DNA of 64,000 bases from Solitalea lacus. GTDB taxonomy: Bacteria; Bacteroidota; Bacteroidia; Sphingobacteriales; Sphingobacteriaceae. Location of the stretch: contig NZ_CP091740.1 of NCBI RefSeq assembly GCF_022014595.1, positions 4,142,200 to 4,206,199 on the forward strand. Direction: 5' to 3'. Position numbers and translations under genes: made by a program. This document shows, one piece after another, positions 1 through 64,000 of this stretch (its first letter is position 1; each line of letters starts with the position of its first letter). The notes beneath the pieces were generated by a model. It saw nothing but the letters and a program-made list of their open reading frames with translations. It did no database searches and was not told where the DNA came from.

Positions 1-30
1 ATAACATCATTATAGTTAACCAAAATTAAG

Positions 31-65
31 TGCGGTGAGGGGCAGATCTATTCACCGCATTTTTT
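31..65 (+). terminator. Rho-independent terminator of an upstream + strand gene
   Basis: A perfect 8-bp stem (31-38 with 52-59) encloses a 13-base loop and is followed at once by six T residues (60-65). The T tract follows the stem on the + strand, so it should end a gene lying left of the window. This places chromosomal sequence at the far left edge, outside the mobile element. Confidence 0.75.
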
Positions 66-105
66 GTAACTATCAAATACTGCTATTCTTTCCATAATTT
101 TGCAG

Positions 106-129
106 CATGGCTGGAATGGAATTTATATC
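106..129 (+). repeat. Imperfect copy of the hemW 5-prime end (possible attL)
   Basis: CATGGCTGG (106-114) and ATTTATATC (121-129) recur in the same order at 9774-9782 and 9784-9792, where they form the hemW start. The copies differ by a 5-base length change between the two blocks. They bracket the whole integrase-to-cargo region, as expected for att sites or for a target end duplicated by insertion. The match is short, so the assignment is tentative. Confidence 0.35.
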
Positions 130-314
130 TGTATAACAATTAGTTACATCCAAAAAGAAACAAATAAGTAACACTACAATAGAAGATTTATCGCGCTGGC
201 TTAAAAATGGAGAATCAAATTTTAATTCGATACTATAACATTCCTGCTTATTTTTACAACATGCCACTAGATGCCCCCCAAAAAGGAAGTGGCAAGTAAT
301 AAGTTCAGTAATAA

Positions 315-367
315 GGATGGTAATAGGGATGGTAATAGAGATGGTAATAGAGATGGTAATAGAGATG
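315..367. repeat. 12-bp tandem repeat, about 4.3 copies
   Basis: The unit ATGGTAATAGAG starts at 317, 329, 341 and 353, and a partial copy begins at 365. The last two full units are identical and the first two differ at one or two bases. The unit length is a multiple of three, so copy changes would not shift a reading frame. No gene is confidently assigned here. Confidence 0.85.
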
Positions 368-544
368 TAGTATCTTAAAATCAAGTCATCCAATATCGTT
401 GCAAAAGCCTCGTTCTAGGTAAATTTCTCCTCGCAATCGTTCACGGTTCATGAACACAGATATTTTATGAACAAACAAGCGCCTCCCATCATAAGTTCTA
501 ACACGGCAGACAAATGCACGAGCAATCACAACAGTAAGGAAAAC

Positions 545-1132
545 CTATTTCTTTGGCTGAATACTACTAGTGTAAGCCTTATAAAGTTTTAAGTTAAAAG
601 TTCCAACTGAGACATCTAAGCCAAAAAAATCTGCATCATGAGTAACAATCATTGCTGATTGTTCTTTAGCTAAAACGTATAGGTAATGATCGTTAAAGTC
701 TAACTTGCTGGCATCAAAGGAAGTTAACTGGAGGAAGGTTTTTTGATGAACGTCAGTAAAAACTATATGAGAAGAATATCCATCTAGATCGTCTATTATA
801 CTTTCATATCTTATTTTATAATCATTACTGCCCCGATACTCGGCTTTATAGAATTCAGAGAACGACGGAATTACTCCTGTTTTCCCCTTATATTTCTTAC
901 CAAATGCCTTATTTCCATGAAATCGCAATAAACGATTAAGTAGCTCACTTAACTGAAGGGGGCAAAGTAAGATTTTAGCTATATCGTGTTTTAAGATTTT
1001 ATCAAAGAAGATTTTGTAATGCTCGCTAGTAGGTTCATCATCAATACCCAATATAGGTAGCCAAACATTACTGTCTAAAAGATAATAGCGCTCTTTTGGA
1101 CTGCTATTATTATGTAAATTGATAATGTTCAA
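545..1132 (-). CDS. PIN-domain protein, probable ribonuclease effector
   Basis: This 195-aa protein has the PIN-fold pattern: strand 1 ends in LLDSNVWL (Asp20), helix 3 carries SELLNR (Glu63), and the C-terminal part has FNDHYLYVLAKE (Asp148) and IVTHDADFF (Asp166/Asp168). These acidic residues match the metal-binding set of PIN nucleases, many of which are toxin RNases. The start is TTG at 1132, five bases after the stop of the STAS-like gene, so the two are probably co-translated. It is longer than most VapC toxins and has no VapB-type antitoxin beside it. The neighbouring STAS and GHKL proteins may control it instead. RNA cleavage is inferred from the family. Confidence 0.75.
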   Translation of the reverse strand: MNIINLHNNSSPKERYYLLDSNVWLPILGIDDEPTSEHYKIFFDKILKHDIAKILLCPLQLSELLNRLLRFHGNKAFGKKYKGKTGVIPSFSEFYKAEYRGSNDYKIRYESIIDDLDGYSSHIVFTDVHQKTFLQLTSFDASKLDFNDHYLYVLAKEQSAMIVTHDADFFGLDVSVGTFNLKLYKAYTSSIQPKK

Positions 1133-1137
1133 ACTGC

Positions 1138-1473
1138 CTAGGCTAGAGCTTCCTCACGATAAGCTTGATAATTGTCTTTATTAACAAAGTTATCCCACAT
1201 ATCAGAGTACTTATTCATGAAGTTTAAAATCTGCGAATAACTGCTTGGATGGATATATTTTTTTACATCCTCCTCTCCATAGTCAGCCAATAACTTGCCA
1301 AAGGACGCATTAAGGAATAAAGTCGAACAACGCTTGATATCTGAGAAATCTACTTCAATTTCTTCTTTTTTAGAATCATTGAAATGCTTTTTGATTTCAC
1401 GATAAACTTTGATGCCGTCATCGTGCAAGGAAGCATTTGAACTGCTCAGAATATCTAAAACGTTAATTTTCAT
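1138..1473 (-). CDS. STAS-like protein (DUF4325 type)
   Basis: A 111-aa protein whose core, VDFSDIKRCSTLFLNASFG, fits STAS-like domains of the DUF4325 family. STAS domains act as phospho-switches or partner-binding modules with GHKL kinases in anti-sigma systems, which suggests a regulatory role beside the ATPase upstream and the PIN gene downstream. I chose the ATG at 1473; an in-frame TTG at 1494 would add seven residues. A TAnnTTTG-type box lies about 60 bases upstream, so this gene and the PIN gene may form a separate two-gene transcript. Function beyond the fold is not known. Confidence 0.75.
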   Translation of the reverse strand: MKINVLDILSSSNASLHDDGIKVYREIKKHFNDSKKEEIEVDFSDIKRCSTLFLNASFGKLLADYGEEDVKKYIHPSSYSQILNFMNKYSDMWDNFVNKDNYQAYREEALA

Positions 1474-1533
1474 TGTCAAAACGGTTTGTTTCAATGTTAA
1501 AACGAAAATTATATAAGAATTGTTTCAGGACGA

Positions 1534-1541
1534 CAAAGGTA
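1534..1541 (-). promoter_or_regulatory. Bacteroidota-type -7 promoter box for the STAS/PIN pair
   Basis: On the minus strand the box reads TACCTTTG, an exact match to TAnnTTTG. The -33 position holds only a partial match. It lies in the 95-base gap between the ATPase gene and the STAS-like ATG and would allow the pair to be expressed independently of the ATPase. Confidence 0.45.
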
Positions 1542-1568
1542 TAAAAAATTTGACCACTTAAACATTTA

Positions 1569-2483
1569 TTAAATTAGTGTTTTTTTATTAAATTCCAAAT
1601 TTATCATAGCTCCCAAGTAGTTATTTCGTAAATCCGTAATCCCATCAGGGTAAAGCAGACTCATTCTCATTGTTTTACTACACCAGCCAGCATTTCCCGT
1701 GTAGACTTGAAGCCCACCATTATGATCAACTAAATACTGATTTAAATTTTTCAGTCCACTACCACCTGGAGCATCTGGTTTTGTACTGTTGCCAGCAAGA
1801 GCCCATAAAATTGCATCGCCACAACTATTTATTTTCTCAGGTTGCCTCTCTTTAATCTTTTTATAAAATCCGACGCCTAAGTCGGAGATTGAAAAATGGA
1901 TTACCCCCTGCTTTGGATAATACTGCCCACAAACAAAAAAAGGATCATTTGATTCGGCATGCTTATCAATATTTGCGTAAACCTCAGTCAGGTCATCAAT
2001 CAGCTTTTCTTTAATTTCCTCACTAAACTTAGGCATCGCGGGATGAACAAGCAACTCACTTTCAAGGTAATCACAAAACTCGTCTTTCTGCTTAGGAAAA
2101 AAACCTTTATAAGGAATACATGAGCTTTTTTGATAAGCGTTAAGGTTCTGATCAAGAGGAATAAAGTTGTTGTGAAAAAAAATACCGCATTTTTTTGCGA
2201 CCTGCTCGGAATTAATCGAAAATGTAAGACCGTTCTCTTTATTCAACCTATACAATAAGGCACCAAGGAAAGCACACAGATTTCCATCTACCCAATTTAG
2301 ATTATCAAGTTGAACATGTATGGTAATTCCCATATGCTTTTTACATTCCTCATAAAACTTCAGTAACTGTCTGATACCGGATGCATTTGTATAAATATAA
2401 TCCTCTCCTAACTGAATGCCTATCACTTGCTCTGATATTTTTTTAAATATCTGTAAATTTAAAAAAATGAAATTACGCCACAA
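1569..2483 (-). CDS. STAS-like plus GHKL (HATPase) fusion protein
   Basis: The 304-aa protein has two parts. Residues 1-110 resemble a STAS-like domain (HVQLDNLNWVDGNLCAFLG). Residues 140-275 form a GHKL ATPase with an N box (EVYANIDKHAE, Asn171), a G1 motif (SDLGVGF, Asp201) and a G2 motif (GGSGLKNL, 240-247). There is no HisKA dimerisation helix, receiver domain or membrane segment, so it is not a classical sensor kinase; it looks more like an anti-sigma/STAS switch kinase. The start is TTG, preceded on the minus strand by a purine-rich stretch containing six G residues that can act as a ribosome site. It lies upstream of the STAS-like and PIN genes and is probably their controller. Confidence 0.75.
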   Translation of the reverse strand: MWRNFIFLNLQIFKKISEQVIGIQLGEDYIYTNASGIRQLLKFYEECKKHMGITIHVQLDNLNWVDGNLCAFLGALLYRLNKENGLTFSINSEQVAKKCGIFFHNNFIPLDQNLNAYQKSSCIPYKGFFPKQKDEFCDYLESELLVHPAMPKFSEEIKEKLIDDLTEVYANIDKHAESNDPFFVCGQYYPKQGVIHFSISDLGVGFYKKIKERQPEKINSCGDAILWALAGNSTKPDAPGGSGLKNLNQYLVDHNGGLQVYTGNAGWCSKTMRMSLLYPDGITDLRNNYLGAMINLEFNKKTLI

Positions 2484-2575
2484 CCCGCCCCCCTTTTAGC
2501 AGCGTGATCAGATGATTAGAAAGAGGGGATTCTATTACTAGCCAGTTGCATAAATTCCCAAGTCCAATAATTCAA

Positions 2576-3193
2576 TTACCTTCCTTTGAAAAGCTGCTTC
2601 CTTGCTTCATTCAATTCTGTTTCCGCTCGATTAATCCTGGCCTGTACCTCTGCGCGTCGCTTTGCCTCATTTTCAAGTTGTATTACTTTAACTTCCATAG
2701 CTTCTGGATTCTTGTAATAACTTTCTTCTACTGAATTTGCATATTCCGGTTGGATCTGCCTGAGCATTCTAAATTTAATATCATTAGCGGATAATCGACC
2801 GTTTTCTATGAATAAATGAGCGCAAAGACCTGTTGAAATTGCTACAACAATCAAAATAAACACCCCTGAAAGTATCCAACCCTTAGATCTGGGATCAAAA
2901 GAATGCAAGTGCTTAACCGGTATGATTTTAGGCATTTTACTGACCATAGTTTTAACTTCTTCAATCTGGTGTTGAATTTGTATGGCCGGATAATTAAAAT
3001 TATGATGCGTAACTATTCTTTCTAACTCCTTTATTGGCTGAGCCTGCTCCTGAATCGAATTTTTCAATGCTTCAAACTCTGAAGCATAATCAGGGAAGTC
3101 TGTTTTTCTCTTATCCAGCTCATTTACTTTTTTTATCAATTGTTCTAAGATTTCATCATTGGTATTTTTTTCAGAGGATGTTAAGTTTTCCAT
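2576..3193 (-). CDS. Coiled-coil, single-pass membrane protein of the mobilization region
   Basis: I do not recognise a named family. The 205-aa protein has a hydrophilic, coiled-coil-prone N-terminal half (about 1-105), one membrane segment (WILSGVFILIVVAISTGLCA, about 111-130) and a charged, probably helical C-terminus rich in Glu, Arg and Lys. It starts 33 bases after the relaxase gene ends, and proteins of this shape are common beside relaxases in Bacteroidota elements. It may help dock the relaxosome at the membrane, but that is inferred from position only. Confidence 0.6.
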   Translation of the reverse strand: MENLTSSEKNTNDEILEQLIKKVNELDKRKTDFPDYASEFEALKNSIQEQAQPIKELERIVTHHNFNYPAIQIQHQIEEVKTMVSKMPKIIPVKHLHSFDPRSKGWILSGVFILIVVAISTGLCAHLFIENGRLSANDIKFRMLRQIQPEYANSVEESYYKNPEAMEVKVIQLENEAKRRAEVQARINRAETELNEARKQLFKGR

Positions 3194-3226
3194 TTGTCTC
3201 GTTCATTAATAGATTAAAAAATTTTG

Positions 3227-4201
3227 TTATCGTCCATTCCCATAGCCATGTGTCTGATTGCGGCGTTTCTTTTTCTTCTTGCCTGACATTTCCGGTTCTG
3301 GCTTCTGAGAAGGATTACTAAGCAGATCCTGGAATACTGAGGCGCCAAATGATATTGTCTCCTTAAAGCTGGTAACAACCCCTGCGTCTGACCGTATTGC
3401 ATGCTCTTGAGTCGCAAGGGAAGAAGTATCTCCTAGTCGGGTTTGACTTAATTGCTCGGCTAAGTCTTGTTGCCGATTTACCTGCCCCAGCGTTTTCACC
3501 AGGCTTGCATAACTCAGGCTCCTGTCAATTTCTGACCCTTTAAAAGTATACCCGTCTTTTTTGAAACTGATTCCCTGGATCTCATTCGAGTTGCTTTTGT
3601 ATTTGTAAATCATTTCGATATCTTGTTTTTCAAGCGCCGTTTTCAGCTCTTTTAGGTTATGAACCTGCTGACTTGCATAGTTGATCGTATCGAACAATTC
3701 ATATTTCACTTTAGCCTCACCTTTCAACTGCTGCCGGTTCACGTGGGTTTTATCCTGAGCGATGAAAAAGCCGTACTTTTTTGTCAGATCCTTGCAAATA
3801 GTTGTATTCCGTTTGTGCTGGAAAGCATCGGGTATTGTTTTCCCTGCATTGTTAACCCGATTGTAAATAATGTGCAGGTGCGGATGATTTCGATCCTGAT
3901 GTTTGACAATCAGAAATTGAGTGTCCAGGATCTTCATTTTCTCAAGATACTGCCTGGCTACATCGACCATCAATTCATCGTTTAGCTTCAACCGATCATT
4001 CATACTCCAGCTCAAAGCGATATGTCCTACTGCTTTTCCCAGATCGGGATTGGCTTTGCGCTGCAGATTAAAATCATCAATGGTTTGATTGAGCTGCTCC
4101 GTCCGCACGCCTTCAGCATACAGGATTTCGGCGTCCTGTTTTTGCAGGACGTATCGCACGCATCCAGCAAAACTTTTACCTGTGATTACTTTCCCGATCA
4201 T
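3227..4201 (-). CDS. Relaxase / mobilization nuclease (MOB_P type)
   Basis: The 324-aa protein would nick oriT and stay covalently bound to the 5-prime end of the transferred strand. It shows the N-terminal motif GCVRYVL with a candidate catalytic Tyr17 and the metal-binding His motif KHQDRNHPHLHI (His101, His106, His108, His110), as expected for MOB_P relaxases. The C-terminus beyond about residue 240 is low in complexity and basic. The ATG at 4201 lies inside the end of mobC (26-base overlap), indicating translational coupling. No coupling protein is encoded nearby, so the element is mobilizable rather than self-transmissible. Confidence 0.93.
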   Translation of the reverse strand: MIGKVITGKSFAGCVRYVLQKQDAEILYAEGVRTEQLNQTIDDFNLQRKANPDLGKAVGHIALSWSMNDRLKLNDELMVDVARQYLEKMKILDTQFLIVKHQDRNHPHLHIIYNRVNNAGKTIPDAFQHKRNTTICKDLTKKYGFFIAQDKTHVNRQQLKGEAKVKYELFDTINYASQQVHNLKELKTALEKQDIEMIYKYKSNSNEIQGISFKKDGYTFKGSEIDRSLSYASLVKTLGQVNRQQDLAEQLSQTRLGDTSSLATQEHAIRSDAGVVTSFKETISFGASVFQDLLSNPSQKPEPEMSGKKKKKRRNQTHGYGNGR

Positions 4202-4562
4202 CGTTGTTCAGGTGTTTTAAAGTAGTATCGATTTCGACCAGAAGATCCCGGCACCGCAAGGCTACCGATAAGATCCCCTGCTGATGAGCCAGCTTCGTTA
4301 ATTGATTCAGATTATTTGCTAAACCGGCCAGCATGCGCAAAATGCTAAGTTCTTCAACGGTTAGCCTGGGGATAACTTTTGCTGTTTTGGCAGCTGCTCT
4401 GACCCAGTTACTGGCTCGCATTCCGGCTGCTTTCGCCTTATTTTCGATCAGGAATTTTTCGGTAGCAGTCAGCCTGATCCTGATGTCCATTTCCCGCTTT
4501 ACCTTCTTCCTTGGCGCTCCGCCCTTGGGTTTCTGAATAGTATCTCTTCGAATCTCTTCCAT
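4176..4562 (-). CDS. mobC: MobC-like relaxosome accessory protein
   Basis: This 128-aa basic protein has an N-terminal ribbon-helix-helix-like segment (DIRIRLTATEKFLIENKAK), then the MobC signature region with SNWVRAAA and LAGLANNLNQLTKLAHQ. MobC proteins bind oriT and help the relaxase open the nick region. I chose the ATG at 4562; the longer TTG start at 4595 would put the strong AAAGGAGGT ribosome-binding sequence inside the gene. It overlaps the relaxase gene by 26 bases, and the structured oriT candidate lies just upstream. Confidence 0.85.
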   Translation of the reverse strand: MEEIRRDTIQKPKGGAPRKKVKREMDIRIRLTATEKFLIENKAKAAGMRASNWVRAAAKTAKVIPRLTVEELSILRMLAGLANNLNQLTKLAHQQGILSVALRCRDLLVEIDTTLKHLNNDDRESNHR

Positions 4563-4604
4563 CTTAATTTTCAGTTTACCTCCTTTTGCGACCAACGGGA
4601 GAAA

Positions 4605-4670
4605 AAGGCAAGTTGGTTCCGACTAGAGCCGGAAAAGTTTTTGTGGAACAAAAACACAAACTTGCTCCTT
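4605..4670. other. Candidate origin of transfer (oriT) with nested inverted repeats
   Basis: An outer inverted repeat GCAAGTT (4608-4614) / AACTTGC (4659-4665), extendable with a two-base bulge through AAGG/CCTT, encloses two smaller hairpins. These are TTCCG/CGGAA (4617-4621 with 4630-4634) and GTTTTTGT/ACAAAAAC (4637-4644 with 4648-4655). A three-way foldable site directly upstream of mobC and the relaxase is the usual place for oriT. The exact nick site is not identified. Confidence 0.55.
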
Positions 4671-4722
4671 ACAGGACGCGCAAAAAATCACACGCTTAAT
4701 TATGCTGCCAAACACAGCTTTA

Positions 4723-5601
4723 TTAGATTGATCCTCGGTTTTGATTTTCCGAAGTTGCTTGTAAATATTCATTGATGTCTTTAAATTCCTTGTAGAACTC
4801 ACCTGAATATATCCCGTCGATACCTGACTCCTTCAGTTTGATTGCAGCGTTCTTTCCTGCCAAATCATTATTTAAAAACAGGAATACATCTTGATGACTC
4901 CGTAACACATCAACACTTCTGTGAAGCAAGCTAACGGAATTTAAAACCAGGAAATTGGCATGTAGCTGCCGGTACACCCGAAGTTCCAAAATGGAGAGAA
5001 AATCGATAAAGCCCTCAAACAGGAAAACAGATTTAGAACCATTATCCAGAAAGGTTATATCCTTAGGTGAAGACGATCCTTTAAACCAGCGATTACGAAG
5101 CTCATAACCTCCCGAACGATTTGGGAAACCAATTGCAGAATAATTTTTATCGGCAATACTAAAGCCCACCTGCTTACAATATTGTTTTGCTGTTTGCAGG
5201 CTGACACCTCTTTCTCGCAGATAGCTTTTCAAGGCGAAGTTATGGATAGGAGATACGTCTTTAATAATGATTTTTGGCTCCACAATGTTATTTTGTACTG
5301 TGTTCGAAGGTGGCTGTTGAAAAGAAAGGTGAACGTCCGCACTCATTTTTTGCAATAGGTCAGAGATCGAGCAATTGTGCAGGCGTATTCCCAAATCTAT
5401 TATTGATCCACCTTCACCTGTACCATGATCATACCAGGCATTTAACTTTGTGTTTACTTTGAAGGAAGGATGCTTTTCATCCCGCAAGGGAGATAGGTAC
5501 CAAAGGTCATTACCCTTGGAGTAGACAGGCTTAATACCCATTCGTACCAGGTATTCATTTATAGGAATTTTCTTTGCTTCATTACAGCTCAAAGTTTTCA
5601 T
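4723..5601 (-). CDS. Element-encoded primase (CHC2-like plus TOPRIM)
   Basis: The N-terminal part follows the DnaG zinc-domain pattern (YLSPLRDEKHPSFKVN, then WYDHGTGEGGSIIDL), but the zinc-binding Cys/His residues are missing, as is common in primases of Bacteroidota mobile elements. The C-terminal TOPRIM domain has VFLFEGFIDFLS (acidic Glu) and LFLNNDLAGKNA. It would lay down RNA primers for element replication or for second-strand synthesis after transfer. I chose the ATG at 5601 (292 aa); an ATG at 5616 and a TTG at 5667 are also in frame. The iteron-like array lies immediately upstream, and the helicase gene beyond it. Confidence 0.85.
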   Translation of the reverse strand: MKTLSCNEAKKIPINEYLVRMGIKPVYSKGNDLWYLSPLRDEKHPSFKVNTKLNAWYDHGTGEGGSIIDLGIRLHNCSISDLLQKMSADVHLSFQQPPSNTVQNNIVEPKIIIKDVSPIHNFALKSYLRERGVSLQTAKQYCKQVGFSIADKNYSAIGFPNRSGGYELRNRWFKGSSSPKDITFLDNGSKSVFLFEGFIDFLSILELRVYRQLHANFLVLNSVSLLHRSVDVLRSHQDVFLFLNNDLAGKNAAIKLKESGIDGIYSGEFYKEFKDINEYLQATSENQNRGSI

Positions 5602-5619
5602 AGGCGTAAGGGTCATTTT

Positions 5620-5818
5620 TTTGATGATTTGATGAAATACATCTTTAATTATTTGATTTTCAAGCAATTAACCCGTCATCAAAGTGTCATCAAATGCGTC
5701 ATCGCATCATTTTTTCAACCTTTCTTTTCATCAGCCTTTTTCATTTGATGACGTTTTGATGACGTTTTGATGACAGTATTTTATTGATTTACAAATAGTT
5801 ATATCTTTTGTCATCAAA
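5620..5818. repeat. Iteron-like TTTGATGAC array (candidate replication origin)
   Basis: The 9-mer TTTGATGAC occurs in perfect form at 5744, 5755 and 5766 on the + strand and as GTCATCAAA at 5675, 5686 and 5810 on the other strand. A partial copy (GTCATCGCA) lies at 5698, and TTTGATGAT/TTTGATGAA copies lie at 5620 and 5628. Three + copies and the first two minus copies are spaced exactly 11 bases apart, about one helical turn. An AT-rich stretch separates the two inverted groups. The position between helicase and primase genes fits an origin or an autoregulatory site. Confidence 0.7.
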
Positions 5819-5821
5819 TCA

Positions 5822-7021
5822 TCAAGAATCATTCAGCTTTAAAATCGTTTCGATGGTCAGAGAAAAGTAGCGACCTTTCTGAGTGGTCTCATAAATGCTT
5901 CCATCACTTGCCATGCGATATTGCGTGTAAGCATTGGAATTAGGAGAAGGCTTTAAGTTCCAGACATTTTGTAAGATCCTGCGAATTGATCCGGTGTCGT
6001 GATTACGGAATCCTTTTCGGTTAAGCCAATCTTGAACATCTCCCACGCAGAACTTGATCTCCTGTATTTCTTTTTCGTCCGAAATAGCCAACATCAATTG
6101 AGCAATCTCCACCTCTAACTTGTGCCGGTTCTGACGGATTACCTTTTTTAATGCAGGAGTGGAAATCTGCTGCGCAGTAAACCACATCCGCGATTGCTTG
6201 GAAGTTGAAAACTTTCGATTTATCAGATAATGAATTAAAAAGGGGATTTCACTTTTCATATCAGCCAATAATCGCTGATCATCTTTTTGAAGTGCCGGAA
6301 TCTTTCGTATCCAATATCTTGTTTCCCCAGGATCAATCAGTACGAAACTATCCTCGTTGTTGCTGCACAAAACAAACTTTCCAAAAAACTCAATTTCCTG
6401 TCTATCCTGGCCTTTGGCTTCTGCTTTATAGAACGCAGCCGTACTTAGGTTCTTGAGCCGCTCTGAATCTTCTCGTCGTTCGAGAAAGGTCTCATCTACT
6501 CCGATAAGTACTTTATGTGCCCATTCGGCATTGAAGTTCGAACGGAAATCTTCATTAGTGTTAATGGTCATGTTATCACCGAAGATGGCTTTCAGTAGAT
6601 TCAGAAAAGTTGTCTTCCCTGTATTGCGCTCCGTACTCACCAGGCAAAGGATGGGGAGGATCTGCATCGGCATTTCGAGCAGGATTTTCAGGTAATCCAG
6701 GCCATATTCCAGCTGATCGCCAAATATGTGTTGCAGATACTCCAGCGTTCGCATGGGCTGTCCTGCTTTCGACACATGAATAAAAGGGTAGTACTTGTTG
6801 TAGAAATTGCCAATAATACGTTGGTATTGCAGGTGGCTAGGCACAAAGCAGAAGCCATCATACCTGGGTATCTCTGACAAAAAGGATTTACCATGATCCT
6901 GCTTAATGCATTCTACCGACCAGGATATGAGCATTACCATAAAATCACCGGAAGCTAGTGGCTTCTTAACTGTTTTATAGTAAATAGTGCCTATTCGAAT
7001 GTATTGAGATACAGTTTCCAT
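5822..7021 (-). CDS. P-loop helicase-type replication protein (DUF5906-like)
   Basis: This 399-aa protein has a Walker A motif (STERNTGKTTF, Lys136), a Walker B motif (VLIGVDETF, Asp176/Glu177), a sensor-1-like CSNNEDSF and an arginine-containing ETRYWIRKIP. This order matches superfamily 3-like helicases of primase-helicase proteins from phages and mobile elements (DUF5906/VirE group). A C-terminal winged-helix-like region follows. It would unwind the origin and work with the primase downstream. It ends four bases inside the last iteron-like stretch and starts four bases after the HTH gene stop, so it is co-transcribed with that gene. Confidence 0.85.
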   Translation of the reverse strand: METVSQYIRIGTIYYKTVKKPLASGDFMVMLISWSVECIKQDHGKSFLSEIPRYDGFCFVPSHLQYQRIIGNFYNKYYPFIHVSKAGQPMRTLEYLQHIFGDQLEYGLDYLKILLEMPMQILPILCLVSTERNTGKTTFLNLLKAIFGDNMTINTNEDFRSNFNAEWAHKVLIGVDETFLERREDSERLKNLSTAAFYKAEAKGQDRQEIEFFGKFVLCSNNEDSFVLIDPGETRYWIRKIPALQKDDQRLLADMKSEIPFLIHYLINRKFSTSKQSRMWFTAQQISTPALKKVIRQNRHKLEVEIAQLMLAISDEKEIQEIKFCVGDVQDWLNRKGFRNHDTGSIRRILQNVWNLKPSPNSNAYTQYRMASDGSIYETTQKGRYFSLTIETILKLNDS

Positions 7022-7025
7022 AGGC

Positions 7026-7367
7026 TTATCTCCTCCTTAAATGACGCTTTCTAACAAAACTCTCTGCTTTATCGGCAATCTCCCCACTGGTCATTTTCTT
7101 ATGGGATAGCAACCAGGATAAGAGTGCTTTCTTGGAAAACCTTACACCACCGTTTGGTAATGCGATGTAAGGAATTTCCCCTGCTGATTTTAATTGATAA
7201 AGGGTTTGTCTTGCGTAACCCGTTATTCTTTCCGCAACTTCATAGCCCCCGATCTCGTCATCGTCAGCTGAAACCTGTGCTGGTATTGGAGGAGTTGATT
7301 CTTTTAAAATTGCTAATAGATCTGACACTTTCAGGTCTATCAAGCGAGTGTTTTCGTTAATACTCAT
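7026..7367 (-). CDS. Excisionase-like helix-turn-helix protein
   Basis: The 113-aa protein has a MerR/excisionase-type winged HTH (YEVAERITGYARQTLYQLKS, then GEIPYIALPNGGVRFSKKALLSWL in two adjacent segments) of the HTH_17 type. Such proteins act as recombination directionality factors or as regulators of replication genes in Bacteroidota elements. I chose the ATG at 7367 because AGGAAAG lies just upstream; a TTG at 7406 would add 13 residues. The helicase gene follows after four bases, making an HTH-helicase operon. Confidence 0.8.
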   Translation of the reverse strand: MSINENTRLIDLKVSDLLAILKESTPPIPAQVSADDDEIGGYEVAERITGYARQTLYQLKSAGEIPYIALPNGGVRFSKKALLSWLLSHKKMTSGEIADKAESFVRKRHLRRR

Positions 7368-7459
7368 TTGCTTTCCTACTGGTTTGGAAGCAAAGGAATA
7401 GATCAAAATAGAGCTAAACGAACGATTAATAGTTATCGTACGAAAGTACGTTAAATAGA

Positions 7460-8434
7460 TTATACTGCACTATTCACGTTTATTCTAGCGGCATTTTCAT
7501 ACGCAGATTTGTAAACCTCCGAATATTCAACTGGAGTATTTTTAACCCTTTCGGTTTCAAGAAAGGTTAAGCTCTGTGTTTCTCCGAGCATAAAAACATC
7601 GCGAACAAAGCTTCTGTGGGAGTACTTTAAAATTCGATCTGAAAGTACCTTTCGATCTTCGATACAAAATTTTAAAAATCCAGCTATGGTTTTGTTTAAT
7701 GCTCTGGCATCAATGATCATTACAAGTTCTACCTTGCCTTGATCAGTAATTCTAAAGAGCTGACCATTCCTGCTCCCCTTATTTAAATTTTCTAAAAATC
7801 TTTTAAAAGCCTGTTCCTTCTGCTCTATTGTTTTGCCTTCCATCCAAAAGTCATAAAAAGACATAGGTTGAGAAATCGCATTTACTTCTGAATCAGATGA
7901 CTTTTCAATTTTTCTTCTCCAGTCTCGGCTTAAGAATAAATTGAATATCTCGTCTCTTTCCTTGCGTTCCTTAATCGGGTAAATTAAGCTTGTAATAATG
8001 TAGCCTCCAAAACCAATGAATATAGAAGCAGCTAGATGTAGCGCTACATCCAGTGGATTAGACTTATTTAAACCGAGGTACGTAAACATAATAACCAACG
8101 CAGTGATAGTTAAAGAAAACACTGTGAAAAGCAGGTAATGGAATACATGAACATGAATATAAAACCACCTCAACTTAATTGTTTCTGCTTCCTTCAAACC
8201 TTCGAAGGTATTTCTGATTTGGCGCAATCTTTCATCATAACTTAAATGACTGTACCGACCGGACATTTCACTTAGCCAATTGCGGTAGTTAATAGATAAT
8301 ATGAGTTGAACGGGAACAACCCAGATTGCCAGCACAACAAATACAGATAGAATTGTAGTTCTAAAAGTCGGAAATAAAAGGTACAGCAAAACGAATAACG
8401 CAACCGCACCGATTTCGGTAAAGATTCTTTTCAT
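7460..8434 (-). CDS. Unknown four-helix membrane protein, element cargo
   Basis: No family is recognised. The 324-aa protein has four predicted membrane segments: two close together near the N-terminus (about residues 8-22 and 27-46) and two further on (about 98-122 and 130-153). A soluble C-terminal domain of about 165 residues rich in charged residues follows. It sits alone between the integrase and the excisionase-like gene, a common cargo position. The architecture of membrane helices plus a cytosolic domain is shared by many defence effectors, but no catalytic motif is visible, so function stays open. Confidence 0.6.
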   Translation of the reverse strand: MKRIFTEIGAVALFVLLYLLFPTFRTTILSVFVVLAIWVVPVQLILSINYRNWLSEMSGRYSHLSYDERLRQIRNTFEGLKEAETIKLRWFYIHVHVFHYLLFTVFSLTITALVIMFTYLGLNKSNPLDVALHLAASIFIGFGGYIITSLIYPIKERKERDEIFNLFLSRDWRRKIEKSSDSEVNAISQPMSFYDFWMEGKTIEQKEQAFKRFLENLNKGSRNGQLFRITDQGKVELVMIIDARALNKTIAGFLKFCIEDRKVLSDRILKYSHRSFVRDVFMLGETQSLTFLETERVKNTPVEYSEVYKSAYENAARINVNSAV

Positions 8435-8473
8435 AGGTTAGATTGTATATTTTTCAATTGCCGAGAGAAAAGA

Positions 8474-9601
8474 TTATTCCTTTTCACCAGCCTCACCTTC
8501 AGGGGAATTGACAATGGTTTCATGAACTAACTGCGGAAACTTTAACATTTCAGCTTTTTTCTTCTCATCGACAATTTTAGCATAGATCTGAGTCATTTCT
8601 AATTTGCTATGCCCAAGCAATTCTTTCATGGTATAAATATCGATACCGAAAGTCAAGCCAATGGTTGCAAATGTGTGTCTGGCTGCGTGAAAGTGAAGGT
8701 TTTTCTTTAAGCCGACCTCCAGTGCCCAGAACTTTAGATAAAAGTTAACCACCTGGCTTGATGGTAAATCCCAAAACACCTTTCTATTGATTTCATGTTT
8801 TTCGACTTCGTCTATAATTTGCAACGCATCTTTAACCAACGGAATCCTAACAATTTTACGAGGCGTCTTTGCTGGTCTAAAAACAATTTCTCCTCCTGAT
8901 ATTTCATCATAACTCAACTTCTTTATATCAGAAAATCTCAAACCTGTAAAACACGCGAATAAAAAAGCTTGCCTTACTTGCGAATTTCCATTTGCCGGAA
9001 TACACTTTGCAAGCGATCGCACCTCTTCCATTGTTAATGTAGTCCGCTCCATATATTCCTCTTCGACAATCTTAAAAGTTTCGAATGGTGACTTCTGGAC
9101 AATCCCCCTTATTTTGAGCTTATTGAAATACTGTCGGAACACAGACATATATGCACACGCGGTATTCTGACTAACCTCCTTTAAAAGATAATTTTGGAAA
9201 CGTTGTAAGAGAACTTCATCAACATCGTTAAAGACCACGTTTTTATTAGTCAAGAACTTGTTTAGATGAATAGTCAGGCACTCCAGCTTGTAATTATATT
9301 TATGCTCCAGACATTCATCCAGATAGTCGAGCAATTTGTAATTGATGCTTTCAGGAGCTTTGTAGCCATGCTGTGAAAAATTTAGCTGGTCTTCTCTTTT
9401 ATTCCTGATGGATTGAATAAGCTTCAACTTATCTTTGTCCGCTTCAGTAATCCGGGTTCCTTTCTCTGAATAATCCTTATCTACCTGGATACTTAAAAAC
9501 TCGTAATTGCGCTTACCTTTGCCACTACCATTTTTGGTATAGATATCTAAGTAAGCGCTAAACTTACCAGATTTCAGTTTCTTATATCGTACTGTTACCA
9601 T
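8474..9601 (-). CDS. Tyrosine recombinase / integrase
   Basis: The 375-aa protein has the usual parts: an N-terminal arm-binding region, a SAM-like core-binding domain (about 95-185) and a catalytic domain with Arg222 (TGLRFSDI), HxxR at 305-308 (HAARHTFA), His331 (LLGHSKLEMTQIYA) and nucleophile Tyr340. It should integrate and excise the element. The ATG at 9601 faces hemW across 173 bases that contain inverted GTTAC half-sites and a perfect palindrome, likely binding sites for this protein or its directionality factor. Its end position next to a core gene marks the right boundary of the element. Confidence 0.95.
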   Translation of the reverse strand: MVTVRYKKLKSGKFSAYLDIYTKNGSGKGKRNYEFLSIQVDKDYSEKGTRITEADKDKLKLIQSIRNKREDQLNFSQHGYKAPESINYKLLDYLDECLEHKYNYKLECLTIHLNKFLTNKNVVFNDVDEVLLQRFQNYLLKEVSQNTACAYMSVFRQYFNKLKIRGIVQKSPFETFKIVEEEYMERTTLTMEEVRSLAKCIPANGNSQVRQAFLFACFTGLRFSDIKKLSYDEISGGEIVFRPAKTPRKIVRIPLVKDALQIIDEVEKHEINRKVFWDLPSSQVVNFYLKFWALEVGLKKNLHFHAARHTFATIGLTFGIDIYTMKELLGHSKLEMTQIYAKIVDEKKKAEMLKFPQLVHETIVNSPEGEAGEKE

Positions 9602-9659
9602 GTTACTTTGTTACTCGACATGTTTAAAAAGAATCATAGGAGTAACAAAAGTAACAAAG
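9602..9659. repeat. Inverted GTTAC half-sites upstream of the integrase
   Basis: GTTAC occurs at 9602 and 9610 and its complement GTAAC at 9642 and 9651. The longer form TTTGTTAC (9607-9614) is mirrored by GTAACAAA (9642-9649 and 9651-9658). The two groups face each other across about 27 bases at the start codon of the integrase, fitting an operator or arm-type recombinase binding sites. Confidence 0.6.
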
Positions 9660-9694
9660 TTTTAAATAAAATGTTAATGAACAAGAAAGATAAA

Positions 9695-9733
9695 ACAGAG
9701 TTAATATATTAAAAAACAGTATATTAACTCTGT
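9695..9733. repeat. Perfect 14-bp palindrome between integrase and hemW
   Basis: ACAGAGTTAATATA (9695-9708) is the exact reverse complement of TATATTAACTCTGT (9720-9733), with an 11-base spacer. Both flanking genes point away from it, so it is not a terminator for either. It may be a recombinase core site or a regulator-binding site. Confidence 0.75.
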
Positions 9734-9773
9734 AGTATTATCACATTCCATATCACTTTATAACGATTCAATT

Positions 9774-9792
9774 CATGGCTGGCATTTATATC
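9774..9792 (+). repeat. hemW-start copy of the flanking repeat (possible attR)
   Basis: CATGGCTGG and ATTTATATC here are matched by the copy at 106-129. Here they encode the intact start of hemW. If the site is used for integration, insertion rebuilds the hemW reading frame but replaces its upstream region with element sequence. Confidence 0.35.
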
Positions 9793-10902
9793 CACATTCC
9801 TTTCTGCAAAAAAGCATGCTATTACTGTGATTTTCATTTTTCAACCAATTGGAAGGTAAAAGATGAATTAATCGTAGCACTTGAAAAAGAACTTGAGCTA
9901 CAAAGGGGTTATTTAAACGGAGAAACCATTGAGACCATTTATTTCGGCGGCGGCACACCTTCTGTTTTAAGCGGAGTTGAAGTAAACCGCTTATTGGATA
10001 AAATAAACTCTATCCATCACGTAGCCATGAGGGCTGAAATTACACTGGAGGCCAATCCTGATGACTTGGATGCAGCAAAAATCAAGGAACTACGACAAAC
10101 GGCTGTCAACCGGTTTAGTATAGGTATTCAATCATTTTTTGATGAGGATTTAAGGTGGATGAACAGAGCTCATAATGCCAGCGAGGCACAGTCTAGTATT
10201 ATGCGTGCTCAGGATGCCGGATTTGAAAACATCACCTGTGATTTAATTTATGGCTATCCGCTACTAACAGATAAAAAATGGAAGGAAAACATACAGACAC
10301 TTATTGATCTTAATATTCCACACATTTCTTCCTATTCAATGACGATTGAGCCACAAACTGCTTTAGCTTCATTTATCCGAAAAAAACAACAACCCGCAAT
10401 GAATGATGAACAAAGTGCAGCACAGTTTCAAACCTTAATTGCAGAGTTAGAAAAAAATGATTTTTTACATTATGAAATTTCAAATTTTGGCAAAGAAGGC
10501 TGGATGTCAAAGCATAATTCAAATTATTGGTTCGGGAAAAAGTATTTAGGCATTGGCCCTTCGGCCCATTCCTTTAATGGAGAATCACGTCAATGGAATA
10601 TAGCCAATAACTACCGTTACATCGAATCAATCAGCAATAAAAAAATACCATTTGAGCTGGAGCTTTTATCCCCTATTCAGCGTCTAAATGAATACTTAAT
10701 GACCTCTTTACGTACTATGTGGGGCTTAGATTTACAAAAAGTTAAAATTGACTTTGGCCAGGAATACCTGGAAGAATTACTCCATAACAGCGATCAATTT
10801 ATTGACAAACAATGGATAACAATGAACAATAATCATTTGGTTTTAACTAAAGAAGGTAAACTTTATGCAGATTTGATTGCTGCAGAATTATTCTTTGGGT
10901 AA
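9775..10902 (+). CDS. hemW: Radical SAM heme chaperone HemW
   Basis: HemW, related to oxygen-independent coproporphyrinogen III oxidase HemN, is thought to deliver heme to respiratory enzymes rather than to oxidise porphyrinogen. The radical SAM motif CKKACYYC gives Cys11, Cys15 and Cys18 for the 4Fe-4S cluster. YFGGGTPS and the HemN-type C-terminal region also fit, and 375 aa is the usual length. It starts right at the edge of the mobile element, so its present promoter may be element-derived. A heme chaperone fits the cytochrome-rich physiology seen elsewhere in the window. Confidence 0.95.
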   Translation: MAGIYIHIPFCKKACYYCDFHFSTNWKVKDELIVALEKELELQRGYLNGETIETIYFGGGTPSVLSGVEVNRLLDKINSIHHVAMRAEITLEANPDDLDAAKIKELRQTAVNRFSIGIQSFFDEDLRWMNRAHNASEAQSSIMRAQDAGFENITCDLIYGYPLLTDKKWKENIQTLIDLNIPHISSYSMTIEPQTALASFIRKKQQPAMNDEQSAAQFQTLIAELEKNDFLHYEISNFGKEGWMSKHNSNYWFGKKYLGIGPSAHSFNGESRQWNIANNYRYIESISNKKIPFELELLSPIQRLNEYLMTSLRTMWGLDLQKVKIDFGQEYLEELLHNSDQFIDKQWITMNNNHLVLTKEGKLYADLIAAELFFG

Positions 10903-10932
10903 AAATCTAAAACAACTTAAAACAACATCCAT

Positions 10933-10940
10933 TACTTTTG
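10933..10940 (+). promoter_or_regulatory. TAnnTTTG promoter box of the cupin gene
   Basis: TACTTTTG matches the Bacteroidota -7 consensus and lies 64 bases before the cupin-like gene. No good TTTG box is seen at the proper -33 spacing, so it is a moderate candidate. Confidence 0.4.
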
Positions 10941-11004
10941 CATTATATACATCACACTTAACATAGAACATTCGTATCTTTTATTTTCCTAACTGATTCT
11001 TAAT

Positions 11005-11889
11005 ATGGGATTTTTACTAAAACCTATTGAACGGATCTCAAATGTCAGCAGAGAAGAATTTGAAGATAAATACCTAAAACCACGTAAACCTGTTATTATT
11101 ACAGATATGGCCCAAAACTGGCCAGCTTACGAAAAATGGACTTTCGATTACTTAAAACAGGTGGTGGGCAACAAGGTAGTTCCTTTGTATGACAGTGCTA
11201 AAGCCGATCCGTCAAAACCTATTAATGCTGCCGCCACTGAGATGGCCTTTTCTGATTATATCGACCTAATACAGCAACGACCTACCGAGCTGCGCATCTT
11301 TTTGTTCGATATTTTCAAACATGCTCCAAAATTATTGGACGACTATAAAAGCCCGAAAGCTTTAATGGGAGGCTTTTTAGACCGATACCCCAATATGTTC
11401 TTTGGTGGCAAAGGCTCAGTAACGTTTCTTCACTATGATATTGACCTTGCACATATCTTCCACACACACTTCCATGGACGCAAACATATTATCTTATTTG
11501 ACTACAAATGGAAAGAGCGCCTGTATTGCATCCCTTTTGCAACGTATGCACTGGAAGATTATGATGTACTAAATCCCGACACGGATAAGTTTCCGGCATT
11601 AGATGGAATTGAAGGAGTAGAGGCCTTCTTAGAGCATGGAGAAACACTTTTTATGCCGACAGGTTGGTGGCATTGGATGAAATATCTTGACGGCGGTTTC
11701 GCTATTAGCTTACGTGCTTGGGATAAATCACCAGTAATAAAGGCACGCAGCCTGTACAACTTAACGGTACAACGTAAGTTTGATGATTTTATGAAAACTA
11801 ACTTCAAGGCTCGGTACATGAACTGGAAAGAAGAGTTGGCTATTAAACGTGCCAATAAAGCCCTTGAATCTGGTTTACCAAGAATATAA
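11005..11889 (+). CDS. Cupin-like / JmjC-type Fe(II) oxygenase
   Basis: The 294-aa protein is of the Cupin_8 (JmjC-like) family of Fe(II)/2-oxoglutarate dioxygenases. The metal ligands are visible as HYD (His143, Asp145) and the distal His in PTGWWHWM (His223). GRKHIILF after the first ligand pair carries the Lys often used for 2-oxoglutarate. Such enzymes hydroxylate protein or small-molecule substrates; the substrate here is unknown. It is a stand-alone gene between hemW and a terminator shared with the convergent SusD gene. All metal ligands are present, so it is expected to be active. Confidence 0.85.
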   Translation: MGFLLKPIERISNVSREEFEDKYLKPRKPVIITDMAQNWPAYEKWTFDYLKQVVGNKVVPLYDSAKADPSKPINAAATEMAFSDYIDLIQQRPTELRIFLFDIFKHAPKLLDDYKSPKALMGGFLDRYPNMFFGGKGSVTFLHYDIDLAHIFHTHFHGRKHIILFDYKWKERLYCIPFATYALEDYDVLNPDTDKFPALDGIEGVEAFLEHGETLFMPTGWWHWMKYLDGGFAISLRAWDKSPVIKARSLYNLTVQRKFDDFMKTNFKARYMNWKEELAIKRANKALESGLPRI

Positions 11890-11908
11890 AATCACCCAAT
11901 TATAAAAT

Positions 11909-11940
11909 AATGGCCGGATGAGTATTACTCTCCGGCCATT
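11909..11940. terminator. Bidirectional terminator
   Basis: AATGGCCGGA (11909-11918) pairs perfectly with TCCGGCCATT (11931-11940) across a 12-base loop and is flanked by A/T-rich sequence on both sides. It lies between the convergent cupin and SusD genes and can serve both. Confidence 0.85.
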
Positions 11941-11959
11941 TATACTTCAAATTATCATT

Positions 11960-13336
11960 CTACTGACAAGGACTTGGTTCATTTTCTGGGAATGGAATAG
12001 GGAAACAATTCCAAACGTTATCTCCGGTCCTATCCAATGGCAATTCTCCCAAGCGATTGTATCTACGCATATCTACCCAACGATGCCCTTCTATGAACAA
12101 TGAATAACGCCGTTGTTTTAACATTTCTGTCAATAACGCACCCTGCGTCACAGCTCCGGCATAGGGCAATAAATTATAACTTGTCCTAATTCGGTTTAAC
12201 GCTAAAATCGCGTTAGGGAATGCATTGGTTTGGATATTTGCTTCAATATAAATCAGTATTAACTCTTCATTTCGAATAATGGGAATCGGACTAGTATTGT
12301 TCTTATATACCGCAACATCATGAGTGGCTGTTAATCCATCCGATGAAACGGGTGAGGTTCGTAATAAGATTTTACTTAAACGACCGTCATTCCCCTCTCC
12401 TGCCGCCTGAGCATCAGAAAGAAAACTAGGATGAGCCGGGCGAACTTCACCGGTAGAATTCGGGGCCGTGAAAAATAGATTCAACAAATCGCCTGAAGCG
12501 GTAGAATAGACATGATATACTCCGGCTAGAAAATCGCCATTCAAATTAAAAAACGATTGATTCAAATAATTTAACGCATCTGTATACAAACCTCTGTATA
12601 CTGCCACTCGGGCGGCTAAAGCCCTGTTAAATCGTGCAAAGTTTTGTGCATTTGTTGATGGAGGAGCAAATGGATTTTGAGGATTAGTTGCCAAAGTTGA
12701 GCTAAATGGTAAAGTTGTACCTACCGCGTTCATTTGTGTAAATCCATCATTCAATAAATTAGCAATAGCTGTAAGTGCATCAGTTTTACTTACTATAGGC
12801 CCTAAATTTTCAATATCGGCAACATCTATCCTTATTCCATTATCATTACATAAATTAAGGGCAAGCAACAGCGAATAGGCTTTAAGAGTATTAGCATAAC
12901 CCCGATATGCTTGTTTCTGTTGATCAGTCGGAGCACCTGTATTCTCAACTGACTGTAAAAGTATATTACAGTTTTTCACTACCCGATAAAACGAGTTCCA
13001 AGGCCGAGTTGTATAAAAAGCGTTATTATCCAGCGGCGTATTCCCCTTTCCTAATAAATCAGCGGTATATCGAGGGTCTGATCCTGAAAATCGGTACATC
13101 TCCCGTCCTACCGCACCAACATCATCAAGATAATACTGTAACTCATCCCGCATACCTGCTTCTGTTCCTATTACAATATTGTTTAATTCTGGTATTGTTG
13201 CGCCTTGTAACACCCCCTCCAAACTAGGGTTATTGGGGTCAATTTCACTCTCAAGCTTGCACCCCTTAAATGACAACATTATAAAACATGCTAAAATGCT
13301 TAATGTGCCATATTTAATTATTTTATAAAGATTCAT
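11960..13336 (-). CDS. SusD/RagB-family nutrient-binding lipoprotein
   Basis: SusD-like lipoproteins form the lid over a SusC-type channel and capture glycans or peptides at the cell surface. This 458-aa protein has a lipoprotein signal with candidate Cys26 (SFKGC), a helical TPR-like body and a SusD-type C-terminus with IRNEELILIYIEA and LTEMLKQRRYSLFIEGHRW. It lies 17 bases after the SusC gene in the same operon. No glycoside hydrolase or other digestive enzyme is nearby, so the substrate cannot be guessed. Confidence 0.93.
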   Translation of the reverse strand: MNLYKIIKYGTLSILACFIMLSFKGCKLESEIDPNNPSLEGVLQGATIPELNNIVIGTEAGMRDELQYYLDDVGAVGREMYRFSGSDPRYTADLLGKGNTPLDNNAFYTTRPWNSFYRVVKNCNILLQSVENTGAPTDQQKQAYRGYANTLKAYSLLLALNLCNDNGIRIDVADIENLGPIVSKTDALTAIANLLNDGFTQMNAVGTTLPFSSTLATNPQNPFAPPSTNAQNFARFNRALAARVAVYRGLYTDALNYLNQSFFNLNGDFLAGVYHVYSTASGDLLNLFFTAPNSTGEVRPAHPSFLSDAQAAGEGNDGRLSKILLRTSPVSSDGLTATHDVAVYKNNTSPIPIIRNEELILIYIEANIQTNAFPNAILALNRIRTSYNLLPYAGAVTQGALLTEMLKQRRYSLFIEGHRWVDMRRYNRLGELPLDRTGDNVWNCFPIPFPENEPSPCQ

Positions 13337-13353
13337 TTTGAGCAGATTAATGT

Positions 13354-16300
13354 TTAAAAATCAACGGTTAAATGAAAAAACATCCGCTTGGCTGATGGGA
13401 AAGGAGTAACCTCTACAGCCGTTGAGAAACCTCCTGATCCGAAGTTAGACACTTCCGGGTCGTAGCTTTTATAAGGTGTAATGGTAAATAAATTGGTGGC
13501 GGAAACTCCTACTTTGATGTTTGAAACCACTCCTTTAAATGCATTTTTCATCATCTCTGATGGAAACGAATAATATAAGCCTATGTCGCGAAGACGCAAA
13601 TAACTGGCATCTTGCACTAATGGCCGAGCTGAAACACCTAATGAATTGGCGCGTTGCACACCATTTATTACTCCGTTTCCGTCATCATCCTCATCAAAAT
13701 CCGGACTGGTTCCTCCAAGATCATTTAATAACTCAGTTAAATTGATGTTATCGCATTTATATTTCCAGTGTAATACAAAACTGAACGTTAGATTCTTATA
13801 TATAGTAAAATCATTGGCAAAGCTCATTTGAAACTGAGGCTCTGAGTTACCTAACACAAATACACCGTCTGCAACGCCATTTCCGTCAAGATCATCCGGA
13901 CCAACAATTTCGGTGGGAGATTTACCAGCCTCAATCTGATAATTGGCTAAGGCATTACTGAACGCTCCGGTTCTGAAAGGAGGAATATCTAATGTTAACA
14001 TTTTTGATCTATTCAACCAAAAACTGTTTCTGGATGACCACCTGAAGTTAGTTGAATTATAAGGCAGTATGGTTAAACCAAATTCAAGTCCTCTGTTTCG
14101 CAAGGTTCCACCGTTAATAATTTCCTGAACAAAACCACCGGATGAAGGAATATTAGCTGCAAAAATCAAGTCTTTACCTTTTCTTGAATAATAAGTAGCC
14201 TCAAATGACAATTTTCCGTCCCAAAGTCCAAGGTCAAAGCCGGTTTCAAATTCGGATTGACGTTCCTGTTTCACTTCATCATTACCTTTTTGCACAAATC
14301 CTTGAGGGTTTAATACTCCTATTAGGGTACCCCCTATACCACCAATATTAAACGGTGAAAACGCAGTATATTTTGAACCGAAAGGTGGAAAATTTGCCGA
14401 CTCCCCATAAGCCGCCCTAACTTTGAAATGATTTACGGTTTGAGATTTCCAGAAGTCGAAATTAGCCACATTTACAGCTATCGATCCTTTGGGATAGGCC
14501 TCAAACTTGTTCACATCAGCATTGTCTGAAGATTTATCAAAGCGCAATGCTCCAGTTAAAATTACCTTATCATCATAATTTACCTCTTCTTGGAAAAACA
14601 TCCCCCTGATTTTACGAGGAATAATCTGCTGGTCAAGCCGTGATGCCGATGCTTGATCCTGACTGGTTTGTGAGCCTATAATCTGAGTAGCTGTAGTAAG
14701 CAGTTGATTTTGGTCATAATCAAACATATCAGCGCCGGCCGATGTAGTGAAAGTGTATTGTCTGTTAGCCGAATTATACGTATTAACACCATAAGCTGAT
14801 AAGTTAGTGTTTAAGTTGTTTGTATTTCCTTCAACATTGGCACCATTGGTTCCATTTCCGCCGGACTCGAACTGCAAGGTATTAGGGAAAATAGCCTTTG
14901 TATTCAGGGTATAATAATCCAGACCTCCTTTAAAAATCAACTTTGTTACTGACCGTTCACTTTGCTGAACATATGCATTAAACACCAAACCACCCACAAA
15001 CCTGTTTATTTTTTCGCGGTTAGTAATCAGGTCCCTTGTTTCAATCGGATTGGAAGCGGCATAAGGATTTCGAGGGTATCGTCCTGCATTATCCGGAAAT
15101 AGTTGAGCATAATCGGGAGTTGATGAAAGGGCTTGTCCGTATGTTACACCGGCATTATCGTTATTAGTTAAGCCTCTGTCGGTTTTTGAGTTAATGTAGG
15201 TAGTCGTTAATGACAGATTAAATCGTTTAGAAATTTTGTGGTCGATATTTGCCCGTATTGAGTTTTTTTGATAACCTGAGTTTTTTACTATTCCGTTTTC
15301 ATCCATATACAGACCTGAAAGGTAAAATTTGGTTTTTTCAGTTCCGCCGGTTAAACTTAAGGAGCTGCTGGTCAGAAAACCCTGCACACCGTACATCTCA
15401 TCCTCATAATCATGAATAGCATTTGCAGCAACGGCATCACGGTAAAGCTGCTTTTGAGTATTAGCGTTGGCCTGATTGGAGCCATAAAACAGCTGTATTT
15501 TATCTTCATTCCATTGTCGTACACCTAACAATTTAATGGCCTGTCCCATGCCGAGATTTTGAGAAAAGGAAATTTTGGTTTGCCCCTCATTCCCTCTTTT
15601 AGTGGTAATGATAATTACACCTGAAGATGCCTGAGAACCATAAATTGCAGCTGCCGAAGGCCCTTTTAAAACTTCAACACTTTCAATATCTTCAGGATTG
15701 ATATCAGCAATACGATTAGACGGGTTATCCTGATTTGAGGACGCCACCCCTCCCCGAGAAGCTTGGGTAACCGTATTTAAACCCGCCGAAATGGAAGAAT
15801 TATCCATTATTACGCCGTCAATAACATAGAGAGGCTGCGTATTACTGTTAACTGAAGTTAAGCCTCTTAAACGTACCGACATACCTCCGCCAGGAGCTCC
15901 TGATTGCGAAACAATATTGGCACCTACCAATTTACCGTTCAATGCCCCATCCAATGTTTGCGGCGTGGCAACACCTGAAATTTCTTTTGCAGAAATTGTA
16001 GCTACCGAGTTTGCCAAGTTACTCCGCTTTACATTAGTAGCTAAACCGGTAATAACTACCTCCTCCAGCTTGGCAACATCCTCGACTAACTTAATATTGA
16101 TTGTTGATGAACTTGCTGTTACTGTTTGACTTAAGAAACCTAGAAGGGAGAATTGAAGTTGGGAAGATGATGATGGGGCGGTAATGCTGTAGTTTCCTTC
16201 TGGATCAGTTATGGCTCCAACCGTGGAGCCTTTTACTATCACGTTGACGCCGGCCAAAGGTACATTCGTGGCATCGGTGACTTTCCCTTTCACATTTACT

Positions 16301-16380
16301 TGTGCAAATGTTACCAGGGGTGCTATGAACACCAAACTAAATAGGGTAAATAGCTTTCTTTGTAAAAGTCTTATCCTCAT
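13354..16380 (-). CDS. SusC/RagA-family TonB-dependent transporter
   Basis: The 1008-aa outer-membrane protein has a signal peptide (about 1-27, ending TFAQ), a carboxypeptidase-D-like regulatory domain (GKVTDATNVPLAGVNVIVKG), a plug domain with the SusC signature region (QPLYVIDGVI and NPEDIESVEVLKGPSAAAIYG) and a C-terminal beta barrel. It imports a substrate caught by its SusD partner using TonB energy. It is slightly short for the family but looks complete. It is the first gene of a two-gene operon; no sigma/anti-sigma regulator pair is adjacent. Confidence 0.95.
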   Translation of the reverse strand: MRIRLLQRKLFTLFSLVFIAPLVTFAQVNVKGKVTDATNVPLAGVNVIVKGSTVGAITDPEGNYSITAPSSSSQLQFSLLGFLSQTVTASSSTINIKLVEDVAKLEEVVITGLATNVKRSNLANSVATISAKEISGVATPQTLDGALNGKLVGANIVSQSGAPGGGMSVRLRGLTSVNSNTQPLYVIDGVIMDNSSISAGLNTVTQASRGGVASSNQDNPSNRIADINPEDIESVEVLKGPSAAAIYGSQASSGVIIITTKRGNEGQTKISFSQNLGMGQAIKLLGVRQWNEDKIQLFYGSNQANANTQKQLYRDAVAANAIHDYEDEMYGVQGFLTSSSLSLTGGTEKTKFYLSGLYMDENGIVKNSGYQKNSIRANIDHKISKRFNLSLTTTYINSKTDRGLTNNDNAGVTYGQALSSTPDYAQLFPDNAGRYPRNPYAASNPIETRDLITNREKINRFVGGLVFNAYVQQSERSVTKLIFKGGLDYYTLNTKAIFPNTLQFESGGNGTNGANVEGNTNNLNTNLSAYGVNTYNSANRQYTFTTSAGADMFDYDQNQLLTTATQIIGSQTSQDQASASRLDQQIIPRKIRGMFFQEEVNYDDKVILTGALRFDKSSDNADVNKFEAYPKGSIAVNVANFDFWKSQTVNHFKVRAAYGESANFPPFGSKYTAFSPFNIGGIGGTLIGVLNPQGFVQKGNDEVKQERQSEFETGFDLGLWDGKLSFEATYYSRKGKDLIFAANIPSSGGFVQEIINGGTLRNRGLEFGLTILPYNSTNFRWSSRNSFWLNRSKMLTLDIPPFRTGAFSNALANYQIEAGKSPTEIVGPDDLDGNGVADGVFVLGNSEPQFQMSFANDFTIYKNLTFSFVLHWKYKCDNINLTELLNDLGGTSPDFDEDDDGNGVINGVQRANSLGVSARPLVQDASYLRLRDIGLYYSFPSEMMKNAFKGVVSNIKVGVSATNLFTITPYKSYDPEVSNFGSGGFSTAVEVTPFPSAKRMFFHLTVDF

Positions 16381-16551
16381 AAAAATTAATTGGTTAATGA
16401 ATTACATTAAGTTAAAAAAAAATAACTCAACTTTAAAACACAATCAATTAACAATCAGATATTTTACATACAATTCAATTATTTACCATTTGTTTTTATA
16501 TACAAATACCAAAATTATCTTTTTTGCTACATTATTAAGTCTTTCCTCCTG

Positions 16552-16974
16552 TTAGCTGGTATGGTCGACAACAATTTTCCATTCCCCATTAATTTTCTTA
16601 AACAATAGTGTATAGTGGCCTGAAGGCTTATCACTTTCCCGTTGCAATTCCCATTTACCAATTACAAAGGCGCTGTTTGTACTGAGTATTTCAACTTTTA
16701 TTATATTGAAATTTAGAACGCCCATTGCTTTTTTATCCGGATAGCCTCGCTTGTAATTATCCAATGTGTTTTGCCAACCATATTGAGGACCTTTTCTTCC
16801 AATAAACATTAATGAATCGGATTTCCAATACCCAGCCATAAAACCTTCCAAATCACCAGCCGACCATGCCTTAGCCTGATTATTTAATAAATTGCGAATA
16901 GCATTTTCATCTTTCGACTGTGCCCAAACAGTTAATGGCAGCACAAGAACCAATAATAAAAGAATCTTTTTCAT
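16552..16974 (-). CDS. Secreted NTF2-like (SnoaL/DUF4440) protein
   Basis: The 140-aa protein has a signal peptide (MKKILLLLVLVLPLTVWAQ) and an NTF2-like fold signature: AIRNLLNNQAKAWSAGDLEG near the start and HYTLLFKKINGEWKIVVDH at the end. The family covers small-molecule binding proteins and enzymes, and no specific role can be given. I moved the start to the ATG at 16974 because the signal peptide begins there; a longer frame from 17001 would put nine residues before it. It stands alone between the SusC gene and the divergent vWA gene. Confidence 0.8.
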   Translation of the reverse strand: MKKILLLLVLVLPLTVWAQSKDENAIRNLLNNQAKAWSAGDLEGFMAGYWKSDSLMFIGRKGPQYGWQNTLDNYKRGYPDKKAMGVLNFNIIKVEILSTNSAFVIGKWELQRESDKPSGHYTLLFKKINGEWKIVVDHTS

Positions 16975-17078
16975 ACTTATAAATATCAGATTATTTCCCA
17001 TAGTTCAATATCATTCGACAATAAAACATTAAATTAGATAGAACGTTATTCTATCATTCCCTCTTTCAATCAAAAACA

Positions 17079-18176
17079 ATGCGAGGATACGCTTTCACAC
17101 AATACATTCCGCAAGATTTGCCTAAAGGTGGCTTTGATGATTTGCTGAAACTTTTCATGCACCTGCTGAACTATACTGCCGGTGATGCCAATGAAGCTTT
17201 AGCCTGGATGAATGAGTTAGATAAGCAACACGGGCTTACCAATGATGAATACGGAATGGGTGATTTTATAGAAGACTTGAAAAAACGTGGTTATCTGACA
17301 GAAGACAATGAGAATGGAGGTTATATAATTACCGCCAAATCAGAACAAACCATTCGACGTTCGGCTTTAGAAGAGATCTTTGGCAAGCTTAAAAAATCAG
17401 GTAAAGGAACGCATCAAACCAATTATTCAGGGCAAGGCGATGAACCCAATGCCGAGCGTCGCGAGTATCAGTTTGGAGATAACCTGGAGCAAATCGATAT
17501 GACGCAGTCTATTCACAATGCCCAGGTAAACCATGGCTTAGGCGACTTCCATTTAACCGAACGCGATTTAGAGGTAGAAGAAATGGACTTCAAAACCCTA
17601 ACTTCTACTGTATTAATGATTGATATTTCACACTCTATGATTTTATATGGAGAAGACCGAATAACGCCTGCAAAAAAAGTGGCAATGGCACTGGCTGAAT
17701 TAATATCAACTAAATATCCTAAAGACACCTTAGACATAGTGGTATTCGGTAACGATGCCTGGCCAATTTCAATTAAAGACTTGCCCTATCTGCAAGTTGG
17801 CCCATACCATACAAATACTTATGCTGGCCTGGAACTTGCAGTGGATATATTACGTCGTCGGAAAACCCACAATAAGCAAATATTTATGATTACAGACGGC
17901 AAACCAACTTGCTTAAAAGAAGGTTCGAAGTATTATAAAAATAGCTTTGGCCTTGACAGGAAGGTGGTAAACAAAACCCTGACAATGGCGGCACAATGTA
18001 AAAAACTGAAAATACCAATTACCACATTCATGATTGCCCGCGATCCTTACTTGCAAGCGTTTGTAAGACAATTTACACAGGTAAATAGTGGCAAAGCTTT
18101 TTATAGTACGCTTTCGGGCCTTGGCGAGTACATTTTTGAAGATTATATCAGAAATAGAAGAAAAACTTTGAGATGA
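17079..18176 (+). CDS. von Willebrand factor A domain protein (MoxR/chelatase partner)
   Basis: The 365-aa protein has an N-terminal helical region (1-170) and a vWA domain with the MIDAS motif DISHS (Asp182, Ser184, Ser186), a following Thr in HTNTYAG and ITDGKPT. Such proteins pair with MoxR-type AAA+ ATPases and act as metal- or substrate-linked adaptors, as ChlD does in magnesium chelatase. The AAA+ gene follows 47 bases later. There is no signal peptide, so it acts in the cytoplasm. Target and physiological role are unknown. Confidence 0.85.
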   Translation: MRGYAFTQYIPQDLPKGGFDDLLKLFMHLLNYTAGDANEALAWMNELDKQHGLTNDEYGMGDFIEDLKKRGYLTEDNENGGYIITAKSEQTIRRSALEEIFGKLKKSGKGTHQTNYSGQGDEPNAERREYQFGDNLEQIDMTQSIHNAQVNHGLGDFHLTERDLEVEEMDFKTLTSTVLMIDISHSMILYGEDRITPAKKVAMALAELISTKYPKDTLDIVVFGNDAWPISIKDLPYLQVGPYHTNTYAGLELAVDILRRRKTHNKQIFMITDGKPTCLKEGSKYYKNSFGLDRKVVNKTLTMAAQCKKLKIPITTFMIARDPYLQAFVRQFTQVNSGKAFYSTLSGLGEYIFEDYIRNRRKTLR

Positions 18177-18223
18177 TTTTGAATTAGGACTCATACACAC
18201 CTAACTCACAATTGGTAATTTAT

Positions 18224-19735
18224 ATGACAAATAACATAAAAACGCTCGGTGAATTAAAGGTTTCTGGCTATCAATCCAAAACTATAAAAGATGAACTACG
18301 AGATAACCTAATAAAACGGTTGAAATCTGGAGAGAAATCTTTTAAGGGCATCATTGGTTATGACGAAACCGTTATTCCGGATTTATACACTTCCATCCTT
18401 TCTCGCCATAATATATTGTTATTAGGCTTACGCGGACAGGCTAAAACAAGGATAGCCCGTCAATTGATTGATTTATTGGATGAATGGATCCCATATATTG
18501 AAGGAGCTGAACTTTATGATGATCCATTAAACCCAATTAGCTGGTTTGCTCGTAATCAAATTAAAGAACTTGGTAATGATACCCCTATAGCCTGGCTGCA
18601 CAGAACAGAACGTTACACAGAAAAACTGGCAACACCCGATGTTACCGTAGCCGATTTAATTGGCGATGTTGACCCTATTAAAGCTGCCGCTTTAAAACTC
18701 CCTTATTCAGACGAGCGGGTAATTCATTATGGATTGATTCCACGTACGCATCGTCAGATTTTTGTGATTAATGAGCTCCCCGATTTACAAGCTCGCATTC
18801 AGGTGTCTTTGTTTAATATTTTGCAAGAAAAAGACATTCAAATAAGAGGATTTAAGTTGAGGCTGCCTTTGGATATTCAGTTTGTTTTTACAGCCAACCC
18901 AGAAGACTATACTAATCGGGGTTCTATTGTAACTCCGCTGAAAGACCGTATTGAAAGTCAGATTTTAACCCACTACCCTAAAACAACTGAAGTATCTAAA
19001 CTAATTACTCATCAGGAAGCCCGCCTGTCAGAGTCTCAGCAAAATCAAATTGAAGTCCCCGAGCTGGCAAAAGACCTGATTGAACAGATTGCGTTTGAGG
19101 CGCGTAATAGCGAATATGTAGATAAGAAAAGTGGTGTTTCTGCCCGTTTAACTATTACAGCATTTGAAAACCTATTGAGTACTGCTGAACGTCGTTTACT
19201 GATCAACAATGAATCAAAAACAACCGTCCGTTTAACTGATTTTATAGGGGTAATTCCAGCAATTACCGGTAAAATTGAATTGGTTTACGAAGGCGAACAA
19301 GAAGGTCCGGCTAAAGTAACCCACATATTAATAGGCAAGGCTATTAAAGCCCTTACTTCTCAATATCTTCCCGATCCTGAGAAAGCCAAAAAAAGCAAAA
19401 CTAACAATCAGTATTCTGATATTATTGACTGGTTTGGCAAAGGAAATAATCTTACTCTTGGAGATGGTCTAAGTAATAAAGCCTATGCTGGTGCCTTAAA
19501 AATAGTTCCCGGGTTAGAAGAACTTATCAATGGCCTGTACCCCAAAGAAAGCGAGAGCCACCGGCTGTTACTTATGGAATTAGCATTACATGCCCTATCC
19601 GAATATTCGCTTCTTAGCAAGCATTACCTTACCAACGGCTTTGAATTCAAAGATATGTTCAGCAGTTTATTCAATGCATCCATTGATGACGAAGAGGATG
19701 ATGAACGTGGCTACAGACGTGATGATCAATATTAA
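18224..19735 (+). CDS. MoxR/ChlI-like AAA+ ATPase
   Basis: The 503-aa protein belongs to the magnesium-chelatase subunit I-like AAA+ group. It has a Walker A-type GLRGQAKT (68-75), a Walker B-like IFVINELPD in which Asn replaces the usual Asp before Glu, a sensor 1 in FTANPEDYTNRG and arginine-containing LKDRIESQ. The INEL form is, as I recall, usual in this subfamily and does not by itself mean inactivity. I chose the ATG at 18224; a TTG at 18212 adds four residues. With the upstream vWA gene it forms a two-gene unit ended by a strong hairpin. Probably a chaperone-like remodelling machine of unknown target. Confidence 0.85.
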   Translation: MTNNIKTLGELKVSGYQSKTIKDELRDNLIKRLKSGEKSFKGIIGYDETVIPDLYTSILSRHNILLLGLRGQAKTRIARQLIDLLDEWIPYIEGAELYDDPLNPISWFARNQIKELGNDTPIAWLHRTERYTEKLATPDVTVADLIGDVDPIKAAALKLPYSDERVIHYGLIPRTHRQIFVINELPDLQARIQVSLFNILQEKDIQIRGFKLRLPLDIQFVFTANPEDYTNRGSIVTPLKDRIESQILTHYPKTTEVSKLITHQEARLSESQQNQIEVPELAKDLIEQIAFEARNSEYVDKKSGVSARLTITAFENLLSTAERRLLINNESKTTVRLTDFIGVIPAITGKIELVYEGEQEGPAKVTHILIGKAIKALTSQYLPDPEKAKKSKTNNQYSDIIDWFGKGNNLTLGDGLSNKAYAGALKIVPGLEELINGLYPKESESHRLLLMELALHALSEYSLLSKHYLTNGFEFKDMFSSLFNASIDDEEDDERGYRRDDQY

Positions 19736-19767
19736 TCTGAAAGACATTTTCTTTATACGTCCATTAC

Positions 19768-19800
19768 ACAAACAGTCCAGGTTCTTCCCGGACTGTTTGT
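19768..19800 (+). terminator. Terminator after the vWA/AAA+ operon
   Basis: ACAAACAGTCC (19768-19778) pairs exactly with GGACTGTTTGT (19790-19800) across an 11-base loop. It lies 32 bases after the AAA+ stop and may also serve the convergent GNAT gene. Confidence 0.75.
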
Positions 19801-19837
19801 ATTTAGCCCTATGAGGGTTGTTAAGTATTCTTTTCAA

Positions 19838-20686
19838 TTAAACACTAAAGGTCATCTCCATTTCAACCTGACCGACAACTGACTTTAACCCACGTTTTTT
19901 AAAGAAAGCTATCAGGCTTTCATCAGACGTATCAATATTAAAGATAGAAGCTTCTACTGCTATCTGTTGTTGTAAATAATTTAAGAGCGCAGTGCCATAC
20001 CCTTTTTTACGATGAGCAGGCGCTATTGCAATAAGGGCAATTCGGCCGTTACCTGGATTAAACGTTGCAAAACCTACTAAATTCTCTTCAAAGTATACTC
20101 CGATAGTTCTCCGCTTGCCTCCCGCACGGATAATTGAAGCTATATTATTTTGCCATGATGGAGAAGTTGTGAAAAAGGTCTGTAAAAATCCCCAGTCTGG
20201 ATTGTCAATTTCTTTAAATGATAAGCCGGGTATGGCTATCTGTTCAACCTCGATTTTGCCTCGCAAGCAATCCAAATCTCTTACTGGTTTAAAACCAACG
20301 GCTTCATAAATTCGTTGAGCAAATCCATTACCATGTAAATATTCAAGCAAGTGATTATGAACACCTTCTTCTTTTAATTTAGCAATTATGTATTGATACA
20401 GTTGCTGGGTGATGCCTTTTCCCCGGTGAGTAGGAACTACTCCAGTACCTCCATTATACACAGCATTTTTGCCATTCCATTCACCTTGAGAATGCAAAAT
20501 AAACCCTACCAACTCCTCTCCATCAAACATTCCAACTGAATATTTCAGCATCGTTCCTTCCGATTCCATTTTATCTTCCAATTGCTGCAAAGTAAGCTGA
20601 AAAGGCACTAAGTAATCTGAAAAGGCATAGTTAAAGGCATTTAAAATGGTGTCAACAGGGGTGGTCTCTAGTGTTCTTATCTCCAT
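19838..20686 (-). CDS. GNAT-family N-acetyltransferase with two GNAT domains
   Basis: The 282-aa protein carries two GNAT folds. The first has GGTGVVPTHRGKGITQQLYQYI (split into acetyl-CoA loop and helix) and the second has ALIAIAPAHRKKGYGTALL with the R/Q-x-x-G-x-A/G-type acetyl-CoA loop. Both loops look intact. Tandem GNAT proteins acetylate amines in small molecules or proteins; the substrate is unknown. I chose the ATG at 20686 because MEIRTLETT matches a typical N-terminal strand; an ATG at 20728 adds 14 residues. It is monocistronic. Confidence 0.8.
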   Translation of the reverse strand: MEIRTLETTPVDTILNAFNYAFSDYLVPFQLTLQQLEDKMESEGTMLKYSVGMFDGEELVGFILHSQGEWNGKNAVYNGGTGVVPTHRGKGITQQLYQYIIAKLKEEGVHNHLLEYLHGNGFAQRIYEAVGFKPVRDLDCLRGKIEVEQIAIPGLSFKEIDNPDWGFLQTFFTTSPSWQNNIASIIRAGGKRRTIGVYFEENLVGFATFNPGNGRIALIAIAPAHRKKGYGTALLNYLQQQIAVEASIFNIDTSDESLIAFFKKRGLKSVVGQVEMEMTFSV

Positions 20687-20819
20687 AGTAGTATTAAAAA
20701 AATGATTGTTAAAAATAGGTACAATCATTTTGTTTCAGCTGTAACAATGTTGAAAGAAGCCTAACATCCGATAAATGTCATATTATGGCTTCGATAAAAC
20801 TTTTTATCTTGTACAATTG

Positions 20820-20827
20820 TATTTTTG
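20820..20827 (+). promoter_or_regulatory. TAnnTTTG promoter box of the metallophosphoesterase gene
   Basis: TATTTTTG fits the Bacteroidota -7 element and lies 55 bases before the start codon. No clear TTTG is found at the -33 position. Confidence 0.4.
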
Positions 20828-20882
20828 AAACCAAATCAGGCTGTATCAACTCTTTAGAGTTATATGCAGCTTACAATTTAAT

Positions 20883-22163
20883 ATGAACTCGGGTAGAATA
20901 ATATTTCTTGTTGTTTTTAACCTCTTGCTTTTTTGCGCCGATCTGTATGTTTTTCAGGCGTTCAAGGCTATACATAAAAACCAATCTCCAGAAAGGCGTA
21001 AATGGTATAATCGTATTTACTGGTTTATAAGCATTGCCTTTTTACTGATGGCCGCTTGCAGCGTGTTTTTTAGTGTAGCTCGATGGTTCAGAACCTTGTC
21101 ACTTGTTGGCTTCATGCTAATCAATTTTTCAAAATTGTTTGCGTTGCCATTCATTTTAATTGATGATATAAGAAGAGGTTCTTGGTGGCTATATGCCAAG
21201 ATCAGATATCCTAAACAACACTTCCCAGAGATTAAACATGAAGAGCCTCTCCTGGCTTCAAATGAGCATAAAATTTCTCGGTCAGAGTTTCTAAGCAAAG
21301 CTGGAATTATTGCAGCCGCTATTCCATTCTCTACAATGACGTTCGGTATTGTAGAAGGAGTGTATGATTATAAAATAAAACGTGTAAAGCTTAAACTGCC
21401 TAATCTTCCTAAATCCTTTGAGGGACTTCGTTTGGCACAAATTTCCGACATTCACTCTGGCAGCTTTTACAACAAACGAGCAGTTCAGGGAGGAGTTGAT
21501 CTGTTATTAGCCGAAAAACCAGATATGATCTTTTTTACTGGCGATTTGGTAAACGATGAAACATCAGAAGTAAAAGATTATATTGATATTTTCAACAAGG
21601 TAAAAGCTCCTTTAGGCGTTTATTCAACCTTAGGCAACCATGACTATGGAGACTATAAACAATGGTCGTCAGCAAAAGCTAAACAGCAAAACCTGGAAGA
21701 TTTAAAAACTGTCCATCGTAAATCATTGGGATGGGACCTATTGATGAACGAAAACCGGATAATTGAACAAGGAGGAGAAAAGATTGCCATTATTGGTATC
21801 GAAAACTGGGGAAAGGGGCGCTTTCCAAAATATGGCCGCATGGATTTAGCTACTAAAAACACCGATGATGCTGCGGTAAAACTACTTTTATCTCATGACC
21901 CTAGTCATTGGCGTATGCAGGTGATCCCTGAGTATAAAAACATTGATGCTATGTTCGCAGGTCACACCCACGGGATGCAATTTGGCATTCAAATGGGGGA
22001 TTTCCAGTGGAGTCCGATACAATACATGTATCCTGAGTGGGCAGGCTTATACACAGAAGGCAATCAGCAATTGTATGTAAATGTTGGCTACGGTTTCTTG
22101 GGATATCCTGGCCGTGTGGGTATTTACCCTGAAATCACCATTTTTGAACTTACCAGAGGGTAA
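20883..22163 (+). CDS. Membrane-anchored calcineurin-like metallophosphoesterase
   Basis: The 426-aa protein has N-terminal membrane helices (about 1-100) followed by a calcineurin-like phosphoesterase domain. The metal-binding motifs are all present: ISDIHSG, FTGDLVND, LGNHDYGD, LLSHDP and AGHTHGMQ. This YkuE-like group of membrane-bound metallophosphoesterases includes hydrolases of lipid A precursors and cyclic nucleotides, so the substrate is uncertain. The UbiA-like gene begins 28 bases after its stop, and the pair may act on membrane lipids together. Confidence 0.9.
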   Translation: MNSGRIIFLVVFNLLLFCADLYVFQAFKAIHKNQSPERRKWYNRIYWFISIAFLLMAACSVFFSVARWFRTLSLVGFMLINFSKLFALPFILIDDIRRGSWWLYAKIRYPKQHFPEIKHEEPLLASNEHKISRSEFLSKAGIIAAAIPFSTMTFGIVEGVYDYKIKRVKLKLPNLPKSFEGLRLAQISDIHSGSFYNKRAVQGGVDLLLAEKPDMIFFTGDLVNDETSEVKDYIDIFNKVKAPLGVYSTLGNHDYGDYKQWSSAKAKQQNLEDLKTVHRKSLGWDLLMNENRIIEQGGEKIAIIGIENWGKGRFPKYGRMDLATKNTDDAAVKLLLSHDPSHWRMQVIPEYKNIDAMFAGHTHGMQFGIQMGDFQWSPIQYMYPEWAGLYTEGNQQLYVNVGYGFLGYPGRVGIYPEITIFELTRG

Positions 22164-22191
22164 CTTATCCTTAAGTTTCGGATCTTATAAA

Positions 22192-23046
22192 TTGAAAAAA
22201 GTTTTCGATCTCTTTGTCTTTGGCAATTTTTGGGTGGCTCTTTGTGCGGTGGCACAAGGCTTGTTAACGTATTTATTCATTGACAGAGACCCTTCACTGG
22301 CAATTATTGCAATCCTGTTTCTCTCCACATTTTTTATTTACAACATTCGTATTGTTTTAAGCTATCATAAGATTGTAAAAAACAAGAACGCCTATACTTC
22401 TAACCGGATGAAATGTGTATCCTCCCATGTTAACACAATCCGATTGCTCACATACCTCTCCGCAATCTTAATTATTCCATTTGCGATCTTTATAAATAAC
22501 AAATCCATTTTGGCTTTGAGCATTGCCGCAATGCTTGCATTTGTTTACTCCTTACCTGTTTTAAAAAACAGGCATGGTGGTTTACGCCAGATCCCTGGAG
22601 CCAAAACAGTAATCATTAGTTTAATCTGGGCATCCAGTACGGTATTAGTTCCTATACTCGATTCAAATATTCACCTCCCAATATTCAACATTAGTGTGTT
22701 ATTCATTAAGCGATTCCTTCTGGTATTTTGCCTTGCTATAATTTTCGACATAAGGGACATTGAGACCGACAGATACAGCCACCTTAAAACCATTGCTAAC
22801 CAATTAGGACCAATAAAAGCAAAACGATTATGCTACTTATTACTTATCATTCATATTGGATTAATAACGATGTATGACTTACCTGTCGGCATAAATATTT
22901 TCCTGTCACTTTTGGCATTTTTAAGCATTGTAGCCTATCTGATTTACAAAAGCTACCCAGTTAAAAGTGACTATTTTTATTTATTTTGGGTTGATGGAAT
23001 GTTTGTCTTGCAATATTTATTGGTATTACCACTAACATTAATTTAA
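22192..23046 (+). CDS. UbiA-like prenyltransferase-family membrane protein
   Basis: The 284-aa protein is very hydrophobic, with eight or nine membrane segments. It keeps the second Asp-rich UbiA motif (FDIRDIETDRYSH), used to bind prenyl diphosphate through magnesium. The first motif (N-D-x-x-D-x-x-x-D) is not recognisable; the equivalent region reads YNIRIVLSYHK. The start is set at TTG 22192, since the open frame from 22081 would overlap the phosphoesterase by 83 bases and codes for non-membrane sequence there. It may be a lipid-modifying enzyme or a degenerate relative. Confidence 0.65.
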   Translation: MKKVFDLFVFGNFWVALCAVAQGLLTYLFIDRDPSLAIIAILFLSTFFIYNIRIVLSYHKIVKNKNAYTSNRMKCVSSHVNTIRLLTYLSAILIIPFAIFINNKSILALSIAAMLAFVYSLPVLKNRHGGLRQIPGAKTVIISLIWASSTVLVPILDSNIHLPIFNISVLFIKRFLLVFCLAIIFDIRDIETDRYSHLKTIANQLGPIKAKRLCYLLLIIHIGLITMYDLPVGINIFLSLLAFLSIVAYLIYKSYPVKSDYFYLFWVDGMFVLQYLLVLPLTLI

Positions 23047-23048
23047 AC

Positions 23049-23073
23049 AAAAAGAGGAAGCAATTGCCCCCTC
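23049..23073 (-). terminator. Terminator of the DUF3857 gene pair
   Basis: On the minus strand GAGG pairs with CCTC around a GCAATTGC core, with a two-base internal loop, followed by a run of five T residues. It lies 26-50 bases beyond the stop of the leftmost DUF3857 gene. Confidence 0.5.
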
Positions 23074-23098
23074 CCTGTATATTATAATCTATTCTTAA

Positions 23099-25033
23099 TT
23101 AATTGGTTGCCAACCCTCCTCCATTATTTAACAGCACCACTTTGGATTTATCGGCTTTAGCAATGGCAGCGAAGAAATCGGCCAATTCATTATAAGTTGA
23201 AGCGTCAAACCTGCCACTATTCATTACCAGCTTACGGTAATAAGTTACTGTATTCTTTTCTACTTTGGTGGTGGTTGTAAACTCGCCAAATCGCGACTTT
23301 AAATTAACATCAACAGGTTTTGACTCAACACCTGAAAACCCATCGGGCATAACATATTCTATTTTATCTTCGTCTACGTACGGAAATTTCATTACTATTT
23401 CACAGGTCCTTTTCTCCGATTTATCCGGCACCCAAGTAAACTGATTTAACAAATTAGGCTGCAGAAATAAACGTTTACCACTAATGTTTATATAATTATT
23501 GAAATCAAATTTTACATTTTCGATAACCGTTGGCAACTTGCCTTTATCAACCTCATGCGAAAAACTATTAATTACTACACCAGAAAGGTTTATTTCTTTG
23601 TATAATTTTTTTTCCAATTCGCCTTTACTTTCCATGGCTATATCTGCGCTCAAGTCATCTTGCATGGCCCCACAATAAGTTGATTTAAGGTCCACCTTAC
23701 CATTACCATCCATATCAAAAATAACTTTCGCTTCTCTCTTTTCTTTATTCTCTGCAAGTGCAAGCACCGGTGTTTTGATCAACTTACCCCCTTCTTTATT
23801 AAACGACAACACCCAGCGATCAGCTGTAAATTGACCTAGGTAATTGAATGCATTATATTGGCTTGTGCATTCCAACCAAATACTGTCTTTTTCCATAGGC
23901 ACGTTTAAAATTACGTGGTTAAACTGATTGGAGGGAAAACCTATGTGCATATTGGCTCCTCCATCGCCTGCATAAACAAGCGTAGGATTGGATGGTATAC
24001 CCGCTTCCTTTAGTAAAGAATGCATATAATTAGTTAAAGCCTTACAATCGCCGTAACCGCGTGAAGCGACATAATTGGCATCGAAAGTTTGCCATCCTCC
24101 AATACCTAATTGAACACCTACATAGCGGGTATTTTTTTGAAGATACTCATAAAGCACTTTCACTTGTTCCCGCTTGTCGCCAATATTGGCAATAAGTTCT
24201 TTTACTTTGGCTTTCATTGCTTCAGGTAAAACATTACGATCGGCATTTAACTGGTAATTCCATAATCCAAAAGATTGCCAAGTAGACATATCACCTTTAT
24301 AACCTTCTATTTCAAACTGCGAAGGGGCTAATAATACCAATGGTGTTCGTTCATTTAATTTAGGAGCGAAAACTTCAGACTTTACAGCAGGATAATCTGT
24401 TAAGTTCCATTCCAAAACTATTTTATCATTTTCAGTTGATTGTTTTAAAGGAGTAGAAACACGCATTTCTTTAAACCTTATATTCATTGTAGAAGGATAA
24501 ATTATCTTAAAAGTGCTCTGCTGCACTGAAAGATTGAAGTGATCAACAGGCTGCCATGGAGGCAACCACAATATTCCGTTAAATGCCGATTCTTCTTCAA
24601 ACTCAACTGTAAAAGGGTAAGTATGATGTTTTATCGTTGCAGCTTTAACACGGTTATCATCATAAAATGCATCCCCGCCGCCTGTTTTAACATCCAATAT
24701 ATCGGAACTTTTAAGTTTGGCAACTTGAACTCCTGTAGAATCATAAACTTGTCCTTTTAAGCCTTTAAACGGAGTTAACTTATCATATTGAACAACGCAT
24801 TCGGTAAACTCATTTGCATGTTTGTTTAAAATAGTAATGGCATAACGATGAACTAATCGAGCAGATCCTATACCATCAATGGTGAGGATGTATTCCTCTG
24901 AACGTTTTACGGCATCAGCACCTTTGCGCAACTCAGCCGGAATATCCTTAACCGGATACTTTTTATCATCACCAGCTAAACTACTCAATGTATTTAACAG
25001 GCCTAAAGAAAGTAGAAGTAATGCTTTTTTCAT
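23099..25033 (-). CDS. DUF3857 / transglutaminase-like secreted protein (Cys and His kept)
   Basis: The 644-aa protein has a signal peptide (about 1-20), an N-terminal DUF3857 beta domain, a transglutaminase-like core and a C-terminal beta domain. The catalytic Cys330 (GYGDCKALT) and His373 (FNHVIL) are present; the third residue is in WLECTS. These proteins are common in Bacteroidota and act outside the cytoplasmic membrane, but their substrate is not established. It lies two bases after a longer paralogue whose catalytic residues are replaced, so the pair may work as an enzyme with a non-enzymatic partner. Confidence 0.85.
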   Translation of the reverse strand: MKKALLLLSLGLLNTLSSLAGDDKKYPVKDIPAELRKGADAVKRSEEYILTIDGIGSARLVHRYAITILNKHANEFTECVVQYDKLTPFKGLKGQVYDSTGVQVAKLKSSDILDVKTGGGDAFYDDNRVKAATIKHHTYPFTVEFEEESAFNGILWLPPWQPVDHFNLSVQQSTFKIIYPSTMNIRFKEMRVSTPLKQSTENDKIVLEWNLTDYPAVKSEVFAPKLNERTPLVLLAPSQFEIEGYKGDMSTWQSFGLWNYQLNADRNVLPEAMKAKVKELIANIGDKREQVKVLYEYLQKNTRYVGVQLGIGGWQTFDANYVASRGYGDCKALTNYMHSLLKEAGIPSNPTLVYAGDGGANMHIGFPSNQFNHVILNVPMEKDSIWLECTSQYNAFNYLGQFTADRWVLSFNKEGGKLIKTPVLALAENKEKREAKVIFDMDGNGKVDLKSTYCGAMQDDLSADIAMESKGELEKKLYKEINLSGVVINSFSHEVDKGKLPTVIENVKFDFNNYINISGKRLFLQPNLLNQFTWVPDKSEKRTCEIVMKFPYVDEDKIEYVMPDGFSGVESKPVDVNLKSRFGEFTTTTKVEKNTVTYYRKLVMNSGRFDASTYNELADFFAAIAKADKSKVVLLNNGGGLATN

Positions 25034-25035
25034 TA

Positions 25036-27090
25036 TTACTGGCTAATCTTTTTTAATACAATTTGCTCAGAAAACTTATTTAAAATTGCTGAATAAAAGG
25101 ACTTTAACCCTTCATATTCGTCGGCTATGAACATTTTTTTATTAAAACTGAGAGTTGAGCGAATCTGAATTTTATTTTCAACCTGCCCAACTATGTATGT
25201 AAACTTAGCTCCGCCTTCTGATAAGTTCAAAAGTGCCGACTTAGGTAATTCTTCCACCGCATAGCCTTGGGGAACTTCAATAGTTACCAAATTGGTCTCA
25301 TCACTCAAGGTCGGATAGCTTACCGGGAATTTACGTTCCTTAGCTTTAAACTTGCTTACCTTATTTCCTGAAAATAAAATTGGACTGATGTACAAAATAT
25401 TAGCAGAAGGCTCCCCATCAGATTCAAATGACAAATGGCCAACGAATGTTGTATCAACCTGTTTTACATTTTCGAAACTATGCTTTGTTATAGTTACCCC
25501 ATTTGTTTTAAAAGCATTTTTCACAAATTCGTCTTCAGATGTTGCAGCAGTTAGTGCTGTTCTTAAATTAGCCGCTGCATAGTCCTTAGCATAAATTACT
25601 ATAGTTCCAGTAAGTTTACCATCTTTAACCCCAAAGTTTATGTTTGTCGACTTTCTTGCCCGTACTTGATCGTTTTCTAAATCAACCCATCTTCCTACAC
25701 CCTTTTCGTCAATTAATCGCCCACGTCCGTTTAGGCAATATTCCGGAAGAAGGTAAGCGGGACGGTTAGCATCAGTCGCATCTAATAAAATATCAATTGT
25801 ATCTACCTCAACAGCAGCTATCACATTATTAAAATTATTAATCATTGGATAGTACTCATTCACTCGACCATGCCTTCGGGTGCTTAACAAAACAGGGTTG
25901 GCTTTTAAACCTGCTTCACGCAGCATACCAACCAGCAACAGATTAATATCAGCAGAGCTACCATTTTTTTTCTCAAATACTGTTCTTGGAGTTTGAGATG
26001 CCCACATGTTTACATCGCCATTCCATTTTACATTTCTCTTTAAAAAGTTAGCAATAGCAATTGAACGGGTTGTCGGATCAGCATTTTGATCCGCAATCTG
26101 TTTGATTTGATCTTTTAAAAAGCCTGTACGGTTAATTGAACTAGCAAAGCCGTCGGTTTTGTAAATAGCTTCCGTTACCTTTTCCCAGGTATTCAATACT
26201 TCTCTATAGTTTGATTCTGGATATTTGGTACCCTGAAGCTGAAATTTAATTTTTGAAACATAATCCTCGCGTGTAGTGATAAATTCATCATCTCCAAATG
26301 CTGGTACATCTTTCATCACCCAGCGATAATCAGTAGCTCTTGCCTGAATAGTTTCAGATCCTCCAGAAGTTCTGCCTCCTCCTAATCCTGGGCTAATTGA
26401 AGAAGACCATCTGATAGTAAATTGATCACCGGCCTCCTTTTTCTCATTGATGAAGAAAGAGTTATATCCCTGACTTTCTAACTTATAATAAAAATACTCT
26501 GGAATTCTAGCATTATATTCACTCCACAAAACCGGGTATTTACTCTGAAACTCCCACTCTTTGAAAAACAAAACATAGTTTGAGCGTATTGAATAAGCAA
26601 ACTCAATAACAGCACCTTCCTTTACATTAGGCAGTGTAAATTTTCGTTGCTTATAGCTGTCAGTTATCTGTTCATCGAAGATACCTTTGCTATCAAGCTT
26701 ATATTCCGCAATTTTTCCATTCTCCAATAAATAAGTAACACCTTTAAGCTGGGAAATCTTTTCCTTCGTATTGAGACCATCATAATAAGGGATAACCACA
26801 GTTGCTGCATCAAAGGCTCCTTTATTAAAAATTTTAATCCGGCAATGACGTTCGTGAACAATTTCAAAATCATCTTGTCCAAATTCAAAATGTGTATTGC
26901 CTATATCTGACAATACAACGGCATTAGCACTTGAGTCAGGAGTGTAAACTGGCATTGTCATTTCTTCCATGCTCACTTTCCCATACTTGACAGGAGCTTT
27001 CTGAGCATATGAGACGAATGACATTAACAATAAAAGGTATAAAAAGTATGCACTTTTTATAAATGGTTTGGTTAAGTAAAGATTTGGCAT
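25036..27090 (-). CDS. DUF3857 / transglutaminase-like protein with replaced catalytic residues
   Basis: The 684-aa protein has the same architecture as its downstream neighbour. Aligned by eye over NGSSADINLLL and MLREAG, the catalytic Cys is Ser379, and the catalytic His is Asn422 (FNNVIA). It has a signal peptide ending near SYAQ. It is the upstream member of a tightly coupled gene pair (the stop and next start are two bases apart). The loss suggests a structural or binding role instead of catalysis. The alignment is manual, so the exact residue pairing should be confirmed. Confidence 0.85.
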   Translation of the reverse strand: MPNLYLTKPFIKSAYFLYLLLLMSFVSYAQKAPVKYGKVSMEEMTMPVYTPDSSANAVVLSDIGNTHFEFGQDDFEIVHERHCRIKIFNKGAFDAATVVIPYYDGLNTKEKISQLKGVTYLLENGKIAEYKLDSKGIFDEQITDSYKQRKFTLPNVKEGAVIEFAYSIRSNYVLFFKEWEFQSKYPVLWSEYNARIPEYFYYKLESQGYNSFFINEKKEAGDQFTIRWSSSISPGLGGGRTSGGSETIQARATDYRWVMKDVPAFGDDEFITTREDYVSKIKFQLQGTKYPESNYREVLNTWEKVTEAIYKTDGFASSINRTGFLKDQIKQIADQNADPTTRSIAIANFLKRNVKWNGDVNMWASQTPRTVFEKKNGSSADINLLLVGMLREAGLKANPVLLSTRRHGRVNEYYPMINNFNNVIAAVEVDTIDILLDATDANRPAYLLPEYCLNGRGRLIDEKGVGRWVDLENDQVRARKSTNINFGVKDGKLTGTIVIYAKDYAAANLRTALTAATSEDEFVKNAFKTNGVTITKHSFENVKQVDTTFVGHLSFESDGEPSANILYISPILFSGNKVSKFKAKERKFPVSYPTLSDETNLVTIEVPQGYAVEELPKSALLNLSEGGAKFTYIVGQVENKIQIRSTLSFNKKMFIADEYEGLKSFYSAILNKFSEQIVLKKISQ

Positions 27091-27286
27091 TTGTGTTTAT
27101 GTTTTTGTTTAATCAATAATAACGTTTAGTGAGATAACTCGTAACGGGCCTAATGTAGGAAATTATGTTTTATACAACGTGAGTAAAAACACCTATAAAC
27201 TCAGCAGTTATTTATAACATTTATTCATAAAACAATATAATGGCGGTAGATGAGAAAGCAGCTTCTCGTGGGAATATTGGTAAATG

Positions 27287-27312
27287 CAAAAACCGGCAAA
27301 TGCCGGTTTTTG
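27287..27312. terminator. Hairpin terminator after the response regulator
   Basis: CAAAAACCGGCA (27287-27298) pairs with TGCCGGTTTTTG (27301-27312). It adjoins the stop codon of the response regulator (27313) and has A- and T-rich arms, so it can end transcription on the minus strand. Confidence 0.8.
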
Positions 27313-28008
27313 TTAATCTATATTGAATTTATATCCTATTCCTCTTACTGTTTGTAACAGCTGTGGATTTTCAGGATTATCTTCAATTTTCTTCCTCAAG
27401 CGAACAATATGCATGTCTAAAGTTCGGGTATTTACATCCGAATTATATCCCCAAACTACCTGCATCAGTTCATCTCTGTTAATTACCTTATTTGGGTTTT
27501 TAAGAAAATAAAGCAGGATTCGGTTTTCCAAAATAGTCAGCTCAATTTTCTTACCATCAGTAGTAATTAGAGAGTGGATACTTGGGTGATGCTCCATGTT
27601 ATGGAATTTGTGAATTTCCGATTTATCCTGAGTAAGCATAAACTTCACTTTATTTTCCAACAGAGCTACCAAAACATCCATATTAAATGGTTTGGTAATG
27701 TAGTCTGAAACCCCAAAGTTATATGCATCAATTTTGTCCACATCTTGCGCTTTAGCTGTCATCATGATAATAAGATTCTCAAAATTTTGCTGACGCAATG
27801 AAGAACAAACCGCTGAGCCTTGCTTTCCTGGCAACATCCAGTCGAGCAATACTACTTCGGGTTCTTCCTTTAAAACTAAAACTTCGCCATCGGGACCGTT
27901 GGCGGCTTCAAAAACAGTATATCCCTCTTTCTCCAATCGGCTGGCAACCAAAAAGCGGAGATTTTCATCATCTTCTATAACTGCAATCTTGATTCTCTTC
28001 CTTTCCAT
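27313..28008 (-). CDS. OmpR-family response regulator
   Basis: The 231-aa protein has a receiver domain with acidic pocket Glu12, Asp13, Asp14, phospho-acceptor Asp56 (VVLLDWMLPG) and Lys107 (DYITKPFN), then a winged-helix DNA-binding domain ending in VRGIGYKF. It should be phosphorylated by the kinase encoded 14 bases upstream and regulate transcription. Target genes cannot be told from the sequence. It is the last gene of a three-gene operon headed by the S9-like lipoprotein. Confidence 0.95.
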   Translation of the reverse strand: MERKRIKIAVIEDDENLRFLVASRLEKEGYTVFEAANGPDGEVLVLKEEPEVVLLDWMLPGKQGSAVCSSLRQQNFENLIIMMTAKAQDVDKIDAYNFGVSDYITKPFNMDVLVALLENKVKFMLTQDKSEIHKFHNMEHHPSIHSLITTDGKKIELTILENRILLYFLKNPNKVINRDELMQVVWGYNSDVNTRTLDMHIVRLRKKIEDNPENPQLLQTVRGIGYKFNID

Positions 28009-28022
28009 AGAGTCATCAGTTT

Positions 28023-29717
28023 TTATCGTGAATTAATCTTTCTTAAAGGTAAAATAATTTTAAATTCTGAACCCTGTCCAAGTTTACTTTTTACGCTAAT
28101 ATCACCATTCATGAAATTGACAATCTCTTTGCAGAATGCCAATCCAATACCAACACTGCCATGACGATTAAACTCGTTCTCAACTTTATAAAACTTCTTA
28201 AAAATATTTTCGAGTTCTCCTTTTTCAATGCCTATGCCCTGATCAACAAATTTAAAAACCACAGCTTTGCGCTGTCTTTTCACATTGATATTCAAATATT
28301 TATTTCCAGGAGCCGAATATTTATAGGCATTATCCATCATATTGGTAAATACACTATTGAGCAATACGGCGTCCGTTTCAAATTGTGCAATATCTTCAAT
28401 TTGGTATTCAACGTTAAAATCAGGGTACTTTATATGATAGGCATCTACCAGATTCTGACAAAACACCTCCAGATTTATATTAGTAAATTTCAGCTTTATC
28501 GATTTGTTCTCTAACTGAGTAAACGACAAAAGCTTGGTCATCAAATCGTTTAGCTTATCTGCTTCTTCATTTAATATTCGGCCATAATTTAAACGTTCAC
28601 GATCCGTAAGTCCATCACTGCTCCTAATATTATCCCCAGCTATCTTAATAACACTAACCGGCGTTTTAAATTCATGGGTTAAGTTATTTATAAAATCATA
28701 TTGAAGTTTAAATAACTTTTGGTTAATGTTCAAATTTCGGAAAATTAAATATGCAATAAACAATACCAATAGATACACTACAATAAATCCAATTGCTAAT
28801 GGGGTAAAAATGCGGTAAATCTCTTTATTTAAATGCTCTTTGGTTGAAATGAAATAAAGCTGGTAGTCGGAGAATGCGCCTGGAAGTGATATACCCGTTG
28901 TGTAAAAATGCTTCGTATCTGTACTCAATGAATCAAACATAAACGACTTAATGAGTATGTTTTGATACAATTGCGGATTTACATTTTCAATTTTAAGTTT
29001 CGTTGGATCAAGGTGAAACACAACAAGATCTTGTTCATAAGTTGGCGATGGCGGTTGCGAACCTGGCTTAAAAAAATCTTTGTAAACACTTAATTCCTGC
29101 CTGCGAGGAACATTTAGAAAACTGACCTTGCTATCGTTTATTGTATAAAAATTATTAAAGATCTGACTGTTATCAGGAATTCGATTGGTATCAACCTGCT
29201 CCACATATGAAATAAATTTCAACATGGCACTACTAAAATCAGTCTCCACAGAAGGGGGATAGTTATAAACCTCTTTTTTGCGGCTATATAGTAACTCAGG
29301 CTGACTATTACGCTGATACTTATGAATTGATTTAAACTCTGCCGAAAAATGATCCTTTGTTAATCCGGTAGTAATTTTATGATTACTAATTTCCAGATCA
29401 TAAAACACAAGTGAACTTATAAACGGGTAGTTGGCAAACAGGTTCTTTGAGATTTTGCCAACTGATTCTGATTCGAGAAAGCCCTGATACAATGAAAACT
29501 TTGGAACTTCATTATTAAGAAGTTCATTATAGGGTTCAATAGATTTATCAAGCACTTTGGCCTTATCACTATCAAATTGACCTTCAACAAATTTTTGCGT
29601 GAATTTATATGCTAAAAATAGAGCCAGTACAAATGACAGTGAGATTAGTATGAAGAAACTGGTAATTAAAACCAGGTTTTGGCGGTATTTACTTCTTTGT
29701 TGAGACTTACTTTCCAA
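28023..29717 (-). CDS. Membrane sensor histidine kinase
   Basis: The 564-aa kinase has TM1 (about 14-37), a large periplasmic sensor region of about 260 residues, TM2 (TPLAIGFIVVYLLVLFIAYL), a HisKA domain with the phospho-His in NNLTHEFKTPVSV, and an HATPase_c domain with NAYKYS, DQGIGI and VGIGLAF. No HAMP domain is evident. The start codon is TTG, since no nearby ATG precedes TM1. It is in an operon with the response regulator (14-base gap) and the S9-like lipoprotein (13-base gap). The sensor domain does not resemble a named family to me. Confidence 0.95.
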   Translation of the reverse strand: MESKSQQRSKYRQNLVLITSFFILISLSFVLALFLAYKFTQKFVEGQFDSDKAKVLDKSIEPYNELLNNEVPKFSLYQGFLESESVGKISKNLFANYPFISSLVFYDLEISNHKITTGLTKDHFSAEFKSIHKYQRNSQPELLYSRKKEVYNYPPSVETDFSSAMLKFISYVEQVDTNRIPDNSQIFNNFYTINDSKVSFLNVPRRQELSVYKDFFKPGSQPPSPTYEQDLVVFHLDPTKLKIENVNPQLYQNILIKSFMFDSLSTDTKHFYTTGISLPGAFSDYQLYFISTKEHLNKEIYRIFTPLAIGFIVVYLLVLFIAYLIFRNLNINQKLFKLQYDFINNLTHEFKTPVSVIKIAGDNIRSSDGLTDRERLNYGRILNEEADKLNDLMTKLLSFTQLENKSIKLKFTNINLEVFCQNLVDAYHIKYPDFNVEYQIEDIAQFETDAVLLNSVFTNMMDNAYKYSAPGNKYLNINVKRQRKAVVFKFVDQGIGIEKGELENIFKKFYKVENEFNRHGSVGIGLAFCKEIVNFMNGDISVKSKLGQGSEFKIILPLRKINSR

Positions 29718-29730
29718 AACTGAGAATAAG

Positions 29731-31617
29731 TTATTTCTTTAAATTTTCGTTAAAAAATTCTTCCATCGCTTTATAAAACTCCAGCCTGTTTTCCTGCTTC
29801 AAAAAGTAAGTACCTTCATTTTGCTTTAAAATGTAGCTAACATCAACACCTCTTTTTTGCAAATTTTTAACCAATTGACTGGTTTCTTGTGTGTTTACAC
29901 GTGGATCTTTAGCTCCTTGGGCAATTAGAAAAGGTACTTCTATATCTTCGGCATGAAAAATCGGAGAAGTTTCACGTAAAATATCTGCTTCGGTTTCCGG
30001 ATTTCCTACTTGCGCATAATACATGCCTTGCATTGACTTATAGTAAGGAGGAATATCTTTTAAATACGTAAACAGGTTTATAATCCCGCAGTATGAAACC
30101 CCACACCTGTACAAATCAGGATTTTGAATGCAACCCACCAACGCACTGTAGCCGCCAAATCCATTGCCGAAAATCGCTATCCGAGAAGTATCAGCAATAC
30201 CCTCTTTAATCAACCATTTGGCCCCATCCGTGATATCATTTTGTATTTTACCACCCCATTCTTTAAACGAGGCCTGATAAAAAGATTTTCCATAGCCTAA
30301 CGACCCTCTGTAGTTCATTTGCAAAACTGCATAACCCCTGTTAGCCAGAAACTGAACTTCTGCATTGTAGCCCCATTTATTGCGGGCCCAAGGTGTGGCT
30401 CCACCATGAGGCATAATGATTACCGGCAAATTCGTAGAAGCTTTCCCCTTTGGCAAAGTTAAATATCCGTGTATCGTTAAACCATCTCGAGTTTGATACT
30501 GAATAGGTTTCATCTCGGCCATCTCAGTTTCCTTAATCCATGGCGCAATATCACTTAACTTGCTTAATTTATCAGAGTTATTTTCATACAGGTAATATGT
30601 TCCCGGATTTTTATCACTGTATGTTCTGATCAAGAACTTTTCTTCGTTTTGATCCACGCCAGTAATCCAAAGATCTTTACCCGGAAGTTTTTTTGCTATT
30701 TTATCATAAAAGCATGCATAAGGCTCATCAATGAAATGTACTTCATACTTCCAGGTAGTAAAGCCAACCCACACAATTTTTTTCAGAATTTTGGAAAGTC
30801 CGATCTCATTCACGTCCACATCTTTGTTCTCGTAAATAGTCCTGACTTCGTTGCCGCTTTCAAGATCGAGCTCAACTAAGGCCGTTTTATCTCTACCTAT
30901 GTTTGATAAAGCATAAATATGTTTATTATTATCAAAGGTAAATGCTTGTGGATCCAAACTTTCGGTAAAGCCCACTTCCTTTACCACCTTAAATGGCTTA
31001 TCCTCGGCTGTCCGGTAAAGCAAGCGCTCTGACACTCCATCGGTTTCAATGGCAACCAACAGTTTCCCATTGTGATCAGCCATCCAATTGTTAATGTTTC
31101 CCGGATTTTCCGCAATAATTTTCAGCTCACCGGTTTCAAGGTTCATTCGGTATGCATCAAACTTCTTTTCATCGCGCTTATTCATCAGTAACAAAATGTT
31201 TCCATCTTGCATAACATCGATAAGACGTACGGTTACTTCTGAATACGGGGTAATATCCCTATTTCCTATTCCATCTTTACCCACGGCAAAAAGATGATAG
31301 CGCTCATCACCGTTATTATCTTTTAAATAAATAAGCTGATTGTTACCTCCCCACCAATATTTTGTAATAGAGTTTTCACTTTCTGAAGTTACTTGCGTAA
31401 TTTCGCTTGTATGTAATTTCTGAACAAATAAATTAAGGCGGTTATTATAAGGTTGAAGAAAGGCTACATAATTACCATCAGGAGATAACCTAAAGAAAGT
31501 GCGTTCGGGGTTTCTGAAAAAATCGGCAATAGGTATTTCGCGTACGGTTGTTTTTTTATCACACGCACACAACGTCATCACAAATAAAAACAAAACGCTT
31601 CTCAAAAATACCTTCAT
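29731..31617 (-). CDS. S9 prolyl-oligopeptidase-like lipoprotein, catalytic Ser and His missing
   Basis: The 628-aa protein has a lipoprotein-type signal (LCAC, Cys19), a beta-propeller (about 40-360) and an alpha/beta hydrolase domain like S9 peptidases. In place of the nucleophile motif GxSxGG it has GNGFGG (Gly486 at the Ser position), and the final NEGH motif reads NEGT (Thr603). Asp571 (AKDPRVN) is kept. Both changes are seen in the DNA codons, with no frameshift. It is first in an operon with a histidine kinase and response regulator, so it may bind peptides and signal rather than cut them. Confidence 0.87.
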   Translation of the reverse strand: MKVFLRSVLFLFVMTLCACDKKTTVREIPIADFFRNPERTFFRLSPDGNYVAFLQPYNNRLNLFVQKLHTSEITQVTSESENSITKYWWGGNNQLIYLKDNNGDERYHLFAVGKDGIGNRDITPYSEVTVRLIDVMQDGNILLLMNKRDEKKFDAYRMNLETGELKIIAENPGNINNWMADHNGKLLVAIETDGVSERLLYRTAEDKPFKVVKEVGFTESLDPQAFTFDNNKHIYALSNIGRDKTALVELDLESGNEVRTIYENKDVDVNEIGLSKILKKIVWVGFTTWKYEVHFIDEPYACFYDKIAKKLPGKDLWITGVDQNEEKFLIRTYSDKNPGTYYLYENNSDKLSKLSDIAPWIKETEMAEMKPIQYQTRDGLTIHGYLTLPKGKASTNLPVIIMPHGGATPWARNKWGYNAEVQFLANRGYAVLQMNYRGSLGYGKSFYQASFKEWGGKIQNDITDGAKWLIKEGIADTSRIAIFGNGFGGYSALVGCIQNPDLYRCGVSYCGIINLFTYLKDIPPYYKSMQGMYYAQVGNPETEADILRETSPIFHAEDIEVPFLIAQGAKDPRVNTQETSQLVKNLQKRGVDVSYILKQNEGTYFLKQENRLEFYKAMEEFFNENLKK

Positions 31618-31800
31618 AAAGTCAATATCCCCTTTTGGTTATTCTTTTGTTAAATCGTGTTAAAAATAGTTAAAATAGAATGCCTTAAACGGGGCTGTAA
31701 CAACAATTTTACCCCTCAAAAACAACATTATTACGCCGTTTTAATGCTTGTAACAAGGAAACGACATAAACTCGCATAATCATTTAAATTCATTCTAACC

Positions 31801-32700
31801 TTGATAACAGTAGAAGAAGTTTTATTCTCCATTAATCAGCAATTTGCCCCTTCAAAGCGAATTGTTAGAGTTGATCTGGCTGATTCATTAAATATGTTTT
31901 TAGCTGAAGATTTATTGCTGCCTGAAAAACAAAGTGCTTACAATCACAGTAATTATGCCACGTATGAAACAACATTGAAGCGGGGCACTTTATTAAGAGC
32001 CTACGAACTCGGCATCTTACATAAACTAGACATTGATCAGGTAAATGTGTACAAAGCAATTGAAACTTGTATACAACCAGTGTACACACACTTATACCCC
32101 ATAAAACCTATTATTTCGCCAATTATTAAAAGCTTAATTAAAGATTTTAATGGAGTAAACACTGCAATGGAGCCAATGCTCATAATGGAAAGTCCTGATG
32201 TTGACCTTCAGATTAAATCATTAATTGATCGATATGACATACTTATGATTACCGGTTATGACCACCATCAACTGGTTCCTAAATTTGAGCAGTTTGGTAT
32301 TAACTTCACCATTAACAAAATACAACAAACACCCGGAGAGAAAACCATAATAGGTTTTGATGAGCACAAAGTAGTGCTGTTTTTGCCTGAGGAACAGACC
32401 GGAGCTTTAGTTTGTGCTGAAATTTACGGAAGGGCCGCAATTTTAAAAGCATTAGGAAAATCATTTCAACCCATAAAAGCAACTTCGGCGAGCCATTATG
32501 AAAACACAACATCCTATACACATTTTTCTATAGGCCGTTATTCTATATTCGACAAAGACGTAATTGTTAATTTTCAGCAAAAAGTAGGTGAAATAATACT
32601 TACTGATTTTGCCAGTGCGAACTGCTACGTGCGAATATTACCTAACTCAACTATTGTTAAAGGTTCCCAAGTAGAAATTATTCCTTTTATAGGTAATTAA
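31801..32700 (+). CDS. Degenerate MoeA-like (molybdopterin molybdotransferase) protein
   Basis: The 299-aa protein follows MoeA along its length: MITVEEVLFSIN at the start, LAEDLLLP, a Rossmann-like part ending YDILMITGYD, and VVLFLPEEQTGALVCAEIYG near the C-terminus. Key MoeA motifs are changed: DNSAMDGYA is absent, SGG reads TGY, KPGKP reads TPGEK and LPGNP reads LPEEQ. It is about 100 residues shorter than MoeA. The start codon is TTG, supported by the match of MITVEE to MoeA starts. No other molybdenum cofactor genes are nearby. Probably not a normal MoeA enzyme. Confidence 0.7.
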   Translation: MITVEEVLFSINQQFAPSKRIVRVDLADSLNMFLAEDLLLPEKQSAYNHSNYATYETTLKRGTLLRAYELGILHKLDIDQVNVYKAIETCIQPVYTHLYPIKPIISPIIKSLIKDFNGVNTAMEPMLIMESPDVDLQIKSLIDRYDILMITGYDHHQLVPKFEQFGINFTINKIQQTPGEKTIIGFDEHKVVLFLPEEQTGALVCAEIYGRAAILKALGKSFQPIKATSASHYENTTSYTHFSIGRYSIFDKDVIVNFQQKVGEIILTDFASANCYVRILPNSTIVKGSQVEIIPFIGN

Positions 32701-32750
32701 TTTTTTTTCATTTACATGTAATAACAAGATTGTTTAATATTTTTACAGAT

Positions 32751-34556
32751 ATGCGTCAACTTGTTATTTATTTCTTATTTCTGCTCATCCCAATAGCTTC
32801 GATTGCTCAAAAAAGTACAGACGAAGCATTGGCGATGGATTTTTTCCGTAATGGAGAATTTCAAAAAGCAGCAGATTTATATGAAGAAATTTATAATAAA
32901 ACAGGTTCAGAGCCCAGCTTCAACTCTTTAATTAGCTGTCTTTTAAAACTTAAACAATTTGATAAAGCTGAAAAAAGCGCCCACAAACAGGTAAAACGCA
33001 ACCCAGGAGTATTACGCTACCAGGTTGACTTAGGCACCATATATAAACAAAGTGGAAACTCTGCTAAAGCTAAAGAACAGTTTAACAAAGTTATTAATGA
33101 GATCAATGCCGATATGTTTACCATTACTGATATCGGGCAGAAATTTTATTCTTTAGCAGAATTCGACTATGCAATTGCCACCTTTAAAAAAGGCCGGCAA
33201 GTAATGGGAAATGAAACGCTGTTTACTTATGACCTAACCCGCCTATACAATCTAAAGCAGGACAAGGCTGCTGTAATTGAAGAAGCCTTAACTCAAATTG
33301 CAGGCAACCCAACTTTCATTAGTCAATCAAAAAGCATCTTATTAAGTTCATTGCAAGAAGAAAAGGACTTTGACGAATTAAAATCCGTTCTTCAAAAGAA
33401 AATAAACAAAGACAGCAAAAATCCTGAATTAGCGGAGCTAATGATTTGGCTCCTCTTACAACGAAATGATTTTCAAACAGCACTTGATAAAGCCATTGCT
33501 TATAACAAAAACTTCAATGAAGATGGCGAGCGGTTGTTAACCGTAGGCAATGCTGCTGCTCATGCCGAAAAATATGAAATAGCGACACGTGCCTTCGCTG
33601 CTATTGCCTCGGCAACACCAAGGAGCCCATTGTATGAAGAGGCTAAACTGGCTTTAATCAGTGCCAAAAATAAAAAAATCACGAGCGGTAATTATACACA
33701 AGAGGACCTGATTTCACTAGAGAATGATTACCAACAGGCAATTCTGGAGTTTGGAAAGAGCAATGAAACCTTATATATAATTAAGGAACTGGCTCAATTA
33801 AAAGCTTATTATTTAAACAAAATCAATGAAGCGATAAAGTTATTGGAAGAGGCTCTTAAAACGCCAAGAATCTCTACTTCTTTACAATCGGAGTTAAAGC
33901 TGGATTTAGGAGATACGTATATTTTAGCCGGTGATGTTTGGGAAGCAACTCTGCTATATGGCCAAGTTGACAAAGCTCTTCGTGACAATCCTTTAGGCCA
34001 AGAAGCTCGCTTTCGTAGCGCACGGCTCTCTTTTTGGAACGGCGATTTTGAATGGGCCAAAGCACAGCTTGATGTTCTCAAAGCTTCTACTTCCCAACTT
34101 TTTGCCAATGATGCCCTTAACTTATCATTGTTAATTGGTTCTAATATGGGGCCTGATAGTACCAACAAGCCTTTAAGAATATATGCTCAAGCAGATTTGG
34201 CACTCTTCAAAAATCAACTAACAAGTGCCAAAAACAAATTGGATAGTTTAAAGTCACTTTTCCCCGGACATCCCCTTGAAGATGATATTTTAATGGCTGA
34301 AGCAAAAATTTGTTTAAAAAAAGGTGAAATCCAGGCTGCCGAAAAGAAACTTAACGAAATCGCTGAACGTTTCAGTTATGACATTTGGGGCGATGATGCC
34401 CTTTTCATGCTTGCTGACTTAAATGAAAATCAATTAGGTAACAAAACCAAAGCCCAGGAGCTTTACGAAAAATTGTTGACCCAATATCCTGGTAGTTTAT
34501 ATGTTTTGGAAGCTCGTAAGCGATTCAGAACATTAAGAGGAGACGTCATAAACTAA
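32751..34556 (+). CDS. Secreted TPR-repeat protein
   Basis: The 601-aa protein has a signal peptide (MRQLVIYFLFLLIPIASIAQ) followed by TPR-like helix pairs along most of its length, e.g. AADLYEEIYNKTGSEPSFN and AEKKLNEIAERFSYDIWGDD. It is expected in the periplasm or on the outer membrane as a scaffold for protein complexes. I chose the ATG at 32751 instead of the TTG at 32730 because the signal peptide begins there. Its last 11 bases overlap the end of the convergent deacetylase gene. Partner and role are unknown. Confidence 0.8.
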   Translation: MRQLVIYFLFLLIPIASIAQKSTDEALAMDFFRNGEFQKAADLYEEIYNKTGSEPSFNSLISCLLKLKQFDKAEKSAHKQVKRNPGVLRYQVDLGTIYKQSGNSAKAKEQFNKVINEINADMFTITDIGQKFYSLAEFDYAIATFKKGRQVMGNETLFTYDLTRLYNLKQDKAAVIEEALTQIAGNPTFISQSKSILLSSLQEEKDFDELKSVLQKKINKDSKNPELAELMIWLLLQRNDFQTALDKAIAYNKNFNEDGERLLTVGNAAAHAEKYEIATRAFAAIASATPRSPLYEEAKLALISAKNKKITSGNYTQEDLISLENDYQQAILEFGKSNETLYIIKELAQLKAYYLNKINEAIKLLEEALKTPRISTSLQSELKLDLGDTYILAGDVWEATLLYGQVDKALRDNPLGQEARFRSARLSFWNGDFEWAKAQLDVLKASTSQLFANDALNLSLLIGSNMGPDSTNKPLRIYAQADLALFKNQLTSAKNKLDSLKSLFPGHPLEDDILMAEAKICLKKGEIQAAEKKLNEIAERFSYDIWGDDALFMLADLNENQLGNKTKAQELYEKLLTQYPGSLYVLEARKRFRTLRGDVIN

Positions 34557-35685
34557 ATAGAAAATCCCCAATTAAATCTTCATTCACCTTTTTAAATCGC
34601 TGCTTTCCCACTTTAGCCCTCCGTTCCATCAGTTCTTTCCACGTGGTTAAAATAAAGCCTTGATCTTTTAAAAATTGCCTAAAGGCAGGATCTGTCATGG
34701 TTAACATATCTCCTTTCCTTCTATTGCCCGAACCTGAAAATTCTTTAAACACTTCTGTTGTTTTTGAACAATGCATAATCACCATAGTAATGCCAGGCTT
34801 TATTTGGCTTAAGCTCTCCTGATATTTAGCAGAAAACCAAGCTCTTAAATTCGCATCAGTATTTTCCAAATCCACTGGAAAATCCCACTCTTGACTCATG
34901 CCATGTAAATCATCCAGCACAGGCAAGCCTGCGTTCCAAACTTTTTTTCCCAAAGTTCGAGCAAGACGCATCATCTGGGTTAACTTTTCAGCATACAAAT
35001 CATCCTGCAAGTTTACCTTAACATTTTTTAATCCCGACAAATCATGCATTTTAACTTGTTCAAGCAGCATGGTGTTGTGGCCTCCGGGAAACATAATTGG
35101 AATATGTTCCTTTTTACCAATTTTAATGTATTTAATTAGATAGCCGGGCTTTGAAAATACAGTCCCCATATGCGAGTCGAGGTGAGTCGGCTTAAAACCC
35201 ATCATTTTAGCACGTTTAATTTGGGCTTTAATTTCACGTTCAACCTCATTAGCTGAAGCACTTTTTCGCACAAGATTAACATCTTTCCACATACATCCTT
35301 CGTTATCAACTAAACCAGGAACTGCTTCTCTACCGGCCAACGGCCCCCAACGATAGGTATTCCATTCAGAGGTTAAAGTAATGTGGAGACCGGCATCAAC
35401 TTCGGGATGCTCTTTGATGTATTTCACAATTGGGGATACCCATGGACAGGGCATCATAACACTTAATGAATTAGCCACTCCATTTTCAATTGATTCAATC
35501 GCACCCTGATTTGAATCATACGACATGCCAACATCATCAACATGTAATATTATTACTCGATCGCCTTTATTCCAGCCAAGTCGTTCAGCATAAGTTTTTT
35601 GAGCATGAGTTGAACCTGTTACTGTTAAAACCAATGCAAAAGCAAGTCCGATTCTGAGGGCGATATAAAAAGCAAACCGTAACAT
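34546..35685 (-). CDS. YdjC/ChbG-HpnK-type carbohydrate deacetylase
   Basis: The 379-aa protein has a signal peptide and a YdjC-like domain of the polysaccharide deacetylase superfamily: HVDDVGMS gives the Asp-Asp pair, AGLHITLTSEW the first His and THLDSHMGTV the second, together the metal site. Such enzymes remove acetyl groups from sugars such as chitobiose or hopanoid-linked glucosamine. A secreted YdjC protein suggests action on extracellular or periplasmic glycans. It is convergent with the TPR gene with an 11-base overlap, leaving no room for a separate terminator. Confidence 0.85.
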   Translation of the reverse strand: MLRFAFYIALRIGLAFALVLTVTGSTHAQKTYAERLGWNKGDRVIILHVDDVGMSYDSNQGAIESIENGVANSLSVMMPCPWVSPIVKYIKEHPEVDAGLHITLTSEWNTYRWGPLAGREAVPGLVDNEGCMWKDVNLVRKSASANEVEREIKAQIKRAKMMGFKPTHLDSHMGTVFSKPGYLIKYIKIGKKEHIPIMFPGGHNTMLLEQVKMHDLSGLKNVKVNLQDDLYAEKLTQMMRLARTLGKKVWNAGLPVLDDLHGMSQEWDFPVDLENTDANLRAWFSAKYQESLSQIKPGITMVIMHCSKTTEVFKEFSGSGNRRKGDMLTMTDPAFRQFLKDQGFILTTWKELMERRAKVGKQRFKKVNEDLIGDFLFSL

Positions 35686-35845
35686 AAGGGTATAAATTGA
35701 GGAGGTTATTATAAATTTAATAAATTCTATTCAATATTTTATAACTGACTATCAACTTATTAATGCTTTTTATCAAAACTCAGAACTATTATTCTATTCG
35801 GTTCTTCCGTTGTTTTTTGCAACCTTTGTAACAAAATTTAACACA

Positions 35846-36163
35846 ATGGTACAGTATAACGTTACTATTAATATTGATCCTGATTTCGTTGAAGAGTTTT
35901 TAATTTGGATGAAGGACAAACACGTTCCCGATGTAATGAAAACGGGGATATTCAAGTCATATAAAATTGCTCAGTTAATTGCCCCTGTTGATCCGGAGCA
36001 AGAAGGCACTGTATTCACTTTCCAATATTTTTGTGATGATATGAACGACTATTTCCGTTATGAAAAAGAGTTTGCCCCTGCATTAAGAGCAGACGTGACT
36101 GAAAAATACGGCAACAAAATAGTATCGTTCCGTTCAATAATGGAAATTTTAGAAGAAAACTAA
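35846..36163 (+). CDS. DUF4286-family small protein
   Basis: A 105-aa protein with MVQYNVTINIDPDFVEEFL at the start and alternating short strands and helices, like the ferredoxin-like DUF4286 family common in Bacteroidota. Function is unknown. I moved the start to ATG 35846; the TTG at 35810 would add twelve atypical residues. It precedes rfbC by 53 bases and may share its transcript. Confidence 0.85.
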   Translation: MVQYNVTINIDPDFVEEFLIWMKDKHVPDVMKTGIFKSYKIAQLIAPVDPEQEGTVFTFQYFCDDMNDYFRYEKEFAPALRADVTEKYGNKIVSFRSIMEILEEN

Positions 36164-36216
36164 ATCTCAACTATACTGAGCAGCTTTTAAAATAATCTGC
36201 TTCTCTAACAACTTAA

Positions 36217-36759
36217 ATGAAAATTACAACTACGCCTATTGAGGGCCTTTTAATTATCGAACCTCGAATTTTCAACGATAATCGTGGCTACTTTTACGAG
36301 AGCTATAACAAAAACAGTTTTATTGAAGCCGGAATTACTGCTGAGTTTGTGCAAGACAATCAGTCGAAATCGCAAAAAGGCGCATTAAGAGGTTTGCATT
36401 TTCAAGCCCCTCCTTTCGCCCAAGGAAAATTAGTAAGAGTTATTCAAGGAAGGGTGTTGGATGTTGCAGTGGACATTCGTAAAGATTCATCCACCTTTGG
36501 TCAGTCTTTCAGCATTGAACTCAGTGGCGAAAATCAGTTGCAATTTTGGATACCTGAAGGATTTGCACATGGCTTTGTAACATTGGAAGAGGACACCATT
36601 TTTAGCTATAAATGCACCAACTTTTACAACAAGCAATCTGAAGGTGGTATTATTTGGAATGACCCAGATTTAAATATTAACTGGGGAAGCTCCGATATAC
36701 TTGTTTCTGAAAAAGATCAGATCCTTCCCCAATTAAAAGACTTTACCAGTCCGTTTTAG
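36217..36759 (+). CDS. rfbC: dTDP-4-dehydrorhamnose 3,5-epimerase
   Basis: RfbC/RmlC epimerises dTDP-4-keto-6-deoxyglucose at C3 and C5 during dTDP-rhamnose synthesis for surface glycans. The 180-aa cupin-fold protein has the typical GYFYESYN, FVQDNQSKS, LRGLHFQ (active-site His) and FSYKCTNFYNKQSEGG (active-site Tyr) segments. Length is standard. The other rhamnose genes (rmlA, B, D) are not in the window, so this may be an isolated copy, but no change in key residues is seen. Confidence 0.93.
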   Translation: MKITTTPIEGLLIIEPRIFNDNRGYFYESYNKNSFIEAGITAEFVQDNQSKSQKGALRGLHFQAPPFAQGKLVRVIQGRVLDVAVDIRKDSSTFGQSFSIELSGENQLQFWIPEGFAHGFVTLEEDTIFSYKCTNFYNKQSEGGIIWNDPDLNINWGSSDILVSEKDQILPQLKDFTSPF

Positions 36760-36770
36760 ACTAAAAATAT

Positions 36771-37271
36771 TTAATTGTTAAGATAACGCCCGGGAATAGG
36801 ATTTTCGGGCGTTTCTGCATTCCATGTTATATTTAATATCTTCCATTGCTGACCGTCAAACATCAACTGCAAGCTATTAATACCTCTTTGAAAAGGCTTC
36901 TCTTCATCTAGCTTATGGAAAGATTCATACGTTGAAAATACCTGTGCCATATTTCCGAAGATGTCTGTTTTTCTCGAAACTTCCTTTTCGAAAAAGCCTT
37001 GGTCTTTAGTTAACTTGCCCAGTCCTTCTAAGTACTGGGCCACTGACAAAGTCCTCCTGGCAGTCTTATTCTCTTTATTGACAAAAACAGGTATTAACCT
37101 GGCTTCAGGCACAAAAAAAGATTTAATCAAAGCAGTATCCCTCTGTTGTGCTGCAGGGCCTGAAATCGAAGCATATAAGCCCTTCAAAACTTTATCCAAT
37201 TTATCTTCCTTTGACTGAGCAAATGCTGAGAATGAAATTAAAAACAGTAAGGAAAAATAAAAACGTTTCAT
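36771..37271 (-). CDS. Secreted small NTF2-like protein
   Basis: The 166-aa protein has a signal peptide (MKRFYFSLLFLISFSAFAQ) and an NTF2-like pattern: a helical N-terminal part (DTALIKSFFVPEARLIPVF) and a C-terminal strand INSLQLMFDGQQWKILNITW. It is probably periplasmic. Function is unknown. It lies 11 bases beyond the convergent rfbC stop and six bases after the OmpA lipoprotein gene, so it is likely co-transcribed with the latter. Confidence 0.75.
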   Translation of the reverse strand: MKRFYFSLLFLISFSAFAQSKEDKLDKVLKGLYASISGPAAQQRDTALIKSFFVPEARLIPVFVNKENKTARRTLSVAQYLEGLGKLTKDQGFFEKEVSRKTDIFGNMAQVFSTYESFHKLDEEKPFQRGINSLQLMFDGQQWKILNITWNAETPENPIPGRYLNN

Positions 37272-37276
37272 CTGGA

Positions 37277-38128
37277 TTAATTTTTGACTTGCAGTAATTT
37301 ATAAATCTCATCCAACTTTGGCGAAAGAATGATTTCTATTCGACGATTTTTACTTTTTGCTTCAGTAGTATTTTCCATTGTGACAGGAATAAACTCCCCT
37401 CTTCCTGCCGCTTCAAGTTTTATGGGCTCTAGTTTTTGTACTTCAGTTAAATAGCGAACAACTGAAGTAGCACGAAGTACACTTAAGTCCCAGTTATCTT
37501 TTATTTGCCCTAGGTTTCGAACTTTAGCGTTATCTGTATGCCCCTCAACCAGGATATTAATATCAGGCTGAGTTTTTAGCACTTTTGCTAGCTCATCAAG
37601 CGCTTCTTTACCTTTAGTGTCGATAATTATACTTCCTGTATCAAAAAGCAATTTATCTGTTAAGGAAACAAATACCTTTCCATCTTTTACAGAAACTGTT
37701 AACCCACTCTCAGAAAAACCTAATAAGGCTTTTGACAATTTCTTTTGCAAGGCATTGGTAGCCTCATCTCTGCTCTTCAAAATAGCCTCAACTTCTCTTA
37801 AATTACGTTCACGGGCAGCTAAATCAGCTGAAAGCTTCTTTATTTCGCCTGAACTGTTATTTCGTAATGCGGTATAATCTTTAAAAAGCAGTTCATTTTG
37901 CTCCTGAGCTAAACGTAATTGATCACCTAAATTTGAAGTATCACCTTTCAGCTTATGATTCAAAGCTTGCAAACTATCTCCTTTTGAACCACAATCAGCT
38001 AATGTATTTTGAAGAGAATCACGTTCAGCAATCAGCTTTCTGTAATCTTTTTTACTTAATGCAACACATGATGTTAGTCCGATAACTGAACTAACCATCA
38101 TTACCGGAACGATAAATGTTCTTTTCAT
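37277..38128 (-). CDS. OmpA-family lipoprotein
   Basis: The 283-aa protein has a lipoprotein signal (GLTSC, Cys21), a coiled-coil stretch (about 30-120, ELLFKDYTALRNNSSGEI region) and a C-terminal OmpA peptidoglycan-binding domain with LVEGHTDNAKV and AAGRGEFIPV and KSKNRRIEI. It should tether the outer membrane to the cell wall. I chose the ATG at 38128 because the longer frame to 38176 puts 16 residues before the signal. It is co-directional with the NTF2-like gene downstream. Confidence 0.9.
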   Translation of the reverse strand: MKRTFIVPVMMVSSVIGLTSCVALSKKDYRKLIAERDSLQNTLADCGSKGDSLQALNHKLKGDTSNLGDQLRLAQEQNELLFKDYTALRNNSSGEIKKLSADLAARERNLREVEAILKSRDEATNALQKKLSKALLGFSESGLTVSVKDGKVFVSLTDKLLFDTGSIIIDTKGKEALDELAKVLKTQPDINILVEGHTDNAKVRNLGQIKDNWDLSVLRATSVVRYLTEVQKLEPIKLEAAGRGEFIPVTMENTTEAKSKNRRIEIILSPKLDEIYKLLQVKN

Positions 38129-38187
38129 ACTATAAAATTTGCCGACTAAAATAATTAAACCTTTAAACTGATACACCTATTCGATGC

Positions 38188-38221
38188 AAAAAAACAGCGA
38201 CAAACCACTGGTCTGCCGCTG
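38188..38221 (-). terminator. Terminator of the DUF2461 gene
   Basis: In the minus-strand RNA a 12-bp stem (two G-U pairs) with a 3-base loop is formed by 38195-38206 and 38210-38221, followed by seven U residues (38188-38194). It lies 31 bases after the DUF2461 stop. Confidence 0.8.
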
Positions 38222-38251
38222 CTCAAATAACGTATCTTTTAAACAGATATT

Positions 38252-38914
38252 TTAGCTCGAAATAGCATTAGTTAGAAATTGATTCAGCGGATATGCAGCT
38301 GCCCAAACATTTACTACAGCTTCAAGACCTGAAGGACTTAGAAGTTCCTTTTCATTTAATTGGGAAGAAACAGTATAGCTTTTCAATTTTAGTAACTCAA
38401 TTTCAGGATGATCTGCAGGATAACCTTTCGGAGCAGTTTTTAATTTCTCTTCTTCATCCAATCCTTTAAAAAACTTCTGAAAAGCTTCTTCTTTTAAAAT
38501 CGATTTAAAGTCATTGGCGTTATAATCAATTTCTTGTCTAATTGCTTTTACATGTTCAGCCTCAGGCATCCAATAGCCACCTGCAGCAAAACATTGCATT
38601 GGTTCAATATGCAAATAATAACAGGGTCCATTTACACCTTTTCCGAATGTACTTACTACAATACCGAAATTCTTTTTATAAGGTGATTTATCCTTACTGA
38701 AACGAACATCGCGATAAATCCTCATTATGCATTGCTTTGCTCTGATCCCTGTAACTGCAGGATCTATTTCAGCCATTTTAAGCAATACGGCATCAACAAA
38801 ATCCTCAACATTCGATTTGGCCTCCTCGTATCGCCTTTTATTGGCCATAAACCATTCACGATTATTATTATCGGCTAGCTCTTTTAAAAAATCAAAGGTA
38901 GTTTGCTTAAGCAT
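38252..38914 (-). CDS. DUF2461 (TIGR02453) family protein
   Basis: The 220-aa protein matches the DUF2461 pattern: FLKELADNNNREWFMANKRRYEEAK region near the start, MRIYRDVRFSKDKSPYK, and PAGG-like CFAAGGYWMPEAEHV. The family is widespread in bacteria and fungi with unknown function. It begins three bases after the DUF983 stop, which indicates co-translation, and is ended by a good terminator. Confidence 0.9.
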   Translation of the reverse strand: MLKQTTFDFLKELADNNNREWFMANKRRYEEAKSNVEDFVDAVLLKMAEIDPAVTGIRAKQCIMRIYRDVRFSKDKSPYKKNFGIVVSTFGKGVNGPCYYLHIEPMQCFAAGGYWMPEAEHVKAIRQEIDYNANDFKSILKEEAFQKFFKGLDEEEKLKTAPKGYPADHPEIELLKLKSYTVSSQLNEKELLSPSGLEAVVNVWAAAYPLNQFLTNAISS

Positions 38915-38917
38915 ACT

Positions 38918-39298
38918 TTATTTAGAATAAGATTCGTCAAAGCGTACCGGAGAGAAAAAGTGCAGCATTAACACCCGGCCATACCTAAAATTAAACGGCA
39001 TAAAGAAAATAATAGCGCCGATAATAATGCTCAAGTAGACCCAAGGAGACGGATCATTTAACAAAACGTATGTTGCCACCCCAAGCGTTACACTTTGTGC
39101 AACGTTTAATGCATAACTTACATACATTCCACCCCAAAAAAAGCCAGGCTCAATTTCGAAACGTAACCCACAAACCGGGCAGTTTTGATGCATTTTTTGA
39201 TACTCGAGTAAATTATACGTTGAATGTGAGAATATTTTACCCTGCCTACAACGCGGGCACTTTTGTTCTACTATAGCTTGAAATTTAGAAATCGCCAT
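38918..39298 (-). CDS. DUF983 membrane protein with a zinc-ribbon-like start
   Basis: The 126-aa protein starts with two CxxC pairs (KCPRCRQGKIF and CPVCGLRFE), a small zinc ribbon, followed by two membrane helices (about 57-77 and 84-103). The DUF983 family is frequent in Bacteroidota and Alphaproteobacteria and often sits near cytochrome oxidase genes. Its function is not established. It is upstream of DUF2461 in the same short operon, and the respiratory cluster begins across a terminator to its right. Confidence 0.85.
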   Translation of the reverse strand: MAISKFQAIVEQKCPRCRQGKIFSHSTYNLLEYQKMHQNCPVCGLRFEIEPGFFWGGMYVSYALNVAQSVTLGVATYVLLNDPSPWVYLSIIIGAIIFFMPFNFRYGRVLMLHFFSPVRFDESYSK

Positions 39299-39378
39299 TT
39301 TATTGATTGGTTTTGCAAATCCTTATCCAATCACAAAAATCAACAGCACTACACAGACAGGATTTTGCAGAGAATATA

Positions 39379-39410
39379 AACAGAAGAATCCGTTCCCGGA
39401 TTCTTCTGTT
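39379..39410 (-). terminator. Terminator of the respiratory supercluster
   Basis: A perfect 14-bp stem (39379-39392 with 39397-39410) with a 4-base loop overlaps the stop codon of the small CxxC protein gene. It is the first strong hairpin after about 17 kb of leftward act and cytochrome oxidase genes. Confidence 0.85.
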
Positions 39411-39684
39411 AGTTAAGATTTAATTTCTGATCAGGAATATTGATGTTAATATTCTTTCTACGATAATTACGATACCACATAAGGCCAACACCTGCAACAG
39501 CAACATATGGTGCAGCTAACAAATACAGAATGCCATTATTCAGTCCACGACCTTTATTACCACCCTCGTTTATTGATGACTCTACAGATGATTTACACAT
39601 CGGGCATTGTGCGTTTGCTGAAAAAGGCATTACCACAAAAAGAACTCCCGATAACATCAACGCAAGGATTAACTTCTTCATCAT
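39409..39684 (-). CDS. Small exported CxxC membrane protein
   Basis: The 91-aa protein has a signal peptide (MMKKLILALMLSGVLFVVMPFSANA), a mature N-terminus with CPMCKSS, one membrane helix (GILYLLAAPYVAVAGVGLMWY) and a basic tail. I do not know a named family, although such a protein is often seen next to cytochrome oxidase genes in Bacteroidota. The exported CxxC pair could act in redox or copper handling during oxidase assembly, but this is inference from position. Last gene of the respiratory cluster; a stem-loop covers its stop. Confidence 0.6.
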   Translation of the reverse strand: MMKKLILALMLSGVLFVVMPFSANAQCPMCKSSVESSINEGGNKGRGLNNGILYLLAAPYVAVAGVGLMWYRNYRRKNININIPDQKLNLN

Positions 39685-39734
39685 AACAAACTTATATCAA
39701 CTTCAAAAATAAGGAATTATCTACTTAAAACGGT

Positions 39735-40310
39735 CTATTTTATATAATACGGAGAAATCATAAGGTAAACAACCACACCTGTAACTGTAACATACAACCA
39801 AATTGGGTAGCTCCAGCGCGTAATTTTACGATGTTTGGCAACTTCCATTTTCAGTCCCCAATAAAAAGATAACAACACCATTGGTAATACCAACGCTGCC
39901 AAGATAATGTGCGAAATTAATATTACCAGATAAATTGCTCGCATAGAACCAACTTGTGCAATTTCAGAAGCATCAAGCAATCCATCCCCATTTAAATCCC
40001 CAAATTTTGCTTCCTGCGGCGCCAACCAGTGATAAGCAATATAAGACACCAGAAACAAACTTGACAGGAAGAATGCGGTTAAATTTAACCTCTTATGCAC
40101 AGCTATTCTCTTCTGTTTAATGAAATACAGCGATAGCATTAAAAGCACACTACACGTTCCGTTAATGAAAGCATTTAATTTAGGTAGAATAAGAATTGAT
40201 GAAGGATCAACCATAGGAGCGGGAAGGACCTTTCGGTTCAATAATACTACCACCACAAATACAAAAACCGAAACTCCGGCAACAATTCGAAATAGTATTT
40301 TTTCAGACAT
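39735..40310 (-). CDS. DUF420 membrane protein with an EF-hand-like loop
   Basis: The 191-aa protein has five predicted membrane helices of the DUF420 (CtaM-like) family, linked to cytochrome oxidase assembly. Between helices 3 and 4 lies DLNGDGLLDASE (105-116), a 12-residue loop that fits the EF-hand calcium pattern with Asp, Asn, Asp, Gly, Asp and Glu at the right positions. I do not recall this insert from family members. It lies downstream of the Sco-like gene in the oxidase cluster. Confidence 0.85.
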   Translation of the reverse strand: MSEKILFRIVAGVSVFVFVVVVLLNRKVLPAPMVDPSSILILPKLNAFINGTCSVLLMLSLYFIKQKRIAVHKRLNLTAFFLSSLFLVSYIAYHWLAPQEAKFGDLNGDGLLDASEIAQVGSMRAIYLVILISHIILAALVLPMVLLSFYWGLKMEVAKHRKITRWSYPIWLYVTVTGVVVYLMISPYYIK

Positions 40311-40360
40311 AATTAAAACAGATAATAGAGTAAAGAAGCTAGGGATTAGAACAATAAAAT

Positions 40361-41008
40361 CTACTTAAGAAGTATATCGTCTTCATCTCTAATCAATTCA
40401 ACAGTTAACACTTTAACCTCATCCATTAAGGTGTCAATATTGAATCGATTTTCCATTTTGTACATCCCTCTGATACGATGCCGTCTGTCGAGCATTACAT
40501 ATCTACGAGTCGCAGTGTACTTTTGCAAAACAGTATCCTTCTTTACTTCAGTTAAAAGATATTGCTGATTGGCAATTGTTGCCAAAGAGTCAATTGGAGC
40601 ATAAACCACTTTCCAGTTATCGTTCTTGTTACTATCAGCCAGCCATTGTTGATTACCGGCAAAAGTTACAAACAACACTTTAGGGTTTTTCTTAAAATAC
40701 TGTACCAGCCGCCAGGTTTGCTCGTTCATGGCCTTATTACCAAAACTGTCATCGGTTACAAGAAAATTGGCCATGATGATTTTTCCAGTATCAGACAAAG
40801 GAAAAAATTGTACAGTATGGTATATCGTATCCTGTATTTTACGCCCTTTCTTTAAATGAAATGTAGAAGCCACTTCTTTAGGTCCGAAGACCGGAAGTGG
40901 CTTGTACATATTCTGACCCGACTTTAACAAAAAATAAGTTATAACCGGCAAAAGAAAGACAAAAAACAGGATAGCGGCTTTTTTTAAAAGACTTATCCGA
41001 GTTGTCAT
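40361..41008 (-). CDS. Sco-like protein without copper ligands
   Basis: The 215-aa protein has an N-terminal membrane anchor (AAILFFVFLLPVITYFLL) and a thioredoxin-like domain placed like SCO1/SenC, the copper chaperone for oxidase subunit II. The usual copper motif CxxxC is replaced by Asp87 and Asn91 (NFLVTDDSFGNK), and the distal His is not found before YVMLD. It sits between oxidase subunit IV and DUF420, the usual Sco position. It may have a structural or redox-independent assembly role. Family assignment is by fold pattern and position. Confidence 0.7.
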   Translation of the reverse strand: MTTRISLLKKAAILFFVFLLPVITYFLLKSGQNMYKPLPVFGPKEVASTFHLKKGRKIQDTIYHTVQFFPLSDTGKIIMANFLVTDDSFGNKAMNEQTWRLVQYFKKNPKVLFVTFAGNQQWLADSNKNDNWKVVYAPIDSLATIANQQYLLTEVKKDTVLQKYTATRRYVMLDRRHRIRGMYKMENRFNIDTLMDEVKVLTVELIRDEDDILLK

Positions 41009-41010
41009 AT

Positions 41011-41358
41011 TTATTTCAATATGGGCAATAAATAATTCCCCTCAATAATCATCAGGGTTACAAAATAAATCAGGAACACCATTGGTAATACTACGCTAAT
41101 GATTAACCCGATTTTTTCGAATTTAAGGTGCATGAAATAAGCCACAATGTAAGCAGCTTTTACAATCGTTAAAGCGATATAAAGAAAGTTCCCGATTTCT
41201 TGAGAAATCAAACCGTGAGGAATGCAGTATAAAGCAATGATAAACTCTATAATGGTTACACTCAATAAGATGAAAAACACTTTCCAGATCAATGCTTTTG
41301 ACATTGATTCATGCTCATCATGATGTTCGTGAGCTACAGTAGATTCGTGTGCCGACAT
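41011..41358 (-). CDS. Cytochrome c oxidase subunit IV
   Basis: The 115-aa protein has a His-rich soluble start (HESTVAHEHHDEHES) and three membrane helices, including VKAAYIVAYFMHLKFE, the signature of bacterial subunit IV of caa3/aa3 oxidases. It stabilises the oxidase complex. It follows subunit III closely and precedes the Sco-like gene by two bases. Confidence 0.85.
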   Translation of the reverse strand: MSAHESTVAHEHHDEHESMSKALIWKVFFILLSVTIIEFIIALYCIPHGLISQEIGNFLYIALTIVKAAYIVAYFMHLKFEKIGLIISVVLPMVFLIYFVTLMIIEGNYLLPILK

Positions 41359-41384
41359 TTTATATAGAATTCAGAGTTAACAAA

Positions 41385-42065
41385 TTAAACAAGATAAAAC
41401 AAGGTAAATACGAATACCCAAACTAAGTCTACAAAGTGCCAGTATAAACCAACCTTTTCAACCATTAAATAGTGTCCGCGACGCTCGTAAGTTCCAACTA
41501 GCACATTCACTAAGATGATAATGTTGATTATCACACCAGTAAATACGTGAAATCCGTGAAATCCAGTAATTACAAAGAACAACTGACCAAATTGTACTGC
41601 TCCGGTACTTCCATCAGCATTCATAAATGGATTGTGGTGTAAGGTCATTCCTTCGTGAATAAGGTGACTCCACTCCCAAGCCTGACAGCCTAAGAAAGTC
41701 AAACCTCCTAATACCGTTAAGAACAGCCATTTAGTTACCTCACTTTTAGAGTTGCGATGACCGGCTTCAACAGCCAATACCATGGTTACAGAACTAAAGA
41801 TAAGGATGAAGGTCATGATACCCACAAATACTAGCGGATAGTCAGCATGAACACCTGGTACTGATTTAAAAACTACATCAGGATCAGGCCAGCTATGGCT
41901 TTTGAAGCGCATTGCGCCATAAAAAATCAATAATGCAGAAAAAGTAAACACGTCTGACAAGAGGAAAAACCACATCATCAGCTTGCCATATTCCACAGAG
42001 AAAGGAGATTTTCCGCCACTCCATGGTCCCGCTTTAACTTCTTCTAATTTTGCAACAGTACTCAT
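41385..42065 (-). CDS. Cytochrome c oxidase subunit III
   Basis: The 226-aa protein has seven-helix subunit III features: KLMMWFFLLSDVFTFSALLI near the start, AWEWSHLIHEG, and FVITGFHGFHVFTGV and HFVDLVWVFVFTLFYL at the end. Subunit III supports proton-pumping stability of heme-copper oxidases. It is the second of two adjacent subunit III-like genes, 10 bases after the first. Confidence 0.92.
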   Translation of the reverse strand: MSTVAKLEEVKAGPWSGGKSPFSVEYGKLMMWFFLLSDVFTFSALLIFYGAMRFKSHSWPDPDVVFKSVPGVHADYPLVFVGIMTFILIFSSVTMVLAVEAGHRNSKSEVTKWLFLTVLGGLTFLGCQAWEWSHLIHEGMTLHHNPFMNADGSTGAVQFGQLFFVITGFHGFHVFTGVIINIIILVNVLVGTYERRGHYLMVEKVGLYWHFVDLVWVFVFTLFYLV

Positions 42066-42075
42066 CGATTAAATT

Positions 42076-42651
42076 TTAGTGGTTCAAAAGTAAAAAAACG
42101 TATAAATAAATCCATAAAATATCCAGAAAATGCCAGAAGATAGAAGCAAGTTCTAATCTAAGCATATTCTTAACTTGGGCAATATTACGATACACACCAA
42201 TCAAAGGAGCCGCTAAAACGGCTATACCTACAAGTATGTGTGCTCCGTGCATCCCTGAAATAACGTATAAGAACGACCCTGAAGGATTTCCAACAAAGTA
42301 TACTTTATTAGCAATCATTTGCTGCCAAGATAGCCACTGACAAACCAAAAAGGCCACTCCTAAGGCGATTGTTAACCATAAAGCCAATTTTTGTTTTTCA
42401 AAATTTAACTTTTTACCTGATAAGTAAGCCCATTGCATTGTTCCACTGCTGGCAACAATAATTACAGTTGAAAGAATGAACAAACTAGGTAAATTATATT
42501 CTGTCCAGTTTCCTTCAGCTTTACGCACAATAAAACCTGATGTAAATGCAGCAAACAGCATTATACTGGCTACAATAATCAACCACAATACGAACTTGAT
42601 TGGTCTTACATTAAGTTTAGTTTCTTCCGTATTCATCACACTAGTTTGCAT
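42076..42651 (-). CDS. Cytochrome c oxidase subunit III-like protein (second copy)
   Basis: The 191-aa protein shares the subunit III features (YVISGMHGAHILVGIA and IFWHFLDILWIYLYVFLLL) but is shorter and only about five-helix. Paired long and short subunit III proteins are usual in Bacteroidota oxidase clusters. It starts one base after the heme O synthase gene stop, so expression is coupled. An ATG five codons later is possible as start. Confidence 0.9.
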   Translation of the reverse strand: MQTSVMNTEETKLNVRPIKFVLWLIIVASIMLFAAFTSGFIVRKAEGNWTEYNLPSLFILSTVIIVASSGTMQWAYLSGKKLNFEKQKLALWLTIALGVAFLVCQWLSWQQMIANKVYFVGNPSGSFLYVISGMHGAHILVGIAVLAAPLIGVYRNIAQVKNMLRLELASIFWHFLDILWIYLYVFLLLNH

Positions 42652-42652
42652 A

Positions 42653-43582
42653 CTAAATCTTATCTACTAACATCATTACTTGTATTACCATGATATACAG
42701 AAAACCTGTAAGCATCACTTTCTTTGCAGACGGCGTATCACAATTCTTTACCAGTCTATATGCCGGCACTAAGGCCCATACACCCATAATAATAGCTGCT
42801 ACAAGGTAAATCTGTCCAACAAAATTATAACTGTACAATAACACACTCACCGGAATTTGAATAATGGATGAAGCCATAATCCAATAAGCACTAGCTTTAG
42901 TCGTTCCTGAAAGCGAAGGCAATAAATAGAATCCTGCTTTGTTATAATCCTCATTCAACAACCAGGCAATGGCCCAAAAGTGGGTAAACTGCCATATAAA
43001 CTGAACGGCGAATAACAAACCTGGCTCCATGCCAAAATGGTTAGCACTTGCTACATAGCCTAATAAAGGTGGCATTGCTCCTGGAATCGCACCAACGAAA
43101 ACAGCCAGGCGAGACACTTGCTTTAATGGCGTATAAATAAATGCATACGACAATAATGAAAATAAGCCAAAGAACGCTGTAAGGTAATTTACATGATAGC
43201 CTAAAATCAATACGCCTCCAATGCCCATTAATAAACTGGCAATAAGCGCCTCTCCAACCGACATACGGCCTGATGGAAGAGGACGATCGTGCGTACGACG
43301 CATAAACTTATCAAGATTACGCTCCAACAACTGATTAAATCCATTTGCTGAACCTGTAACTAAAAATCCCCCAACAATTAATGAAATAAACTTCGACCAA
43401 TCCATTACCTCAACACCCTTATCGGCATAGAGATAAGAAATAGCAGCCGTAAACACGACAAGAGAGCTCAAACGCATTTTCACCAAAGCTGCATAATCAG
43501 CATATTTGGCTGCAATTACGGTTGAAATATCGGCTTTAACTGATTTTTCTAACAACACGTTTCTATACTTTAGTGGCAACAC
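42653..43582 (-). CDS. ctaB: Protoheme IX farnesyltransferase (heme O synthase)
   Basis: CtaB/CyoE adds a farnesyl group to heme b, making heme o. The 309-aa protein is a UbiA-type membrane enzyme with NGFNQLLERNLDKFMRRT as the first Asp/Asn-rich motif region and NEDYNKAGFYLLP as the second. The start is GTG at 43582, inside the heme A synthase gene (20-base overlap). It works directly before heme A synthase in heme a formation for the oxidase encoded in the same cluster. Confidence 0.95.
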   Translation of the reverse strand: MLPLKYRNVLLEKSVKADISTVIAAKYADYAALVKMRLSSLVVFTAAISYLYADKGVEVMDWSKFISLIVGGFLVTGSANGFNQLLERNLDKFMRRTHDRPLPSGRMSVGEALIASLLMGIGGVLILGYHVNYLTAFFGLFSLLSYAFIYTPLKQVSRLAVFVGAIPGAMPPLLGYVASANHFGMEPGLLFAVQFIWQFTHFWAIAWLLNEDYNKAGFYLLPSLSGTTKASAYWIMASSIIQIPVSVLLYSYNFVGQIYLVAAIIMGVWALVPAYRLVKNCDTPSAKKVMLTGFLYIMVIQVMMLVDKI

Positions 43583-44642
43583 TTGCTGTTGCCTTAATTC
43601 TTAACAAACATAAAACAGCCCAAAACTGCACTCCAAACATCAAAGAACCAAAAACAAGATGCATTGTTTGAAAAGCTGGCGGTAAAGCCATCCAAGCCAA
43701 AACAACACCCGTTAAAATCTGTGCAAAAACTAAAAACAGATTGTATTTGATCAACTTTGCAACCGCATTATCAGTATTCTTTCTTATTTGATAAAACAGA
43801 AGACCTGTTATTACCACAACAAGAATAGCTAACTCCCGATGTGAGTAAAACAAAAAACCTACACGGTTTACCCATTGCTCTCTTCCAGCATAGTTTAACA
43901 CAGCTGCAATCTCATCAATAGTCTCACGAACCTGAGTTCCTATTAACATTTGAACTATTGTTAATGCTAGAAGCACCCCGATTAACCACTTCACACGCTT
44001 GAGGTTTACTCCAATGAAATCATCAGAGGCAAATTTGCGAGCTCTGGCTTCCTCATAGATAAATATGTATAAAGCCAAAATCACCATTGCAACAAACATA
44101 TGTATAGTAACCATGTATGTTTTAAGGTTACTTTCAACCACTTTTGCACCCAGCCAACCCTGAAAACCAATTAAAAAAAGGTTAAACAGACTCCACCAAA
44201 AAACGCTGCGTTTATTACCTCTTAAAAAGGTACGGGCAAAGAAAACGGTAACAATAGCTCCCAAACCTAAAAGAACGCCAGTAAGTCGATTTACATACTC
44301 GGTCCAGGTATGATACACATTAAATTTTGCATAATCATGCTTAGTGTATTTCTCCCAATCGCTGGGATTAAACTCTTTTCCGGTTGTAAAATCTTGCTTT
44401 GCTTTATACAGTGCCTCGTTCCAAATTACGATGTACCCTTTTTTAAAGAATTTACCTTCTGAAAAGGTTAATTCATCAACTGTAGTTGGCGGAACGAAAT
44501 GACCAAAACATTTAGGCCAATCGGGACACCCCATACCTGAACCCGTACTTCTTACCACTCCACCAGCAATAATAACCAGATAAGTAAGGATAAGTGTTAC
44601 TAAACAAACGGATAAGAACTTTCTTTCGGAACGATTCTGCAT
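43563..44642 (-). CDS. ctaA: Heme A synthase (COX15/CtaA)
   Basis: CtaA oxidises the C8 methyl of heme o to the formyl group of heme a. The 359-aa eight-helix membrane protein has VVRSTGSGMGCPDWPKCFG near the start, YVNRLTG, MVTIHMF and the His of TMHLVFG as expected heme ligands. It carries the longer first loop common in the COX15 type. Together with the overlapping ctaB gene it supplies heme a to subunit I. Confidence 0.93.
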   Translation of the reverse strand: MQNRSERKFLSVCLVTLILTYLVIIAGGVVRSTGSGMGCPDWPKCFGHFVPPTTVDELTFSEGKFFKKGYIVIWNEALYKAKQDFTTGKEFNPSDWEKYTKHDYAKFNVYHTWTEYVNRLTGVLLGLGAIVTVFFARTFLRGNKRSVFWWSLFNLFLIGFQGWLGAKVVESNLKTYMVTIHMFVAMVILALYIFIYEEARARKFASDDFIGVNLKRVKWLIGVLLALTIVQMLIGTQVRETIDEIAAVLNYAGREQWVNRVGFLFYSHRELAILVVVITGLLFYQIRKNTDNAVAKLIKYNLFLVFAQILTGVVLAWMALPPAFQTMHLVFGSLMFGVQFWAVLCLLRIKATASVATKV

Positions 44643-44700
44643 TGTTTGGATAAAAGTTTAGGTAGCGACTCAAACTTGGCCACTACCTAAATTTTCATTA

Positions 44701-46617
44701 TTAGTTAGTCTCAGAAGCTTTTTGCTCTTGTGAGACTGTTAAAATTTTCGGCTGATAAAACTCGTGCACAAATTGTGATTCATCACCATGATAACCAAAA
44801 TCATGCGGAGTATTAGAGCTAATTGTTTCTGATAATGACACAGTTTGAGGGATGAAATCTTTTTCAGCACCTGGTTTACTGTAATCATATGGCCAACGGT
44901 AAACTGCAGGAATTTCACCTGGCCAGTTGCCGTGGAAGTGCTCAACAGGAGTAGTCCACTCTAGCGTATTTGATTCCCAAGGATTTTGAGGAGCACGTTT
45001 ACCTTTGAAAATATTTACAAAGAAGTTGTATAAGAACAATACTTGAGCAATAGCACCTAAGATAGCTGCAATTGTAATGAATTTGTTCAATGATAACCAC
45101 TTAGTAAACATTTCAAACTCAGTAAAGGTATAATAACGACGAGGAACGCCATCTAAGCCCATAAAGTGCATTGGGAAGAATACCAGGTAAGCCGAAATAA
45201 AGGTTAACCAGAAGTGTAAATAACCTAATTTGGCATCCATCATCTTACCAAACAATTTAGGATACCAGTGGTAAACACCTGCAAGCATACCAAAGATCGC
45301 AGAACAACCCATTACAATATGGAAGTGGGCAACTACGAAATAAGTATCATGTAAGTTGATATCCATTGAAGGGTTACCTAACCACAAACCGGTAACACCA
45401 CCAGAGATAAAGAATGATACCAAACCAATAGCGAACAACATAGCTGGAGTGAAACGGATGTTACCTTTCCACAAGGTTGCCAGGTAGTTAAAAGTCTTTA
45501 CTGCAGATGGTACCGCAATGATCAAGGTAGTGAACATGAACACCGATCCTAAGAAAGGATTCATACCCGTTACGAACATGTGGTGACCCCATACGATAAA
45601 TGAAAGGAACGAGATACCTAATAATGAACCAATCATTGCACGGTAACCGAAAATTGGTTTACGCGCATTAGTTGCAATAATTTCAGAAGTAAGACCCAAT
45701 GCAGGCATGATGATGATATAAACCTCAGGGTGACCCAAGAACCAGAACAAGTGCTGGAACAAAATTGGGCTACCTCCGGTATTTGGCAACGCCTCACCAC
45801 CGATATAAATATCTGAAAGGTAGAAACTGGTACCAAAGCTACGGTCAAAAATCAACAAAATAACAGCAGCGAATAATACAGGGAAAGATAATAAACCTAA
45901 TACTGCAGTTAACAAGAATGCCCAAATAGTTAACGGCATGCGAGTCATTGACATACCTTTAGTACGCATATTCAATATGGTACTGATATAGTTAATCCCA
46001 CCCATCAATGATGAAGCAACGAACATTGCCATTGAGATTAACCACAAAGTCATACCTGTACCTGAACCAGGCATAGCTTTCGGTAATGCCGATAATGGAG
46101 GATAAATCGTCCATCCTGGACCTGCAGGACCGGTTTCTACGAAGAACGATGACACCATAACAACACTGGCCATGAAGAAGAACCAGTATGAAAGCATGTT
46201 CATAAACGGAGAGGCCATATCACGGGCACCTACCTGATAAGGAATTAGCAGGTTAGAGAAAGTACCGCTTAAGCCGGCCGTTAATACAAAGAATACCATG
46301 ATGGTACCGTGAATGGTTACCAACGACAGGTAAAATGATGGATTTAGGCGACCACCTTCACCCCATTTACCTAAAATAACTTCAAATAATGGAAATTCTT
46401 TATCTGGCCATGCCAATTGAATACGGAAGATGATTGAAAATATCATTCCAATAACACCCATAATGATACCGGTGATAAGGAATTGTTTGGCAATCATCTT
46501 ATGGTCCATACTAAAAACATATTTAGACCAAAATGTTTCATGGTGATGCCCGTGAGCATCGTGGCCATGAACATCGTGATGATGAACTGCCTCAGGAGAA
46601 ATAACTTGAGAAGCCAT
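44701..46617 (-). CDS. ctaD: Cytochrome c oxidase subunit I
   Basis: The 638-aa catalytic subunit reduces oxygen to water and pumps protons. It shows the low-spin heme His in TIHGTIMVFF, the CuB/Tyr motif GHPEVYIII (cross-linked His-Tyr of A-type oxidases), GHHMFVTGMNP and HDTYFVVAHFHIVMG with both heme ligands. The N-terminus is His-rich. It lies 23 bases after subunit II and is followed by heme A synthase. This is an A-family (aa3/caa3-type) enzyme. Confidence 0.97.
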   Translation of the reverse strand: MASQVISPEAVHHHDVHGHDAHGHHHETFWSKYVFSMDHKMIAKQFLITGIIMGVIGMIFSIIFRIQLAWPDKEFPLFEVILGKWGEGGRLNPSFYLSLVTIHGTIMVFFVLTAGLSGTFSNLLIPYQVGARDMASPFMNMLSYWFFFMASVVMVSSFFVETGPAGPGWTIYPPLSALPKAMPGSGTGMTLWLISMAMFVASSLMGGINYISTILNMRTKGMSMTRMPLTIWAFLLTAVLGLLSFPVLFAAVILLIFDRSFGTSFYLSDIYIGGEALPNTGGSPILFQHLFWFLGHPEVYIIIMPALGLTSEIIATNARKPIFGYRAMIGSLLGISFLSFIVWGHHMFVTGMNPFLGSVFMFTTLIIAVPSAVKTFNYLATLWKGNIRFTPAMLFAIGLVSFFISGGVTGLWLGNPSMDINLHDTYFVVAHFHIVMGCSAIFGMLAGVYHWYPKLFGKMMDAKLGYLHFWLTFISAYLVFFPMHFMGLDGVPRRYYTFTEFEMFTKWLSLNKFITIAAILGAIAQVLFLYNFFVNIFKGKRAPQNPWESNTLEWTTPVEHFHGNWPGEIPAVYRWPYDYSKPGAEKDFIPQTVSLSETISSNTPHDFGYHGDESQFVHEFYQPKILTVSQEQKASETN

Positions 46618-46640
46618 GATTATATTATTATTCGCTCTAA

Positions 46641-47858
46641 TTACTTAATATTAATTGCCAATGTTTTGCTTGCAGCTGCTGTATCAGTTTTTGATGAATC
46701 AGCAGGAGCTGCAGGTGTTTCTGCTGGTGCAGCTGGAGCTGGTTTCTCATTCTTTTTCACCCAGAAAGGTGTTTGAGTTTTTAACCATGCTCTGTATTCT
46801 TTATCACTTACTACTTTAATCACAAACTTCATATTGAAGTGTGACGCTCCACAAATTTTGTTACAGTACAACAAGTAATCAAAATTAGGGTCATTTACTT
46901 TCGAACGCATCTCATTGGTAGTGATGGTTGGAGTAAAAGTAAAGTAAGTATTCATACCTGGTACACAGTTCATTTGAACACGGAAGTGAGGCATATATGC
47001 AGAGTGAATCACATCCTTAGCTCCAAATTGGAATTGAACTGTTTTATTTACTGGCAATACAATTTCTTGAGGGAAAAAGTCATCATGAGATTTTTGGTCA
47101 TCAAACTTAACACCCAACACGTTATCTCCGCCAATTAAACGGTAGTTACGAGGACCTAACTCATTATCTTTACCTGCATAACGAACAGTCCATTTAAATT
47201 GCTCTGCTACTGCTTCAACTTTAATGGCGTCTTTCAAATTCGAAGGATACATAATGCCAGTCCACGTTTTCCATCCAAAGAACACCAAAATACTCAGTAC
47301 GATAGCCGGAACCAAGGTCCAAACTTTCTCTAAGTTGTCGTTGTGAGGATAGTAGTAAGCAGTTCTGTTTTTACGGGCTCTGTATAAATACACATAAGTA
47401 AACAATACAATGTGTGTTAATAAAAATACCGTAAAAGTAATATAGAATGTTACGTGTAATAAATTATCGGTTTTAACGCCATGGGCAGAAGCTGGTTCAG
47501 GCAAAAGCATTTTACCATGATGAACTATCTCCCAAAATGCACCGTATAAACCTAAGAAACCGATAACAAGGAATAAAGTGGCATGTATAGAGTTCCAGTT
47601 AATTCCTTTTTTCTTTCCGGTAGCGGAAGCTGTTAATTCATAAACTTTTAAGGCTTTACCAACAACGCTCAAAATGAAACCGGCAGCAATAAATATTAGT
47701 ATGTAAAGTGCTACGGTTAACCACATTTCGGTACGTGCAGCAGCTTTTGCAGCCTCGGCACCTGCATCAGCAGTTGCAGCCTGGGCCATTGCCACATTGG
47801 TATACAATGTAGCAACGGCTGCAGAAGCAAAAAATGATATTTTTTTAAGTATCGACAT
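46641..47858 (-). CDS. ctaC: Cytochrome c oxidase subunit II
   Basis: The 405-aa protein has a signal peptide, four hydrophobic segments and a CuA domain with SAYMPHFRVQMN (His) and YCNKICGASHFNM (Cys, Cys, His, Met). It accepts electrons from cytochrome c. There is no fused cytochrome c domain, so it is an aa3-type rather than caa3-type subunit II. The C-terminus is an Ala/Pro-rich tail. The ATG at 47858 is preferred over TTG 47864. Confidence 0.95.
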   Translation of the reverse strand: MSILKKISFFASAAVATLYTNVAMAQAATADAGAEAAKAAARTEMWLTVALYILIFIAAGFILSVVGKALKVYELTASATGKKKGINWNSIHATLFLVIGFLGLYGAFWEIVHHGKMLLPEPASAHGVKTDNLLHVTFYITFTVFLLTHIVLFTYVYLYRARKNRTAYYYPHNDNLEKVWTLVPAIVLSILVFFGWKTWTGIMYPSNLKDAIKVEAVAEQFKWTVRYAGKDNELGPRNYRLIGGDNVLGVKFDDQKSHDDFFPQEIVLPVNKTVQFQFGAKDVIHSAYMPHFRVQMNCVPGMNTYFTFTPTITTNEMRSKVNDPNFDYLLYCNKICGASHFNMKFVIKVVSDKEYRAWLKTQTPFWVKKNEKPAPAAPAETPAAPADSSKTDTAAASKTLAINIK

Positions 47859-47874
47859 AGTCAATTTATAACGA

Positions 47875-49086
47875 TTAGATATTTGGAATATGGTGGTGAG
47901 TACTCTCTTCTAAATATGGGTGATTTTTAGGAGCCATTGGCGCTTTGCTCAATCCTCTTAACATAAAGAATACGAACAGGCCTGCAAATCCAATTAAAGT
48001 ACCGAACTCGTAGTAGCTGAAACCACGGTGAACTCCTAAAGTTCCTGGCATCACCATAATGTAATAATCTAACCAGTGACCAAGCAAAATGATAATAGCT
48101 GCAATTTTCATTACTTTGAAATTACGTTTGTTATCACTTGTCATTAATAATAAGAATGGCACCAAGAAACAGATTACGATATCAAGCCAGAACAAGAATT
48201 TGTACTCTGGGGTCCAACGGTTAACGAAATATGTTAACTCTTCCGGAATATTAGCGTACCAAATCAAAAGGAACTGACCAACCCAAGTGTAGGTCCAGAA
48301 GATGGTGAAACCAAACATCAATTTACCTAAATCGTGTAATTGACTGGTGTTAAACCACGGTAAGTATCCGTTCTCTTTTAAGATAATTGAAACTAATGCG
48401 ATTGCAGAAAGACCGGTTACCCAAAGAGCAGCTAAGTTCCACCAACCAAACATAGTTGAGAACCAGTGCGCCTCTACCGACATCATGGTATCGAAAGCGA
48501 ATAATGGGAATGTAAAACCAAAAATTACACAGAAGATAGCACTGAATTTAATGCTCTTATTAAAGTTATCCATACCACCTTCGATGTCTTCTTTTAAGGT
48601 TAACTTCCTTAACATATAAGCAAAGAAACCCCAAATGCTTACATAAAGAGCAATACGAGTAACAAAGAATTTCATATTTAACCAGGCTGATTTACCTGCA
48701 ATTAGCGCATCATAATGAGGGCTATTTGGATCAGTAATTCCATCAGCATGCCAATGATGGTAAAGATTATGTGTATATAAACCACCCCAGATTACGGCGA
48801 ACAAAATCACGCCGGCAACAGGAATAACGGTTGTAAATGCACTTGGAACACGTAAAATGCTCGTTGCCCAACCAGCATTCGTTACATACTTAATAGCGAT
48901 AAACATCACCCCTGAAAAGCTCAAACAAGTCATGTAGTATGCACATACTAAAAGGTTAGCCCAAGTACGCTCAGGGTTTGTCACAAAACCCAAAGCAATA
49001 CACAACACACCAATAATAATGGCAATAATGCTATATGTTTTGGCTTTACCTGAAAACTCAAATTGTTTTGAAATATCTAGTTGCAT
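47875..49086 (-). CDS. actF: Alternative complex III subunit ActF
   Basis: ActF is a ten-helix membrane subunit of alternative complex III related to the ActC/NrfD family but without a conserved cofactor site. The 403-aa protein ends with a short His-rich tail (STHHHIPN). It lies between the cytochrome subunit ActE and oxidase subunit II, as usual for fused act-cta clusters, supporting a physical supercomplex of the two enzymes. Confidence 0.93.
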   Translation of the reverse strand: MQLDISKQFEFSGKAKTYSIIAIIIGVLCIALGFVTNPERTWANLLVCAYYMTCLSFSGVMFIAIKYVTNAGWATSILRVPSAFTTVIPVAGVILFAVIWGGLYTHNLYHHWHADGITDPNSPHYDALIAGKSAWLNMKFFVTRIALYVSIWGFFAYMLRKLTLKEDIEGGMDNFNKSIKFSAIFCVIFGFTFPLFAFDTMMSVEAHWFSTMFGWWNLAALWVTGLSAIALVSIILKENGYLPWFNTSQLHDLGKLMFGFTIFWTYTWVGQFLLIWYANIPEELTYFVNRWTPEYKFLFWLDIVICFLVPFLLLMTSDNKRNFKVMKIAAIIILLGHWLDYYIMVMPGTLGVHRGFSYYEFGTLIGFAGLFVFFMLRGLSKAPMAPKNHPYLEESTHHHIPNI

Positions 49087-49111
49087 TGAATTTTAATTTA
49101 AAGTCCAAAAA

Positions 49112-49681
49112 TTATTGTTTCTGAAGGTATTGAACATATTGAATGATTTTCCAACGCTCTTCTTTTGATAACTGTGAGGCATGAGCACCCATAGCACCTT
49201 TACCGTATGTAATTGAGAAGAACATTTTGCCTTCAGGTAAATCCTTAAGCTGTGCGGAATTGTAAGCAGGAGGAGCTGGGAATCCAGCTTTAGCTACAAC
49301 GTTTCCGTCAGCCATACCGGTTTTACCATGACAATGCGAACACATGTTGGTAAACAATCTCTTACCTTCCTCAAAGTTCTCTTTTGTTTGAGCAAGCGGA
49401 CTTTTTAATTCTGCACCGGCAGCCTCATACCCTTCCGGAGTTTGCGGATAATGAAATACTTCATAATTGGTTGGAACAGTACCAGCAACCGGAGTTTGAG
49501 CCGATTTTCCATCAGCAAAAACTGAATTAGGTTGATCAGGATTGTAAGGAACAGAACGATACATCTGAGGTGAATATTCCAATCCCGGATCGCGTTTAAC
49601 CTTCGAACAAGATGTAAATACAACTGCAGTGGCTAAACCCATTAATAAAACGCCTTTAAATTTATTTTCTAACATACTCAT
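49112..49681 (-). CDS. actE: Alternative complex III cytochrome c subunit ActE
   Basis: The 189-aa lipoprotein (FTSC, Cys25) carries one heme c site, MCSHCHG, with likely distal Met near KGAMGAHA. It passes electrons from the ActA hemes towards the oxidase. It begins six bases after the ActD stop. The ATG at 49681 is chosen over TTG 49687. Confidence 0.93.
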   Translation of the reverse strand: MSMLENKFKGVLLMGLATAVVFTSCSKVKRDPGLEYSPQMYRSVPYNPDQPNSVFADGKSAQTPVAGTVPTNYEVFHYPQTPEGYEAAGAELKSPLAQTKENFEEGKRLFTNMCSHCHGKTGMADGNVVAKAGFPAPPAYNSAQLKDLPEGKMFFSITYGKGAMGAHASQLSKEERWKIIQYVQYLQKQ

Positions 49682-49687
49682 TGGCAA

Positions 49688-50203
49688 TTAAAAAGTTTTG
49701 TATTTAACCTCTACTGCACCTGATTGTCTGATTAGATCAGCTACACTCGACTCATTATTATCAGTAACTTCAATGGCTACAACGAAACGGTCGTCAGTTG
49801 CACGCTCATCCATAATTCTTGGTGTAGAGAACGGAATTAAGCGGTTAGCCATAAAGAATGTGAAGCCCATACCGAATGAAGCGAACAATACGGTCCACTC
49901 GAAACAAATCGGAATGAAACTCACAATTGGGAAGTTTGGTTTACCACCGATATCCATTGGCCAATCGTAGGTAATCATGTACCAAATCATTAAGAAAGCC
50001 AATGATAGTCCCAAACAACCAAAACAGAAAGCTGCAATTGGCAGTCGAGAACGCGGAACAAAAAATACATTCTCTAATCCGTGAACTGGATATGGAGTAT
50101 AAACATCAAATATCTCTTGTCCTTTATTTTGTATAGAAGTGATGCCTGCTTTCAGAACATCCTCATCATCATATAAACCGATGGCAAATTTCTTATTCTT
50201 CAT
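49688..50203 (-). CDS. actD: Alternative complex III subunit ActD (DUF3341)
   Basis: The 171-aa protein has a soluble start, two membrane helices (about 55-80 and 95-115) and a soluble end, as in DUF3341/ActD. It is a structural membrane subunit. I moved the start to ATG 50203, where AAGGAGAG sits just upstream; it overlaps the end of actC by 11 bases. The 50248 start would add 15 residues. Confidence 0.93.
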
Positions 50204-51650
50204 TTGACTCTCCTTTCTTAATTGTCGCTGTAGTAGCAATAACCACATTACCTTCTACAGGTTGGTGAGTTGGATGTGCATGCTTTTTAGCTTTATTCTT
50301 AGCTTCTTCACTTGAATGCTTCAATAATAATTTTACCTCAGCCATTGCCACTGAAGGCAGGAAGCGGATAAACAATAAGAACAGGGTGAAGAATAAACCG
50401 ATTGAACCAACGTACAATCCTACGTCAACAATTGTAGGAGTAAACATTGCCCAAGAAGAAGGCAGGTAATCACGGTGTAGTGAGGTCACGATAATTACGA
50501 AACGCTCGAACCACATACCGATGTTTACAACAATTGAAATGATGAAGGTAAATACCAAACTGGTACGCAATTTTTTGAACCACATTAACTGAGGAGAAAT
50601 TACGTTACAAGTCATCATTAACCAGTATGCCCACCAATAAGGACCAGAAACACGGTTTAAGAATGCATATTGTTCATACTCAACACCTGAATACCAAGCA
50701 ATGAACAACTCAGTCAAGTAAGCAACACCTACAATCGAACCAGTTACCAAAATGATGATGTTCATCAATTCGATGTGATAAAGGGTGATATAGTTTTCAA
50801 GTTTCAATACAACACGTGCTACCAACAATAAGGTTTGCACCATTGCGAAACCAGAGAAAATCGCTCCCGCAACGAAGTAAGGAGGGAAAATGGTGGTGTG
50901 CCATCCCGGAATTACAGAAGTTGCAAAGTCGAAGGATACGATGGTGTGTACCGAAAGTACCAGAGGAGTTGAAATACCAGAAAGGATCAACGAAATTGAT
51001 TCGAAACGGATCCAGCTGCGTGCAGATGAAGTCCATCCGAAGCTTAATACAGAGTAAACTTGCTTGCGGACACCGGTAGCGCGGTCACGTACAGTGGCAA
51101 TGTCAGGTAATAAACCTACATACCAGAATAAACATGATACCGAGAAATAGGTCGAGATCGCAAATACGTCCCAAATTAGTGGAGAGTTAAAGTTTACCCA
51201 CAAAGAACCAAACTGGTTCGGTAATGGGAAAGCCCAGTAAGCTAACCAAGGACGACCCATGTGCGCCAAAATGTACGTAGCTGCACAAATTACGGCAAAG
51301 ATCGTCATCGCCTCAGCAGAACGGTTAATTGAGTTACGCCAGCTTTGACGGAATAGTAACAATACTGCCGAAATAAGCGTTCCGGCGTGACCGATACCTA
51401 CCCACCAAACGAAGTTGGTGATGTCCCATGCCCATCCTACTGTTTTGTTTAATCCCCATGCGCCTAGTCCAACCCAGGCAGTGTAACCAAAACTTACCAA
51501 CCAAAGGATAAACCCTGCAAATGCAAGGGAGAATCCTATCCACCACGCCTTGCTTGGAGTACTCTCAACCGGGCGGCAAATATCTTCGGTAACAGTATGC
51601 ATATCAGGCGTACCGGTTACCAAAGGTTTTCTAATAATTGACTCGTGCAT
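50193..51650 (-). CDS. actC: Alternative complex III subunit ActC (NrfD/PsrC-like)
   Basis: ActC is the quinol-binding, ten-helix membrane subunit. The 485-aa protein has NrfD-family features such as [18 protein letters not shown] and [20 protein letters not shown]. It pairs with ActB's iron-sulfur part to take up quinol electrons and may contribute to proton translocation. It follows actB by 24 bases. Confidence 0.95.
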
Positions 51651-51674
51651 AATATCTTGAGTTTAGAAACTTAA

Positions 51675-54600
51675 TTATGAATGACTCTCTTCTTTAGCCT
51701 CGTGACCATGACCACCATGTCCGTGCTCTGCTACTGCTTTCTCTTTGTTACGAACTTGTGTCATGTATCCAATACCTGGCTGAACACCAATTGACTCTAA
51801 CACATAATATGTACGCTCGTTATGAAGCAATTTCGACACTTCGCTTTCAGGATCATTAATATCACCGAATACAATTGCATTTGAAGGACATGATTGCTGA
51901 CAAGCAGTTTTGATATCACCATCTTTCAACGGACGGTTTTCCATTTTCGCTTGTAGTTTACCAGCCTGAATACGTTGAACACACATCGAACATTTCTCCA
52001 TCACACCACGTGAACGAACTACAACATCCGGGTTCAATACTAATTTACCCATTGGGTTGTTCATGTAGTAGTCAAACTTATCGTTATCAGTGTAGTTGAA
52101 CCAGTTGAAACGACGAACTTTGTATGGACAGTTGTTAGCACAGTAACGAGTACCGAAACAACGGTTGTAAGCCATTTGGTTCAAACCTTCTGAAGAGTGC
52201 ATAGTTGCCAATACCGGACAAACAGTTTCACAAGGTGCATGATCACAGTGCTGACAAAGCATTGGTTGGTGAACAACTTCAACAGCTTCTTCTTTACTGT
52301 CTTTACCCATGTAACCTTCAGTACCCTCTTCAACTTTCGAATAGTAACGATCGATACGTAACCAGTGCATTTCACGACGACGACGAACCTCATCACGACC
52401 TACTACAGCAACGTTATTCTCGATATTACAGCTGATGATACAAGAACCACAACCTGTACAAGCGTTCAAGTCGATTGCCATACCCCAGTGGTGACCTCTT
52501 TTTTCTTTGTCTTCCCAAAGGTTCAACAACTTAAGGTTACCATATTTATCACGTTTAGCTTCACCTTTTTCATTCTGCTCAGAGATTTCAGCTAAATCAT
52601 GGTGACCATGACTTCCTGACGCAGGGTCTTTAGCGTACGCAGAGATCGTAGTTTCTCTGATAATATCGCGACCTTCGAAAGAATGGTGAGTTTGAGTTCT
52701 AGCTAATTCGTAAGAATCACCAGTTTTGGTAATTGAAACCGAATTAAAGTTTTGCAAGCTACCATTAACGATGCTTACGAATGGGAATGCATTTTTACCT
52801 ACTTCGTTACCAGCTTTACCAGCATCAGTACGACCATAACCTAATGCAATTGAAGCAGTACCATAAGCCTGACCTGGTTGTAAGATAACTGGCAATTCAA
52901 TCGAATAACCATTAGTTTCTACTTTAACAACATCAAACTCTTCAATACCTTGTTCTTTGGCAAACTTCTCTGAAAGAGCTACGTAGTTGTCCCAAGTAAC
53001 TTTTGACACTGGATCTGGACATTCTTGCAATAATGGATTATTTGCACCGCGACCGTCGCCAACATTGGTATGTTTGAATACTGTTAACTCTACTTTACCT
53101 GAAGCAGCTTTACTGTTATTAGTAATGGTAGAAACTACAGTTGATAAGTCTTTAGCAAATGTATAAGGTTGTGCTACAGCACCAGCTGTTTTAACAAAAC
53201 CAGTACGCAATAAGGTATCCCACTGATCTTGGAAAATCCCTGCACCTACCTGAGGGAAGATGATGGTACTCCAAACATTCTTAACGTAGTCTAAATATTC
53301 AACAGGATTATTAGCCCATACTAACAAGCTTTTCTGTGCTGGACGTGTATCATAAATTGGGTTGATAGTTGGCTGACCAATTAAGAACACTCCTTTACGA
53401 GGTTCTGCATCGGTCCAAGCTTCCAATGAATGATGATCAGGAGCAATTACATCAAAACCTTTAGCTGTTTCATCTTCACGCTCTGCGAAAGAAACTTTTA
53501 AGGCAACCTTTTTCAAGGCAGCTGCAAAGTCTGACGCTTTAGGATATGAGTAAACAGGGTTTACACCATAAACGAATAAAGCACCAACTTCACCACGATT
53601 CATTTCATTTACCAATTCAACAACTTCGGCATCATTACCCTTAAATTGTTGACTAGGGGTATCTAAATCAATAGTAGAACCGTAGTTACCTAATAAGGCA
53701 TTAATTGCATTTACTAATACTTGAGTAGAAACATCATTTGAACCTGCTACAACTAATGATTTTCCTTTGTTTTCCCAAAGTTCTTTAGCTGTTTTAGCGA
53801 TGATGTTACCTGCAAATTCAGGAGTTTCAACACTGAAAGTTTGAGCTCCTGCAAGTTTTGCAACATTGTTATATAAACCAATAAGAGCTAAACCTGATTG
53901 CGAAGGACGAACCGGAATACGAACATCAGCATTTGAACCAGTCAACGACATTTCAGTTTCAAACTGAATGTGACGTGACATTGCTTTTGCTTCTTTCAAA
54001 TGTTTCGCATTACGTTTTGAAACATACTGACGGGTAAACTCAACCGGAGAAATCCAAGTACCTAAGAAATCGGCACCGAAACTCACAATTAAATTGGCAT
54101 TATCAAACTTGTAAGAAGGAATAACTGCTTTCTCAAAGCTGTTTTTATTAGCATTGATAATTCCAGAATAAGATACTGCATCATAAGTAACTTGTTTTGC
54201 AGTAGGATATGCTTTAATAAAGTCTGCGATAACAGCGTTAGTTGACGGACTGTTAATTGAATCAGTCAATAACACGATTTTTTTACCGCTAGTGTTTACT
54301 TTAGCTAATTGCTCTTTTACAAAGGCGTCTACATCTTCCCAATTAGACTCGCTACCTTTTAGTACTGGAGCATGTAATTTAGTAGAATCATATAAATCAA
54401 TTACTGAAGCGTGGCCTGCTGAGTCAACACCACCCTGCCCGATTGGACAGTTAGTATTACCCTCAATTTTAATAGGGCGACCTTCACGGGTCTTCACCAA
54501 TATACCATAACCATCTTTAGAGATGCCGGTATAGTAATTAGGAATACCCGGAGTAATTTCTTCAGGCTTGATCAGGTAAGGAACCGCTTTGGTAACAGGC

Positions 54601-54818
54601 GCTTGGTTACATGCAGCTAGGGCAACAGCACCTACTCCAAAACCAAGTGATTTTAAGAAATCGCGGCGAGGCATAACAGTGCTGTCAATTGCCTTGCCTG
54701 ACAGGATCTCTTCAATTGGTAAGTCTTCAGCAAATTCTCTTTTCTGTAAAGCTTCAAACTCGGAAGTTGAATTCAACTCCTCTAAACCTTTCCAGTATGT
54801 TTTGTTATTGCTTTCCAT
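51675..54818 (-). CDS. actB: Alternative complex III subunit ActB (molybdopterin-like plus 4Fe-4S)
   Basis: The 1047-aa protein has a Tat-like signal (PRRDFLKSLGFG, Arg51-Arg52), an N-terminal domain of the molybdopterin oxidoreductase fold that in ActB proteins holds no molybdenum, and a C-terminal ferredoxin domain with Cys clusters CTGCGSCIISC, CQHCDHAPCETVC, CANNC, CSMC and CQQSC. The His-rich C-terminus is usual. It passes electrons between quinol site and hemes. Long but normal for the family. Confidence 0.95.
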   Translation of the reverse strand: MESNNKTYWKGLEELNSTSEFEALQKREFAEDLPIEEILSGKAIDSTVMPRRDFLKSLGFGVGAVALAACNQAPVTKAVPYLIKPEEITPGIPNYYTGISKDGYGILVKTREGRPIKIEGNTNCPIGQGGVDSAGHASVIDLYDSTKLHAPVLKGSESNWEDVDAFVKEQLAKVNTSGKKIVLLTDSINSPSTNAVIADFIKAYPTAKQVTYDAVSYSGIINANKNSFEKAVIPSYKFDNANLIVSFGADFLGTWISPVEFTRQYVSKRNAKHLKEAKAMSRHIQFETEMSLTGSNADVRIPVRPSQSGLALIGLYNNVAKLAGAQTFSVETPEFAGNIIAKTAKELWENKGKSLVVAGSNDVSTQVLVNAINALLGNYGSTIDLDTPSQQFKGNDAEVVELVNEMNRGEVGALFVYGVNPVYSYPKASDFAAALKKVALKVSFAEREDETAKGFDVIAPDHHSLEAWTDAEPRKGVFLIGQPTINPIYDTRPAQKSLLVWANNPVEYLDYVKNVWSTIIFPQVGAGIFQDQWDTLLRTGFVKTAGAVAQPYTFAKDLSTVVSTITNNSKAASGKVELTVFKHTNVGDGRGANNPLLQECPDPVSKVTWDNYVALSEKFAKEQGIEEFDVVKVETNGYSIELPVILQPGQAYGTASIALGYGRTDAGKAGNEVGKNAFPFVSIVNGSLQNFNSVSITKTGDSYELARTQTHHSFEGRDIIRETTISAYAKDPASGSHGHHDLAEISEQNEKGEAKRDKYGNLKLLNLWEDKEKRGHHWGMAIDLNACTGCGSCIISCNIENNVAVVGRDEVRRRREMHWLRIDRYYSKVEEGTEGYMGKDSKEEAVEVVHQPMLCQHCDHAPCETVCPVLATMHSSEGLNQMAYNRCFGTRYCANNCPYKVRRFNWFNYTDNDKFDYYMNNPMGKLVLNPDVVVRSRGVMEKCSMCVQRIQAGKLQAKMENRPLKDGDIKTACQQSCPSNAIVFGDINDPESEVSKLLHNERTYYVLESIGVQPGIGYMTQVRNKEKAVAEHGHGGHGHEAKEESHS

Positions 54819-54844
54819 TTATAATCGTCAGAGTCTTTTAAAAA

Positions 54845-56200
54845 TTAATAATGACATTTTGCACACTCAAGGCCGCCCATTTGAGCAACGGTAACCTTCT
54901 CACCCTTCTTGATTTTCTCATGAAGTTCAACCATACCATCATAGTAGTGGTTTTTAGGAGCATGCTTCAATTCGGTACTACGGTGACAGTCAACACACCA
55001 TTTCATGGTTAACTGAGAAGCCTGATATACTTCATCCATTTTGGCAACTTCGCCATGACAAGCATAACATACCGGCTCATCAGCTTTCAGACCTTTAGCA
55101 GCACGAATCGACTCTTCAGCAACTTTTACGTGTTGTGAGTGATTGAAATAAGCAAAGTCTGGAAGATTATGAATGCGAACCCACTCAATTGGACGTTGAT
55201 TTGGTCCGTATTTTTGAGTACTTGGATCGTAGTCTAAAGCTTGGTAGATTTTTTTGATTTCAGCTGTACCATCAATTTTCTCGCCTTCGGCATCTAATAA
55301 TGGCTCGCCTTTGTATTCATTAATTTGGTTATGACAGTTCATACAAACATTTGCAGAAGGAATGCTTGCATTTTTACTCTTCCACGCACCTGAGTGACAG
55401 TATTGACAATTAATTTGATTTACGCCAGCGTGTACTTTGTGAGAGAACTTAATAGGTTGTGCTGGTTGATAATTCTGGGTAACACCTACATCCCACATTT
55501 CTTTCCATGACCATGCAGAACCAACAATTAAAACAGCTAAGATTGTTAATGCAATTACTTTTTTATTAGAGGCTAGTCTTTTGAACGTTTCAGCCAATTT
55601 AGAAGGAGCTTCTTCCTCTTCTTCAGCCTCAACCAAAGTACCATCCGCCTTTTTGGTCGATACTAATTGTTCTAATGTTTTAATAACACGGTTTAACACC
55701 ACAATTACCACAAACAATACAACAACTAAGCCCAATAAACCTAAAATAGTGAAGTTACTGGTACCTTTTTCGGCAGTAGCAGCACCTCCGGCAGGACCAG
55801 CGGCAGCGGCTTTTTCAATAGCATCGCCTTCTTGCTTAATATAAGCTAAGATAGATTTAATGTTGTCATCTGTAAGACTTGGGAAAGAGTTCATCACCTG
55901 CTTGTTATACTCTTCAAAAATCTTAACAGCAGCTGGATCGCCCGATTTAACCATTGCTTGCGAGTCATGCACCCATTTAAGCAACCATGCTTCATCATGA
56001 CGTTTGTCCACATCTTTCAATGCTGGACCGGTAACACGTTTTCCAACGGCGTGACAAGCTGCACAATTGGCTTTAAAGAGCGTTTCCCCTTCTTTAGGGT
56101 CTGCAGCAAAGGCTTGCGCTACGCATAAAAAGGCGATTGTGAGAATTAATGCACCTTTTTTCAGACAGGTTTTCAAAAAAACGTTCGAGTTCGTACTCAT
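54845..56200 (-). CDS. actA: Alternative complex III multiheme subunit ActA
   Basis: The 451-aa protein has six CxxCH sites: CAACH (46-50) in an N-terminal class I cytochrome c domain, then CQYCH, CMNCH, CYACH, CVDCH and CAKCH in a pentaheme domain after two membrane segments (FTILGLLGLVVVLFVVIVVL and VIALTILAVLIVGSAW). The signal peptide ends near FAA. ActA collects electrons from ActB. It is the first gene of the respiratory operon. An acidic stretch links the two membrane segments. Confidence 0.93.
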   Translation of the reverse strand: MSTNSNVFLKTCLKKGALILTIAFLCVAQAFAADPKEGETLFKANCAACHAVGKRVTGPALKDVDKRHDEAWLLKWVHDSQAMVKSGDPAAVKIFEEYNKQVMNSFPSLTDDNIKSILAYIKQEGDAIEKAAAAGPAGGAATAEKGTSNFTILGLLGLVVVLFVVIVVLNRVIKTLEQLVSTKKADGTLVEAEEEEEAPSKLAETFKRLASNKKVIALTILAVLIVGSAWSWKEMWDVGVTQNYQPAQPIKFSHKVHAGVNQINCQYCHSGAWKSKNASIPSANVCMNCHNQINEYKGEPLLDAEGEKIDGTAEIKKIYQALDYDPSTQKYGPNQRPIEWVRIHNLPDFAYFNHSQHVKVAEESIRAAKGLKADEPVCYACHGEVAKMDEVYQASQLTMKWCVDCHRSTELKHAPKNHYYDGMVELHEKIKKGEKVTVAQMGGLECAKCHY

Positions 56201-56290
56201 GCTCTATGTAATTCTACTAAATATTACGTACTAATAATCAAAATGTTAACAAACGAAAGAATTTTCCACAACTGATTAACATTTAGCGCA

Positions 56291-56298
56291 CAAAAATA
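56291..56298 (-). promoter_or_regulatory. Candidate promoter of the act operon
   Basis: On the minus strand TATTTTTG matches TAnnTTTG about 90 bases before the actA ATG, with a TTG 21 bases further upstream. The site is the best candidate in the 248-base gap upstream of the cluster. Confidence 0.4.
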
Positions 56299-56401
56299 GG
56301 CATAAAACTGTGTCTATGACAATGATATGACACATTTTATCAATTTATAATTATTCTAAATAAGTGGACTGAAAATATATCCAACCACTTAGTTATCAAC
56401 A

Positions 56402-56426
56402 AAATAGCTGCACTTAGCAGCTATTT
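56402..56426 (-). terminator. Terminator of the deoxyhypusine-synthase-like gene
   Basis: AAATAGCTGC (56402-56411) pairs perfectly with GCAGCTATTT (56417-56426), loop of five bases, ending in a T-rich stretch on the minus strand, 23 bases after the stop codon. Confidence 0.65.
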
Positions 56427-56448
56427 ATAATCATTTATTAAGTTGAAA

Positions 56449-57429
56449 TTACATATCAAGTAGCCATGCAAAAATAAGCGGAGCTACAATTGTGGCATCG
56501 GACTCAATAATAAATTTTGGGGTATCAATGTCCAGTTTTCCCCACGTAATTTTCTCATTCGGAACTGCACCTGAATACGAACCGTAACTGGTTGTTGAAT
56601 CCGAGATCTGGCAGAAATAACTCCAGAATGGAATTGTCTCCATTTCCATATCCTGGTACAGCATAGGAACTACACAGATTGGGAAATCTCCTGCAATACC
56701 TCCACCGATTTGGAAGAAACCTACTCCCTTACCACCTGAGTTTTTAATGTACCAATCAGACAAATAGGTCATGTATTCAATCCCCGACTTCATAGTTGAT
56801 GGGTTCAACTCACCCTTAATGCAGTACGAAGCGAAGATATTCCCCATGGTTGAGTCTTCCCATCCCGGACAGATAATAGGCAAATTGCGTTCTGCAGCAG
56901 CCAACATCCAGCTATCCTTAGGGTCAATTTCATAATATTGCTCCAAATCGCCAGAAAGCAACATTTTGTACATGAATTCATGTGGAAGATAACGCTCCCC
57001 ATTATCTTGTGCAGTTTTCCATTGATGGAAAATATGTTTCTGCAAACGACGAAAAGCTTCTTCCTCAGGAATACAAGTATCAGTTACGCGGTTAAAACCA
57101 TTTTCCAATAAATCCCATTCTTCTTGAGGGCTCAAATCTCGGTAATTAGGAACACGCTTATAACTTTTGTGCGCCACAAGATTCATAATATCCTCTTCAA
57201 GGTTAGCTCCGGTACAAGAAATGATGTCAACCTTTCCTTGACGAATCATTTCGGCCAGAATCTTGCCCATTTCAGCCGTACTCATGGCACCGGCAAGGGT
57301 AATCATCATTTTACCACCTTCTTCAAGATGTTTTTCGTACCCCTTAGCCGCATCTACCATCGCCGCAGCGTTGAAATGCAGGTAGTACTTTTCCATGAAT
57401 GATGAAATAGTATTACGTTTCTTTTCCAT
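56449..57429 (-). CDS. Deoxyhypusine-synthase-like protein, catalytic Lys missing
   Basis: The 326-aa protein matches the deoxyhypusine synthase family in overall sequence, for example SGAVPNEKITWGKLDID and DATIVAPLIFAWLL near the end. In the catalytic segment the family motif GGGVxKHH reads GGGIAGDF (242-249), so Gly247 stands where the Lys forms the covalent intermediate. Bacteria lack eIF5A, the normal substrate. The related homospermidine-synthesising role would also need this Lys. It is single-gene and has a strong promoter. Function is unknown. Confidence 0.87.
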   Translation of the reverse strand: MEKKRNTISSFMEKYYLHFNAAAMVDAAKGYEKHLEEGGKMMITLAGAMSTAEMGKILAEMIRQGKVDIISCTGANLEEDIMNLVAHKSYKRVPNYRDLSPQEEWDLLENGFNRVTDTCIPEEEAFRRLQKHIFHQWKTAQDNGERYLPHEFMYKMLLSGDLEQYYEIDPKDSWMLAAAERNLPIICPGWEDSTMGNIFASYCIKGELNPSTMKSGIEYMTYLSDWYIKNSGGKGVGFFQIGGGIAGDFPICVVPMLYQDMEMETIPFWSYFCQISDSTTSYGSYSGAVPNEKITWGKLDIDTPKFIIESDATIVAPLIFAWLLDM

Positions 57430-57446
57430 GCTGTAAAAATTTTGGG

Positions 57447-57476
57447 CAAAGGTAGGGAATAGAAATCATTATCAAA
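57447..57476 (-). promoter_or_regulatory. Strong Bacteroidota-type promoter of the DHS-like gene
   Basis: On the minus strand TTTG (57473-57476) and TACCTTTG (57447-57454) are separated by 18 bases. Both boxes match the Bacteroidota housekeeping promoter consensus. The predicted start of transcription is only about 10 bases before the ATG. Confidence 0.7.
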
Positions 57477-57507
57477 GTCCTTCTAACCGATAGAATGGAC
57501 ACAAAAA

Positions 57508-57530
57508 AACCGGGAATTGAGTTCCCGGTT
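57508..57530 (-). terminator. Terminator of the second Sus operon
   Basis: AACCGGGAA (57508-57516) pairs with TTCCCGGTT (57522-57530) around a 5-base loop; on the minus strand an extended T run follows. It lies 63 bases after the DUF1735 stop, which ends the susC-susD-DUF1735 operon. Confidence 0.85.
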
Positions 57531-57592
57531 TAAAATTTAGTTATGTAAAGTACCGTTAAGTAGCTTTATTCAATTTGATGTTAACACAATAA

Positions 57593-58504
57593 TTATCTTG
57601 ATTTATCATATTTAAAGGTAGCTTCCCATGCCCTATTTGCTGGCCCTGTACCCCAATAAACCGAAATACTAAATGTTTTAGTTGCAGGGTCATATTTATT
57701 AACACCAGCAGGATTGTTTACAACAGCAGCATTTGCAGCATCTTTAACTGTTACGTTATTGGTTGCAGGATCAAGAGTCAGCTCCCATGGCCCAATACCT
57801 CCAATATTTGCTCCACTTGCCCAACAAGCTACACGATCCATTTTAACCGAATTAGGACCTGTTGTAATCAATGAATAAGATTGCTCTGGGAATGCTCCTG
57901 ATAAAACAGGGTCACCCTCTCTTAAAGCTTTTCCATTAACTTTATAAACTCCATCATATTGATTTTTAATACTTAAAAGGGCAACAACTGAGTCTCTACC
58001 TTCAGGAATACGCATGCCTGCAGAATTAGTAATTCTAAAGCCAACTGCATACTTATTTGTTAAGGCCCCCCACTTGCCTCCATCAACATTTATTGATATA
58101 GCTTGTGCAAAATCACCAGGATTAAAGGTTACAGTATATCCACCATCAACCTTCACTACTGAAGAATTCGCTAACGTAAACATTGATTCAGGCAATGCAA
58201 CAAAGGTTTCCTTATATTTTTTATTGTAATTGGCAATCATATCAGGAGCCAAGGTCAATTTAATTGTACCTGAAGTATTTAGCGTAGCATTTGAATTTAC
58301 ATCACGCATGATATTGAATAGATCAACTTTTTTTACAGTGGTAAACGGAGAAAAGAAAAGCTTATTGGCCGGAGACTCCGAAACTTTTACCATGCTTTGA
58401 CCTTGATCAGTCAATTCAGTTATTTCATCTTTTACACAGGAGGTAAATAAAGCTGGACTTACGATCCCCGCACATAAAAGGAAACTTAATATCTTTTTTT
58501 TCAT
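57593..58504 (-). CDS. DUF1735-type surface lipoprotein
   Basis: The 303-aa protein has a lipoprotein signal (LFTSC, Cys23), a DUF1735 (BT_3987-like) N-terminal beta domain and an unassigned C-terminal half with VYKVNGKALREGD and YDPATKTFSISVYWGTG. Such proteins are cell-surface carbohydrate-binding or accessory lipoproteins of Sus-like systems. It is the third gene in the operon after susC and susD, 33 bases after susD, and shares their terminator. Confidence 0.8.
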   Translation of the reverse strand: MKKKILSFLLCAGIVSPALFTSCVKDEITELTDQGQSMVKVSESPANKLFFSPFTTVKKVDLFNIMRDVNSNATLNTSGTIKLTLAPDMIANYNKKYKETFVALPESMFTLANSSVVKVDGGYTVTFNPGDFAQAISINVDGGKWGALTNKYAVGFRITNSAGMRIPEGRDSVVALLSIKNQYDGVYKVNGKALREGDPVLSGAFPEQSYSLITTGPNSVKMDRVACWASGANIGGIGPWELTLDPATNNVTVKDAANAAVVNNPAGVNKYDPATKTFSISVYWGTGPANRAWEATFKYDKSR

Positions 58505-58537
58505 AATTTCTTAATCTAATTGTAAATAGCCATAAGG

Positions 58538-60001
58538 TTATTGATCCCACCAAACTTTTGAATCCTGAGTATCACCATTAGGAATACGAGCAATTGCCTC
58601 TTCTACATTAACTTTATTAGAGCCACGCTCGCCAGCAGAATACATGTAGCGTCTAGGAATTTGTTTACTTGAATTGGTAGCGTCAGGAGCTGGTGTTAAA
58701 ACAGGATATCCCGACTTTCTCCAAATGTTCCAAGACTGTAAACCGTCTGGATAGGATGCAATATAACGTTGGGTCGAAATCTTTTTAACATTTTCAGTGC
58801 CATCCAAAACTACAGATGCCTGAGTTAAATAACCCGCAGGAACAGCAATTCCCCACTGCTCAAATGACAACGCTATACCTTGATTATAGGCCGCTTGCGC
58901 GCTTTCAGTGGTCCACCCTAACTGAGCAGCCTCTGCCCTTGCTAAAGCAACCTGTGCAGCACTAATGATCACTACAGTGGCATCTTCTTTCCTAAAGTCA
59001 CCTCTTAGAATACGAGCCCATCCAGGATTTGCTGCTGTAAATGCTTCTGCTGATGCACGTTTAAGACCATATGGCATACCAACACTTGAAGTAGTGAATG
59101 AATTTGGTTTACCTTGATCTTGAGTAATACCTCCAAAAGCATTTTGGCGAGAATCTCCCAAAGAAGCCATTAAGTCAGTCATTGTTTTACTCTCGGCATA
59201 GTCCTTACGACCATCGTAAACTCCCCACCAACTGTTTTTGAAGTTACCTCCAGGATAGCTCACCTTAACGTTTTGTGCATTAGTAGAAATATAACCAGCA
59301 GGATTATTCAAAGCAGCTTTAAACTCTGCAGCAGCAAAACCATCCGGACCACCTACTTTTTTTGAAAGCTGGATAGCCATCATCATACGTAAAGAGTTAG
59401 CAAAACGTTTCCATGCAGCTACATCGCCATTAAATATAATATCACCAGTTATGATAGAATTGTCGAATTCATTTACTGAACTTGCAAGGGCAGCCATCAT
59501 TGCTTTGTAGATATCTTCCTGTTTATCGTATTTAGGAGTAAGCGAAGTAGCACCTTTTAAAGCCGCGCTATATGGAACATCACCCCAACGATCAGTAATT
59601 GTCCAGAATATATATTGCTGCAATATCTTAGCAATAGTATTCATATTCTTGCTTTTATTTTGATCAATAATATTCTGAAGGTCAAATAAAGCACCCGAAT
59701 AAAGATTATTAAAATCAATTTGTGGAGCACTATACAATGACACATCGGTGTATTGCGTCTCTGAAAAATATTGACCATATAATCCTGGACGGGTTTGCGT
59801 TGCAAAGCCCCCTAGTCCTGGGTTAGACCCAGTAAGTGCTGTTGTACCAGCCATTACGTTGGTTAATAATGCGCCAACAATCGGATCCTTAGCTCCAGCC
59901 GGATTAACATTTGTATCTCCAAAATCTTCCAGCTTTGAACACCCGGTAGTAGATCCGAGAACAAGAAGACTGAGGAATGTATATTTAAATATTTTTTTCA
60001 T
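58538..60001 (-). CDS. SusD/RagB-family lipoprotein (SusD-like 2 type)
   Basis: The 487-aa lipoprotein (TGCSK, Cys21) has the SusD-like TPR body, including ILQQYIFWTITDRWGDVPYS and ALARAEAAQLGW. It binds substrate over the barrel made by the SusC protein encoded 26 bases upstream. The sequence fits the SusD-like_2 group. No sugar-degrading enzyme is linked to it in the window, so the substrate stays unknown. Confidence 0.92.
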   Translation of the reverse strand: MKKIFKYTFLSLLVLGSTTGCSKLEDFGDTNVNPAGAKDPIVGALLTNVMAGTTALTGSNPGLGGFATQTRPGLYGQYFSETQYTDVSLYSAPQIDFNNLYSGALFDLQNIIDQNKSKNMNTIAKILQQYIFWTITDRWGDVPYSAALKGATSLTPKYDKQEDIYKAMMAALASSVNEFDNSIITGDIIFNGDVAAWKRFANSLRMMMAIQLSKKVGGPDGFAAAEFKAALNNPAGYISTNAQNVKVSYPGGNFKNSWWGVYDGRKDYAESKTMTDLMASLGDSRQNAFGGITQDQGKPNSFTTSSVGMPYGLKRASAEAFTAANPGWARILRGDFRKEDATVVIISAAQVALARAEAAQLGWTTESAQAAYNQGIALSFEQWGIAVPAGYLTQASVVLDGTENVKKISTQRYIASYPDGLQSWNIWRKSGYPVLTPAPDATNSSKQIPRRYMYSAGERGSNKVNVEEAIARIPNGDTQDSKVWWDQ

Positions 60002-60027
60002 AATTAAATCTCTCTTTCAATAAAAAA

Positions 60028-63000
60028 TTAGAATCCAATTCTCAAGTTAAAACCGAAACCACGAGTACCCGGTAACTGTCCGGTTTCGCCATATACTGCA
60101 TCAATTTCAGATGGATCGAAGTCACGATTTTTTGAATAAATCAATACAGGGTTTTTGGCAACTACCGAGAAATTCGCGTTTTTGATATAACTTCCTAATT
60201 TTAATTTTCTAACTGGAATTTCGTATCCGACTGAAACTTCGCGTAGTTTAACAAAGGTTAAATCATACACATATTCATCAAATACTTTGGTTCCCCATGA
60301 TTGGTGGAAATAGTCTTGTGCTTCCACATAATAATCAACAGGTTTATCGGTAGCATCAACACCAAACACGTGCACACCACCGCCATCAGCAACTGCATCA
60401 CGAATTGGATTACCTTTATCGTTTACAGTGGCAGTACGAGCAGTTAAACCACTATATGAACCCCACATGTTTGACAAGGACACGAATTTACCTCCGATTT
60501 GATAATCGATATTTGCTCTAACAGTGAAATCTCTAAGAATGGTAAAGCTATTTTGAAGACCTCCAGTACTTGTTGGCAACACACTACCGAAATAAACCTT
60601 AGGATCATTTAAATACATTCCTTCATCATTTAAGATTGGAACACCATTAGCATTTCTTTTAATACCATTACCAAAAAGTTGGCCCCAACGCTTGCCTTCC
60701 TCATGAATCATATAAGGCATACCAGTTGTGCTGCCATATACCTGACCTACAGATGCAGTTTGAGAAACCTGGTATTCTTTACTCAGCTCATCCACATCAT
60801 TTTTAATCAATGGTGACCAAGCTGCAGTTAAATCCCATTTGAATTTATCTGACCTAATAGGAGTTGCAGATAGCTGGAACTCCATACCTTGCTTACTTAT
60901 TTTACCGATATTGGTTAACAATTTGGTATATCCACTTGCACCATTAACTGAAAGTTCGTAAGGGAAATCACGCTCGTTACCATCCCAATAAGTAGCTGAA
61001 ACTCCAAAACGGTCATTCATAAATCGCAAATCAAGACCGATTTCGCGCTGAGTTACCACTGACCCATGAATATTTGGATCAACCAAAACATCAGGTGTTC
61101 CCATCAACATATTGCTACCCCATTTGAATTGACCCACACCGTAAGTCATACCAGGGTAACGGTACGCTCCAAAGTTGTCATTGTCAGTACCTAAAGCTTT
61201 AGGAATTTCACCCCATGATGCCCTTAATTTACCAAAGCTTAACCAAGAGAATGTTTTTTGAGGCAACAACTCGCTAAAAATGAATGAACCTCCAAAACCT
61301 TTAGATAATACAGAGTTATTAGAAGTTGGCAAGGTAGAATACCAGTCATTGCGTAAAGTTACTTCAGCACTCAAAAAGTTCTTATAGCCAATATTTGCTC
61401 TACCGAACACAGCTCTGTATTTCTCCTCAACACGACCATTAGTCATGGTTGCAGGGTCTACAGAGTTTTGTACAGTAAATAAATCCGGCAAACTTAATCC
61501 ATTGTTGGTTGAAGCACCATTACTTTTACTTACTAATCTAAAGAAGTCCGTACCAACATTGGCATCAACTTTAATATCCTTAACAACTTCTTTAGTATAT
61601 GAAGCTAAAAACTCAATGTTTCTTCTGTTAGAGTAAGAGTTAAATGTTTCATAATAACCTTTTGCCTCAGGAGAGTTACCTGTTGTTTGTAAACCACTTT
61701 CATTCAATCTTGAACTATATTTTTGCTCAAGGAAGGTGGTGTTTTGCTGTTTACGATAAGTAGCACTTACTTTTAAATCTTTAGTGATGTTGTAAGTTAA
61801 TGCCACATTACCAAATAAACGATCGCGTTGGTTATTAATATTAATTAAATCAAACCAAGTGTAGAAGTTATACCAGTAGTTACCGGCATAAAAGTTTCTG
61901 GTGTTGGTTGGATCAAAACCTGAAGGGTTAGAGTGGTTCCAGCTTGCGTAAATTCCCTCAGGAGTTCTTAAATTGCGAAGCTCCTTCATGATACCCATAT
62001 CCAAGTCACGATGGAACCATTGGTTAAATGATCCAGAACTTTGGTTAGAATAATCATCCACAATCTCACCATTTAAACCTCTGTTTACATAAGTGATATT
62101 AGCAGAGATATCTAAATCCTTAGAAATTTTATATGAAGAAATTAAATTGATTGAATTTTTCTTTAATCCTGAGGAAGGCAATAAACCATTTGTATTCTGG
62201 TTACCATAAGTAAATTTAAAATTAAGGTTTTCAGTTGCCTTGCTAAAGCTTATTGAACTGTTATATCCAACACCGGTATTAAAAAATTCTCTGGCATTGT
62301 TAGGCTGAGCCGTCAATTTTGCTGTTTGAAATGATCTGCTATGACCGCCGTACCAAGCGTACCATGGAATATATTCTTGTCCAACCATGCGAGGTCCCCA
62401 GCTGGCGTCATCACTATAGTCATGATAATATTTACCATCCAAGGCTTTCCACTCAGCTGGATCACCATCTTTCCAAGTATATTTCATCAAATCACTTGAA
62501 GAACCACCTGCATAAGAGTTTTGGTAGTTAGGCATTCTGTTTACGTTTTCAATCATAACTCCGGTGTTTAAAGTAACACCAAAGCCATCCGTAGTCTTAC
62601 CTTTTTTCATGGTAATTACAATAGCTCCATTGGCTCCTTGAGAACCAAATAAAGCTGAAGCAGCAGGACCTTGCAAAACTGAAACGTTATCAACATCGTC
62701 CATGTTAATATCGTCTACTGTAGGAAGAATTGTTCCATCAACAACATATAAGGCTCCGTTTCCGGTGCCAAAACCTGTAGCACCGCGTAAACGAATATCA
62801 GTTTGTCTACCAAGTGCTGCGGCTGACTGGCTACGTACCTGTAAACCAGCAACTTTACCTGCTAAGGCATTGTCCATACTAGGAGTACGAATGGTGTTCA
62901 GCTGTTTCGAAGTAACTACTTGAGCATTACTTGCACTGGTACGAGATGAACTTTGAATTCCGTAAGCCCCAGTCACCACAACTTCACCCAATTGTTTTGT

Positions 63001-63297
63001 GTCAGAGTCAAGGCTGATGTTAATAGTTACCGATGAACCTACAGCAACCTCCTTTGTTTTAAAACCAATGTAGTTAAAAATCAAGGTTGCTTTTTCAGGA
63101 ACTGCTATGGAATACTTTCCATCAACATTTGTTTGTGTTCCTAATGACGAACCTTTTACCACAACACTTACACCGGGCAGCGGCAATCCGTCATCTTTTG
63201 ATAATACAGTACCCGTAATCTTTTTTTGCTGGGCATACGTGGTGAGCGTAAGCAGCGAAAAAAGGAGCACTAAAAATTTTGTAAACTTCTTCTTCAT
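60028..63297 (-). CDS. SusC/RagA-family TonB-dependent transporter
   Basis: The 1089-aa protein has a signal peptide (ending LTTYAQ), a carboxypeptidase-D-like domain (ITGTVLSKDDGLPLPGVSVV), the SusC plug signature (LYVVDGTILPTVDDIN region and VSVLQGPAASALFGSQG) and a complete beta barrel. It imports the ligand of its SusD partner. First gene of a three-gene operon; no adjacent sigma factor or one-component regulator is in the window. Confidence 0.95.
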   Translation of the reverse strand: MKKKFTKFLVLLFSLLTLTTYAQQKKITGTVLSKDDGLPLPGVSVVVKGSSLGTQTNVDGKYSIAVPEKATLIFNYIGFKTKEVAVGSSVTINISLDSDTKQLGEVVVTGAYGIQSSSRTSASNAQVVTSKQLNTIRTPSMDNALAGKVAGLQVRSQSAAALGRQTDIRLRGATGFGTGNGALYVVDGTILPTVDDINMDDVDNVSVLQGPAASALFGSQGANGAIVITMKKGKTTDGFGVTLNTGVMIENVNRMPNYQNSYAGGSSSDLMKYTWKDGDPAEWKALDGKYYHDYSDDASWGPRMVGQEYIPWYAWYGGHSRSFQTAKLTAQPNNAREFFNTGVGYNSSISFSKATENLNFKFTYGNQNTNGLLPSSGLKKNSINLISSYKISKDLDISANITYVNRGLNGEIVDDYSNQSSGSFNQWFHRDLDMGIMKELRNLRTPEGIYASWNHSNPSGFDPTNTRNFYAGNYWYNFYTWFDLININNQRDRLFGNVALTYNITKDLKVSATYRKQQNTTFLEQKYSSRLNESGLQTTGNSPEAKGYYETFNSYSNRRNIEFLASYTKEVVKDIKVDANVGTDFFRLVSKSNGASTNNGLSLPDLFTVQNSVDPATMTNGRVEEKYRAVFGRANIGYKNFLSAEVTLRNDWYSTLPTSNNSVLSKGFGGSFIFSELLPQKTFSWLSFGKLRASWGEIPKALGTDNDNFGAYRYPGMTYGVGQFKWGSNMLMGTPDVLVDPNIHGSVVTQREIGLDLRFMNDRFGVSATYWDGNERDFPYELSVNGASGYTKLLTNIGKISKQGMEFQLSATPIRSDKFKWDLTAAWSPLIKNDVDELSKEYQVSQTASVGQVYGSTTGMPYMIHEEGKRWGQLFGNGIKRNANGVPILNDEGMYLNDPKVYFGSVLPTSTGGLQNSFTILRDFTVRANIDYQIGGKFVSLSNMWGSYSGLTARTATVNDKGNPIRDAVADGGGVHVFGVDATDKPVDYYVEAQDYFHQSWGTKVFDEYVYDLTFVKLREVSVGYEIPVRKLKLGSYIKNANFSVVAKNPVLIYSKNRDFDPSEIDAVYGETGQLPGTRGFGFNLRIGF

Positions 63298-63714
63298 AGT
63301 CTTTACAATTTTATGATTTAAGTCGGCAAAGTAACAGTTTAGTTATACAGAAGAAATAGTTTGTATTTTTTTAGTTGCATTTCATTTATAGCGTAGCACA
63401 ATTGAAATTTTATCAATCATTCCAGCAGAAATACATATTATTTTAACAATAAGTTATTATTTATTAAAAGACCACCAAACTGACAAAATCAAAAAATCCC
63501 CAATTAAAATCTTAACAAAACCACATTGTCGGAATTTTATTCTGAAAACTAAAGAAAATATCGTCTTTAAATCAATCCCCACACGTAAAAACCAAACCAA
63601 ATATTTGTTAATTACTATCAAAAAATTGGTCTTTTTTGGTGCTAAAAAATTGCATTTTCGTTCCCAATTTGGCTCAAATTGTTATTGTTTTTGAAGTATT
63701 TTCTATCTTCACTC
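63298..63714. other. Intergenic region between divergent susC and BamA-like genes
   Basis: The 417-base stretch is strongly A/T rich and holds the start regions of two divergent genes. No confident promoter pair, RNA gene or long repeat was found. A minus-strand open frame at 63642-63842 overlaps the BamA-like gene and is rejected. Confidence 0.6.
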
Positions 63715-64000
63715 ATGCATTCATTATTAGCCAGAAAAAAAAGCTTTTTCATTATCTTATTATCCCTTTTTGTTACAAAAACTTCATTTTCCCAATCATT
63801 AAGTAACAAAACAGATACGATAAATAACTTTAAAAACAGCATTCTTCCGGTTCCAGTAATTGGTTCTTCACAAGAAAAAGGATTTGAATTTGGCTTAGCT
63901 GCAGTTTATTCCTTTTATCTTAGCAAAGCAGCAATTGATCAGAGAAATTCTACAATAGGAATATTAGGCACATTAACCACTAAGAACCAGTCGAAATTCA
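63715..64000 (+). CDS. BamA/TamA-like outer-membrane protein, 5-prime part
   Basis: The reading frame from ATG 63715 stays open to the window edge (95 codons). It codes for a signal peptide (FFIILLSLFVTKTSFSQS) and then ILPVPVIGSSQEKGFEFGLA, which resembles the start of the surface-antigen barrel domain in BamA/TamA-type proteins of Bacteroidota. TTKNQ follows, also typical. The rest lies outside the window, so the call rests on a short N-terminal piece. Confidence 0.7.
   Translation, partial: MHSLLARKKSFFIILLSLFVTKTSFSQSLSNKTDTINNFKNSILPVPVIGSSQEKGFEFGLAAVYSFYLSKAAIDQRNSTIGILGTLTTKNQSKF

Follow-up and report, generated by a model that had tools for sequence, protein, structure and literature searches.

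Recurrent loss of the catalytic triad in an S9 peptidase-like lipoprotein encoded beside a two-component system in Sphingobacteriaceae

The window, a 64,000-nucleotide stretch of a Solitalea genome (Sphingobacteriaceae), carries adjacent genes for an S9-family lipoprotein, a membrane histidine kinase and a response regulator (Table 1). All three reading frames and both short gaps listed in a preliminary description of this DNA were verified. The kinase has two hydrophobic stretches, residues 12-41 and 299-332, and these enclose about 260 residues, in agreement with the large extracytoplasmic domain that had been proposed. Its H348, N, G1 and G2 motifs are intact and the phospho-acceptor Asp is present in the regulator, so that the pair has the phospho-acceptor His, ATP-binding motifs and regulator Asp of a canonical two-component system.

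Table 1. Features of the S9-kinase-regulator locus (positions in the window)
Feature	Position	Strand	Basis
OmpR/PhoB-type response regulator, 231 aa, receiver and winged-helix domains intact	27313..28008	-	Pfam Response_reg and Trans_reg_C
Kinase-regulator gap, 14 nt	28009-28022	-	ORF coordinates
Membrane histidine kinase, 564 aa, TTG start	28023..29717	-	ORF, Pfam HisKA and HATPase_c
S9-kinase junction, 13 nt	29718..29730	-	ORF coordinates
S9-family (prolyl oligopeptidase-like) lipoprotein, 628 aa	29731..31617	-	ORF, Pfam, residue check
Nucleophile-elbow codons GNGFGG (residues 484-489), family Ser486 = Gly (GGA)	30151..30168	-	Counted from ORF start
Two 17-nt direct repeats, 82% alike, 22-nt spacing	31699..31737	-	About 80-120 nt upstream of S9 start

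The S9 protein begins with a signal peptide and a lipobox cysteine, Cys19. By sequence and fold it belongs to peptidase family S9: the Peptidase_S9 profile (PF00326) matches residues 415-627 with 149.6 bits (cut-off 22.6), and the amino acyl peptidase of PDB entry 5l8s is homologous to residues 30-623 (E 4e-48), an alignment that runs through the propeller-type region. As an active peptidase it does not qualify. A scripted residue check placed Gly486 at the nucleophile position, within FGNGFGGYS where GxSxGG is expected, and Thr603 at the catalytic His position, within QNEGTYF where EGH is expected; Asp571 is retained within GAKDPRV. The 5l8s protein keeps GGSYGG and EGH, whereas the window protein keeps neither. 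The preliminary description was thus correct about the missing Ser and His, and its statement that the propeller and hydrolase folds are kept is probably right as well, judging from the homology to 5l8s; an AlphaFold2 model made with three Solitalea sequences as input was poor (pLDDT 51).

The operon is conserved across the family. Our alignment comprised 129 full-length S9 sequences, 119 with a kinase adjacent and 10 without; the 119, here called kinase-linked when a kinase lay within the sequence stretch taken around the S9 gene, were chosen from among the matches listed rather than sampled at random and come from 22 genera, six of which are represented by one sequence. At all 119 loci, among which the window's own is counted, the S9 gene lies directly 5' of the kinase gene and on its strand, with a median gap of 6 nt (30 nt or less in 114). 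A regulator gene is present at 117, and the remaining two contigs end before its position. The kinase-linked sequences form a single clade with support of 100 in both a 92-sequence and a 119-sequence tree, and none of the 10 unlinked sequences falls inside it. The lipobox cysteine is conserved, Cys19 being found in 116 of the 119, and a single lipobox pattern applied to both groups matches 97/119 kinase-linked and 2/10 unlinked sequences. One genus, g10, keeps the kinase and regulator genes and has no S9 gene (five genomes), which indicates that the S9 protein is not obligatory. Operon position can arise from co-expression alone.

Catalytic residues vary widely within this operon. The Ser-Asp-His triad is intact in 37 of the 119 kinase-linked proteins and degenerate in 82. 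Residue 486 is Gly in 74, Ser in 38, Arg in four, Asn in two and Glu in one, while at position 603 the sequences show 14 alternatives to His, or a gap. Eight partial or broken loci were excluded from the alignment; residues 486/571/603 read EDH in L144, SDH in L146, L150 and L112, GDH in L147 and GDR in L149, and motifs gave Ser and His in L184 and Gly and Arg in L189. Gly486 and Thr603 are therefore not fixed in the operon, and same-operon homologues with both Ser and His, which the preliminary description itself named as refuting its reading, are found in those 37.

Loss of the triad has been recurrent. On the S9 tree, Dollo reconstruction gave 16 losses with the best topology, 14 with branches below 80 collapsed and 11 with branches below 95 collapsed, the collapsed-tree counts being approximate, as re-rooting may have displaced branch labels close to its path. 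A tree of kinase plus regulator (114 sequences), for which 29 rootings were tried, required 13 changes under a reversible model and no fewer than 15 losses under Dollo. All trees came from quick searches with SH-aLRT as the sole support measure. A single clade of 23 dead (triad-degenerate) sequences was rejected by the AU test (p-AU 1.3e-4, for groups named after seeing a tree); a single ancient loss is rejected by this test and is unlikely on the kinase-plus-regulator tree. An ancestral active enzyme, inactivated many times, describes the family better than a peptidase dead operon-wide.

S9 hydrolases encoded outside the operon served as controls. Ser and His were kept in all 50 examined: 10/10 aligned sequences without a kinase have Ser-Asp-His, and 40/40 further hydrolases, taken from among the matches listed (35 from Sphingobacteriaceae), have Ser and His by motif check. 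Because every unlinked homologue examined keeps both residues, their loss accompanies kinase linkage. Among the seven S9 matches in the window genome, Ser is present in all seven and an aligned His in six (L006 did not align).

Could the dead copies simply be decaying? A few S9 copies are short or broken (L149 lies in two frames, L147 has 482 aa, and g10 lacks the gene), as expected if catalysis were lost on the way to a pseudogene. However, all 119 kinase-linked copies in the alignment are full-length, at 597-649 aa, with a median of 628 aa in both the intact and the dead class, and in g13, g14, g16 and g4 no intact triad occurs among the sampled sequences, yet the genes are full-length. Values of dN/dS were 0.025-0.149 in seven dead pairs with dS below 2, far below 1, compared with 0.042-0.083 in five intact pairs. 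Dead S9 copies are under purifying selection. In 13 of 17 dead pairs the propeller evolves faster than the hydrolase domain; three of the four pairs with a faster hydrolase domain are from Solitalea. Gene length and dN/dS reject pseudogene decay for most of the sampled lineages, and as a general account it is hardly credible.

Selection on dead copies might also reflect a residual reaction in the pocket, one that employs another nucleophile or needs neither Ser nor His (a lyase or isomerase, for example). Asp571 is kept in 98% and His404 in 96% of dead sequences, and the hydrolase domain is highly conserved, all of which such a reaction would explain. Scanning five loops of the dead sequences (residues 400-411, 480-495, 508-517, 566-575 and 596-607) revealed no Ser or Cys conserved above 80%, Thr517 alone reaching that level, at 80%; an alternative nucleophile was rejected on this ground. 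No shared chemistry would permit 14 residues or a gap at position 603 and, according to PMC4350108, human DPP10 stayed inactive when its Ser was put back. Continued catalysis of this kind thus seems very unlikely.

We consider it probable, with some reservation, that the locus is a Sphingobacteriaceae signalling operon in which selection maintains the S9 lipoprotein for a non-catalytic role, that of an accessory to the kinase, and in which peptidase activity was ancestral but is dispensable. The periplasm-facing lipoprotein, the membrane kinase and the OmpR-type regulator would then form a three-component signalling set. Within it, the propeller and hydrolase body of the S9 protein would most likely touch the extracytoplasmic domain of the kinase and set its output, which may depend on what occupies the former substrate cavity, possibly a peptide. 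Peptidase activity, presumably still present in copies with an intact triad, would have been lost repeatedly through replacement of Ser486 by Gly (or Arg, Asn or Glu), with decay of His603 afterwards. The co-sensor proposed in the preliminary description stands in so far as an accessory role fits a dead lipoprotein, a conserved operon and purifying selection; it fails in so far as catalysis has not been lost operon-wide, 37 of 119 homologues being intact. A more elaborate history strikes us as unlikely. In it, a catalytically active S9 enzyme would once have trimmed or degraded a peptide signal in the periplasm for its partner kinase; on 11 or more independent occasions, with Ser lost first where the order is readable, it would have become a non-cutting peptide receptor reporting its ligand to a previously undescribed sensor domain of the kinase.

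The sensor domain between the hydrophobic stretches of the kinase has been seen almost exclusively in Sphingobacteriaceae. Its approximately 260 residues gave no PDB match at E values up to 1, and searches of 40 members against Pfam returned only scattered weak matches, each time in three members or fewer; an AlphaFold2 model of the kinase with three Solitalea sequences as input was poor (pLDDT 37). Once the regulator and the kinase core are allowed for, S9 distances co-vary with those of the sensor (partial r 0.46 for the propeller and 0.38 for the hydrolase domain), with those of the regulator (0.40 and 0.35) and hardly with those of the kinase core (0.07 and 0.09). Mirror-tree co-variation of the S9 protein is therefore not specific to the sensor. 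Residues 73-83 of the sensor are altered in g10, which lacks S9 (post hoc p 0.0026), a change that is suggestive in a patch chosen after the fact; g3, a genus with S9, shows an alteration of the same patch and deviates almost as much (8/42 compared with 9/42 in g10).

That S9 distances follow the regulator nearly as well as the sensor is also what would be seen if the lipoprotein were merely co-transcribed, as an output or regulon member with a periplasmic binding role of its own and no kinase contact. Scavenging of peptides or cell-wall fragments and chaperoning are examples of such roles. Operon order requires only shared expression under this explanation, and the g10 kinase does persist without S9. 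On the other hand, S9-less kinases exist whereas no kinase-less S9 protein lies inside the operon clade, Ser/His loss goes with kinase linkage (50/50 unlinked proteins examined keep both), and the lipobox is far commoner in the operon clade than outside it. We regard mere co-transcription as somewhat unlikely.

An accessory of the kinase would have a close parallel in mammalian DPP6 and DPP10, S9B pseudo-peptidases that are auxiliary subunits of Kv4 channels and share the propeller and alpha/beta hydrolase architecture. PMC4350108 describes DPP10 with Ser changed to Gly and Asp kept, as in the window protein, as a modulator of Kv4, and PMC4873792 describes fly DPP10 as both an auxiliary subunit and an active peptidase, a relative in the same role that parallels the mixture of intact and dead homologues here. 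Like DPP6 and DPP10, the window protein combines an S9 fold and a lost nucleophile with a gene under selection. By descent it is probably not S9B: among solved structures its best relative is 5l8s (E 4e-48), and human DPP10 (4wjl) aligns only at E 6e-15. DPP6 and DPP10 are, moreover, type II membrane proteins on an ion channel, whereas the window protein is a bacterial lipoprotein beside a histidine kinase, and inactivation here is recurrent (11-16 times).

Bacterial precedents concern the arrangement of the genes. In the actinobacterial MtrA-MtrB-LpqB system, an OmpR-type regulator, a membrane kinase and a lipoprotein are encoded by conserved adjacent genes, as they are here (119 loci with a kinase, 117 with a regulator, 116 with Cys19); that system belongs to another phylum, and its lipoprotein gene is last rather than first. 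LpqB is not known to be an S9 peptidase and has a GerMN and a propeller-like domain; no LpqB or GerMN model from Pfam or NCBIfam matched the S9 protein, and the window regulator scored 179 bits against MtrA, below the 300-bit cut-off. QseG is not known to derive from an enzyme, and the Qse regulator is of a different type. CpxP, a periplasmic accessory that modulates the kinase CpxA, is a soluble protein not known to be related. In QseE-QseG-QseF, an outer-membrane lipoprotein whose gene accompanies those of the kinase and the regulator is reported to activate the kinase from the periplasm, and QseG-kinase contact is proven by cryo-EM; S9-kinase contact is a prediction. MtrAB-LpqB, QseG-QseE and DPP6/DPP10 are precedents for a design that the preliminary description took to be not commonly described; a literature search on the combined terms returned no paper. 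Our best reading is that the S9 lipoprotein would be a kinase accessory with optional peptidase activity, comparable to DPP6/DPP10 on Kv4 and to LpqB and QseG beside their kinases. If so, bacteria would have an equivalent of DPP6/DPP10 in which a peptidase fold has been taken over as a subunit for signalling, and both intact and dead orthologues would occupy one operon type across one bacterial family. Because inactivation has occurred independently many times, catalysis and binding could be compared as drivers of signalling between sister species. The locus further draws attention to a sensor domain in the kinase that has no Pfam or PDB match.

Upstream of the S9 gene, the block bearing the two direct repeats is conserved in four Solitalea. 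It was not seen family-wide. Of 117 upstream regions scanned, three reached 12/14 matches at a spacing of 22, where shuffles gave 0.6; this number is too small for a verdict. More speculatively, the repeats may be a site for the regulator.

The preliminary description had placed an inactive S9-peptidase-like lipoprotein in an operon with a sensor kinase and a response regulator, and the positions of all three genes were upheld, together with junctions of 13 nt and 14 nt. The absence of the catalytic Ser and His was likewise borne out: Gly486 lies in FGNGFGGYS and Thr603 in QNEGTYF, while Asp571 is kept in GAKDPRV. Pfam domains were Peptidase_S9 for the lipoprotein (S9), HisKA and HATPase_c for the kinase, and Response_reg and Trans_reg_C for the regulator. 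At its N terminus S9 has a hydrophobic stretch whose last residues, LCAC, form a lipobox-type sequence that includes Cys19. In the kinase, approximately 260 residues are enclosed by two hydrophobic segments and the H, N and G motifs are intact; the regulator keeps its Asp. Fold and sequence place the window protein in S9 (closest solved relative 5l8s, E 4e-48; solved DPP4-like proteins were much weaker matches), but it is predicted not to be an S9 peptidase because the triad fails. Proteins 80% and 82% identical to it occur in Solitalea agri and S. longa (L039 and L040, Sphingobacteriaceae). The window genome is a single contig of 4.40 Mb.

Features of the operon and its surroundings (positions within the window)
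Feature	Positions	Strand	Product
Two adjoining genes downstream of operon	23099-27090	-	DUF3857/transglutaminase-core proteins
Regulator	27313-28008	-	OmpR/PhoB-type, 231 aa
Kinase	28023-29717	-	membrane histidine kinase, 564 aa
Sensor region of kinase	28728-29717	-	residues 1-330
S9	29731-31617	-	S9-peptidase-like lipoprotein, 628 aa
Two 17-nt direct repeats, upstream of S9 gene	31699-31737		
Gene between operon and TPR gene	31801-32700		299 aa
TPR gene, upstream of operon	32730-34556	opposite to operon	TPR protein

With the window S9 as query, a match at E <=1e-100 was obtained in 206 of 221 family genomes. Operon loci were fetched from family genomes and re-annotated, and the three-gene order was confirmed: 119 full-length S9 genes, spread over 22 genera, are followed on their own strand by a kinase homologous to that of the window (hereafter kinase-linked rows). 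The S9-kinase gap had a median of 6 nt (range -4 to 189; <=30 nt in 114/119), and the regulator was present in 117 loci, the contig ending first in the other two. The kinase sensor region was found in nine of 247 genomes of the class, eight of them from Sphingobacteriaceae and the ninth, from another family, a marginal match (E 0.003). Given the conserved adjacency in 119 loci and this distribution, S9, kinase and regulator form an old, tightly linked set, essentially limited to one family in the sample. Pfam and PDB matches to the sensor region were sought and none was found; it may be an undescribed sensor fold.

Conservation of Gly486 and Thr603 was a different matter, as the triad was lost in 82 of the 119 kinase-linked rows (dead) and Ser-Asp-His kept in 37 (intact). 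Position 486 held Gly in 74 rows, Ser in 38, Arg in four, Asn in two and Glu in one; position 571 held Asp in 117 and Asn in two; position 603 held His in 47 and elsewhere Arg, Thr, Asn, Tyr, Lys, Ala, Gln, Phe, Asp, Ser, Gly, Trp, Ile, Glu or a gap. By genus, all rows were intact in eight, none in 11, and three were mixed (six genera had a single row). Ser486 is encoded by AGY in 38/38, one change from Gly (GGY), Asn (AAY) and Arg (AGR/CGY), and not from the single Glu codon.

Kinase-linked rows formed one clade with support 100, both in a first S9 tree of 101 rows built without the catalytic columns (92 rows) and in a larger tree of 127 rows (all 119). Since Ser-Asp-His is kept by each of the ten aligned S9 homologues that are not linked to the kinase, the direction was taken as intact to dead. 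Counting losses as irreversible gave 16 events on the larger tree, 14 with branches <80 collapsed and 11 with branches <95 collapsed; reversible parsimony gave 15 changes. A kinase-plus-regulator tree (114 rows) gave 13 by reversible parsimony and an irreversible minimum of 15 over 29 rootings. A single clade for 23 dead rows was rejected (p-AU 1.3e-4), as was one for four dead rows of genus g21, the groups in both cases having been named after the tree was seen. On these reconstructions, catalysis was lost recurrently and not as a shared trait of the operon S9. The reading of a dead-peptidase co-sensor was right at its core, and erred in taking the loss as common to the operon family; the replicated losses give this operon its real interest.

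Seven of the 16 loss clades on the best tree hold a member with Ser486 lost and His603 kept: an RDH pair (letters denoting residues 486/571/603), a GDQ/GDH set, an EDH row, L068, genus g2, L052 and L124. Loss of His603 first was seen in none of the 16, and the other nine clades were uninformative on order. The sole row with Ser but not His, L083 (SDA), is nested within a GDA group, and its Ser486 reads as a later change back. Seven against none has a one-sided probability of 1/128, which assumes equal mutational opportunity for both codons and depends on the best tree. This order hints that removal of the nucleophile was itself favoured, rather than the site merely neglected, or else that His contributes to the structure as well.

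Among the matches listed, 40 of 40 further S9 hydrolases from outside the operon (35 from Sphingobacteriaceae) had a Ser elbow and His in the expected place. As these and the ten unlinked homologues keep both residues, active-site loss characterises the kinase-linked clade within the set of S9 proteins studied. A DDE transposase gene (PF13701) interrupts one Ser-Asp-His paralogue in the window genome (L112:5691-8996; G000:C1 ~361690-364995); the two fragments share 81-97% identity with genes that are uninterrupted in two other Solitalea genomes (L110, L111).

Selection was estimated in 25 pairs (17 dead, 8 intact). dN/dS was 0.025-0.149 in dead pairs (seven with dS <2) and 0.042-0.083 in intact pairs (n=5), the others having saturated synonymous sites or dS >2; six Solitalea pairs had pN/pS of 0.07-0.17. 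In 13 of 17 dead pairs change was slower in the hydrolase domain than in the propeller, the exceptions being three Solitalea pairs and L132/L135. Median S9 length was 628 in both classes. Eleven positions were >=90% conserved in intact and <70% in dead rows (31, 476, 486, 502, 509, 543, 546, 559, 573, 603 and 605). The strained nucleophile elbow of the hydrolase fold accommodates Gly and Asn, so either substitution at 486 is compatible with an intact fold. A study of human DPP10 (PMC4350108) describes the Gly-bearing elbow as unaltered. The dead copies are, judging from their sequences, functional.

In 15 of the 221 family genomes the search at 1e-100 gave no S9 match. Ten of these carried the kinase at 1e-60; five showed neither gene (four are 71-83% complete, one, G066, 100%). 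In five kinase-bearing genomes, all of genus g10, S9 was absent beside kinase and regulator (approximately 4 kb of upstream sequence in four; the fifth, L145, lies near a contig end), and in the remaining five it was contig-cut, shortened or two-frame. In 91 of 130 loci (flanks approximately 2 kb) a TPR homologue borders the operon upstream on the opposite strand, and in g10 (L142) the divergently oriented TPR gene stands directly upstream of the kinase; g10 therefore seems to have lost S9 cleanly at a conserved place. S9 is probably accessory to the kinase. In the g10 sensor 9/42 conserved positions had changed, more than in any other of the 22 genera, and five of these fall in the YQGYLDS stretch (residues 73-83); the g10 kinase core had 9/105 changed, equalled by g7, and g10 is divergent overall. 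Genus g3, which has S9, had 8/42 changed, with the same stretch altered. Residues 73-83 are accordingly no more than a lead for a contact surface. As separate observations, the operon S9 gene of L149 (genome G188) is split over two reading frames, by decay or assembly error, and a shortened copy of 482 aa (L147, G169) represents further decay.

Of the 119 kinase-linked rows, 116 have Cys19 and the other three a gap at that position, and one lipobox pattern matched 97/119 kinase-linked versus 2/10 unlinked rows. An acidic pair after Cys is part of a Bacteroidota surface-export signal; as one occurred within five residues in just 9/116 rows, most operon S9 lipoproteins more likely face the periplasm. 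Beyond the observed linkage, selection and recurrent inactivation, we infer S9-kinase contact, a ligand and a direction of control. The lipoprotein would most likely bind the periplasmic domain of the kinase as a structural subunit setting its output, ligand occupancy of its cavity perhaps being the signal, and hydrolysis would be an optional extra kept in some lineages. Fly DPP10 offers an animal example of such combined roles: one report (PMC4873792) describes a single protein that is at once an auxiliary subunit and an active peptidase, the mammalian relatives keeping the auxiliary role only. The operon works like MtrAB-LpqB, known as a three-component system (PMC10714768), with a parallel in QseG-QseE, where the lipoprotein activates the kinase (PMC12691602). 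No description of a kinase-linked S9 pseudo-peptidase was found in the open-licence papers searched.

Around the operon, the window's TPR gene may share the operon's regulation. The 299-aa protein is weakly similar to the C-terminal part of MoeA and has a homologue in just 3/130 fetched loci. The direct repeats, spaced by 22 nt (approximately two helical turns), lie within a block whose sequence is conserved among four Solitalea and are a candidate site for an OmpR-type regulator.
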